DNA from: an uncultured bacterium
GTDB lineage: Bacteria > Verrucomicrobiota > Kiritimatiellia > CAIKKV01 > CAIYGI01
Direction of reading: 5' to 3'
Assembly: GCA_903925685.1 (NCBI GenBank)
Contig: CAIYGI010000017.1
Location: 1 to 37,453, forward strand
Length of the DNA stretch: 37,453 nt
Shown: in pieces, positions 1-37,453 of the stretch
How positions within the stretch are numbered: the first letter of the stretch is position 1
Layout of the letters: the number at the start of each line of letters is the position of its first letter
Program-made: the position numbers and the translations under genes
The notes under the pieces: model-generated
What the model was told of the DNA's origin: nothing
The model's database searches: none
What the model saw: only the letters and a program-made list of their open reading frames with translations

Positions 1-393
1 CATGGATTACAGATTACGGCATCCCGCCGTCCGAGTCCAGCAAAAAATAATTTTATTTTTAGCCTTGCAGCCCTCGCGGGAAGGGCGTAAACCATCCGTC
101 ATGCAGGCGGCATTGAGTGATGCCTACCTGAGCAGTTACTGCGAATCCTTCAATTACCTCAAAAGCCAAAACCCAAAGCGCGCCACCGCCCAAGATCGCT
201 ACCTGCAAGAAAGCACCTTCTACGGCAAGGAAAAAAAGTCCCTCGCCTATCCAACACCGACAACGCCTCCGTCAAGAACCCCAACGGCGGCGAGGAAATC
301 GCGCACCGCAACCCCGAGGCGATCATGGACGAAATATCCGCGCTGGACGCCGAGAGCGCGGAAGTGCTGAAGAAGATCAGGGGACTAATATGA
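1..393 (+). pseudogene. hsdM: Remnant of type I restriction-modification methyltransferase subunit HsdM
   Basis: Two pieces of an HsdM-like N6-adenine methyltransferase lie in different frames. Around 130-240 the frame starting at base 2 reads like the region after methylase motif I ('LQESTFYGKEKKS', compare 'LYGxEKxSLxYLL' in HsdM proteins). From about 250 to 393 another frame gives an HsdM tail ('SVKNPNGGEEIAHR' then 'IMDEISALDAES', ending 'KKIRGLI'). The NPPY motif and most of the target-recognition half are absent between them, so an internal deletion plus frameshift is inferred near 240. The stop overlaps the next start as ATGA (390-393), the coupling expected of an intact operon. The 5' end is outside the window or also lost. 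The tail assignment is good; the upstream piece is less sure. Confidence 0.6.
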
Positions 394-1241
394 AAAAAGA
401 CCTCGCCATTTTCGAGGGACACGAAATCCGCCGTATCTACGACGAGAAGACCGAGACGTGGTTCTTCTCCGTCGTGGACATCATCCAAATCCTCACCCAA
501 CAGCCTGATTTCCAGACGGCCAGAAAATACTGGAATAAGTTGAAAGAGCGACTTGGGAAGGAAGGCAGTCAACTGGTGACAAATTGTCACCGGTTCAAAT
601 TACGCGCCGGCGACGGCAAACTGCGCCTTACCGACGCCGCCAATGCCGAGACCCTCTTACGTCTCGTCCAGAGCGTTCCCAGCCCCAAGGCTGAACCCAT
701 CAAACTCTGGCTCGCCAAAGTCGGCTATGAACGGATGCAGGAGATGTCCGACCCTGCCCGCGCACTTGATCGCGCCCGCGATACGTGGCAGAAGCATGGC
801 CGTAGCGCGAAGTGGATCCAGCAGCGCATGACCGGCCAGGAAACCCGCAACAAACTCACCGACTACTGGGCCACGCACGAGATTAAGAAAGGCGACGAAT
901 ACGCCATCCTCACCAACCTCATCCATCAGGAGTGGTCCGACCTCAGCGTCAAGGCCCACAAGGAGTTGAAGGGTCTCAAAACCCAGAACCTCCGCGACCA
1001 CATGAGCGAAGCCGAACTGATTTTCACCGCCCTGGCAGAACTTTCCACCCGCCAGATTGCCGAGACCACCGCCGCCACCGGCATGCCAGAGAATCAGATC
1101 GCCGCAAAGACAGGCGGCAAAATTGCCAAACGCGCCCGCCTGGAACTCGAAGCCCAGACCGGCAGAAAAGTCGTGACCGGCGAAAACTACCTGCCGCCCG
1201 GCGGTAGCGCCCAAAAACTCCGGACCACGAACGATGAATGA
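390..1241 (+). CDS. Bro-N domain protein, DinD-like, of a type I RM locus
   Basis: The protein has 283 residues. The first ~110 form a Bro-N (phage antirepressor/KilA-like DNA-binding) domain with the usual 'WFFSVVDIIQIL' segment and 'RYW/KYW...LK' continuation. The rest ('KLWLAKVGYERMQEMSDP', 'GRSAKWIQQRM', 'YAILTNLIHQEWSD') matches the C-terminal part of DinD/Bro-N proteins that accompany type I restriction loci. It is likely a DNA-binding or recombination-modulating accessory protein; the exact role is unknown. It is translationally coupled to the hsdM remnant by a 4-bp overlap. It looks intact although the methylase around it is not. A second hsdM tail begins inside its last codons, so the pre-deletion order was probably hsdM - Bro-N - further RM genes. 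Confidence 0.75.
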   Translation: MKKDLAIFEGHEIRRIYDEKTETWFFSVVDIIQILTQQPDFQTARKYWNKLKERLGKEGSQLVTNCHRFKLRAGDGKLRLTDAANAETLLRLVQSVPSPKAEPIKLWLAKVGYERMQEMSDPARALDRARDTWQKHGRSAKWIQQRMTGQETRNKLTDYWATHEIKKGDEYAILTNLIHQEWSDLSVKAHKELKGLKTQNLRDHMSEAELIFTALAELSTRQIAETTAATGMPENQIAAKTGGKIAKRARLELEAQTGRKVVTGENYLPPGGSAQKLRTTNDE

Positions 1242-1320
1242 CGCGGCCATCATGGACGAAATCGCCGCCCTCGACTCCGAGAGCGCAACAGTGTTAAAGA
1301 AAATGTTACTACTCAGGTAG
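1234..1320 (+). pseudogene. Second copy of HsdM C-terminal tail
   Basis: A 28-codon frame starting at an ATG inside the end of the Bro-N gene encodes 'AIMDEIAALDSESATVLKK'. This is the same motif as the end of the hsdM remnant upstream ('AIMDEISALDAESAEVLKK'). The DNA is clearly homologous but diverged, mostly at third positions, so the copies are not a recent duplication. Nothing else of a methylase is present in this copy. It may be the last piece of a second, deleted hsdM. Whether the short frame is translated is unknown. Confidence 0.6.
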
Positions 1321-1354
1321 TCAGAAGTCAGTCGTGCCGCTGACCAATGCGGAT

Positions 1355-1424
1355 GGAACAACGTTCAACTCTCAACGCTCAACTTCCGCTCCTCCCCGCT
1401 TTGAACGTTGAGCGTTCTTGTTCC
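1355..1424. repeat. Heptamer-repeat hairpin
   Basis: The left arm carries GGAACAA followed by 7-bp units CGTTCAA, CTCTCAA, CGCTCAA. The right arm carries the reverse complement of two such units and ends TTGTTCC, the complement of GGAACAA. The arms surround a short C/T-rich loop near 1386-1400. It sits just 3' of the minus-strand uracil-DNA glycosylase gene and may serve as its transcript end. It shares its 7-bp period with the arrays at 21223-21303 and 36800-36890. Confidence 0.7.
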
Positions 1425-1428
1425 AGAA

Positions 1429-2331
1429 TCAGGCGCCTTTGCGCGTCTGCGTCCAAGCTGGGGCTGAGCGGCCGAGGCGCTTCAACACCGCCTGCAGGTC
1501 GGCCCAGGCTTCGTGCTTGGCCGGCGGGTTGCGCAATAGATAGGCCGGGTGATAGGTCGGCATCACGGGAATACCTTCGAAGTCGCACCAGGTTCCGCGC
1601 AACTTGGTGATGCCCTGCGTCGAGTTCAGGAGTCCCTTGACCGCCGTGGCGCCGAGGGCCACGATCAGCGTCGGATGCAGCAGCGCGATCTGGCGCCGCA
1701 GGAAGGGCAGGCAGGCGGTCATCTCCTCCGGCAGCGGCTGGCGGTTGTCCGGCGGACGGCACTTGCAGATGTTGGCGATAAAGACCTGCTCGCGGGTAAA
1801 ACCCATGGCTATGATCATCTGGGTCAGCAACTGCCCCGAACGGCCCACGAAGGCCAGACCCTGGGCATCTTCGTCGGCTCCCGGCGCCTCGCCGACAAAC
1901 ATCACCTGTGGCCGCAGGGAACCCTGACCCGGAACCGTGTGCGTGCGTTTCGCGTGCAAAACGCAAATGCGGCAGGCCGCCACCTCCTTGACCAACTGCT
2001 GCATGGCCGCCGCCACGCCGGCCAGCGCCGGATCGGCCGTCGCAGCGGCAGAGGCCGTGGGAGCTATGGGAGAAGCGGGAGTCACGCCCCTGGCGATGGG
2101 TCGCGCGGATGCCGCCTGTGGCGCCGCCGCCATCCCGGAGGCCGCCACGGCCGTTCCACGCGGCGGGACCGGTTTGCTTGCAGCCGGACGATCCGCGACC
2201 GCGGGCGCTGCGCTCTTGGCGCGCGGCCGCGCGGAAGTCTCCAGCACGCGCACCCCTTCGTCGCCCAAGTGCTCGATGTGCGTCCGCAGGTCTTTCACAA
2301 CGCCAGCCAAGTCCGCGCGCTTAGCCATCAT
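1429..2331 (-). CDS. Uracil-DNA glycosylase, family 4 (Fe-S type)
   Basis: This enzyme excises uracil from DNA during base-excision repair. The C-terminal ~170 residues carry the family-4 hallmarks: 'GEAPGADEDAQG' near the uracil pocket, the 'ANICKCRPPDNR' segment, 'HPAYLLRNP' as the second active-site motif, and cysteines in 'ACRIC', 'CKC' and 'CLPFL' suited to a [4Fe-4S] cluster. The N-terminal ~110 residues are a helical start and an Ala/Pro-rich linker, common in bacterial family-4 enzymes. The ATG at 2331 overlaps the end of pssA by 11 bp; a second ATG follows directly at 2328. It is last in the dnaA/dnaN-psd-pssA run, and a heptamer hairpin follows. Confidence 0.93.
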   Translation of the reverse strand: MMAKRADLAGVVKDLRTHIEHLGDEGVRVLETSARPRAKSAAPAVADRPAASKPVPPRGTAVAASGMAAAPQAASARPIARGVTPASPIAPTASAAATADPALAGVAAAMQQLVKEVAACRICVLHAKRTHTVPGQGSLRPQVMFVGEAPGADEDAQGLAFVGRSGQLLTQMIIAMGFTREQVFIANICKCRPPDNRQPLPEEMTACLPFLRRQIALLHPTLIVALGATAVKGLLNSTQGITKLRGTWCDFEGIPVMPTYHPAYLLRNPPAKHEAWADLQAVLKRLGRSAPAWTQTRKGA

Positions 2332-3136
2332 GCGCGTCGCCTTCCGTAATCGGCGGCGGGAGATCCAACCGCCGCCGCGCCAGCCGCCGCGCGGCGTGCC
2401 ACATGTAGAACGGGCCGAACAATGTATAGCCCACGCCCAGCAGCACCAGGATCGAGGCGGCGGGAACGGAATAGCGGGCATCGGGAACGAACAAGAGACC
2501 GACCAGCACCATCATGGGCAGAAAGAGAGCCGTCACCTTGGTGGGTTTCGGATAGCGTATATTGGAGACCTGGAGCACGATGAAAGTCACGATCCCCGCC
2601 AGAAAAACGCTCTGCATCGGATGCCGCTGGAGCGACAGGAAATGGCCCGGCGAGGCCGTTTCGCTTAGAAATACCAGACTCGCCACCCAGCCCGCGCAGG
2701 CGGTGATCGGCAGGCCGCTGAACCCATGCTGGCCGCGATGGATGTCGGTGGCCTTGAAGCGCGCCAGCCGCACCACGCCGGAGAGCACGACGGCGGCGGT
2801 CATGACCACGCGCCAGAAGAGCGGCCCGCGTTCGTTGACAACGTAGATCAGCAGCGCCGGCGCGATGCCGAAGGCGGTCATGTCAACGTAGGTGTCCAAC
2901 TCCGCCCCCAGCGCGCTGCAGCCGTTCAAGCGGCGCGCGACGTTGCCGTCCAGTCCGTCCAAAATCATCGCCAGCATGATCAGTTGCGCCGCCCAGAGAT
3001 GCGCCCTGCCCACGTCCACCCCGTTACGCAAACTTTCGAGCGTCATCAGGATGCTGAAAAAGCCGCACATCATGGCGGCCAGCGTAATCAGCGTTGGAAT
3101 CGCCTGACGCCAGGTCAATGGAGGCTTTTTTGTCAT
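2321..3136 (-). CDS. pssA: CDP-diacylglycerol-serine O-phosphatidyltransferase (phosphatidylserine synthase)
   Basis: This integral membrane enzyme makes phosphatidylserine from CDP-diacylglycerol and serine. The CDP-alcohol phosphatidyltransferase signature DGx2ARx8Gx3Dx3D is complete ('DGNVARRLNG' then G, D and D at the required spacing) at about residues 63-85. Several hydrophobic segments follow. The length of 271 residues is normal. Its start overlaps the psd stop by 4 bp (ATGA), so the two enzymes of phosphatidylethanolamine synthesis are translationally coupled in pathway-reverse order. It is assigned as PssA rather than PgsA because of the adjacent psd. Confidence 0.95.
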   Translation of the reverse strand: MTKKPPLTWRQAIPTLITLAAMMCGFFSILMTLESLRNGVDVGRAHLWAAQLIMLAMILDGLDGNVARRLNGCSALGAELDTYVDMTAFGIAPALLIYVVNERGPLFWRVVMTAAVVLSGVVRLARFKATDIHRGQHGFSGLPITACAGWVASLVFLSETASPGHFLSLQRHPMQSVFLAGIVTFIVLQVSNIRYPKPTKVTALFLPMMVLVGLLFVPDARYSVPAASILVLLGVGYTLFGPFYMWHAARRLARRRLDLPPPITEGDAHDG

Positions 3137-3810
3137 GGCCCTGGCTTTTCCGTCCGCAGGCGGGCGATGATGGTTTCGCCCGCCCGCACTTTGTCGCCGC
3201 GCGCCACCGCCACGTTCACCTCATCGGCGGGCAGGTAGACATCCAGGCGCGACCCGAACTTCATCATGCCGATCGGATCGCCCTTATGCACCATGTCGCC
3301 GGGTTCGTTCCAGAACACCACCCGCCGGGCCACGGGACCGACGATCTGCTGCACCAGGCAGCGGGTGCTGGCATTGGTGAAGAGCAGCGAACTGTGCTGG
3401 TTAAAGAGCGAGGACTTTTCCTGGAAGGTGAAAAAGCGTTTGCCCGCGTAGTACTTGGCGAAAATCAGCGTGCCGTCCATCGGCGCGCGGTTGACGTGGA
3501 CATCGAACAGGCTCAAAAAGGTGCTGACCCGCACGCAGTTGGTCTTAAGAAACAGCGGTTCGATGCAGGGCGTCACGCTCATGATCGTCCCGTCCGCCCC
3601 GGCCACGATGAGATTAGGATCGGCGGGCGCGTGCCGGTCGGGATTGCGGAAAAAGTAGAGCAGGTAGCCGCCCAGCATCAGCAAGAGCAGGCCGCTGACT
3701 CTGAAAGCCTTCCGTTGCGGAACACGCAAGAAGCGCAGGCCAGCCCATAGCAGCAGCGCCAGCCCCAGCGCCACGGCCAGAAACGGCCAGACTTCAATGC
3801 GGACGAACAT
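3133..3810 (-). CDS. psd: Phosphatidylserine decarboxylase proenzyme
   Basis: Psd converts phosphatidylserine to phosphatidylethanolamine. It is a short-form (225 aa) proenzyme with two N-terminal membrane segments, then 'FFRNPDR', the 'VHVNRAPMDG' motif and a C-terminal 'MKFGSRLDVYLP' block. The Gly-Ser in that block is where self-cleavage creates the pyruvoyl group. The start ATG follows a GAGGG Shine-Dalgarno-like sequence and lies 22 bp after dnaN, so it is probably read from the dnaA/dnaN transcript. It overlaps pssA by 4 bp. Confidence 0.95.
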   Translation of the reverse strand: MFVRIEVWPFLAVALGLALLLWAGLRFLRVPQRKAFRVSGLLLLMLGGYLLYFFRNPDRHAPADPNLIVAGADGTIMSVTPCIEPLFLKTNCVRVSTFLSLFDVHVNRAPMDGTLIFAKYYAGKRFFTFQEKSSLFNQHSSLLFTNASTRCLVQQIVGPVARRVVFWNEPGDMVHKGDPIGMMKFGSRLDVYLPADEVNVAVARGDKVRAGETIIARLRTEKPGP

Positions 3811-3832
3811 ATCGCTGCCCTCGCCCTTTCCA

Positions 3833-4927
3833 TCAACTGATGCGCATCGGCATCAGGACGTAGAGGAAAGGGGTGCTGCACTTGATCACGCCGGGACTCA
3901 ACTCGTCCACCAGTTCGAAGAAGATCTCGTCGTCGACCAGGGTGCGCAGCGGCTCCATGATGAACTCGGGGTTGAAGGCCACGGCCATTTCCTTGCCCGT
4001 GTACTTGACCGGCAGGCTTTCGTTGGCTTCGCCGGCGTCGGGCGAGGAAGCGCTCACCTTCAGCTTGTTCTTGCCGAAACTCAAGCGCACGGAGCTGGAT
4101 TTTTCGCTGGTCATCAGCGCCACGCGCCGCACCGCCGTCAGCAGCATCTCGCGCTCCACCGCCACGCGTTCCTCGCAGTGGCTGGGAATCACTTGGCGGA
4201 AATTGGGGTAGGTTCCCTCGATCAACTTGGAAATCACCAGCACGTTGTCGAATTCGAAGGCGGCCTGGTTCTTGGTCAGCGTGATCTTGACCGGGCCCTC
4301 GTCGCGCAGCGTACGCAGCAGTTCGTTGACCGTTTTGCTCGGCAGCACGATGTCGGTCTCGCTCTCCTGCGGAATTTCCTGCTCCTGCTCGGCCAGCGCC
4401 AGACGCCGCCCGTCCGTCGCCACCACGGTCAACTTGTTGCCGCGGAAGCTCAGCAGACAGCCGTTCAAAATATAGCGTGTTTCGTCGGCCGAAGCCGCGT
4501 AATGCACACGTTGCAGCATTTGCTTCAGAGCGCTCGCTTCCAGTGTAAACACGTTGCCCTGACTGGAATCCGCCGGGGCGGGAAAATCGTCGACCGCCAT
4601 GCCCATGACTTTGAAAAAGGCCGCGCCCGAGGTGATTTCCGTCATGTGCTTGTCGTCGGTCTCCATCTCGACGTTCTCAGCCGAGAGTTCGCGGACGATG
4701 CTGAGCAGGCGCCTGGCGGGCAGGGTGGTGACGCCGGATTTGCCGGTCTTGGCGTTCACCCGGCAGCGCACAAAAATCTCAAGATCCGTCGCCGTCAGGG
4801 ACAGATGATCGGATTCGGCTTCCAACAAGACATTCGACAAAACCGGTATCGTGGGCCGGGCGCCGACAACTCCGTTGACCATTTGCAGACCAGATGACAA
4901 CGCTTCGCGTGTGACTGAGATTTTCAC
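3833..4927 (-). CDS. dnaN: DNA polymerase III subunit beta (sliding clamp)
   Basis: The ring-shaped processivity clamp for the replicative polymerase. The 364-residue product has the normal length and typical blocks: the start 'MKISVTREALSSGLQ', 'RPTIPVLSNVLLEA', 'TLPARRLLSIVREL', 'YILNGCLL', 'VATDGRRLA', 'FPNFRQVIP'-like 'YPNFRQVIP', and the end 'YVLMPMRIS'. I chose the GTG at 4927 because a strong GGAGGT lies 5 nt upstream and the protein then begins as in the family; the longer frame to 4966 adds an unlikely basic extension. It follows dnaA with the probable oriC between them. Confidence 0.97.
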   Translation of the reverse strand: MKISVTREALSSGLQMVNGVVGARPTIPVLSNVLLEAESDHLSLTATDLEIFVRCRVNAKTGKSGVTTLPARRLLSIVRELSAENVEMETDDKHMTEITSGAAFFKVMGMAVDDFPAPADSSQGNVFTLEASALKQMLQRVHYAASADETRYILNGCLLSFRGNKLTVVATDGRRLALAEQEQEIPQESETDIVLPSKTVNELLRTLRDEGPVKITLTKNQAAFEFDNVLVISKLIEGTYPNFRQVIPSHCEERVAVEREMLLTAVRRVALMTSEKSSSVRLSFGKNKLKVSASSPDAGEANESLPVKYTGKEMAVAFNPEFIMEPLRTLVDDEIFFELVDELSPGVIKCSTPFLYVLMPMRIS

Positions 4928-5204
4928 CTTTGACCTCCGTTTTGTCCGGCATCGCCGATTATGCACAAATCGAATAAGATTTAAGTATATACCTTATCAG
5001 AATTAGTAATATCAGTATAGTTAAATATAAGTGAAGACAACCGTAAAAAAGGGCGTAATGGTTGGGGGAAAACGAAAAAAGGAGTTGCTGACGAAAATGT
5101 TGATAACCGGCTTTAAGGCTGAAGATAACCCGTGGGTTATCAACCGCGAAAAGTTTTGAACAGCATGTCGGTGTGTTGGTCATCAGGGTTATCATCAGGG
5201 CCTA
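4928..5204. other. Probable replication origin (oriC) between dnaA and dnaN
   Basis: The segment 4963-5036 is strikingly AT-rich in an otherwise GC-rich window and could be the unwinding element. Next to it lie sites matching or near the DnaA-box core: TTATCAACA (minus, 5098-5106), TTATCTTCA (minus, 5120-5128), TTATCAACC (plus, 5137-5145), TTATCATCA (plus, 5189-5197) and TTATCAGAA (plus, 4994-5002). Two of them form a near-palindrome, GATAACCC (5124-5131) and GGGTTATC (5134-5141). No perfect TTATCCACA is present. The position between dnaA and dnaN is a classic oriC location, but function is inferred. Confidence 0.6.
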
Positions 5205-6605
5205 TCAGCGGGACAAGGTCAGTTGCCGGGTCAGGGAGGCAATCTCCTGGCGCAGTGTTTCGTTGTTTACCATGCGCTTCTCGACCATGCGTACGCCGTG
5301 CAGTACGGTGGCATGGGTTTTGGCGAACGCCGCGGCGATGCTGGGCAGCGACGATGGGGTCATGGTCCGGCACAGGTACATGGCGATCTGACGAGGCACG
5401 GCGATAGCCTGGGGGCGTCGCTTGCTGGTCATGTCGCCCAGGCGCACGTCGTAGTGATCCGCCACGGCTTTCAAGATCATCTCGAAAGTCACCAGCTGTT
5501 GCCGTTCCTGATCGAGCAGATCGTGCAGCAGGCGCTCCAGGTCCGGCACGGTCAGCGGACGGCGCAAAAGCGCGGCGTAGGAAGTCGCCCGCGTCAGGGC
5601 GCCCTCCAGGCGGCGAACGTTGTTATGGATGGACTTGGCGATGAACTGTACCGCCTCCTCCGGCATGCCCATGTTGTGATGGGTCATCTTGGTGTGCAGG
5701 ATGGCCATGCGCGTCTCGTAGTCCGGCGGCTGCAACTCCGCCACCTGGCCCCACTCGAAACGCGACACGAGGCGCTGTTCCAGTCCCTGGATCTCCGAGG
5801 CCGGGCGGTCGCTGGTCATGACGATCTGCCGGTGGGCGTCGAAGAGCGTATTGAAGGTGTGGAAGAACTCCTCCTGCATGCGCTCCTTGCCCGCCAGGAA
5901 ATGAATGTCGTCGATCAGCAGCAGGTCCACGCCGCGGTACTTGCGCCGGAACTGCACCAGCGTGCGGTTTTGCAGGCTGTCGATGTATTCGTTGGTGAAG
6001 GTTTCCGAGGAGAGATAACAGACCTTGGCGTTTTGGCGGCCCAGCACATGATGCGCGATGGCCTGCATCAAATGGGTCTTGCCCAGACCCGATCCGCCGT
6101 AAATAAAAAGCGGATTGTAGGCATGCGCCGGCGCCTGCGCGACGGCCATCGCGGCGGCATGCGCAAAATTATTGGAAGGGCCGACGATGAATTCGGCAAA
6201 GGTGAAGCGCGGGTTAAGCATCGAGTCCGTCGTACCCACCGCGCCGCGCTTGGGCGCGTGACCAGGTCCCGACGGATGACGCAGCAAGGCGTTCATCGGC
6301 GCCATGGCCTGGGCGGCTGCGAGCGCGGCATCCGGCGAAGCAGGCGCGTCGGAGTGTGTCACCGTAAGACGTATCGCGGCGGTTTTCCCCGTGGTGGCGG
6401 TCACTGCGTTTTGAATGATCGGCAGATAATTTTCCTCCAACCAGGTCTGGTAAAAATCGTTGTCCACTCCCAGCACCAGAGTCTGATCGTCAACCGCCAC
6501 CGGACGTATCACCGCGATCCATCGTTCGAAAACATCGGGATGCAACAGGCTGCGCAAATGCGCGCAGGCTCCCTGCCAAATCGTTTCGGCTGTCTGCTCA
6601 CTCAC
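5205..6605 (-). CDS. dnaA: Chromosomal replication initiator protein DnaA
   Basis: This AAA+ ATPase binds DnaA boxes and opens the origin. In order it has the N-terminal helicase-interaction domain ('IWQGACAHLRSLLHPDVFERW'-type start), a variable linker, 'FTFAEFIVGPSNNFAHAAA', Walker A 'GGSGLGKTHL', Walker B 'LLIDDIHFL', sensor 'MTSDRPASEI', and the C-terminal DNA-binding domain with 'RRPQAIAVPRQIAMYLCR' and 'THATVLHGVRMVEKR'. The product is 466 residues from the GTG at 6605, chosen because GGAGG lies 6-7 nt before it; the frame extends upstream to 6665 without support. It heads the dnaA-oriC-dnaN-psd-pssA-udg block. Confidence 0.97.
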   Translation of the reverse strand: MSEQTAETIWQGACAHLRSLLHPDVFERWIAVIRPVAVDDQTLVLGVDNDFYQTWLEENYLPIIQNAVTATTGKTAAIRLTVTHSDAPASPDAALAAAQAMAPMNALLRHPSGPGHAPKRGAVGTTDSMLNPRFTFAEFIVGPSNNFAHAAAMAVAQAPAHAYNPLFIYGGSGLGKTHLMQAIAHHVLGRQNAKVCYLSSETFTNEYIDSLQNRTLVQFRRKYRGVDLLLIDDIHFLAGKERMQEEFFHTFNTLFDAHRQIVMTSDRPASEIQGLEQRLVSRFEWGQVAELQPPDYETRMAILHTKMTHHNMGMPEEAVQFIAKSIHNNVRRLEGALTRATSYAALLRRPLTVPDLERLLHDLLDQERQQLVTFEMILKAVADHYDVRLGDMTSKRRPQAIAVPRQIAMYLCRTMTPSSLPSIAAAFAKTHATVLHGVRMVEKRMVNNETLRQEIASLTRQLTLSR

Positions 6606-7001
6606 TGTCTGCCTCCAGCTTTCTGGTTTGCCGTCACCAGCTAGCGTGCGCCAAGGCGCTCGCATAAGGCACGGACGGACTACCGGATAAATTCAGGTGT
6701 AATATCGCCTAAAAATGCAAAGTTTAGCGTCTTGTGAACATGTTATTAACAAGGCCCGATACGTGTTCGCAGCCGCCCAACAGGTTTAGACAATAGAACT
6801 AGACCGCTGAGTCCACAAGCGAAAAACTGCCAAATGTAATGTTTTTCTATTTGACGCTATGTGTAGCGTTGCCTGGCTCAGTTCAATACTATATACAGAC
6901 TCAAATGGGTGTATGATTATTAAAATAAAAAGCGTACAAATGCGCTTCCGCGGGGATGGAATTGGCATCAATGTCGGAAATTTGCAAGGAAACAACAGGC
7001 G
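6606..7001. other. Divergent intergenic region between dnaA and the M24 peptidase gene
   Basis: No gene is seen here. It holds the dnaA Shine-Dalgarno (6612-6616), a palindromic TGTTATTAACA (6741-6751) containing a DnaA-box-like TTATTAACA, an AT-rich stretch from about 6780 to 6950, a small hairpin ACGCTA/TAGCGT near 6854-6869, and a candidate plus-strand promoter (listed separately). The DnaA-like site could serve dnaA autoregulation; this is inference. Confidence 0.5.
6869..6897 (+). promoter_or_regulatory. Candidate promoter of the M24 peptidase gene
   Basis: TTGCCT (6869-6874) and TATACA (6892-6897) are separated by 17 bp, a good sigma70-type layout, and a small hairpin lies directly upstream. 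The leader to the ATG at 7002 would be about 100 nt. Confidence 0.4.
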
Positions 7002-8132
7002 ATGCAAACTCAGAAGTCAACAGCGGCCGTACTGATAGTGGGAAATACGCAGGAATCGGCGGATTTGCGTTACGTCGCAGGCTATCGAACAAGCGACCCC
7101 ATCGTTTACGTGCGAGTGGCGGGAGGCGGACATCTGGTGGTTTCCGCGATGGACAAAGCCTGGGCGACGCAATGCGCGCAAGGCGTGACCGTGTGGTCCC
7201 CGCGTGATCTGGCGCTTTCAAAGGCCATGAGCCGCCGCTTGTCGGACTGGGCCTTTGCGTTGTTGCATAAACTGGGCGTGCGTCGCGCGCAGGTCCCGGC
7301 GAATTTTCCGCTGGCTGTCGCGCGGCGTTTGGAGCGGCGCGGCGTGCGATTGGACGTGGCCGCGCAGGGTGTCTTCCCGCAGCGGCGTGTCAAGACGGCG
7401 GACGAGGTGGCGCGTATTCGTATGGCGCAGCGGGCGGCGGTGGCCGGGATGCACGCTGCCTGGGCGCTGCTGCGCGCGGCCACGGTGGATGCGCGGGGTG
7501 TCTTGCGGCATGCCGGCCGGTCGCTCGCGTGTGAGCAGGTCAGGCGCGCGATCAACATGGCGGCCATGGCGCACGATTGCGTGGGCGGAGATCCGATTGT
7601 GGCCTGCGGCGAACAGTCGGCCAACCCGCATGGCATCGGGCGCGGCCCGCTGCGCGCAGGCGAACCCATCGTCATCGATATTTTCCCGCAGCACGCATTC
7701 AACGGCTACTGGGGCGACCTGACCCGCACGGTCTGCAAAGGCACGCCGAAGCCCGGACTGCGCGCTCTTCACACCGCCGTGGCCGCCGCGCAACGGCTGG
7801 CGCTCGCAACCGTGCGCGCCGCCATCTCCGGCAGCACGGTGCATCGCATTGTGCATGCCGAGTTCGAAAGGCGCGGCTATAAAACCGAAGTTGTTGGCGG
7901 TCATCCAACGGGCTTCATCCACAGCACCGGCCATGGCGTGGGACTGGAGATTCACGAGGCGCCGTCGCTCGGACTGCGTTTCGAACGCCTGCAGGCGGGC
8001 GCCATCGTTACCGTCGAACCCGGACTCTATTACCCGGGCCTGGGCGGTGTGCGGATCGAAGACACCGTACTGGTCACGCGCAATGGCGCGCAGATTCTGG
8101 CGGCCTGTTCGCGGAGGCTGGTCATTCCGTAA
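7002..8132 (+). CDS. M24 family metallopeptidase (Xaa-Pro aminopeptidase-like)
   Basis: A 376-residue 'pita-bread' metallopeptidase that probably releases N-terminal residues before proline. The N-terminal ~130 residues form the creatinase-type domain ('LRYVAGYRTSDPIVYV'). The catalytic part shows the five dimetal ligands in order: Asp in 'VIDIFPQ', Asp in 'WGDLTRT', His in 'STGHGVGLEIHE', Glu in 'VEPGLYY' and Glu in 'RIEDTVLV'. The start is an ATG with AAGGA about 11 nt upstream. It is divergent from dnaA and leads into a Spy-like gene 45 bp on. The exact substrate is unknown. Confidence 0.9.
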   Translation: MQTQKSTAAVLIVGNTQESADLRYVAGYRTSDPIVYVRVAGGGHLVVSAMDKAWATQCAQGVTVWSPRDLALSKAMSRRLSDWAFALLHKLGVRRAQVPANFPLAVARRLERRGVRLDVAAQGVFPQRRVKTADEVARIRMAQRAAVAGMHAAWALLRAATVDARGVLRHAGRSLACEQVRRAINMAAMAHDCVGGDPIVACGEQSANPHGIGRGPLRAGEPIVIDIFPQHAFNGYWGDLTRTVCKGTPKPGLRALHTAVAAAQRLALATVRAAISGSTVHRIVHAEFERRGYKTEVVGGHPTGFIHSTGHGVGLEIHEAPSLGLRFERLQAGAIVTVEPGLYYPGLGGVRIEDTVLVTRNGAQILAACSRRLVIP

Positions 8133-8143
8133 CTTTTCTGCAA

Positions 8144-8175
8144 TATTCCAAAGCCTCGGAGCGTCTTTAGGAATA
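8144..8175 (+). promoter_or_regulatory. Hairpin covering the ribosome-binding site of the next gene
   Basis: TATTCCAAAG (8144-8153) pairs with CTTT-A-GGAATA (8165-8175) with one bulged A. The 3' arm contains the AGGA Shine-Dalgarno of the gene starting at 8178, so the fold would hide the ribosome-binding site. It could equally be a weak intercistronic structure after the M24 gene. Confidence 0.4.
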
Positions 8176-8177
8176 CC

Positions 8178-8816
8178 ATGAAGAAACAACATGTTGGAAT
8201 CGCCGCGTTGGCCATGGCGCTTTGCGTGAGCGCGGTTGCAGCGGCGCCGGCGGCCACCAATCCGCCGCTTGCGGCGGCGACCAATTGGCCGCGCGATCCC
8301 GGCGCCGAAGCGAAATGGAACGCACGGAACGAACGTCTGACCAGAAAGGACGACGCCGGGTTGCAGCAGGAAACCCAGATCATGAAACTGCTGGAACGGC
8401 CGGAGGCGGTCAAGGAACTTAATCTTTCGGACGATCAAAAGAACGCGCTGAAAAAAGCGCGCGAGGATTTTACCCCGCGCTGCGCGGAGACGATTCGAAA
8501 ACTGGAAACCTCGCTGGTACGCCAGGTGGAACTGCTCAAGCAGGACACCCCTGATGCCGCGGCTTTGGATAAAGCGGTCGAAGTTTCCGGACGGTTGCGC
8601 ACGGATCTCGCAAAGCTTCGGATGCAGCATCTTGTGGTGGTGCTCAAAACCATCAACCCCGATCAACGGCGGAAACTTAACGACTTGCTGCGGAAGGCTG
8701 GCGACAAGGATAAAAAAAAGGGCGCCGACAACGGCCGGCGTGAACGGGTCAAGCAGATGCTGAGCGATCGCAAGGATGCGGCAGCCAACACAAACGACCC
8801 CGCCGCGAAACCGTAA
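8178..8816 (+). CDS. Exported Spy/CpxP-like (LTxxQ) periplasmic protein, putative
   Basis: A 212-residue protein with a clear signal peptide: 'MKKQ' then a hydrophobic stretch and an 'AVAAAPA' cleavage region. The mature part is charged and helical, with 'ELNLSDDQKNALKKAREDF' and a second 'KTINPDQRRKLNDLL', resembling the LTxxQ repeats of Spy/CpxP envelope-stress or metal-sensing proteins. The C-terminus is very lysine-rich. It shares a strand with the M24 gene, and its ribosome-binding site lies in a hairpin. The assignment rests on pattern only; the role could be periplasmic chaperone or stress sensor. Confidence 0.55.
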   Translation: MKKQHVGIAALAMALCVSAVAAAPAATNPPLAAATNWPRDPGAEAKWNARNERLTRKDDAGLQQETQIMKLLERPEAVKELNLSDDQKNALKKAREDFTPRCAETIRKLETSLVRQVELLKQDTPDAAALDKAVEVSGRLRTDLAKLRMQHLVVVLKTINPDQRRKLNDLLRKAGDKDKKKGADNGRRERVKQMLSDRKDAAANTNDPAAKP

Positions 8817-8831
8817 TGGCGGGCCAATCTT

Positions 8832-8849
8832 CCTTCAGCCTATCTACCT
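8832..8849. repeat. Dispersed 18-bp repeat, copy 1
   Basis: CCTTCAGCCTATCTACCT is identical to bases 35936-35953. Here it lies between two convergent genes and includes the thiL stop codon (CTA, 8844-8846 on the plus strand). Both copies are preceded within a few bases by CAATCT. Confidence 0.75.
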
Positions 8850-9791
8850 TTTAAAGTGCTCATAGCCGCCTGCGAGCGGCGCGGATGTTCCGTCGGGGCT
8901 GAAGATCAACACGCCAGCCGCGGCGGCGGTGAACGATCCAATGCGGGAACAGGCCAGGCCGAAGGTCGCGCGCCAGGCGGCCTCGAAGGCCGCGCGCCGT
9001 TCCGCCGCCACGCTGAAAAGAAGTTCGAAATCCTCGCCGTCGTGCAGGGCGTGCGCCAGCGGATCGCGGGCGTCGGGGTGCGCGAATACTTCCGGGGCGA
9101 TCGGCAGCGCCTCCGTCCGCAAGCTGGCCCCCACGCGCGACGCCACGCAAAGCCGCGGCAGATCGGCCCCCAGTCCGTCGCTCAGGTCCATCATCGCCGT
9201 GGCCCAGCCCTGCGCCCGCAGCCAGACCCCCTCTTTGAGACGCGGCGAAAAGTTCAGATGGCGGCCCGCCAGGCTGCCGCCCAGGGCGCCGGTGACGTAG
9301 ATTTCTTCGCCAGCCTGCGCCGTGCTGCGCAAGACGGCTGTTCCGCGCGGCACGCGGCCGACGGCGAACACGTGCAGTTCAAGGAGCGTGCCGCGCGCGC
9401 AGTCGCCGCCCACGATGGCCAGTCCGTAGCGCGCCGCGGTCGCCTGCGCGCCTTCGTAGATGGCCTCGACGCGCTCCATGGCGGTCGCTGCCGGCGCGAC
9501 CAGATCGATCAGCCCCCAGAGCGGTTCGGCGCCCATGGCGGCGAGATCGCTGAGCGCGCGCGCCACGGCCTTGTGGCCGACCGCGCCGGGGAGATCGCCG
9601 GGACCGACATGCACGCCTTCGATCACGGGGTCGCTGGTGAGCACGAGATCTTCCACGGCGTCGGACGCGAGCCGCACGATGGCGCAATCGTCGCCGGGTC
9701 CGACCACGACCGTGCCGCCGGCGGCCGGCAGCCGCCGCGTCAGCCGCTCAACCAGCGCCCGTTCGCCCAGTTCCGCCAATGTCGTCGTCAT
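8844..9791 (-). CDS. thiL: Thiamine-monophosphate kinase
   Basis: ThiL phosphorylates thiamine monophosphate to thiamine diphosphate, the last step of cofactor synthesis. The 315 residues have the family's usual length and motifs: N-terminal 'LGERALVERL', 'VVGPGDDCAIV' (Mg-ATP binding), 'TSDPVIEGVH', 'GHKAVARALSDLAAMGA', 'IVGGDCARG', 'MMDLSDGLGADL' and 'HDGEDFELLF'. It converges with the Spy-like gene and is divergent from the small gene at 9856. No other thiamine genes are nearby. Confidence 0.96.
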   Translation of the reverse strand: MTTTLAELGERALVERLTRRLPAAGGTVVVGPGDDCAIVRLASDAVEDLVLTSDPVIEGVHVGPGDLPGAVGHKAVARALSDLAAMGAEPLWGLIDLVAPAATAMERVEAIYEGAQATAARYGLAIVGGDCARGTLLELHVFAVGRVPRGTAVLRSTAQAGEEIYVTGALGGSLAGRHLNFSPRLKEGVWLRAQGWATAMMDLSDGLGADLPRLCVASRVGASLRTEALPIAPEVFAHPDARDPLAHALHDGEDFELLFSVAAERRAAFEAAWRATFGLACSRIGSFTAAAAGVLIFSPDGTSAPLAGGYEHFKR

Positions 9792-9818
9792 GCCGTTAAC
9801 CTACCACACCTTTACTGC

Positions 9819-9848
9819 TTGTGACACCGGCCAGAAAAAGCGTATCTT
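9819..9848 (+). promoter_or_regulatory. Candidate promoter for a leaderless transcript
   Basis: TTGTGA (9819-9824), an 18-bp spacer and TATCTT (9843-9848) place the transcription start at or within a base or two of the ATG at 9856. No Shine-Dalgarno precedes that ATG. Confidence 0.45.
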
Positions 9849-9855
9849 TGCACTG

Positions 9856-10104
9856 ATGAAAAGACTTTCCACAAAGCCGACGGGGCTCGAATTGGTGGAG
9901 CAAGAGTGGCTGGATTGGTATCGCCTGAACCCCGGCCAACGTTGGCGGGAAACCGGCAAATTATGGAAGTTTTATCAAGAAGCGGGGGGTAGTCTTGATC
10001 CCGAACCCGATAGGCAAAGTCCTTTCGACATTGCATACCTGCCGCGTGCGGTATCTGCTCATGGGCGGCCAGGCGTGCGTGTTTTACGGCGCAGCCGAAT
10101 TTAG
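9856..10104 (+). CDS. Small protein overlapping a nucleotidyltransferase gene
   Basis: An 82-residue protein rich in Trp and charged residues ('LVEQEWLDWYRLNPGQRW', 'GKLWKFYQEAGGSLDPEPD'). The 'WYRLxPxxRW...LDPEPDxQSPF' pattern seems to recur in small proteins encoded just upstream of nucleotidyltransferases; I recall this as a genome-context association, not a characterised family. The last third overlaps the nucleotidyltransferase frame by 110 bp, which is unusually long. It has no ribosome-binding site, and a -10 box lies 7 nt upstream of the ATG. It may be the antitoxin or adaptor partner of the following gene. Function unknown. Confidence 0.65.
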   Translation: MKRLSTKPTGLELVEQEWLDWYRLNPGQRWRETGKLWKFYQEAGGSLDPEPDRQSPFDIAYLPRAVSAHGRPGVRVLRRSRI

Positions 10105-10753
10105 CCGGGACACGGATATTGTCATCCTGGCGGATGCGGACAACATCGGGCGCCTGAACTCCGCGCTTTCCGCGCTGGAGGCCGAATGCATCGCCGTTCC
10201 CCCGCTGCGGCTGGACTATCTGGTCAGAGGACACGCGGTCCATTTCAGATGTCATCATCCGGAAGCCGACGGTATTCGCATCGACGTGATGTCGGTGCTC
10301 CGGTGCGTCGCGGATTTCGAGACACTCTGGTCGCGCCGTATGACAGTTGAGTTGCCTGGAGGGGACGTGTATGAACTCCTGTCGGTTCCAGACTTGGTGC
10401 AGGCCAAAAAGACCCAGCGCGACAAGGACTGGCCCATGGTGCAAAGGTTGATCGAGGCGCATTACGAGGGAAACCGCGGACAGCCTAATTCCGAGCAAAT
10501 CGTCTTCTGGTTTCAGGAGGCGCGCACACCCGAACTATTAGTGGAGTTGACCCGATCGTTCCCAAATATCGCCTCCGGTCTGGTCGCATCGCGTCCCCTT
10601 TTGGGCGAGGCCATGCGTGGCGATATCGATGCGTTGCGACCGGCTCTTCGGGACGAGGAGGATCGTATCCGCGCCGAAGATCGTGCCTACTGGGCTCCTT
10701 TGCGCAAGGAGCTCGAGCAGTTGCGGCATTCCTCCGGCGCGGGGCAGCAGTGA
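9995..10753 (+). CDS. Nucleotidyltransferase-fold protein (putative toxin or modifying enzyme)
   Basis: A 252-residue protein with the Pol-beta nucleotidyltransferase signature near its start: 'LLMGGQACVFYG' then 'SRDTDIVIL', giving the GG...DxD metal-binding core, and a third acidic strand in 'RIDVMSV'. The N-terminal helix 'KVLSTLHTCRVRYL' requires a start at or near the TTG at 9995, which has a G-rich Shine-Dalgarno (9984-9989) 5 nt before it. The C-terminal half is helical and unlike AbiEii proteins I recognise. It overlaps the 82-residue gene by 110 bp and probably works with it. It converges with the glycosyltransferase gene, 15 bp apart. Confidence 0.75.
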   Translation: MIPNPIGKVLSTLHTCRVRYLLMGGQACVFYGAAEFSRDTDIVILADADNIGRLNSALSALEAECIAVPPLRLDYLVRGHAVHFRCHHPEADGIRIDVMSVLRCVADFETLWSRRMTVELPGGDVYELLSVPDLVQAKKTQRDKDWPMVQRLIEAHYEGNRGQPNSEQIVFWFQEARTPELLVELTRSFPNIASGLVASRPLLGEAMRGDIDALRPALRDEEDRIRAEDRAYWAPLRKELEQLRHSSGAGQQ

Positions 10754-10768
10754 CGATGCCCTGAAGCG

Positions 10769-12073
10769 CTATACGGTTGCGGTGTGGGTCCGCATCGCCG
10801 CGTAGGCATCCAGCAACCTGGCAGCCGTGGCCTGAATCGAAAAATCGCGCCGCACGATCTCGCGTCCCCGCGCGCCGAGCCGGCGGACGCGGGGCGGATT
10901 GGAGAGCAGTTCCTTCAAGGCGACGGTCAGGGCGGCGGCATCGTTCGGGGTATAAAGCAGGCCTCCGCCGGTGTCCTCGACCAGTTCCGTGAAGGCGCCC
11001 AGGCGCGGCTGCACCACGGGTACGCCCGCGGCCAGCGCCTCCAGGATGAAGGTTCCGAAGGCCCCGCCTTTCAGCGCGGGCGCCGAGAGCACCGTAAGCT
11101 GCGCCAGAAAGGCCGCGCGCGCGGGTTTGTCAAATTCGGCGAGCACGGTCAAATCCTTCTCCCACCCATGCGCGGCCAGTGCGCGCCGCGCGGCGGCCAG
11201 CACGGCCCGGTCGTCCCCCGTCTGTCCGCCGGTGGCGATCAGCCGCGTGGCGGCGAAGGCAGGCTCCTGTTTCAGCCGCACGAATGCCTCGACGAGCAGG
11301 CCGAATCCGTCGGCCTGCGAAAGGCGCGAGAGGTAACCGATGACGGGCGGGTCGAACGGCAGCGGGGAGTCCGTATAACCGTCGGTTGCGATGCCGACGG
11401 GCACGATCCGGATGCGCTGCGCGTCCAGCGCCAGGCGCCGGCCCATGTAATCGGCATAGTGACGGCTGACGGCGATGAATCCATCCACGTCGCGGGCCCG
11501 CTCCTGCATGGCGGCCCAGACTTCGGCGGCCTTGTCCGGCGCCATGGCGTCGAGCCAGGTATCCTCGTCCTGGAGCGAACAGACAAGCGTGGCGCCCAGG
11601 CGCTGTTTGAGCCGGCGGGCCAGACCCAGCAGCAGCGCATTGGAGATATGGATCACGTCGGGCGCAACGCCGGCGGCCAGCCAGTCGGTCAGACGTTCGA
11701 GTTCATCCGCCTGTCCGCCGTGTTCGCCGCGCAGCATCGAAAGGGTCAGCGCCTCCAGGCCGTCCGCGCGGGTGGCGCCCGCCTTCCGGGCGGCCCAGGC
11801 GAGCATGGGCGGGGCATCGAGCAGGCGCGAAACCCAGCGTGGCAGATGGCGCAAAGCGGGCAGCGCGTGCTTCAGATATAGACTGACGGCCCCGTAAAAG
11901 ACCGGGCTGCCGGAATGCCGGTCGGCGGCTTCGCCGAACAACGGCAGGTACATCGGCGCCATCACCACATCGTGTCCCAGCGCGCGCAGAGTCTGCACCA
12001 TGGCGATATCGCGCAGACAGTTCTGGCAGTAAAACGTATTGCCCGAGCCGGGCACGATCTGGACGATCTTCAT
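10769..12073 (-). CDS. GT4-family glycosyltransferase
   Basis: A 434-residue GT-B glycosyltransferase. It starts 'MKIVQIVPGSGNTFYCQNCLRD', close to the 'YCGSCLRD'-type start of PVC GT4 proteins. The C-terminal Rossmann domain has 'VIGYLSRLSQADGFGLLVEAF' and the nucleotide-sugar site 'GAFGTFILEALAAGVPVVQP' followed by 'GAFTELVEDTGGGLL'. The first Glu of the usual EX7E motif is replaced by Gly (the second, in 'LEALAAG', is present), so retaining catalysis may differ. It is probably cytoplasmic and acts on cell-envelope glycans; the substrate is unknown. It lies 6 bp after the 135-residue gene on the same strand. Confidence 0.88.
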   Translation of the reverse strand: MKIVQIVPGSGNTFYCQNCLRDIAMVQTLRALGHDVVMAPMYLPLFGEAADRHSGSPVFYGAVSLYLKHALPALRHLPRWVSRLLDAPPMLAWAARKAGATRADGLEALTLSMLRGEHGGQADELERLTDWLAAGVAPDVIHISNALLLGLARRLKQRLGATLVCSLQDEDTWLDAMAPDKAAEVWAAMQERARDVDGFIAVSRHYADYMGRRLALDAQRIRIVPVGIATDGYTDSPLPFDPPVIGYLSRLSQADGFGLLVEAFVRLKQEPAFAATRLIATGGQTGDDRAVLAAARRALAAHGWEKDLTVLAEFDKPARAAFLAQLTVLSAPALKGGAFGTFILEALAAGVPVVQPRLGAFTELVEDTGGGLLYTPNDAAALTVALKELLSNPPRVRRLGARGREIVRRDFSIQATAARLLDAYAAMRTHTATV

Positions 12074-12079
12074 ATGCCT

Positions 12080-12487
12080 TTACACTCGCGCCAGCGCATC
12101 GGACGAAACGAATAGGTTGCGGCGGCGAAAGGCGACCGGACTTTCCGCGAGCAAAATGGCCTTGAGGCTTTCCAGCGCTCCGGCAAACCATGGGCGATGC
12201 AGGTAGCAACGGGGCGATTCCGTCCACTCCGGTGGCTTCAACCCGGCTTCGCGACAAAGCGTCTCGACCGTCGCCGCCCAATAGGCGTTACAGTCCTCCT
12301 GAGACGGGGCATCGACCCACATGGGCGCCTCGTTCACCAAAGCCAGCTTCTCTTCCGCGGTTGCGGCCCGCATTCGAAAATCGTCAACGAGATCCCCCAG
12401 CCGCCACAAAGTCAACGGTTCGCCGCGTTGCATGGCGTCATTCCACTCCAGGCTAATCGCCCGCAGGCTCAGCAATGCTTGTTTCAT
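12080..12487 (-). CDS. Uncharacterised partner of a DUF6036-like nucleotidyltransferase
   Basis: A 135-residue soluble protein with no motif of known function. Recognisable stretches are 'LVDDFRMRAATAEEKLALVNEAP', 'NAYWAATVETLCREAGL', 'WFAGALESLKA' and 'ESPVAFRRRNLFVSSDAL'; the last two are the kind of block seen in proteins found with DUF6036 nucleotidyltransferases. Its ATG overlaps the nucleotidyltransferase stop by 4 bp, so the two are made together. It may be the antitoxin or targeting partner; this rests on context only. Confidence 0.65.
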   Translation of the reverse strand: MKQALLSLRAISLEWNDAMQRGEPLTLWRLGDLVDDFRMRAATAEEKLALVNEAPMWVDAPSQEDCNAYWAATVETLCREAGLKPPEWTESPRCYLHRPWFAGALESLKAILLAESPVAFRRRNLFVSSDALARV

Positions 12488-13008
12488 GACGACTCATGCT
12501 CCTGGCATAGTTCCTCGATTGCAAATCGCGTTTTGGGCTGGATCCGATTCCGAGGATAGTATTTCTCGACAATTTCCAGCACGGCCTCGGCCCGCCGCAA
12601 CCCGAGTTGTCGTATCAGGAATCGAATGTCCCGAATGTCCGTTTCGTCCTTTCCGATGCGCATGCTCATGCACTTCATGGCCAACAAGTATTCCGGCGCC
12701 GCAACGAATACTTTCAAGTGCGGCAGGTCGAGCAGGGGAAGTGTTTCGGCCCTGTCGCTGAGGAATCCCTTGACGGCATCGTTCAACCACCCCTCGGGAG
12801 CGCCATATTCGCGTGTCACTTCCGAGGCCGCCGCGTACACATCCGCCTTGGGAACGAATATGGCGTCCACATCCTTGGTGCTTACCCGTGCCTGATGCGC
12901 CAAGACCATCGCCGCGCCGCCGAAAAGCACGATTTCTCCCACAGTATTCCGGCGCCCAAGCAAATCCGAAAGACGGTTAAGATACGCTTCGATTTCCTTC
13001 CGTTCCAT
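12484..13008 (-). CDS. DUF6036-like nucleotidyltransferase
   Basis: A 174-residue protein with a short nucleotidyltransferase core: 'EIVLFGGAAMVLAHQ' then 'STKDVDAIFVP', giving the GG...DxD metal site, followed by 'YLLAMKCMSMRIGKDETDIRDIRFLI', the region AbiEii/DUF6036 proteins use after the core. Such proteins resemble the enzymes of AbiE and MNT toxin-antitoxin systems. It is coupled by ATGA to the 135-residue gene downstream. The MITE-like element lies about 50 bp upstream of its start. The toxin role is inference. Confidence 0.75.
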   Translation of the reverse strand: MERKEIEAYLNRLSDLLGRRNTVGEIVLFGGAAMVLAHQARVSTKDVDAIFVPKADVYAAASEVTREYGAPEGWLNDAVKGFLSDRAETLPLLDLPHLKVFVAAPEYLLAMKCMSMRIGKDETDIRDIRFLIRQLGLRRAEAVLEIVEKYYPRNRIQPKTRFAIEELCQEHESS

Positions 13009-13046
13009 ATCATCAAGCTAGCACCCCCCCCCTGCCGCCGCAAGTT

Positions 13047-13208
13047 CAAACTGACCAGCAATTCTCATTATGGCTCCTGACCCCCGCGACCTTGCGTCGC
13101 GGGTGAACATGATTGGTGGAAAACGCGGGCATTTTCCACCAATCATCCGCTCCTGCCGCGCGAGGCGGCAGGGGACAAGAACCATAATGAGAATTGCTGC
13201 AAACTGAC
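13047..13208. mobile_element. MITE-like element (13056-13199) with 9-bp target-site duplication
   Basis: The 144-bp element has perfect 18-bp terminal inverted repeats, CAGCAATTCTCATTATGG (13056-13073) and its complement (13182-13199). The 9-bp direct repeat CAAACTGAC abuts both ends (13047-13055 and 13200-13208). Inside are three perfect hairpins: CCCGCGAC/GTCGCGGG (13083-13103), ATGATTGGTGGAAAA/TTTTCCACCAATCAT (13109-13146) and CCTGCCGC/GCGGCAGG (13152-13172). The whole folds as a four-way cloverleaf. It has no reading frame of its own and would depend on a transposase elsewhere. The family is unidentified; 9-bp duplications occur, for example, with IS4-group elements. Confidence 0.85.
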
Positions 13209-13284
13209 GTCGCAGAGCGACAGGGGCGGCTTTTTTCACTCCTGAGCCGTGAAGTTATCCGCATGTTCCACATTATTTTCATGC

Positions 13285-13290
13285 TATGAT
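13285..13290 (+). promoter_or_regulatory. Candidate -10 box of ispH, suggesting a leaderless mRNA
   Basis: TATGAT lies 6 nt before the ispH ATG, and no Shine-Dalgarno precedes the start. A -35 box is not convincing at the expected place (13262-13267). Confidence 0.4.
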
Positions 13291-13296
13291 TTGCTC

Positions 13297-14145
13297 ATGC
13301 GCGTGCTAACCGCACAATCCGCCGGGTTTTGCTGGGGTGTCCAACAGGCTGTGGACAAGGCTCGCCGTCTGGCGCGCGAGACGGGCGGGCCGGTGCATAC
13401 CGACGGGCCGCTGATTCACAACGAGCAGATGCTGGCCTGCCTGCGCGCCGAGGGTATTCGCGAGACGGACGATCCTGCCGCCCTCCGCGACGGCACGCTG
13501 ATGATTCGCGCCCACGGCATTCCACCCGCCCGGCGCGCCTGGCTGGCCGGGCTGCCGGTGCGCCTGGCCGATGCCACCTGCCGCGATGTGGCGCGTATTC
13601 AGGGATTGATCCGCAAACATGCCGCCCGCGGCTTCCACACGGTGATTTTCGGCGACCCCGACCATGCCGAGGTCCTCGGACTGCTGGGTTTCGCCGAAGG
13701 GCGCGGCCATGTCGTCCAAAGCCCCAATGAGGTGGACGCCCTGCCCGCCGGCTTGGAGCCGGTCTGTCTGGTGGCCCAGTCCACGGAGTTTGTGGATTTA
13801 TACGAAGCCGTGGCGGCGGCGATCCTCCGGCGCTATCCCGGCGCCGTGGTGCTCGAAACGATCTGCGCCGCCACGCGCGAACGGCAGGCGGAGCTTGGCC
13901 GGCTGGCGCGCGAGGCGGATGCGGTGGTGGTGGTCGGCGGACGCGCCAGCGCCAATACTCTGCGACTGGTGGAACTGGCGCGGCGCGACAAGCCCACCTT
14001 TCATGTGCAGACGGCCGCCGGCCTGGATCCCGCCGCGCTCAGGGCTTTCCGCACCGTCGCGCTCACCGCCGGCGCTTCAACCCCGGACTTCCTGATCGCC
14101 GAGGTGCGCAGGGCGCTGGAAGCGATCACGCTGGAAGAACACTGA
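13297..14145 (+). CDS. ispH: 4-hydroxy-3-methylbut-2-enyl diphosphate reductase
   Basis: IspH is the last enzyme of the non-mevalonate isoprenoid pathway, making IPP and DMAPP with an Fe-S cluster. The 282-residue protein has all three cluster cysteines, Cys12 in 'GFCWGV', Cys95 in 'DATCRD' and Cys190 in 'ETICAAT'. It also has the substrate motifs 'HTDGPLIHNEQ', 'IRAHGIPP', 'GDPDHAEVLGLLG', 'AQSTEF' and 'TAGASTPDFLI'. I chose the ATG at 13297 because the protein then starts as in the family; the frame is open upstream to 13249. It is slightly shorter than the E. coli enzyme. Confidence 0.95.
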   Translation: MRVLTAQSAGFCWGVQQAVDKARRLARETGGPVHTDGPLIHNEQMLACLRAEGIRETDDPAALRDGTLMIRAHGIPPARRAWLAGLPVRLADATCRDVARIQGLIRKHAARGFHTVIFGDPDHAEVLGLLGFAEGRGHVVQSPNEVDALPAGLEPVCLVAQSTEFVDLYEAVAAAILRRYPGAVVLETICAATRERQAELGRLAREADAVVVVGGRASANTLRLVELARRDKPTFHVQTAAGLDPAALRAFRTVALTAGASTPDFLIAEVRRALEAITLEEH

Positions 14146-14158
14146 TCGACACAAAAAA

Positions 14159-14188
14159 ACGAGGCGATCCAGCAATGAATCGCCTCGT
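14159..14188 (-). terminator. Intrinsic terminator (minus strand)
   Basis: A perfect 10-bp stem, ACGAGGCGAT (14159-14168) and ATCGCCTCGT (14179-14188), with a 10-nt loop. Read on the minus strand it is followed by a run of seven T (plus-strand A-run 14153-14159), a standard Rho-independent signal. It would end the gsp/TPR transcript arriving from the right and also lies 13 bp after ispH. Bases 14189-14359 hold no gene that I can see. Confidence 0.8.
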
Positions 14189-14359
14189 AAAACCGCCGAT
14201 TTGGGTTTTCCAACTTCGTTATGCGCCTTTATCCTTCATGATTCCCCCCTTTTTCCTCAACGGAAAACTGTCTAAGAATATCAAACCGCAGCTTCCTTGT
14301 ACATTAGAATCTGACGACGTATCCAACTAACCGACAAACCGACAAACTTGCCCTTCGCC

Positions 14360-15286
14360 TTATTTCTTGTCGGAATTCACGTTCGTTATTTGCCCTAAGT
14401 CTTCTTTGATGAAATCGAAATCCTTGTCGGCCTTTGCCAACTCAGCATTCTCGGGCGACTTCTCGACCGACAATCGCAATGATTCGAGGGACTCCTTCTT
14501 CAAACGAACCTCCTCCTCTTCACGTTCATGTGCATCATGGACCTGTCTGGCCTTCAACGCATGATAGCACGCTATATTGTAGTAGGCGTCAGCGATGTCC
14601 ACTTTTGTTTCCGCACTGCCCCGTCCCTTTGTTTGCTTGTCTAAATTCTTGATGAACGTCCTAAGGCACAAGATGGCATTGTCGTAATCTCCAAGGCGTT
14701 TATAGAGTCGCCCGAGGTAGATATGCAATGTTCTGTGTGTTGGAAAGTCCGATTCGACCTTATTTAGCGCCTGAATTGCCTGCGGAACGTCAATCGTTGT
14801 ATCTGCGCGCGATAGCGCTGTCTGGGCAAATGACATCGCCTCTGTAAAACTAACGGCCTGATTGCTTGTGGCCGCAGCGTTATTGGCAATCTTTTCGGTA
14901 TCTGTTATGCGACGCTTCATCAACTCTCTTTCCAGTTGATCGCCAATTACTGGAACCATACGGCGACTGAACACCCCAGACACCAACATGAGCGCCCAAA
15001 GGAACACAGTGTTATCGACGGAATCGATAAAGGAGAGTTTCTGCACCCAAAGACCGCCAACAAGTACGCAACCGGCACCAGCAAGCCCAAACAAACCGCG
15101 ACCAAGAAAAAAAAGCCCATGGCTTCTGTTTTTCTTCCGTTCTTCATGACGGGCAATCCCACGAACGTCATCAGGTTCTGGCGGAGGTTCAGAGCATATG
15201 TCTAGATATTCCGATGCGGCAGAAATCATGCCGCCAACCATCCCCGGAATAACGACCAGAAGAGCAACATGCCAAGACTGCATCAT
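14360..15286 (-). CDS. Membrane-anchored tetratricopeptide-repeat protein, unknown role
   Basis: A 308-residue protein. Three hydrophobic segments ('VALLVVIPGMVGGMISA', 'LFGLAGAGCVLVGGLW', 'VFLWALMLVSGVF') occupy the first ~110 residues. A soluble domain with TPR-like helices follows ('HIYLGRLYKRLGDYDNAILCL', 'DIADAYYNIACYHALKA') and then a charged coiled tail. The start ATG has GGAGG 7 nt before it. It lies 54 bp after gspD on the same strand. Its DNA is visibly more AT-rich and has different codon use from the gsp genes, so it may be a later arrival. Confidence 0.6.
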   Translation of the reverse strand: MMQSWHVALLVVIPGMVGGMISAASEYLDICSEPPPEPDDVRGIARHEERKKNRSHGLFFLGRGLFGLAGAGCVLVGGLWVQKLSFIDSVDNTVFLWALMLVSGVFSRRMVPVIGDQLERELMKRRITDTEKIANNAAATSNQAVSFTEAMSFAQTALSRADTTIDVPQAIQALNKVESDFPTHRTLHIYLGRLYKRLGDYDNAILCLRTFIKNLDKQTKGRGSAETKVDIADAYYNIACYHALKARQVHDAHEREEEEVRLKKESLESLRLSVEKSPENAELAKADKDFDFIKEDLGQITNVNSDKK

Positions 15287-15340
15287 CGCAGCGCCTCCTC
15301 GATAAAATGGACTAACTGCCTAAGTTGTTACCGCGCAAAT

Positions 15341-17965
15341 TCACTTGCCGTTTGCTCGCGGCGTTGGTGGCGGTGGACGGTTGGTTGCCGCGATGGACGG
15401 GTGATTCGTCATGTTTGGCGCGGAAAACGCCGGTTCCGATGGCAACTCAATTGTTGTGTTGGTGGGCGCCGTATTGGTGTAGCCCTCGGCGAGTTTGCTG
15501 CTCGACCAGCCGTATTTCCACATATTATCCAGACTCGCCGTATCACGCCGCCGTTTGGCATCCGCCATGATCTCCTCGGTGGTGTCCAATACACGCGGAG
15601 TCAGGAAGACGATCACCTCTTCGCGGTTCTTTTGGTTGTCATCCGAGCGGAAGAAATAGCCGAGCAGGGGGATTTTGCTCAAGAATGGAATCCCGGTTTG
15701 ATTTTCGATGGCGGTATGCTTGACCAGGCCGCCGAGCATGATCGTCTCTCCACTCTGAACGGAGACTTTGGCTTCCAACTGACGGGAACCGATGATTGGC
15801 CATTTGGTGGTTACACCATTCGCATCGGTGATCGGTTGGTCGCTCACATGATCTTCAATTGTTTGCTGGATGTCCATTGCCACGTATTTCTTTTGATTGA
15901 TGTGCGGCTTGACCTTGAGTTTGGTGCTCACGCGTCGGACTTGGGGGCCGTTGGGGATGTACGTGCCATTCTGATACGCCCCCGGCTGACCGGGGGTATA
16001 TAGATCGGTGGCGACGTCGATCGTGGCTTCTTCGTTATCCATGGTCATAATGACCGGCGAAGACAGCACCCGGCTGCGATTGTCGGAAGCTACCATGTGG
16101 GCCACCGCATCGAGGTTGAGACCGAAAAATGTCATGTAGTACGAGATACCGCCAACGGGACCGAGTGCCCCGGCGGCGTTCAAACTGGTGGCGTCCCTGG
16201 TCACGTTATCCCCCCCCCCTCCGGCGCCGGCGAATCCAAACAACCCCTTACGTCCGCCAGTAGCGGTCTTGTTGTAGGCAATCATCGAACGCTGAAACCA
16301 GTCCACACCGGTTGTGATTTCCTTGTTGAGAGAAACTCCGACGATCAACGCCTCGACCATAACCTGCGAAATCTGGATGTCCATGTCCTTGATCAGGTCC
16401 ATGATGGTGGCCAGATCGGCGCGCGGCGCCATGATCACGAGGCCATTCGAACGCTTGTCAGGGAGGATGCGGATGTTTTGGGCGGAGAGTTGGCCGATCT
16501 TGGTCTTGGTGGCATCGGACACCGCCGCGTTTTGCTGTGCCGCGTTCTGCTGGGCGAAATTGTCCAGCGAGGAACTGCGGGTTGGGGCCGCGTTGTTGAA
16601 ACGTCCGCCATCGCTGTTCCCCATGCCACTGTTTCCGGCGACGTTGCCGCCGACGCCGTAACCGCCGCCGACCCCGGGTGACGAGCCGCCGACGACACTG
16701 CCGGCATTGACGATGGGCGCCATGCGCGACGAAGTGTTCGCCAGTAGTTCCTTGGGCGTCTGGGCGCCGATCAGATTATTGAGAATGGTGACGACGGTCT
16801 CGACGTCGGCATACTCGAGGCGCACCACCTTGACGACGAAATCCGGCTGGGTGGGAATATCCAGGGCGTTCACGATTTTCTCGAAGAACGGCATGTTTTC
16901 CGGCCGGGTCAGAATGATCAGCACGCTGGTGCGGTCGTCGGCGACGATTTTTACATTGCCGCGGATCAGGCGGCCTTCCTCGGTGGTTTCATCGCCGGTG
17001 GTGTCCGAGGTTGTGTTGGCACGCACCGGCAGCACCATCGGGGCGCGGATCACGCCGGGAATCCGGCTGGGCGAGGGCACAGTCGTTTCCATGCCCGGAG
17101 GCCCCGAGGTGCGCGCGCGCGGCACGGTCGCGGCGGCGCCCTTGGTTTTGTCGTCCGCCAGAATCTCCTCGATTTTGGCTTTGACCTCGGATGCCTTGGC
17201 GTGGCGGATGGGGAGGATCTGCAATTTTTCGCGGGCCTCGATCGGCTGGTCAATCTGCGCCAACACCTCGCGGATGCGGTTGATGTTGATGGCCGAGTCG
17301 GCGATCAAGAGACTGTTGATACGATCCAATATCACTATTTTTCCGTAGGTGTGAATCAGCCCGGCGGCGACCTTTTGCGCGTCGGCAAGCTCGATGTGTT
17401 GCAGCGTGACGATCTCGCTGATGATCTGGTCGTTTTCGGGATGAGCGACCCGGTCCCAGGAGTTGCTTTCGATGCGCAACCCCTCCACCTGCATGTTCGC
17501 GACGGGCACGACCTTGGTGAACTTCGTGCCGACATCCACCAGCCCCACGTTGTTCATGGCGAGCACGGTGCGGATGGCCTGCAGACACTCGTCCACGGTC
17601 AATTTCGACTGGCTGCGCAGGGTGATGGTGGCCGTGATGGCCGGCGCCTCGAGCAGGGTGCGGCCGGTGAGTTCGCCGTAAAACTGGAGCAGTTGCGAGG
17701 CCGGCGCCTGGTTGAATTTGAGCGCGACCAGTTTCTGGCCGTTGGTATCGGTGGATATTTGCGGCGGGGCCGCGGGGGTCAGATTGGGGTCGGTTGGCAT
17801 AGGCGGCGTGAATGGCATGCCCGGGCCGCTTGGCGAGATCGGCGCCGGCGGCGGCACGGAGGGCGGCGTGGCCGGCGGCAGCGGGATTTGCGCGTAGACC
17901 CCGGCGGCGAGACTCAGCGCCAGCGCGGCCAGGCCGCGCCGGATTCCTGTCCTTCGGCTATGCAT
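15341..17965 (-). CDS. gspD: Type II secretion system secretin GspD
   Basis: The outer-membrane secretin channel, 874 residues. It has a signal peptide ('GLAALALSLAAGVYAQ'), a Pro-rich spacer of ~45 residues, then N0-N3 periplasmic domains ('LVALKFNQAPASQLLQFYGELTG', 'HIELADAQKVAAGLI', 'LPIRHAKASEVKAKIEEIL', 'VRLEYADVETVVTILNNLI') with a Gly-rich insert. The secretin domain ('VMVEALIVGVSLNKE', 'SGETIMLGGLVKH', 'IPFLSKIPLLGYFFRS', 'EVIVFLTPRVLDT') is followed by a ~90-residue tail. A TTG at 17971 with AAGGGG 6 nt before it would overlap the upstream stop by 4 bp, as elsewhere in this operon, and may be the true start. Confidence 0.95.
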   Translation of the reverse strand: MHSRRTGIRRGLAALALSLAAGVYAQIPLPPATPPSVPPPAPISPSGPGMPFTPPMPTDPNLTPAAPPQISTDTNGQKLVALKFNQAPASQLLQFYGELTGRTLLEAPAITATITLRSQSKLTVDECLQAIRTVLAMNNVGLVDVGTKFTKVVPVANMQVEGLRIESNSWDRVAHPENDQIISEIVTLQHIELADAQKVAAGLIHTYGKIVILDRINSLLIADSAININRIREVLAQIDQPIEAREKLQILPIRHAKASEVKAKIEEILADDKTKGAAATVPRARTSGPPGMETTVPSPSRIPGVIRAPMVLPVRANTTSDTTGDETTEEGRLIRGNVKIVADDRTSVLIILTRPENMPFFEKIVNALDIPTQPDFVVKVVRLEYADVETVVTILNNLIGAQTPKELLANTSSRMAPIVNAGSVVGGSSPGVGGGYGVGGNVAGNSGMGNSDGGRFNNAAPTRSSSLDNFAQQNAAQQNAAVSDATKTKIGQLSAQNIRILPDKRSNGLVIMAPRADLATIMDLIKDMDIQISQVMVEALIVGVSLNKEITTGVDWFQRSMIAYNKTATGGRKGLFGFAGAGGGGDNVTRDATSLNAAGALGPVGGISYYMTFFGLNLDAVAHMVASDNRSRVLSSPVIMTMDNEEATIDVATDLYTPGQPGAYQNGTYIPNGPQVRRVSTKLKVKPHINQKKYVAMDIQQTIEDHVSDQPITDANGVTTKWPIIGSRQLEAKVSVQSGETIMLGGLVKHTAIENQTGIPFLSKIPLLGYFFRSDDNQKNREEVIVFLTPRVLDTTEEIMADAKRRRDTASLDNMWKYGWSSSKLAEGYTNTAPTNTTIELPSEPAFSAPNMTNHPSIAATNRPPPPTPRANGK

Positions 17966-17967
17966 CG

Positions 17968-18552
17968 TCAAGGCGAACCCCCCTTGCTTGTCGTGCCGGC
18001 GGCGCTGGCGACGGCGTTGGTGGCGCCGCCCGCGTTTTGCCGCGTGTACGAACAATACACGGTCAATGTGCCGCGCAACGGTTTTTTGTCCGTCGGCGTC
18101 ACGGTCAGTTGACTGACATCCAAAATAGCATCGTCCTGCTGCAGATCAAAGAGGAAATGCACCAGCGCGTCCAGCGAACCTTCCCAGCGGCAGGATGCGG
18201 AAAGCTCGTAGAGATCGCCGTGGCGGGATTCGCGTTCGACGTCGCGGCTGAGCAGCGTCAACTGGCTGCCGCCGGCGATTTTCTCCAGGCGGATCAGCAG
18301 GTCGGCCGTAACATCCTTGGACGCCGGATAGGCGGGCAGGCGGCGGCGCAGCTGGGCGAGTTTGGTGTCCCACCCGGACTGCTGCCCGACCAGCCGCTGG
18401 GTGAGTGTAAGCTGGTGGCGGATGTCGTCCTCCTGGACGCTGGCGGCTTTCCAGGCCCTGACCTGCTGCTGAGCGGCGAAATAGGTGATCCCGCCCAGCA
18501 GGGCGGCGCCGGTGACCAGCAGGAGCATTTGTTCACGGTGGGAGAATTTCAT
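17968..18552 (-). CDS. GspM/PilO-like inner-membrane component
   Basis: A 194-residue protein: short cytoplasmic start 'MKFSHREQ', one transmembrane helix ('MLLLVTGAALLGGITYFAA'), a coiled-coil stretch ('EDDIRHQLTLTQRLVGQQ'), then a ferredoxin-like periplasmic domain ('LLIRLEKIAGGSQLTLLSRD...LVHFLFDLQ'). This layout is that of GspM and PilO, the partners of GspL/PilM-N in the inner-membrane platform. Its start overlaps the gspL-like stop by 4 bp, and it is followed at once by gspD. GspM and PilO are hard to tell apart by eye. Confidence 0.75.
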   Translation of the reverse strand: MKFSHREQMLLLVTGAALLGGITYFAAQQQVRAWKAASVQEDDIRHQLTLTQRLVGQQSGWDTKLAQLRRRLPAYPASKDVTADLLIRLEKIAGGSQLTLLSRDVERESRHGDLYELSASCRWEGSLDALVHFLFDLQQDDAILDVSQLTVTPTDKKPLRGTLTVYCSYTRQNAGGATNAVASAAGTTSKGGSP

Positions 18553-19958
18553 TCTTTCTTCCCTCCCGGCAACACAGCCGCGCCGGGAAACGTAGCGGTC
18601 ATCTTAAACGATTCCCCGCGGGCGCCGTGGAAGATGCGCGGCAGGTCGACTTTCTGGAACATCGTCGAGGCATCCAGCTCCTTCTTGAAGTCGTAGACCA
18701 TGCTGACGGCCTGCGCCTCGCCGTTGATTTCCACCTGCTTGCCCTTGCGATAGGCAAAGTTGCGAAGGTCGATCCCCGCCGGCAGGGTGCGGCTGATTTC
18801 GCGCAGAACCTCGAGGCCGGAATGCGTGCGGTTCAGGTATTGATCGAGCGTCTGGACCCGGTTGCGCGTGGCCTGCGTGGCCTGCGCGGCTGGCTGCAGG
18901 CCTTCCAACTGACTTTTCAGTCCGGCGGTGCGGTGCTGGATCCAAAGCGGGCCGCCGATCAGCGCGGCGATGATCAGCGCCCAGAAGGCGCCGATCGCGG
19001 CGACGATGGAGACGATCTGCCGATGGTGCAGCCGGTCGCGCTCGGCCTCGCGCCAGGCGGGCGGCGAGAGATCCAGGCGCGGCGGCGCCGCTTCGGCGGC
19101 GCGCTGCGCCAGACTGACAGACAGTGCGGGCAGCGTATCGAGCGACGCGCTATGCACCTGCGCTCCAAGACGTTCGTGCAAACGCGCCGCGAAGGCCGCC
19201 GGGGCCTCGGCGCCGGCGTGCCAGAGGCGCACTTCGAGCGGTTCCTGCGTCTCGCCCGCCAGAACGCCGGCCACGGTGAAGAGCGTTTCGCGGGCCATCT
19301 CGCCGGCCGCTTCCTCGGGTGGCACGTCGGCGGTGTTGCCGAAACTGCGCACGGCCAGCGGCGCGCCATGGCGCACGACGATCAGGTCGCAGGCGGAACG
19401 GTCGTAAAGCAAGATCGCCTGGCAGCCGGTTTCGGGTATCTGCCCGGCTTCGCGCAGACCGCGCCACCAGCCGAGCAGGTTTAGGTCGAGCCGCGCCAGG
19501 GTCCACCCCGCGGCCAGGCAAAGGCGGCGCCAATCCTCGGCGACGCTGGTCTGCAACACGGCCATCAGCACCTGCTGATTGGACTCGCCGGCGTACAGCA
19601 CCTCGACAGCGGCGACGGTGTCCTCGGCGTTGAAAGGCGAAAATTTGTCCACCTGAAGCGCGATCATGTCGCGCAACTCGTCGCCGGAGGCCAGCGGCAG
19701 ATCGAGGATGCGCAGCAGCACGGCCTCGGATGGCAGGCCTAGCGCAAGCGGCGCGCCCAGTCGCGGCCCGTGCTCGCGCAGGGCCGCGCCCAGCGGTCCC
19801 GCGGCGGCCGCGACGGCGGTGCGCAGATCGGACGCATCCTCCGGCGGCGGCAGATCGAAGGCGCCGCCCTCCGGCGCTGAACCTGGGGCGCCCGGCAGGG
19901 ACCAATCCCAGCTCCATCCGCGCACGGCCATCGCCGCTATGCTATTTCTTGCAGCCAT
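18549..19958 (-). CDS. GspL-like protein (PilM actin-fold plus PilN-like membrane part)
   Basis: A 469-residue protein with two parts. Residues ~1-320 look like a PilM/GspL actin-fold cytoplasmic domain ('RILDLPLASGDELRDMIALQVDKFSPF', 'AILLYDRSACDLIVVRHGAPLAVRSF'). Then comes a transmembrane helix ('IVSIVAAIGAFWALIIAALIGG'), a coiled coil and a PilN-like periplasmic domain ('LNRTHSGLEVLREISRTLPAGIDLRNF'). It links the secretion ATPase to the pseudopilus platform. No good ribosome-binding site is visible at 19958; an ATG nine codons downstream is possible. A 122-bp gap separates it from gspK, so a promoter may lie there. Confidence 0.8.
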   Translation of the reverse strand: MAARNSIAAMAVRGWSWDWSLPGAPGSAPEGGAFDLPPPEDASDLRTAVAAAAGPLGAALREHGPRLGAPLALGLPSEAVLLRILDLPLASGDELRDMIALQVDKFSPFNAEDTVAAVEVLYAGESNQQVLMAVLQTSVAEDWRRLCLAAGWTLARLDLNLLGWWRGLREAGQIPETGCQAILLYDRSACDLIVVRHGAPLAVRSFGNTADVPPEEAAGEMARETLFTVAGVLAGETQEPLEVRLWHAGAEAPAAFAARLHERLGAQVHSASLDTLPALSVSLAQRAAEAAPPRLDLSPPAWREAERDRLHHRQIVSIVAAIGAFWALIIAALIGGPLWIQHRTAGLKSQLEGLQPAAQATQATRNRVQTLDQYLNRTHSGLEVLREISRTLPAGIDLRNFAYRKGKQVEINGEAQAVSMVYDFKKELDASTMFQKVDLPRIFHGARGESFKMTATFPGAAVLPGGKKE

Positions 19959-20080
19959 TTGATGAATCTATCAGAGATTAAACACCCTTCGGATCATTCA
20001 AACACATGCCGCGCAGATAGTCACGCGAGTAAATTGCGCCCATTAAGCACTTTTCGCTCTTCGCTGCGCCACTTGGATAA

Positions 20081-21208
20081 CTACGGCCTGCTGATCGGCA
20101 CGCGTGGCGCACCGCCGCCCGGCGTGCCCGCTCCCGACGTACCGGTACCCGCATTCGCCGTGATCACATGCGTAATCGTCTTCTCCACGCCATGCACCAC
20201 ACCCCGGCTGGTTACGGTAAAGACCGGGGAAACGGTGCTGATCAGCGCGTTAAGACGCTGGCGCTCGTCGGCATTGAGCGCAATCAACTCGCCGACCCGC
20301 GCGAAAACATCCGCGGCGCTCTTGAACTGACTGTCATCGCTGATCGTGCCGGCGTCCGTCAGCCCTTCCCTCACCGTCATGATCCGGTCGGCCAGCGGTT
20401 CGGTGATGCCGGGTAGCGTGAGCAGCACACGGCGCGAGGCGGCGTTGATGTTGACCAATTTATCGTCCGTCGCCCCCGCGCGCAACAGGTCGGCGATGCC
20501 CGTCATGGTCGGCGCCTTGTCGCCGCCTTCGGGATTCGGTCCGCCGTAGACAATCTCGCGGGTGAAACCCCGGATCAGACGCAGTTCGTCCACCGTGTCC
20601 AGATTGCCGGCATGGCCGTTGTGGCCGCGCGCTTTGTAGGGCGGCGTCTGGCGGGCGTAGTAATCCTCGGTCTCGGCCCCGTCCAGGTGCGGCGTGTCGT
20701 CGGGGTCGCGCCAGTCGTCGCAGCTGTCAATCAGCGTACGCCAGAGCGCCTCAGGGACGCCGCCAACGGTCAGGATGCGTTCCCAGTCCTCGTCGGTGAG
20801 GGTATTGACGTTGCGCAACCCGGGTTCGGGGACGATATCGAGCCTGATTTCGCCCTCGCCCAGCGGGGCAATCCAGTTGCGGATCGCCAGGCCCTGTTTC
20901 AGCCGCTTGGCGGCCTCGTACCATGGTTCAGCCTTGTCGGCCTCGGTATCGGTCGCCCCGCGGATCTGCAAACTGCGATTGAGCAGCATCAGCGCCACCT
21001 CATTACCGCTGCGGGCCAGATGTTCGGCCTTCATTTGTTTGCGATAGTAGGAAAGCACCCGCGCCTCGGTTTGCATCTCGAAGGCGAAACTGCTGATCAA
21101 AATCGAAAGCAGCGCCAGCACCCAGAGCACAACAATCAGCCCCGACCCGCGCTCCCTTCCTGGCGCGGGTTGTCCAAGACGGCGCTCTCGGCGAGAGCGC
21201 CCTACCAT
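20081..21208 (-). CDS. gspK: Type II secretion minor pseudopilin GspK
   Basis: A 375-residue minor pseudopilin that caps the pseudopilus tip with GspI and GspJ. It shows a prepilin-like start, basic residues then 'ERGSGLIVVLWVLALLSILISSFAFEM', and the GspK body ('HLARSGNEVALMLLNR', 'NVNTLTDEDWERIL', 'LIDSCDDWRDPDDTPHLDGAE', 'NINAASRRVLLTLPGI'). The ATG at 21208 is preferred over a GTG at 21232 inside the repeat zone. The codons for the basic N-terminus are themselves a perfect hairpin (21181-21201). A 7-bp-period array fills the gap to gspJ. Confidence 0.9.
   Translation of the reverse strand: MVGRSRRERRLGQPAPGRERGSGLIVVLWVLALLSILISSFAFEMQTEARVLSYYRKQMKAEHLARSGNEVALMLLNRSLQIRGATDTEADKAEPWYEAAKRLKQGLAIRNWIAPLGEGEIRLDIVPEPGLRNVNTLTDEDWERILTVGGVPEALWRTLIDSCDDWRDPDDTPHLDGAETEDYYARQTPPYKARGHNGHAGNLDTVDELRLIRGFTREIVYGGPNPEGGDKAPTMTGIADLLRAGATDDKLVNINAASRRVLLTLPGITEPLADRIMTVREGLTDAGTISDDSQFKSAADVFARVGELIALNADERQRLNALISTVSPVFTVTSRGVVHGVEKTITHVITANAGTGTSGAGTPGGGAPRVPISRP
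21181..21201. repeat. Perfect hairpin inside the 5' end of gspK
   Basis: GGCGCTCTC and GAGAGCGCC are separated by GGC, a 9-bp stem with a 3-nt loop. It encodes 'GRSRRERR' in the gspK leader, so a hairpin element appears to have been absorbed into, or to shape, the start of the gene. Confidence 0.75.
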
Positions 21209-21222
21209 TCCTGTCTCATTTC

Positions 21223-21303
21223 CACTATTCACTGTTCACTGCCCACCGTTCACCACTCACTACTCACTACTCACCACTCACCACTCACCACTCACCACTC
21301 ACC
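21223..21303. repeat. 7-bp-period tandem array between gspJ and gspK
   Basis: Eleven consecutive 7-bp units plus a partial one, beginning CACTATT, CACTGTT, CACTGCC, CACCGTT and ending with four CACCACT. The outermost units at the gspK side have diverged most. The array includes the gspJ stop codon and no reading frame. It shares its period with 1355-1424 and 36800-36890 but not their sequence. Confidence 0.85.
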
Positions 21304-21973
21304 GATACCCCTTCTGCTGGGCGATCGGAATTTGGACACAACGCTGTATTTCGACCGGCGCTTCGCCTTCCTTGAGCGGTTGCAGGCGCAGCGTGACTTC
21401 CACGAAACGGGGCACATGATTGGTCATCGGTTCGAGGCCGATCTTCTCGTCCCACGAATCCAGCCACTGAATGCCCTCCTCGGTGGCGTTGGTGGCGACG
21501 CGGCAGCCGATGCCGACGACGCGCCGGGAGAGCACGATCGGCGCCAGATCCTCGGGGTGAAAATCGTCGGGCTGCAGATAATCGTCGCCCCAGGCGGTAT
21601 AGGCGATCCCGACGCCCTCATCGGCGCCGTTCTGCGTCATGAAAAGGTGTACGCGGTGGTAGGTCTTGGCCATGCCGCTGTCGTCGCCCACGAGGTCCGT
21701 GCCTTCCTTGACCCAGGTAAAGCCCTCGCCCTCGGAATCGATGCGGAAACCGTCCGCCATGTTCCGGTAGCGGGCGTTTTGCAGGCCGCCGACGATCTGT
21801 TCCATCACGAAATCGCCGTGATGCAGATCCTCGCTCAGTTGCCCGCCCCGCCGCCAGGCCTCGGTGACGGCGCTGAAGATGAGATAGGTGACCGTCGTAA
21901 CGAGCATCAGAATGGTCACCGCTATCAGCAGTTCCACCATCGTGAATCCGCGCCTGATGCCGGGCATCTTCAT
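21299..21973 (-). CDS. gspJ: Type II secretion minor pseudopilin GspJ
   Basis: A 224-residue minor pseudopilin with a type IV prepilin start, 'MPGIRRGFTMVELLIAVTIL'. Cleavage is expected after the Gly, and Glu5 of the mature protein is present. The body has the GspJ-like pattern of a long N-terminal helix and 'EQIVGGLQNARYRNM'. The last codons run into the heptamer array. Its start overlaps the gspI stop by 4 bp. The order G-H-I-J-K supports J rather than another pseudopilin. Confidence 0.88.
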   Translation of the reverse strand: MKMPGIRRGFTMVELLIAVTILMLVTTVTYLIFSAVTEAWRRGGQLSEDLHHGDFVMEQIVGGLQNARYRNMADGFRIDSEGEGFTWVKEGTDLVGDDSGMAKTYHRVHLFMTQNGADEGVGIAYTAWGDDYLQPDDFHPEDLAPIVLSRRVVGIGCRVATNATEEGIQWLDSWDEKIGLEPMTNHVPRFVEVTLRLQPLKEGEAPVEIQRCVQIPIAQQKGYR

Positions 21974-22461
21974 GGGCCGGTGACCTCGTTGGTGAAATAC
22001 AGATATGAGGTCACCTGCTCGCCGCGGTTGGTCGAACCGCTGCGGCGGAAGACGCGCGTGTTGACGATCAGCAGGTCCTTGTAGGTCTCGCTGCGCGTGA
22101 TGCCGCGGCTGGCGGTGAAGCCGTCGGGATAGTCCAGGTTGTCCAGCGTGCCGTTGAGGATCTGGTCCTGGCCGTTGACCTTGACGGCGAGAATCGGATG
22201 CTCGATCTCGACCAGATCCATCACGTGGCGCGCCGCATAATAGTCCCGTGCGGCGCGCACCACTGCCAGGCAGCGCGAGGTGGCGGTCAGCAGCACGGCC
22301 GAGCCGACGCTGAGAATCGCCACGGCGATCAGAACCTCGATCAGCGTCAACCCGCGCGCGGCCCGCCCGGGGCCGCCGCGGGCGCGCGGCGGCTCTCCGG
22401 TTGGACCACCGTGCCGTGTCCGCCGCCGCGTCACCGCGGCGGCTACAGATTGCGGGTTCAT
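21970..22461 (-). CDS. gspI: Type II secretion minor pseudopilin GspI
   Basis: A 163-residue minor pseudopilin. The prepilin motif 'RAARGLTLIEVLIAVAIL' follows an unusually long Arg/Gly/Pro-rich leader of about 36 residues, so the real start might be internal, although no better start codon is evident. The body ('LAVVRAARDYYAARHVMDLVE') fits GspI. It overlaps gspH and gspJ by 4 bp each. Confidence 0.85.
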   Translation of the reverse strand: MNPQSVAAAVTRRRTRHGGPTGEPPRARGGPGRAARGLTLIEVLIAVAILSVGSAVLLTATSRCLAVVRAARDYYAARHVMDLVEIEHPILAVKVNGQDQILNGTLDNLDYPDGFTASRGITRSETYKDLLIVNTRVFRRSGSTNRGEQVTSYLYFTNEVTGP

Positions 22462-23114
22462 GTCCGCTCCCGTTCCACGGTGGGCGTGGAGAGGGCGTCC
22501 ACCTTGATGCGCAAGGTGCGCTGGTCGTGGTCGCGGAGGATGACCTCGTATGGATCGCAGCGGCCGTTGCTCCGGTACAGGATGCGCACGCCGCCCTCCG
22601 GAGCGTCGCTCTCGTTTTTTTGGGTTAATTGGACCGATTCGATCGTGACGCCGTCAAGCACCCGCGTAAGGTGAATTTCCGGCAGCTGCTCGGGCGCGGC
22701 CAGGGGCGGAGCGGCGCCGTACTCGCCATCCGCTTCAGGAGTTTCGCGGACCGCCGGCGCCATGGCGCTGTTGGCGGAAGCGGCGGTCTGGGCCATGCGG
22801 GCGCGCGCCTCGGCGACGGCGACCTCGACCTCGCCGGTGGCCTGGAGGGCGGCCACGTTACGATCATGGGAGGCGACCAGAATGGTGGACTTGTTGAGCA
22901 CAAAGGCGACTTCGATCTCGGTTTGATGCAGCAGCGCCATACTGCGGGCGTAGCGGGTGACGGCAACCACCGTGCGTCCGGCGGTGCGCAGGCGGTTGCC
23001 GCTGATGGAGCGTACAAAAGATGGCAGGGTTACAGCGCTGATCACCACGATGATGGCTATCACCAGCAGTATTTCGACAAGCGTGAACGCCCGCCGCGAT
23101 CCGAAGCGTTTCAT
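22458..23114 (-). CDS. gspH: Type II secretion pseudopilin GspH
   Basis: A 218-residue pseudopilin starting 'MKRFGSRRAFTLVEILLVIAI'. Ala replaces the usual Gly before the cleavage site, as is common in PVC pseudopilins. The body keeps the GspH pattern ('AVTRYARSMALLHQTEIEVAF') but carries an Ala/Pro/Glu-rich insert of ~60 residues before the C-terminal strands, longer than usual. It overlaps both neighbours by 4 bp. Confidence 0.83.
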   Translation of the reverse strand: MKRFGSRRAFTLVEILLVIAIIVVISAVTLPSFVRSISGNRLRTAGRTVVAVTRYARSMALLHQTEIEVAFVLNKSTILVASHDRNVAALQATGEVEVAVAEARARMAQTAASANSAMAPAVRETPEADGEYGAAPPLAAPEQLPEIHLTRVLDGVTIESVQLTQKNESDAPEGGVRILYRSNGRCDPYEVILRDHDQRTLRIKVDALSTPTVERERT

Positions 23115-23581
23115 CCGCCAGCGCTTCCGCCGCCGCTACCGCCATCCGGTTCGCTGCCGACGGCCTGGCTGGTAATATCGTCGGAGGAACCCATTTGACG
23201 ATCTGGCCCGGCCGAGCGCACCTCGTAACCCTTGTCGCCCACCTTGGCGTAGTTGAAGGCCGTGCCCCAGGCGTCGATGGGCATGGCGCCTCTGATATAG
23301 GGACCGTTCCAATTCGGTTCGCCGCCGCTTTGCATCAGCCCCTGCAGCGTGGCCGGCAGGACGCCGTTGTCCACTTCGTAGAGGTCGAGCGCCAGGCAGA
23401 TGGCAGAGATGCTGGTGCGCGTGGTGGCGATTCGGGCACTCTTATCCCGGCCTCTGAAACTGACCACAACGACTCCGGCCAGCATGCCCAGAATGGCGAC
23501 CACGAGCAAAACTTCAATCAGGGTAAATCCCGCATTGCGATGCGCGCCACCCGCGGAACGAATTCGACGATGAACCTGCAT
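23111..23581 (-). CDS. gspG: Type II secretion major pseudopilin GspG
   Basis: A 156-residue major pseudopilin subunit. It has the prepilin motif 'RNAGFTLIEVLLVVAILGML', the GspG block 'ALDLYEVDNGVLPATLQGL' and the C-terminal signature 'IDAWGTAFNYAKVGDKGYEVRSAGPD' with 'GSSDDI' as calcium-binding loop. A Gly/Ser-rich tail is added. It is first of the gsp operon, with GGGAGG 7 nt before the ATG and a candidate promoter just upstream. No gspE or gspF lies nearby. Confidence 0.93.
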   Translation of the reverse strand: MQVHRRIRSAGGAHRNAGFTLIEVLLVVAILGMLAGVVVVSFRGRDKSARIATTRTSISAICLALDLYEVDNGVLPATLQGLMQSGGEPNWNGPYIRGAMPIDAWGTAFNYAKVGDKGYEVRSAGPDRQMGSSDDITSQAVGSEPDGGSGGGSAGG

Positions 23582-23609
23582 ATCGAGACCCTCCCAACGA
23601 TTTCAGATC

Positions 23610-23638
23610 AGGATACATCAAACGCTAGGCGGCAGCAA
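23610..23638 (-). promoter_or_regulatory. Candidate gsp operon promoter
   Basis: On the minus strand TTGCTG (plus 23633-23638) and TATCCT (plus 23610-23615) are spaced by 17 bp, 29 bp before the gspG start. Three 16-bp iterons end exactly at the -35 box. Confidence 0.45.
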
Positions 23639-23683
23639 GAACAAGTCGCCGACAGAACAAGTCGCCGACAGAACAAGTCGCCG
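23639..23683. repeat. 16-bp direct iterons upstream of the gsp promoter
   Basis: GAACAAGTCGCCGACA occurs at 23639-23654 and 23655-23670, and its first 13 bases again at 23671-23683. The repeats are exact. They lie between the divergent gspG and ATPase genes and abut the candidate gsp -35 box, as activator sites would. Bases 23684-23780 show nothing further except the ATPase ribosome-binding site. Confidence 0.8.
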
Positions 23684-23780
23684 CGCCCCAGCAGGCACTT
23701 GACGGGAAGCCTGCCGCAACTCATATTTCAGCGACTAATGGTCCGCGGTTCAGGCAATCCTGGAGAACAAGAGGTTTTTC

Positions 23781-26381
23781 ATGTTGGCGCCTTTGGATAT
23801 TGCATCGTTGCGTGGGTTGGACGAGGCGGAGGCCGCGTCCCGTTTGAAGACCGAAGGGCTTAACGAACTTCCGGCCTCCCGCCGGAACAGCCTGTTGTTC
23901 ACCATCTGGGAGGTCGTGCGCGAGCCCATGCTGCTGATGCTGGTCGCCTGCGGCGCGATCTACCTGCTGATCGGCAGCCGCGAGGAAGCGCTGATGCTGC
24001 TGGGCTTCGTTTTCGTGGTGATGGGGATCACGCTTTACCAGCAGCGCAAGACCGAGCACGCGCTGGAGGCGCTGCGCGACCTCTCGAGCCCGCGCGCGCT
24101 GGTGATCCGCGGCGGACGCGAGCGGCGCATCGCGGGACGGGAAGTCGCGCGCGGCGATTGCATGGTGATCCACGAGGGCGATCGCGTGGCGGCCGATGCC
24201 GTGCTGCTGCACGCGGTCAATCTGACCCTGGACGAATCGCTGCTGACCGGCGAATCGGTCCCCGTGCGCAAACGCGCGCGTTCCGAGGCGGCGGAAGACG
24301 GGAAGGCTGACGCGCGGCCCGGCGGCGACGACCAGCCGCACATTTATTCCGGTACGCTGGTGGTGCAGGGCCATGGCATCGCCGAGGTGACGGCCACCGG
24401 CCCGCACACCGAACTGGGCCGCATCGGCCACGCCCTTGGCAAACTCGAAGCCGAAAACACCCCGCTGCAAGGCGAGATCAGCCGCCTGGTGCGCACCTTT
24501 GCCTTTGTGGGAATCACGATCTGCGTCCTGATCATCATCGTCTACGGCCTCACGCGCCATGACTGGCTGAACGGCGTGCTGGCCGGCTTGACCCTGGCCA
24601 TGGCAACGATACCCGAGGAGTTCCCCGTCGTACTCACGATCTTCCTGGCCCTCGGCACCTGGCGCCTGTCGCGGTCGCGGGTGCTGACCCGGCGCATGCC
24701 GGCCGTGGAGGCGCTGGGCTCGGCGACCGTGCTGTGCGTGGATAAGACCGGCACGCTGACCCAGAACCTGATGCAAGTGGCGCGGCTGGATGTGGACGGC
24801 AGGACGCTCGATGTGACGCATGCGAAACTCGGGGACCTTCCCGAGACCTTCCACCCGCTGGTGGAGTATGGAATTCTGGCCAGCCAGCGCGATCCGTTCG
24901 ATCCGATGGACAAGGCCATCGCGGCCGTGGGCGCCCGTTTTCTGCGCAGCACCGAGCATCTGCACGGGGAATGGTCGCTGATCCACGAATACCCGCTCTC
25001 GCGCGACCTGCTGGCGCTCTCGCACGTCTGGCAGTCGCCCGACGGCGCCGACTATGTGGTCGCCGCCAAAGGCGCACCGGAGGCGATTTTCGATCTCTGC
25101 CATCTTCCCGAGACCGAGCGCGCGGCCATTTCCGTGCGCGTGCAAAACCTGGCCGGCCAGGGGCTGCGCGTGCTGGGCGTGGCCCACGCCAAGTTCCGAC
25201 GCAGCGGGAATCTGCCCACCGCGCAGCACGATTTCGAGTTTCGCTTTCTGGGCTTGATCGGCCTTGCGGATCCGATCCGTCCCGCCGTGCCGGCGGCGGT
25301 GCGCGAGTGCCGCGAGGCCGGCATCCGGGTGGTGATGATCACCGGCGACTATCCCGGCACGGCGCTCAATATCGCCGCCCAGATCGGGCTGGAGTCCAAC
25401 GCCGCGGCGATCACCGGGCCCGAGCTCGACGGCATGGACGACGACGAACTGGTGCGCCGCTGCGCCGCCTGTTCGATCTTCGCCCGCGTGGTGCCGGAGC
25501 AGAAACTGCGCATCGTGCGCGCCTTCAAGGCCCGCGGCGACGTGGTGGCCATGACCGGCGACGGCGTCAACGACGCCCCCGCGCTCAAGGCGGCGCACAT
25601 CGGCGTGGCCATGGGCGGGCGCGGCACGGACGTGGCGCGCGAATCGGCCTCGTTGGTGCTGCTCGACGACGATTTCGCCTCCATCGTCAACGCCGTGCGC
25701 ATGGGCCGGCGCATCTTCGACAACATCAAGAAGGCGGTCTCTTACATTCTGGCCGTGCATGTGCCGATCGCCGGCATGTCGCTGGTGCCGGTGCTTTTCG
25801 GCTGGCCGCTGGCGCTGCTGCCGGTGCATATTCTTTTTCTGGAGCTGATCATCGATCCGGCCTGCTCCACCGTGTTTGAGGCCGAGCCGGAGGAGGAAGG
25901 CGTGATGCAGCGTCCGCCGCGTCCGCCCCAGGCGCCGCTTTTCAACCGCGCCACCGTGGCCTTCAGTCTGCTGCAGGGTGCGATCGTCTTCGCCATCGTG
26001 TTGTTTGTCTTCCGCCACGGCCTGGCGGCGCCGGAGCATGGCGAGGAAGAGGCGCGGGCGATGGCCTTCACAACCCTGGTGATCGCCAACCTGGGCCTGA
26101 TCTTGACCAACCTCTCGTCGAGCCGGGGCATACTGGCGATCTTCCGCACCCGCAACGTCTCCCTGATGTGGGTGCTGGGCGGAACCACGATTTGCCTGGC
26201 GCTGGCGCTCTACACGCCGTTTCTGCAAAAGCTGCTCAAATTCAGCGTGCTGCATCCCGACGATATATTGATCTGCATCTCGGCCAGCGTGGCCAGCGTG
26301 GCCTGGTTCGAAGCCATAAAATTCATCAAACGCATCTGGACCGTCCGTGCCCTCCGCAATCCGGCGCAACGCGCAACCTGA
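23781..26381 (+). CDS. P-type cation-translocating ATPase (P2-like), ion unknown
   Basis: An 866-residue membrane ATPase. It has N-terminal 'LDEAEAASRLKTEGLNELP', the actuator motif 'DESLLTGESVPV' (TGES 156-159), membrane helix 4 'IPEEFPVVLTIFLALG', the phosphorylation site 'DKTGTLTQN' (Asp321), 'KGAPEAIF', 'TGDYPGTA' and 'TGDGVNDAPALKAAHIGVAMG'. A C-terminal membrane domain has 'LELIIDPACSTVFEAEP' in helix 6. PEEFP and LELIIDP differ from the Ca-pump PEGLP/PEALP and NLVTDGLPA, so calcium transport cannot be assumed. The start has AGAGG 6 nt upstream. It is divergent from the gsp operon. Confidence 0.9.
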   Translation: MLAPLDIASLRGLDEAEAASRLKTEGLNELPASRRNSLLFTIWEVVREPMLLMLVACGAIYLLIGSREEALMLLGFVFVVMGITLYQQRKTEHALEALRDLSSPRALVIRGGRERRIAGREVARGDCMVIHEGDRVAADAVLLHAVNLTLDESLLTGESVPVRKRARSEAAEDGKADARPGGDDQPHIYSGTLVVQGHGIAEVTATGPHTELGRIGHALGKLEAENTPLQGEISRLVRTFAFVGITICVLIIIVYGLTRHDWLNGVLAGLTLAMATIPEEFPVVLTIFLALGTWRLSRSRVLTRRMPAVEALGSATVLCVDKTGTLTQNLMQVARLDVDGRTLDVTHAKLGDLPETFHPLVEYGILASQRDPFDPMDKAIAAVGARFLRSTEHLHGEWSLIHEYPLSRDLLALSHVWQSPDGADYVVAAKGAPEAIFDLCHLPETERAAISVRVQNLAGQGLRVLGVAHAKFRRSGNLPTAQHDFEFRFLGLIGLADPIRPAVPAAVRECREAGIRVVMITGDYPGTALNIAAQIGLESNAAAITGPELDGMDDDELVRRCAACSIFARVVPEQKLRIVRAFKARGDVVAMTGDGVNDAPALKAAHIGVAMGGRGTDVARESASLVLLDDDFASIVNAVRMGRRIFDNIKKAVSYILAVHVPIAGMSLVPVLFGWPLALLPVHILFLELIIDPACSTVFEAEPEEEGVMQRPPRPPQAPLFNRATVAFSLLQGAIVFAIVLFVFRHGLAAPEHGEEEARAMAFTTLVIANLGLILTNLSSSRGILAIFRTRNVSLMWVLGGTTICLALALYTPFLQKLLKFSVLHPDDILICISASVASVAWFEAIKFIKRIWTVRALRNPAQRAT

Positions 26382-26391
26382 GCGCCTTCAC

Positions 26392-27165
26392 ATGCAGATT
26401 ACCTTTCTTGGTACGGGTACGTCGGCGGGTGTGCCGGTCATCCGGTGCAGGTGTCCGGTCTGCACCTCGCCCGACAGGCGCAACCGGCGCTGGCGCTCCA
26501 GCCTTTACGTGGAAGCCGGCGGGCAGCACCTGGTCATCGACACCTCCACCGATTTCCGGGAGCAGGCCCTGGCCTTCAACGTGCCGCGGGTGGACGCGGT
26601 GCTGATCACGCATGCGCATGCCGATCATGTTTTCGGACTCGACGACATGCGCCGTTACAACGTGCTGCAGGACGCCATCATCCCCGTCTACGCCGCGGCC
26701 CCCACGGTCGCCGATCTGCGGCGCATCTTCAACTACGTGACCACGGCGGCGAATCCAGCGGGCCTGTGGCGCCCGCGGTTGGAATTCCAGATCAGAGATG
26801 CCGCGTTCGAGATCGGATCCGTCCGCGTGACGCCGTTGCCGGTGAAGCACGGACACACGCCGACCCTGGGCTTCCGGCTGGATTCAGGCGGTCAATCGCT
26901 GGGCTATGTCCCCGACTGCCACGAAATGCCGCCGGCCACGGAGGCCGCCTTCCGGGGCGTGGACACGATGATCCTGGATACGTTGCGCGTGCGGGCGCAT
27001 CCCACCCACCTGGCGCTGGCCGATAGCGTGGCGCTGCTGGGCCGGCTTGGCGCAGCGCGTTCGTTCCTGACCCACATCGGCCACGAACTCGACCATGCCG
27101 CCGCCGAGTCCGCGCTGCCCCCCGGCATTCGCGCGGCCTATGACGGTCTGACCGTGAACTGGTGA
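26392..27165 (+). CDS. MBL-fold metallo-hydrolase, PhnP-like
   Basis: A 257-residue metallo-beta-lactamase-fold hydrolase close to PhnP-type cyclic-phosphate phosphodiesterases. It starts 'MQITFLGTGTSAGVPVIRC' and has a zinc-finger-like 'CRCPVCTSPDRRNRR', the metal motif 'HAHADHVFGLDDMR' (HxHxDH), 'VKHGHTPTLGFRL', 'YVPDCHEMP' and 'THIGHELDH'. No C-P lyase genes are nearby, so the substrate is probably another cyclic nucleotide or phosphodiester. The ATG at 26392 is preferred; an in-frame GTG at 26347 overlaps the ATPase gene. Confidence 0.88.
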   Translation: MQITFLGTGTSAGVPVIRCRCPVCTSPDRRNRRWRSSLYVEAGGQHLVIDTSTDFREQALAFNVPRVDAVLITHAHADHVFGLDDMRRYNVLQDAIIPVYAAAPTVADLRRIFNYVTTAANPAGLWRPRLEFQIRDAAFEIGSVRVTPLPVKHGHTPTLGFRLDSGGQSLGYVPDCHEMPPATEAAFRGVDTMILDTLRVRAHPTHLALADSVALLGRLGAARSFLTHIGHELDHAAAESALPPGIRAAYDGLTVNW

Positions 27166-27288
27166 CCAGCCGTGCCCATGAATCCACCAAGGACTATGCT
27201 CAGGCGGGCGGAATCTGGTATTTTGGCAATGGTTTGTGTAGAGTTCGGTTCTTAACGGACTTCCATGTGAAAGGACGCTGACGCAAAC

Positions 27289-28044
27289 ATGAGCGCTTCC
27301 GCTGCAACCAGGTTGCTCTTGGCGCACCGCAGCGGCGACCGTTGCGCATTCCCGGGTTGCCAGCGGAACCTCACGGTGGACAGCCCCAGCGGTGGCTATC
27401 CGGCGGCAACCGGAGAGGTAGCTCACATTCGCGGTAAAAACCCAGGAGCGGCACGCTACGACGCCTCGATGACGGACGAGGATCGCGACAGCTTCCATAA
27501 CCTGATCTACCTTTGCGGCGACCATCATACCCAAATCGACAAGCAGGAGGCCGATTTTTCCGTTGCCCGCCTCCTGGCGATCAAGGCCGGGCACGAGAAA
27601 AAGGTTCGCGAGGCGATGTACGCCGCGTTTGCGGATGTCGCATTTCCCGAGTTGCAGGTGGCCACCGCATGGATCAAGAGCGTCAATTTCGATGAACTTG
27701 AGTTACAGAATGATTACAGGGTGCTGGACCTTAACGCGAAAATTCGCAAGAACGAGTTGTCGGCGACTTCACGCTTCACCATTACCGCGAGCCTGGGTAT
27801 CGCATCGCTGATTCATGCGTTTGTGGAACATGAGGCCATGATTGACCAGGATTACCCGCAGCGCTTGAAGTCCGGCTTCCTGGCGGCGTATCATGCGCTC
27901 AGACGGGACGGCATCCGCGGAGATGAGCTTTTCGAAGCCATGTGCGAGCTGGCCCAGCGCGGCATTCGGGAGCAAGTCGGTCGTTCCGCCGCCGTTGCGG
28001 TGCTGGTCTACCTTTTCGAGCGGTGCGAGGTGTTCGAGAAATGA
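27289..28044 (+). CDS. ABC-three-component (ABC-3C) system HNH/CTD protein
   Basis: A 251-residue protein. The first ~95 residues are an HNH-type nuclease or zinc domain: 'CAFPGCQ', 'EVAHIRGKNPGAARYD', then 'SFHNLIYLCGDHHTQID' with the HNH and HH ligands. The remainder is a helical C-terminal domain that resembles the CTD proteins of ABC-3C conflict systems, in which an SMC-like ABC ATPase controls an effector through a middle component. It is followed, with a 4-bp overlap, by the middle component. It is the likely nuclease effector of an antiphage module; its ATPase partner is broken here. Confidence 0.75.
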   Translation: MSASAATRLLLAHRSGDRCAFPGCQRNLTVDSPSGGYPAATGEVAHIRGKNPGAARYDASMTDEDRDSFHNLIYLCGDHHTQIDKQEADFSVARLLAIKAGHEKKVREAMYAAFADVAFPELQVATAWIKSVNFDELELQNDYRVLDLNAKIRKNELSATSRFTITASLGIASLIHAFVEHEAMIDQDYPQRLKSGFLAAYHALRRDGIRGDELFEAMCELAQRGIREQVGRSAAVAVLVYLFERCEVFEK

Positions 28045-28271
28045 TTCTGCCCGACAAGCATGTTGCGTTGCCGTACTCCCTGCTGGGGGTGGGTGCGGCC
28101 ATCCTGGCTCGCGTTACGAAGTCCATGACCATTTCGGCCCTTTGGGATGCAGTTCGCTCCGTGCCTGAGGTCAGCGCCTACAGCCGCTTCGTGCTCGTTC
28201 TGGACCTGCTCTACGCGGTCGGGGCGCTTGACTTCAGCAACGGCTTGCTGTCGAAGCGGAGGCCCGCATGA
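28041..28271 (+). CDS. ABC-3C middle component (MC6-like)
   Basis: A 76-residue protein, 'MILPDKHVALPYSLLGVGAAIL', then 'ISALWDAVRS' and 'FVLVLDLLYAVGALDF', the pattern of ABC-three-component middle component 6: LPDKH start, LLG, then LDxLYxIGxL. It bridges the CTD effector and the SMC-like ATPase in such systems. Both ends overlap neighbouring genes by 4 bp (ATGA), the normal operon layout. It looks intact. Confidence 0.82.
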   Translation: MILPDKHVALPYSLLGVGAAILARVTKSMTISALWDAVRSVPEVSAYSRFVLVLDLLYAVGALDFSNGLLSKRRPA

Positions 28272-28651
28272 TCCGCCGCGTCACCGCAAACCACCCCAGT
28301 TTCCGGACCGTCGACTTCGGCCCCGGACTGAATATCGTCTGGGCTGACCGCACCAAGGATTCCACCCAGAAGGACTCGCGCAACGGTCTGGGCAAGTCCA
28401 CCCTGATCGAAATCATCCACTTCTGCCTGGGTGCGAAGCTCCAGAAGGGCAAGGGCTTGATGGTAGAAGCCTTGGCCGACTGGGAGTTTACCATCGAACT
28501 CGATGTCGCCGGCAAACTCCTGCGCGCAACGCGTGGTATTCGCAAACCCCGCCGGTTATCGGCCAAGGTCAATGCGCTTGAAGTTTTGAAGCGTTCCCTG
28601 ATGCACGACCTGCTGACGGGCCGGGTGCGGGTAGGCGGAGTGGTCCGATGA
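28268..28651 (+). pseudogene. Truncated ABC-3C ATPase (DUF2326-like) fused to an HsdS tail
   Basis: The first ~95 residues are the N-lobe of the SMC-like ABC-3C ATPase: 'SFRTVDFGPGLNIVWADRT', Walker A within 'RNGLGKSTLIEIIHFCLG', then 'FTIELDVAGKLLRATRGI'. The frame then continues without interruption into 'LEVLKRSLMHDLLTGRVRV', the end of a type I restriction specificity subunit HsdS. The signature, Walker B and coiled-coil parts (several hundred residues) are absent, so ATPase function must be lost. The junction lies near 28555-28580. The final stop overlaps the rhuM ATG (ATGA), as hsdS-rhuM would in an intact locus. Confidence 0.8.
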
Positions 28652-29119
28652 AAGCGAAACGGAAACGGGCGGGACGGGTGGCGGAAGCGCCGGCGGCGTA
28701 TGGGACGCCGGGCGGCGGGATCGTGCTCTACCGCGCCCCGGACGGGACAGTGAGTCTGGACGTGCGGTTGGAGCGGGAGACGATCTGGCTGAGTCAAAGG
28801 CAGATGGCGGAGTTGTTCGACAAGGACTCGGACACGGTCGGTCTGCATATCCGCAACGTCTTCAGCGAAGGCGAGTTGGACGAACCGGCAACTACCGAGG
28901 AATCCTCGGTAGTTCGGCGGGAAGGCTCCCGCGACGTGGCGCGGACGGTGCGCTTCTTCAACGGAGAAGAACGGGGCGCTGTATCGAGCCGACGGCGGCA
29001 AGCGGATTGCCGACAACGCGCTGGTGGCAATGACCTTGCTGATCGCAGAGAGTCGCCCCGCCGAGAAAGACATCCTCACGCGAGTGGTGGTGAACCTGAT
29101 CGACAAACGGAACTGTTAA
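28648..29119 (+). pseudogene. Internally deleted RhuM-family gene
   Basis: Residues ~20-110 match the RhuM N-terminus ('IVLYRAPDGTVSLDVRLERETIWLSQRQMAELF', 'VGLHIRNVFSEGELD', 'SRDVARTVRFFN'). After about 28965 the matching frame changes. 'LYRADGGKRIADNALVAMTLLIAESRP' and 'DILTRVVVNLIDKRNC', the end of the Fic/DOC-like C-terminal half, are read to a TAA at 29117-29119. Most of the middle, including the Fic-like catalytic motif, is missing. RhuM genes commonly sit beside hsdS, which supports the reading of this region as a former type I locus. Confidence 0.75.
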
Positions 29120-29280
29120 TTATGACAGAATCATTGACAGCAGAATAATTTAGAAAGCATATTCACCGCGAAAGAACGCATGGAACGCATGGAAAACGCA
29201 TTCAGTGTAATCCGTGGTGAAAAGTCACCTTAACTTAACACCTATGGCCGTACCGCGCGCTGGACGGGACGGTGACGCGA

Positions 29281-29366
29281 TGTGTCAGGAAACTACTAAT
29301 TACGGTCAATTTAGTAGTTGGCAGGTAATTACTAATCTGGTATTGATTAGTACATAGTTGACACAC
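29281..29366. promoter_or_regulatory. Inverted-repeat control region upstream of fic
   Basis: The AT-rich region just before the Fic ATG carries the core TACTAA in both orientations four times: AACTACTAA/TTAGTAGTT (around 29290-29319) and TACTAATC/GATTAGTA (around 29330-29352). The whole is bracketed by TGTGTCA (29281-29287) and TGACACA (29359-29365). Such a set of half-sites suggests a repressor operator, perhaps for the winged-helix tail of Fic itself. Bases 29120-29280 hold no gene; a short GAACGCATG tandem lies near 29177. Confidence 0.6.
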
Positions 29367-29367
29367 C

Positions 29368-30708
29368 ATGAAACGACCACAGACACCGCCAGCGTTTTCG
29401 GAAATCTACCGGAGCGGATTTATCAATAAATTCGCTACGATCATGCGTCTTGCTGTCGAGCCGCCAGGCGAATATCCGCACTGGGACAAGTTGCGCCATC
29501 TGACGCCGCCGGAGGGTTTGACATCCGAGGAGTGGTGGCTCGGCATCAAGATGCGGCGCAATGGATTGCTCAAGCCGATCCCGTTGCTCGACAAGGAGGG
29601 GCGCCATTTCCAGTTTGGGGTGCCGGATTTGGTGCAGTCGGAGTTACACGATATTGACGTGGGCGCCGGGCGGTCCATCGGAATTCCGGAACCGATCACC
29701 AACCCGCAGACGCGGGACCGCTACCTAATCCGGTCGCTAATCGAGGAGGCGATCACCTCCAGTCAACTGGAGGGGGCCGTGACCACGCGGGAGGTAGCCA
29801 AGGAGATGATCCGCACGGGTCGTGCTCCGCGGGATAACAGCGAGCAGATGATCCTGAACAACTTCATGACCATGCAGCGGGTCACGGAGTTGAAGAAGGA
29901 CGAGCTTACGCCGGAAATTGTGTTCGCGATCCACCGGCTGGTGACGGAGAAGACATTACCGGAGGCGACCGCCGGCGGACGGTTCCGGCGACCGGACGAG
30001 AATCGGGTAGTTGGTGACGATTTCGGCGAGATCTTTCACAACCCGCCGCCGGCAGAGGAACTGCCCGGACGGTTGCAGGCGATGTGCGACTTCGCGAACG
30101 GCCGGACGCCGGGGTTCTTCGTGCATCCGGCGGTGCGCGCCATCATCCTGCACTTCTGGTTGGCCTATGACCATCCGTTCGTGGACGGCAACGGGCGGAC
30201 GGCGCGGGCGTTGTTCTACTGGGGAATGTTGCACGCGGGATACTGGTTGTTCGAGTTCATCTCGATATCCAGTATTCTGAAAAAGGCCCCGGTCATGTAT
30301 GGCCTTTCGTACCTGCACAGCGAGACGGACGGCAACGATCTGACGTACTTCATCGTGGCCCAGACGCATGTGATCAGGCGGGCCATCGAGGAACTGCATG
30401 CCTACATCAACCGGAAGACCATGGAGGTGCGCGAGTTGGAATCGCATGTGCGGATTTTGGGTTTCTTCAACCATCGGCAGGCGGATTTGGTGCGTCATGC
30501 TCTGAAGCACCCGTATCAGGAATATACGATTGCCAGTCACGGGAAAAGCCATAACGTTGCGTACCAGACCGCGCGTACGGACCTATTGGACTTGAAGACG
30601 CGCGGAGCACTGGATGAGAAAAAGCGCGGCAGGAAGATGGTTTTCACCGTGCCCCGCGATCTTTCAGAACGGTTGCGGCGGATGGAAAAGGAAGCCCGGA
30701 CCACATGA
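29368..30708 (+). CDS. Fic family protein (adenylyltransferase) with winged-helix tail
   Basis: A 446-residue protein. The core has the inhibitory helix motif 'TSSQLEGA' (S/TxxxEG, N-terminal class II) and the complete catalytic loop 'HPFVDGNGRTARA', so it should be an active AMP-transferring enzyme held in check by its own helix. The N-terminal ~90 residues ('SEIYRSGFINKF', 'HWDKLRHLTPPEGLTSEEWW') are typical of large Fic proteins. The C-terminus ('YTIASHGKSHNVAYQTARTDLLDL' then 'GRKMVFTVP') is a winged-helix DNA-binding domain. No Shine-Dalgarno is seen. Fic genes often sit inside type I RM loci, and this one lies between rhuM and hsdR remnants. Confidence 0.92.
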   Translation: MKRPQTPPAFSEIYRSGFINKFATIMRLAVEPPGEYPHWDKLRHLTPPEGLTSEEWWLGIKMRRNGLLKPIPLLDKEGRHFQFGVPDLVQSELHDIDVGAGRSIGIPEPITNPQTRDRYLIRSLIEEAITSSQLEGAVTTREVAKEMIRTGRAPRDNSEQMILNNFMTMQRVTELKKDELTPEIVFAIHRLVTEKTLPEATAGGRFRRPDENRVVGDDFGEIFHNPPPAEELPGRLQAMCDFANGRTPGFFVHPAVRAIILHFWLAYDHPFVDGNGRTARALFYWGMLHAGYWLFEFISISSILKKAPVMYGLSYLHSETDGNDLTYFIVAQTHVIRRAIEELHAYINRKTMEVRELESHVRILGFFNHRQADLVRHALKHPYQEYTIASHGKSHNVAYQTARTDLLDLKTRGALDEKKRGRKMVFTVPRDLSERLRRMEKEARTT

Positions 30709-30737
30709 GCGAATACGAAATGGTCGAGTTACCCTGA
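30705..30737 (+). pseudogene. Possible first codons of a deleted hsdR
   Basis: An ATG overlapping the Fic stop (ATGA) opens a 10-codon frame, 'MSEYEMVELP', followed by TGA. The start resembles HsdR N-termini ('MSEYxxVExPxLDQL'). The position after Fic and before the metallopeptidase is where hsdR is often found. The rest of hsdR (about 1000 codons) is absent. The peptide is too short for certainty. Confidence 0.4.
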
Positions 30738-31141
30738 CGGTACGGTGCGGCGCGAACGCGGCAACGACAGCGGCTAATAGTCTGGAGAACTGGTTTCGGA
30801 AACAGGCGCGGGTGGAGATTGGGCGGCAACTTGAGACGGTGACCCGGAAGTTGAGGCGCACGCCGAATCGGCTGTATGTGATGGGTCAGCGGACCAAGTG
30901 GGGCAACTGTTCCTCCCTTCACAATCTCTCCTTCTCTTGGCGCCTGATCATGGTGCCGGAGCATGTGCTGCGGTATCTGGTGACGCATGAGGCGCTGCAC
31001 CTGGCGGTGCCGGATCATTCGCCCCGATTCTGGTTGGCGGTGCAAAGTCTATGCCCGGAGACGGAGCGGGCACGGCAGTGGTTGACGCGATATGAAGGAA
31101 GTCTGCCGTTGAGACTGGATGCGATTATTTATTCAAACTGA
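30722..31141 (+). pseudogene. N-terminally truncated YgjP-like zinc metallopeptidase
   Basis: The frame encodes the second half of a YgjP/WLM-type (M48-like) metallopeptidase: 'ENWFRKQARVEIGRQL', 'MGQRTKWGNCSS', 'LSFSWRLIMVPEHVLRYLVTHEALHL' with the zinc motif HEALH (HExxH), and 'PDHSPRFW' providing the third ligand. About 100 N-terminal residues are missing, and no credible start codon lies at the head. The upstream frame simply continues antiparallel to Fic codons. It may be untranslated or made from a weak start. Such genes commonly end type I RM operons. Confidence 0.7.
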
Positions 31142-31254
31142 TGCATGAATTTCGCGCAGTTGCCTTCCGGCGTTTCGAAAACCAGCGGGCGAACGTGCGT
31201 TCCTTGCTGCGTTCCTTGCTTGACCGCATCGGCTTACTGGCCCAAAATGAGGGC

Positions 31255-32058
31255 ATGCGGCATGCGTTTCCAATTCTGCTCGGCGCGGGGCTGGCGCTGA
31301 GGCTGGCGGCCGGCGCGGCGCGCGCCGCCGGATTCGACGCCTACGAGGTTATTTTAGAGCGGCAACCCTTCGGAACGCCGGCGGCGGAAAAAGCCCCCGA
31401 CACATCCGCCATGCCGCCGCCCGAGGCTTTCGTGCTCGGTTACAAAATGACTGCCATAACGCGCGATGAAGCGGGCTTCGTAAACGTCGGTATCGTGGAT
31501 CAGAAAACCAAGAAATCGTACCTGCTCTCCCCCGGCGAAATCGAAGATGGGCTGTTCATCGGCGGCGTGGAGATCGAAAACGGCGAAGCCCAGCTTTGCA
31601 AAGGCGCCGAGAAGTATTGGATGTCGCTTTCGACCGGCGGCGTGACCACCAACAGTGCTGCGCGCCTGGCGGCAACCAACAAGCCGCCGGTCAAAGCCGC
31701 GGCGGCGATCGTCACGCCCGCGCCGCCGCCGCCATCCCCGTTCTTCGCATCGTCCCGGATCCCCCGCTCGCCTTCGTCGTCGCTGACGAAGCTCTCGTAT
31801 GCCGAACGCAAGAAACTCCGCGACGATCTGCGCCGCCGCACGGCGGAGGCGCAACAATTGGCCGCGGCCAAGACGACCGGGACCGTAGCCGATGCCACGC
31901 CTTCGAACATGCCGCCGCCCGCCGTTTCGGCGGACGAGGATCTGCCGGCGCTGTTAGCCGCCGCCGGCGTCACCAACCGCGCCAGTCTGGTTTCGCTGCT
32001 GGAACAGATCGGCTACACCAACGCCGATGCGGTGGTGGAATCTGAACCGGTGGAATAG
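31255..32058 (+). CDS. Exported GspC/PilP-like periplasmic protein, putative
   Basis: A 267-residue protein with a signal sequence ('FPILLGAGLALRLAAGAARAAG') and a start 'YEVILERQPFGTP' like the 'RNPFG' box of GspC/PilP relatives in PVC bacteria. A small beta domain follows ('GYKMTAITRDEAGFVNVGIVDQKTKKSYLLSPGE', 'EIENGEAQLCKGAEKYWMSL') resembling the GspC HR domain, then an Ala/Pro-rich linker and a C-terminal helix. It may serve the gsp system 8 kb away. The ATG at 31255 is chosen because it gives a signal peptide; the open frame runs back to 31141. Confidence 0.55.
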   Translation: MRHAFPILLGAGLALRLAAGAARAAGFDAYEVILERQPFGTPAAEKAPDTSAMPPPEAFVLGYKMTAITRDEAGFVNVGIVDQKTKKSYLLSPGEIEDGLFIGGVEIENGEAQLCKGAEKYWMSLSTGGVTTNSAARLAATNKPPVKAAAAIVTPAPPPPSPFFASSRIPRSPSSSLTKLSYAERKKLRDDLRRRTAEAQQLAAAKTTGTVADATPSNMPPPAVSADEDLPALLAAAGVTNRASLVSLLEQIGYTNADAVVESEPVE

Positions 32059-32106
32059 TGTCTCCCCGGGGATCCCTGACAACAGTTCGGCGGGGGTCGC
32101 TGGCGC

Positions 32107-32433
32107 TCATCTGCCGATATGGAGATGCTCGACGTGTCCGGCGTTTGCGACGTTGACAGCCTTCTGAAGGGCCGGGATCAACGGCATGAGGCTTTCATAG
32201 CGATTACTGGTGGCGTGCAAGACGATGATGCAGAAAGGGCATGCCGATAGGTTTTGCTGAAAGATGACGTTGGTGTCCATTGTTACGAATACATCGAATT
32301 CGCCTGCGATACGTGAAAGCAAAGGGCCGTCATCGATCCCGCCCCAGCCGCAGCGTGGAACCGTGGTTACAGCATGATCAGGCAGGTCGCGAAGCAGGCG
32401 GCGAGGAAGGCATTCGTCGAGGATTACTCTCAT
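32107..32433 (-). CDS. DUF5615 family PIN-like toxin
   Basis: A 108-residue PIN-like protein with the DUF5615 pattern: 'MRVILDECLPRRLLRDLPDH', 'GIDDGPLLSRIAGEFDVFVTMDTN' and 'FCIIVLHATSN', giving the acidic residues Asp6, Glu7, Asp35 and Asp53-type positions of the nuclease pocket. It is the likely RNase toxin of a two-gene module. The ATG begins one base after the stop of the DUF433 antitoxin gene, so the pair is translationally coupled. Confidence 0.88.
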   Translation of the reverse strand: MRVILDECLPRRLLRDLPDHAVTTVPRCGWGGIDDGPLLSRIAGEFDVFVTMDTNVIFQQNLSACPFCIIVLHATSNRYESLMPLIPALQKAVNVANAGHVEHLHIGR

Positions 32434-32434
32434 A

Positions 32435-32668
32435 TCAGACTGCCACAGAGATGAACGGTTGCTTCATCCATTCAAGGACAGCCACGGCCTTTTCCCGAGC
32501 TACGGAAGGAAAGTCATACAGGAACAAGTCGAGGGAGTCGCCGGCTTCGATGTAGTCCAGCAACGTCTTCACGGGTACGCGCGTCCCCGAAAACACCGGT
32601 GCTCCACCCAATAGTCCTGGACTGGAGGAAATAGCGCCAGGGAAAGAACGTTGGGATGTTGTAATCAT
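32435..32668 (-). CDS. DUF433 family antitoxin
   Basis: A 77-residue protein with the DUF433 helix-turn-helix block 'LLGGAPVFSGTRVPVKTLLDYIEAGDSLDLFL' (read in parts) and 'FPSVAREKAVAVLE'. These proteins bind DNA and neutralise DUF5615 PIN-like toxins. The first ~17 residues are less conserved. A TTGACA promoter ends about 6 nt before the ATG, so the transcript may be leaderless. Autoregulation is likely but not shown. Confidence 0.88.
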   Translation of the reverse strand: MITTSQRSFPGAISSSPGLLGGAPVFSGTRVPVKTLLDYIEAGDSLDLFLYDFPSVAREKAVAVLEWMKQPFISVAV

Positions 32669-32674
32669 GCTCCC

Positions 32675-32702
32675 AGACTACACTGGTTTAGCCTGCTGTC
32701 AA
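32675..32702 (-). promoter_or_regulatory. Candidate promoter of the DUF433/DUF5615 pair
   Basis: On the minus strand a consensus TTGACA (plus 32697-32702) is followed after 16 bp by TAGTCT (plus 32675-32680), 6 nt before the ATG. Confidence 0.5.
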
Positions 32703-32771
32703 GACCACGGCACATCTGATTATACTACGGAAGATACCGCTTGCCCCATGCGCCATGGATTCGGCGAGACT

Positions 32772-34346
32772 TTAGACACAGATGGGCAGGATGACGCCGT
32801 ACCCGAGAATCCGCGCGATCTGACGCGCGGTTGGGAGCAGTAGCAAAGGCGCACCAGCGCCTCCCCTTACAAACCGCCAACGCAGCGCGACCAGCAACGC
32901 GGCAATCATGGCCACGAGCAGCAGCAGGTTGGTCACGCCGCAGGTCGCCTGGTCCAGCACCACATACTCCACCATCCGCCCCGGTTTTAGTTCCTCGGCC
33001 GTCACCGACTCGCCCAGCGACGGCAGGAACATGGAGGACATGATCCCCATGTAGCGAAAGGGCATGTGATCCTCACCGGTTTTCTGTTGTGCCTTGATGC
33101 GCGCTTTGAATGCGGCCACGGGGGCATAAAGTGCCGTGGCGGCTTGCAACGTGCGAGCCGCATTCGCGGTGTCGCCCAGTTCCCGATAAAGGGCAACCGC
33201 GTTGGTCTGGCCGATCCTGGCGACGGCGGCGGCGACGAGGACGTCAAGCAGGGTAAACGAGTCGTTTGCAACCTGTACGGAAAGCGGCTGCCAGGCGTCG
33301 ATGAATGGCCGCGCTGCTTCCGGATGTCCTTCCTCGATCAGAAGTTTGGCGTAGGCGATCGAAGCCCGCGCGAGGTTCCGGTATTCGCTGAGGTCCGGGA
33401 GCAATGTGCCGGCCGCCACACTCAACTGCGCGATTTGTTCGACAAGACTTTGCGGCGTATCCATGATCGTTAACCGTTCGCGCAGCATATCGGCGGTGTA
33501 ACGCCGCAGAACCGGCTTGCGGGTGCCGGCAAGGAACTCCGCCATGGCACGGTCCAGTATGGCGCGATCCTGAACGGTGAGACGGTAATCCGAACGGCTC
33601 CCGCCGCGCTCGTTTTTGCCCAGATCGATGGCCTCAACCTTGGCGCCCTGTGCGAGCCGTTTGGCGGCTCGCATGTACCGATAGCGTGCGTTCTGTGGAT
33701 CCAGCACGATCGCCCTGTCCAGTTCCCGGTCCAAGGCCGCAAATCGCTCGGCAGGGGTGTGACCGAGCGTGTCGTAGGACGCGAAGAGCACGGTCAGGTA
33801 GTTGTTCAGGTATACAAGATTGGTCGGCCAGGCTTCCCAAATCGCGCGTTGCTTGGCCGTAATGTCGGCACGGGCCGGATCCCCGTGCAGGATCAGGCGC
33901 TGCTCTCGCGAAAGCCCGCGATCCGGCAACACCGGCCAAAGCAGCCACTGGGTGACGCGGCCGCCGTAGGAAATGCTGTTCGGGAACGCTGCGGACAACG
34001 TTTGTATATTGGCGGCCAATTCGAAGACTCGCAGCGAGACCAGTGCCGCCAGAATGGCGGCCGGGATCACGAGCGCGCGCAGGAGCAGGCGGACGCGGGC
34101 CCGCGGGCGCATGCGGGGTCGGTTGGCGGCGATCAGGTCGCCGGCATAGTCGGTTGCCGGACCGAGCGATTTGATGGCCAGCTCGGCGCTTTCGTCCGGC
34201 GAGCGGCCTTCGGATTGAAATTGGGCCGCGGCTTCGTCCAGATGCGCGGCCAGTTCCGCGCGGACGTCGAGACGCAGTTCGTCGTCGCCGTCCAGACTGG
34301 AAGTCACGGCGTCAAGATACGATGCGATCCGTGGATTTGCATTCAT
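32772..34346 (-). CDS. PadR-associated membrane protein with permease-prefix-like N-terminus
   Basis: A 524-residue protein. The first ~75 residues ('RIASYLDAVTSSLDGDDELRLDVRAELAAHLDEAAA', 'AIKSLG') resemble the permease prefix domain found behind PadR regulators in PVC bacteria. A transmembrane helix follows ('ALVIPAAILAALVSLRVF'), then a long helical domain with TPR-like repeats ('AILDRAMAEFLAGTRKP', 'SIAYAKLLIEEGHPEAA') and a second helix near the C-terminus ('LLLLVAMIAALLVALRW'). It ends abruptly in a hydrophobic 'GYGVILPICV', so C-terminal truncation is possible. It lies 33 bp after the padR gene. Function unknown. Confidence 0.65.
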   Translation of the reverse strand: MNANPRIASYLDAVTSSLDGDDELRLDVRAELAAHLDEAAAQFQSEGRSPDESAELAIKSLGPATDYAGDLIAANRPRMRPRARVRLLLRALVIPAAILAALVSLRVFELAANIQTLSAAFPNSISYGGRVTQWLLWPVLPDRGLSREQRLILHGDPARADITAKQRAIWEAWPTNLVYLNNYLTVLFASYDTLGHTPAERFAALDRELDRAIVLDPQNARYRYMRAAKRLAQGAKVEAIDLGKNERGGSRSDYRLTVQDRAILDRAMAEFLAGTRKPVLRRYTADMLRERLTIMDTPQSLVEQIAQLSVAAGTLLPDLSEYRNLARASIAYAKLLIEEGHPEAARPFIDAWQPLSVQVANDSFTLLDVLVAAAVARIGQTNAVALYRELGDTANAARTLQAATALYAPVAAFKARIKAQQKTGEDHMPFRYMGIMSSMFLPSLGESVTAEELKPGRMVEYVVLDQATCGVTNLLLLVAMIAALLVALRWRFVRGGAGAPLLLLPTARQIARILGYGVILPICV

Positions 34347-34379
34347 GATCGGCGCTCCCGTTGATCGTGTTTAAGCGGA

Positions 34380-34718
34380 TTACGCCATGCTTGGCGCCAG
34401 CAGGATGGCGTTGACGGCGGAAGAAAGGGTGACCCATTCGTGAACGGTCTTTTCCAATGCCGCGGCGCCCTTGCGCGTGATGCGGTAGTACTTGCGCTGC
34501 CGGCCGCTGGCGGCCTCGTCCCATTCGCCGCGGATCAACCCGTCCGCCTCCAGCCGGTGCAGCCAGGGATAGAGCGTGCCCTCTTTCCACTGCAAAGCGT
34601 TGTGGGTGCGTTCGTTGACGACCCTGATGAGTTCATAGCCGTACATCGCCCGCTCCGCGAGCAGTTTCAAAATCACCGGTACGACCGTGCCCTTGATCAT
34701 CTCCTGCGTGAGTTCCAT
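34380..34718 (-). CDS. PadR family transcriptional regulator
   Basis: A 112-residue winged-helix repressor: 'GTVVPVILKLLAERAMYGYELIRVV', 'WKEGTLYPWLHRLEADGLIRGEW' and 'GRQRKYYRITRKGAAALE', a full PadR N-terminal domain with a short helical tail for dimerisation. It probably controls itself and the membrane protein downstream. Upstream, half-sites and a palindrome overlap the candidate promoter. Confidence 0.93.
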   Translation of the reverse strand: MELTQEMIKGTVVPVILKLLAERAMYGYELIRVVNERTHNALQWKEGTLYPWLHRLEADGLIRGEWDEAASGRQRKYYRITRKGAAALEKTVHEWVTLSSAVNAILLAPSMA

Positions 34719-34785
34719 GTTTCATCCTCCCTTTTCCGTTGCCTTGCCATGCCCGCGCTCCAGCGTCAGGTTGTCTGACGATGAC

Positions 34786-34830
34786 ACCTCGGAACACGAG
34801 GTATGTAACATAGGATCCCGAGGTATGCAA
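34786..34830 (-). promoter_or_regulatory. Candidate padR promoter and operator
   Basis: On the minus strand TTGCAT (plus 34825-34830) and TACATA (plus 34802-34807) are 17 bp apart. The palindrome TATGTAACATA (34802-34812) covers the -10 box and resembles the ATGT...ACAT theme of PadR sites. The half-site CGAGGT occurs at 34797-34802 and 34819-34824 (direct, 22 bp apart), with its complement ACCTCG at 34786-34791. Bases 34831-34974 contain a 7-bp stem (GGCGCGG/CCGCGCC near 34917-34936) that might end the folE transcript, and no gene. Confidence 0.5.
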
Positions 34831-34974
34831 GCGGGAATTCCGGAATTTGGCCATGAGGAGCGAATTTCCTCGAAAAGCCGGGGAAAGGCGGGCGAAAAAG
34901 ATACAATTTTACTGGGCGCGGTGCTGGCCGCGCCTTGCGCGCGGGCGTTCAGGCTTTTCGTCAGGCATTCATCC

Positions 34975-35535
34975 TCAGCCGTTGCGAATCAGGCTCAGGA
35001 ATTCGGCACGAGTGGCGGACTGGTTGTGAAAGCTGCCGAGGACGGAAGAGGTGGTCATGACGGCGTTGGCTTTTTCCACCCCACGCATCATCATGCAAAG
35101 GTGGCGGCATTCCATGACCACGCCCACGCCCTCGGCATCGACCGCGCTCATCACGTCGGCCGCGATTTGCGCCGTCAGACGTTCCTGGATTTGCAGCCGC
35201 CGCGAGTAGTGGTTCACGATGCGCGCGAGTTTGCTTACGCCGAGAACCTTGTCGCTGGCGATGTAGCCGATGTGGCAGCGTCCGAAAAAAGGCAGCATGT
35301 GGTGTTCGCAGAGGCTGTAGACCTGCACATCGCGCAGCACGATCATATTGTTGGCTTCGGAGCGGAAGACGGCTCCGTTGACGATGGCGCTCGCCCGCCG
35401 GCGATAGCCGGAGGTCAAAAACTCCAAGGCGCTCGCCACGCGGTCGGGGGTGCGGAGCAAGCCTTCGCGATTGGGATCCTCGCCGAATTCGACCAGCAGT
35501 TGCTTGACTAGTTGCGCCACATGCTTCTTGTTCAT
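34975..35535 (-). CDS. folE: GTP cyclohydrolase I
   Basis: The first enzyme of folate (pterin) synthesis, converting GTP to 7,8-dihydroneopterin triphosphate. The 186 residues show 'GEDPNREGLLRTPDRVA', 'VYSLCEHHMLPFFG' with Cys and His zinc ligands, 'GVSKLARIVNHYSRRLQIQERLTAQIA', 'VVMECRHLCMMMRGV' with the second zinc Cys, and 'TTSSVLGSF'. Its start overlaps the folB stop by 4 bp, so pterin steps are co-translated. Confidence 0.97.
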   Translation of the reverse strand: MNKKHVAQLVKQLLVEFGEDPNREGLLRTPDRVASALEFLTSGYRRRASAIVNGAVFRSEANNMIVLRDVQVYSLCEHHMLPFFGRCHIGYIASDKVLGVSKLARIVNHYSRRLQIQERLTAQIAADVMSAVDAEGVGVVMECRHLCMMMRGVEKANAVMTTSSVLGSFHNQSATRAEFLSLIRNG

Positions 35536-35894
35536 GCCATTCGCTCCCTCGTAATTTCAATCTCGGCGCAGCGCGCGAAGCGCAGCGCCCCGGGCTTTTG
35601 CAGCGTCACGGTGACACGCTCGACGCGCGGCGACTCCAGGCAGACGCCGGCCACGGCTTCCGCCAGGGCCTCCAACAGTTGGAATTGCGACTTCTCCACC
35701 AGCGCCAGCACCTTCTGTTTGACGGCTTTATAATCCAGCGAATCCTCCAGCCGGTCGCTGCGGCCGGCGGCGCGCAGATCGGCATGCAGCGCGATCGTCA
35801 GCAGCACGTCCTGTTTCTGGCGGCGCTCCTCGGGAAAGATGCCGATGATGCAGCGCGCGGCCAGGTCGCGAATTACCAGTTTGTCGGCCACCAT
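35532..35894 (-). CDS. folB: Dihydroneopterin aldolase
   Basis: FolB splits 7,8-dihydroneopterin to 6-hydroxymethyl-dihydropterin and glycolaldehyde in folate synthesis. The 120-residue protein has 'DLAARCIIGIFPEERRQKQDV' with the conserved Glu, 'DSLDYKAVKQKV', 'QLLEALAEAVA' and 'VTLQKPGALRFA' with the catalytic Lys. I chose the ATG at 35894, which has GAGG 8 nt upstream, over an in-frame ATG at 35927. FolB can also act as an epimerase. It is first of the folB-folE pair. Confidence 0.92.
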   Translation of the reverse strand: MVADKLVIRDLAARCIIGIFPEERRQKQDVLLTIALHADLRAAGRSDRLEDSLDYKAVKQKVLALVEKSQFQLLEALAEAVAGVCLESPRVERVTVTLQKPGALRFARCAEIEITRERMA

Positions 35895-35935
35895 CGTCGT
35901 TGCCTCTTCCCTGCCCTTTGCTAACAATCTAACAG

Positions 35936-35953
35936 CCTTCAGCCTATCTACCT
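35936..35953. repeat. Dispersed 18-bp repeat, copy 2
   Basis: CCTTCAGCCTATCTACCT is identical to 8832-8849. It lies between the AsmA-like gene end and the folB start on the minus strand. Confidence 0.75.
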
Positions 35954-35963
35954 AGCTTTGCCT

Positions 35964-36731
35964 TCATTTTTGAACAGGCTTGGCGCCCTTGTTGTGTTTC
36001 CGGAAGTTGTCCACAAAATTGCGTATCAGTCCCTGCGCCTGGCTGCCGGGCTGTAGCGCCGCCTGCACGGCGCTGGTCGTGATGGAGCGGATCAGCTCGC
36101 CGCCCAGTTCGGCCGGCGTCAGCCCGCCCTGAGCGCGGCCCAGATCTCGCATCGCGACCGTCGGCAACGGCAATTCCATTACGTTTGTGGAAAGGATGCC
36201 CGCCACGCGTACGCGGCAGTTGGTGATGACCAGCGAATCCACGATCAACTTGCGCGGCGGTTTGGCCGGGGCCGGCGGCTTGGTTGCGCCGCCGGGTGCG
36301 GACACCTCGGCGGCGGGCGGGGCCGGACGTGCCGCCGCGCCCGCCATGCGTTCGCGCAGCCAGGCCAGATTGTCCTTGCCGTCCGCCCGGCGCTCGTAGC
36401 ATACGCGGGCGCCGTCAACGCTGATCTCGCGCACGACCAGCGCGGGGCCCATCAACGACAACAGCTCCACCTGTACGCGCGCCCGATCCAGACTCAGCGC
36501 CTCCGGTTCGGCAAAGCCCTCGGGATTCGGGATGCGCAGGCCGATGATCTCGCCGGCCCCGGTGAAGGGCGACAAACGCACCGCTTCGACAGTCGCGGCC
36601 GTGCCGGTCAGTTGCGGCAAAGAACGTCGCAGGCTGCGCGTGACCATGCGGCTCAGACCAAACTGGGCAATCACGGCCAGCACAAACAGCACGATCGCCA
36701 CGATCAGAACGACTTTTACGAATTTACGCAT
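35964..36731 (-). CDS. AsmA-like envelope protein, putative
   Basis: A 255-residue protein with an N-terminal membrane anchor ('VVLIVAIVLFVLAVIAQFGL'), then beta-rich 'TATVEAVRLSPFTGAGEIIGLRIPNPEGF' and 'VVREISVDGARVCYERRADGKDNL', the repeating-groove pattern of AsmA/DUF748 lipid-transfer-like proteins. A Pro/Ala-rich linker follows, and then 'LIVDSLVITNCRVRV'. It is much shorter than AsmA and typical of small PVC members. GGAGG lies 5 nt before the ATG at 36731. Role in the envelope is inferred. Confidence 0.6.
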   Translation of the reverse strand: MRKFVKVVLIVAIVLFVLAVIAQFGLSRMVTRSLRRSLPQLTGTAATVEAVRLSPFTGAGEIIGLRIPNPEGFAEPEALSLDRARVQVELLSLMGPALVVREISVDGARVCYERRADGKDNLAWLRERMAGAAARPAPPAAEVSAPGGATKPPAPAKPPRKLIVDSLVITNCRVRVAGILSTNVMELPLPTVAMRDLGRAQGGLTPAELGGELIRSITTSAVQAALQPGSQAQGLIRNFVDNFRKHNKGAKPVQK

Positions 36732-36799
36732 TGGAGCCTCCGGCGTTGCCACCCATCAAACCACGCCCCGCCCCGCCAAACAAGCCGGAATGTGCAAAA

Positions 36800-36890
36800 G
36801 GTGTTCGGTGTTCAGTGTTCGGTGTTCGGGGAAGAATCGTATTTTCTTTATTTGTCTGCCCTGAACACCGAACACCGAACACTGAACACC
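36800..36890. repeat. Long heptamer-repeat hairpin
   Basis: The left arm (36800-36831) has units GGTGTTC, GGTGTTC, AGTGTTC, GGTGTTC and then GGGG. The right arm (36859-36890) is its near-complement, with 29 of 32 positions matching and an AT-rich loop of 27 nt between. It lies between the XRE gene stop and the AsmA-like gene start on the minus strand. It could end the XRE transcript. Confidence 0.85.
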
Positions 36891-36901
36891 GGTGTTTGTC
36901 T

Positions 36902-37243
36902 TCAGAGGCGTCGTGTCGCCCGCGAAGGCAATGCATAGGACAAAGGCGGCTCGGCGGCTTTGCGAGCGGCCGCATCTCTTACGGGATAGGCGCGCGCAAC
37001 GACGCCGAACTCCTCGACGAGACCGTTGTAGACCTCGCGCGCGTCCTGACCCAGCGCCTGGCAGACCCAGAAAAACTCCACCACATCCAGCCGCCGTTCC
37101 CCGGTCTCGATCCGCCAGACGAACGAATGTTCCCGGCCCAGCGCGCGAGCCAGTTCCCGTTGCGTCAGCCCGGCCTTGTGCCGCAGCGCAACCAACACGC
37201 GCAACACGGTTTCGTACTCTGGGCTATGGATGGACTTGCGCAC
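36902..37243 (-). CDS. XRE-family helix-turn-helix regulator
   Basis: A 113-residue protein: 'IHSPEYETVLRVLVALRHKAGLTQRELARALGREHSFVWRIETGERRLDVVEF' read in order gives a full Cro/CI-type HTH at ~20-70, followed by a short helical tail ending in basic residues. I chose the GTG at 37243; a TTG two codons earlier is possible. The candidate -10 box TATAGA ends 7 nt before this GTG, so the mRNA may be leaderless. Two identical-core palindromes upstream are probable operators. Bases 37315-37453 hold nothing I can identify. Confidence 0.85.
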   Translation of the reverse strand: MRKSIHSPEYETVLRVLVALRHKAGLTQRELARALGREHSFVWRIETGERRLDVVEFFWVCQALGQDAREVYNGLVEEFGVVARAYPVRDAAARKAAEPPLSYALPSRATRRL

Positions 37244-37250
37244 GTCCAAA

Positions 37251-37314
37251 TCTATAAACCCCCGCCGGTAAGACCGCAAAATGCGGGCAGTTTGTTCTTG
37301 ACCGCAACATGCGG
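37251..37314 (-). promoter_or_regulatory. Promoter and double palindromic operator of the XRE gene
   Basis: Minus strand: TTGCGG (plus 37274-37279), a 17-bp spacer, TATAGA (plus 37251-37256). Two palindromes CCGCA-N3-TGCGG lie at 37274-37286, covering the -35 box, and at 37302-37314, 28 bp further upstream. This is the layout of an autorepressor site pair. Confidence 0.65.
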
Positions 37315-37453
37315 GCGGCGCATAAGTAATCCGATTGGCAATCCGGGGGCACAATGCGTCGAATTAAGTGTACATCGAACAACAGCTGTCTTTGCAGACG
37401 CGTTCAACCCGGTGTGTGTCCGGTAAGTAACGCTGAGGCTATTCCCGAAACGC

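Follow-up and report, generated by a model that had tools for sequence, protein, structure and literature searches.

The 144-bp element lying between a DUF6036 gene and ispH in the window (the whole stretch of 37,453 nucleotides that was analysed) is, we believe with a probability of about 0.9, a non-autonomous MITE that is mobilised in trans by the DDE transposase of CAGCAATT-ended insertion sequences (ISs). We base this on the occurrence of the same ends on short elements, on IS copies in its own genome and on autonomous ISs that encode a DDE transposase. The element is short and non-coding, it has terminal inverted repeats (TIRs) and a target duplication, and at least five further copies are dispersed in the genome; we regard it as a genuine MITE of the CAGCAATT-ended, ISNCY-annotated IS group, of a kind that is known, and the member described here is new.

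Structure of the element and its insertion site

The features of the element and its surroundings are as follows.

13056..13199, no strand: 144-bp MITE, whole element, non-coding, on contig C17 of the 4.12-Mb MAG
13047..13055, no strand: left copy of the 9-bp target duplication, CAAACTGAC
13200..13208, no strand: right copy of the 9-bp target duplication, CAAACTGAC, exact match to the left copy
13056..13073, + strand: left TIR, CAGCAATTCTCATTATGG, a motif that also ends ISs and other MITEs
13182..13199, - strand: right TIR, perfect inverse of the left TIR
13083..13103, no strand: hairpin 1, CCCGCGAC-CTTGC-GTCGCGGG, 8-bp stem, loop of 5
13109..13146, no strand: central hairpin, 15-bp stem, loop of 8
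13152..13172, no strand: hairpin 3, CCTGCCGC-GCGAG-GCGGCAGG, 8-bp stem, loop of 5
12484..13008, - strand: DUF6036 nucleotidyltransferase-like gene, neighbour outside the element
13297..14145, + strand: ispH/lytB, neighbour outside the element
13209..13236, + strand: right flank with the GTCGCAGAGCGAC hairpin, GGGGCGGC and T6, a proposed and unproven terminator remnant

The sequence-only reading had described an element of 144 bp with perfect 18-bp TIRs, an abutting 9-bp repeat and three hairpins with stems of 8, 15 and 8 bp, and its coordinates were exact; the left and right TIRs are identical over their 18 bp and the element has no ORF of its own. As single-stranded DNA it folds at -53.7 kcal/mol, compared with -22.8 +/- 2.9 kcal/mol for 200 dinucleotide shuffles (z = -10.65), none of which folded equally well. 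The entire 144 bp can also be read as a single 71-bp inverted repeat that is 79% complementary. Within it, hairpins 1 and 3, as read from the sequence, have the common layout G(A/T)CCCC, stem, 5-nt loop, stem, GG, and are placed in opposite orientation. The element gave no match in Rfam at any family's gathering score, and none of its hairpins is followed by a T-run.

The element does lie between divergent genes, as had been claimed: the DUF6036 gene and ispH are both transcribed away from it, the start of the former (13008) being 47 bp from the element and 38 bp from the duplication, and the ATG of the latter (13297) 97 bp from the element. In this position it might influence the expression of either gene, as the sequence-only reading had supposed. 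A run of nine C ahead of the DUF6036 gene (13023-13031) is a possible slippage or sequencing-error site.

It had further been proposed that removal of the element rebuilds a hairpin followed by a T-run, and hence that it may have landed in a terminator-like site. The first part of this proposal stands, in that the flanks joined without the element give a fold of -21 kcal/mol ahead of the T6 run at 13231-13236. Given, however, that this fold draws on the poly-C run, that the site is upstream of both divergent genes, that a terminator scan of 12950-13400 found no GC stem directly before a T-run in the occupied site, and that conservation of the region does not extend to the sister species, we consider a disrupted intrinsic terminator unlikely, and its reconstruction by removal of the element is at best weakly suggested. 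Neither a promoter nor a terminator consensus was seen at the occupied site. In the sister species (G001), ispH is 95% identical, the DNA upstream of it is different and the element is absent; a search there for a clean empty site revealed none, the upstream gene order being different. A single copy at a conserved site in relatives, which the sequence-only reading had named as evidence against mobility, is therefore not what was found: the ispH of the sister species lacks the element, though synteny is broken there.

Same-ended elements and the probable partner insertion sequences

The description of the element as an orphan was wrong, since BLAST found five or more additional copies in the MAG. 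These are 78-93% identical and their ends are mostly decayed; near-identical copies, which had been put forward as a check, were not found among the own-genome copies of the core, so recent mobility of the core is not demonstrated by them. The end motif, in contrast to a control with 2 forward and 1 reverse matches, has 15 of each in the genome, and the same ends enclose other interiors in elements of 322 bp (C107, with the duplication CAATGCACC), 121 bp (C184) and 77 bp (C273). Eight contig ends run into CAGCAATTGTAATTATGGCGTCGAGGACGGA and break off 138-141 bp within it, the pattern that a high-copy IS would leave by interrupting the assembly. Among them, two pairs share identical 9 bp (CATGGCGGA and AGTACTGCG, respectively), for which the chance expectation is about 6e-5; each pair thus flanks a single IS insertion on its two sides. 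The genome therefore contains two collapsed full-length IS copies with ends of the same type and exact 9-bp duplications. For annotation, such CAGCAATT-ended repeats explain breaks in MAGs of the window genus.

The TIRs of the window MITE and of the own-genome IS are alike at 17 of 19 positions and differ at 2, and a MITE copy on contig C306 has its left end in the IS form, identical over 21 of 21 bp, which ties MITE and IS together. The interior of the IS is unassembled. A search of the MAG for the transposase of the CAGCAATT IS family found none; collapse of the IS interior in assembly may account for this, and the interior presumably encodes the DDE enzyme.

Such a transposase is encoded within these ends elsewhere. 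On a Methylococcaceae contig (L154), a 1451-bp element carries these ends around a transposase ORF of 449 aa, and ISs of Calothrix, Anabaena, Saccharobesus and another member of the phylum (G321) combine CAGCAATT ends with exact 9-bp duplications; more distant members retain CAG ends and the 9-bp length. For plasmid-borne relatives the annotation reads transposase or ISNCY family transposase, and for a relative in Gloeothece 'ISNCY family transposase'. Among members, there recurs a weak similarity, below curated cut-offs, to Pfam DDE_Tnp_1 and DDE_Tnp_1_assoc and to NCBIfam IS4, and the invariant residues D132, D221 and E345 would be compatible with a DDE enzyme. A sequence search of solved structures found no relative, and an AlphaFold model of the transposase made from a single sequence had a pLDDT of 36 and was not used. 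The ISNCY-annotated ISs, which may be ISMae2-like in the ISfinder classification, have a transposase near DDE_Tnp_1/DDE_Tnp_1_assoc, as do the IS4 and ISAs1 families, and they combine ends of the CAGCAATT type with 9-bp duplications that are exact. The window element matches this group in end sequence and in duplication length, but it has no ORF and shares with these ISs only the TIRs.

We propose that an ISNCY-annotated, IS4/ISAs1-like DDE transposase of about 420-450 aa, encoded by full-length ISs with CAGCAATT...ATTATGG ends, would recognise both TIRs of the MITE and insert the element, and that insertion would proceed via a staggered cut to give the 9-bp duplication. Between the ends, the core would be a palindrome cassette in which two small hairpins in opposite orientation stand around a larger one. 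We infer the action in trans; the sequence-only reading had likewise suggested movement by a transposase elsewhere, and that reading is supported by the copies in the same genome, by the ISs there that have ends of the same type and exact 9-bp duplications, and by the presence of the transposase family in relatives.

A less usual point, and a lead for further work, is a second gene in the partner IS. In three genomes of the class (G060, G600 and G399), a DruA-like ORF precedes the DDE transposase within CAGC-type ends, and the DruA-like protein of G060 matches PF14236 with an E-value of 2e-36. Elsewhere, PF14236 DruA is known in the context of Druantia defence, and our literature search found no paper on DruA in insertion sequences. 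These two-gene ISs, each with the DruA-like gene directly before the DDE transposase, lie at the following loci.

L229/L268 (G060 C113)
L301 (G600 C105)
L302 (G399 C313)

In the sister species, an IS end matches that of the own genome at 75% identity over 124 nt and continues into a DruA-like ORF, and the DDE gene is assembled in neither genome; the DruA-like protein might then be thought to mobilise the elements of the window genus in place of the DDE protein. We regard this as extremely improbable, since some ISs that have CAGCAATT ends and 9-bp duplications contain the DDE gene alone, and we reject the DruA-like ORF as primary transposase because the DDE gene follows it within the same ends in G060, G600 and G399 and because DruA-like genes keep company with IS66 transposases elsewhere. 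A DruA-like gene adjoins an IS66-family transposase (PF03050) in the own genome (L298, C268, 649-2897) and in another genome (L305, G580 C63, 1077-3442); DruA-like genes thus accompany at least two unrelated IS types.

Homologues of the element occur in other families of its class, and the end motif itself was found in at least 119 stretches across many phyla, the matches listed including Kiritimatiellae, Verrucomicrobia, Deltaproteobacteria, Methylococcaceae, Acetobacteraceae, Anaerolineales, SAR202, Omnitrophota and others. Most short elements with these ends are 83-350 bp long. A 9-bp duplication matching at 8 or more of 9 positions flanks 44 of the 85 distinct short elements sampled (29 of them exactly), whereas no cross-pair control reached 8 of 9. 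Many interiors are strongly folded (median z -4.5) and about 40% are not, so a hairpin core is common without being universal. In the viral contig collection there was a single exact match to the end motif (L231, IMGVR_UViG_3300018063_000008, 2287-2305) and no relative of the transposase; spread by phage is thus not supported. We found no name for CAGCAATTCTCATTATGG-type ends in the literature searched. Short elements with such ends, widespread in many phyla, are now tied to a definite transposase group.

The hairpin core and its likeness to REP palindromes

Across the class, homologues of the full element were found in several families at about 75-84% identity. Hairpin 1 alone, without TIRs, occurs in further genomes of the class with identities reaching 100%, hairpin 3 forms an array without TIRs at 68-bp spacing (L323, G265 C81), and the core does so at about 118-bp spacing (L315, G292 C395). 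Within the own genome, where hairpins were counted in a 278-kb sample, hairpins 1 and 3 are confined to copies of the element. In an alignment of 15 copies, the covariation score was 0.182 as opposed to 0.097 in shuffles (0 of 500), with 51 double-change cells against 24, and nine pairs of the central hairpin have changed on both sides. The two small hairpins are 97-98% paired in this alignment and the TIR stem 66%; the copies were found through the core, so this contrast is biased and only suggestive.

These observations raise the question of whether the element is a former mobile element, now domesticated, whose hairpins are selected as a nucleoid-protein site or as a structure for RNA processing or stability as its ends decay. 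The pairing of the small hairpins, with their compensatory changes, and the intact hairpins in copies with decayed ends are consistent with this. Nevertheless, given the bias just described and the perfect ends and duplication of the window copy, we think domestication rather unlikely; it is in any case compatible with the MITE reading and does not exclude it.

The hairpins also resemble REP/BIME repeats and REPINs (PMC2817692, PMC3116915, PMC3733652) in their 8-bp stems and 5-nt loops, in their arrangement as inverted doublets and in their occurrence, for some, alone or in arrays. Given this size and layout, the hairpins that stand without TIRs, and the presence of Y1 transposase genes in 15 of the 16 genomes examined, the element could belong to the REP/BIME-type repeats and owe its spread to a RAYT (Y1 HUH transposase), its TIR-like ends being incidental. 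Unlike those repeats, it has perfect TIRs and an exact 9-bp duplication, as are common to DDE ISs, and linkage to a RAYT was rejected, as none of 30 Y1 loci had these palindromes within flanks of about 1.5 kb. We therefore hold spread by a RAYT to be very improbable. The REP tag GTAG is absent, and TGAC/TGTC precedes the stems in the window copy; CGTC-type REPs, too, are reported to be without a dedicated transposase (PMC3733652).

As a MITE, the element has its nearest counterparts in form in QMITE2 of Coxiella, Correia/NEMIS and Nezha, which are short, non-coding, strongly folded and intergenic, with TIRs of 15-30 bp and duplications of 7-9 bp (PMC10969869, PMC3733652). The window element is likewise short, non-coding, folded and intergenic, with TIRs and a duplication, and differs from them in that its core hairpins also occur without TIRs and that its TIRs are shared over many phyla. 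The hupL MITE of Ca. Thiomargarita nelsonii, which combines 19-bp inverted repeats with a 10-bp direct repeat that shares one base, is present in very many copies and has no known parent IS (PMC4853749), resembles it, by description, in its inverted and direct repeats.

The core looks like a reusable palindrome cassette that also exists outside such TIRs, and we offer, as a lead, its apparent combination of conservation with exchangeability between ends. Elements of the sister species have the same TIRs around a different palindrome doublet, GGAGGGACGACCTCCGTGTCGTCC, in inverted orientation and 34 bp apart. This doublet also occurs in the own genome outside those TIRs, and in a few places in the sister species without them. 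Doublets of the GGAGGGACGACCTCCGTGTCGTCC type lie at three loci on contigs C13 and C96 of the own genome (L367, about 15275-15410; L368, about 5600-5680; L369, about 5625-5705), and the first of these is set within other inverted ends, GGAGCCTTTTGCAAAACTCCC. Since the doublet between a given set of TIRs varies with the species, and a given doublet occurs in different surroundings, it is a tentative possibility that small palindrome doublets are interchangeable cassettes picked up and spread by DDE-type IS ends. The core may have been captured by IS ends, and perhaps has a role similar to that of REP/BIME palindromes. If true, cassette exchange would provide REP-like palindromes with a route of dispersal without a RAYT. 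The present elements are a concrete case of REP-like palindromes inside DDE-type MITEs, and this makes the spread of REP-like repeats without a RAYT testable.

At three loci of the sister species (L247, L254 and L255, on G001 contigs C120, C15 and C25), some palindromic MITEs have flanks that repeat one another in inverse orientation; this looks like an assembly artefact in which contigs fold back at the palindrome.
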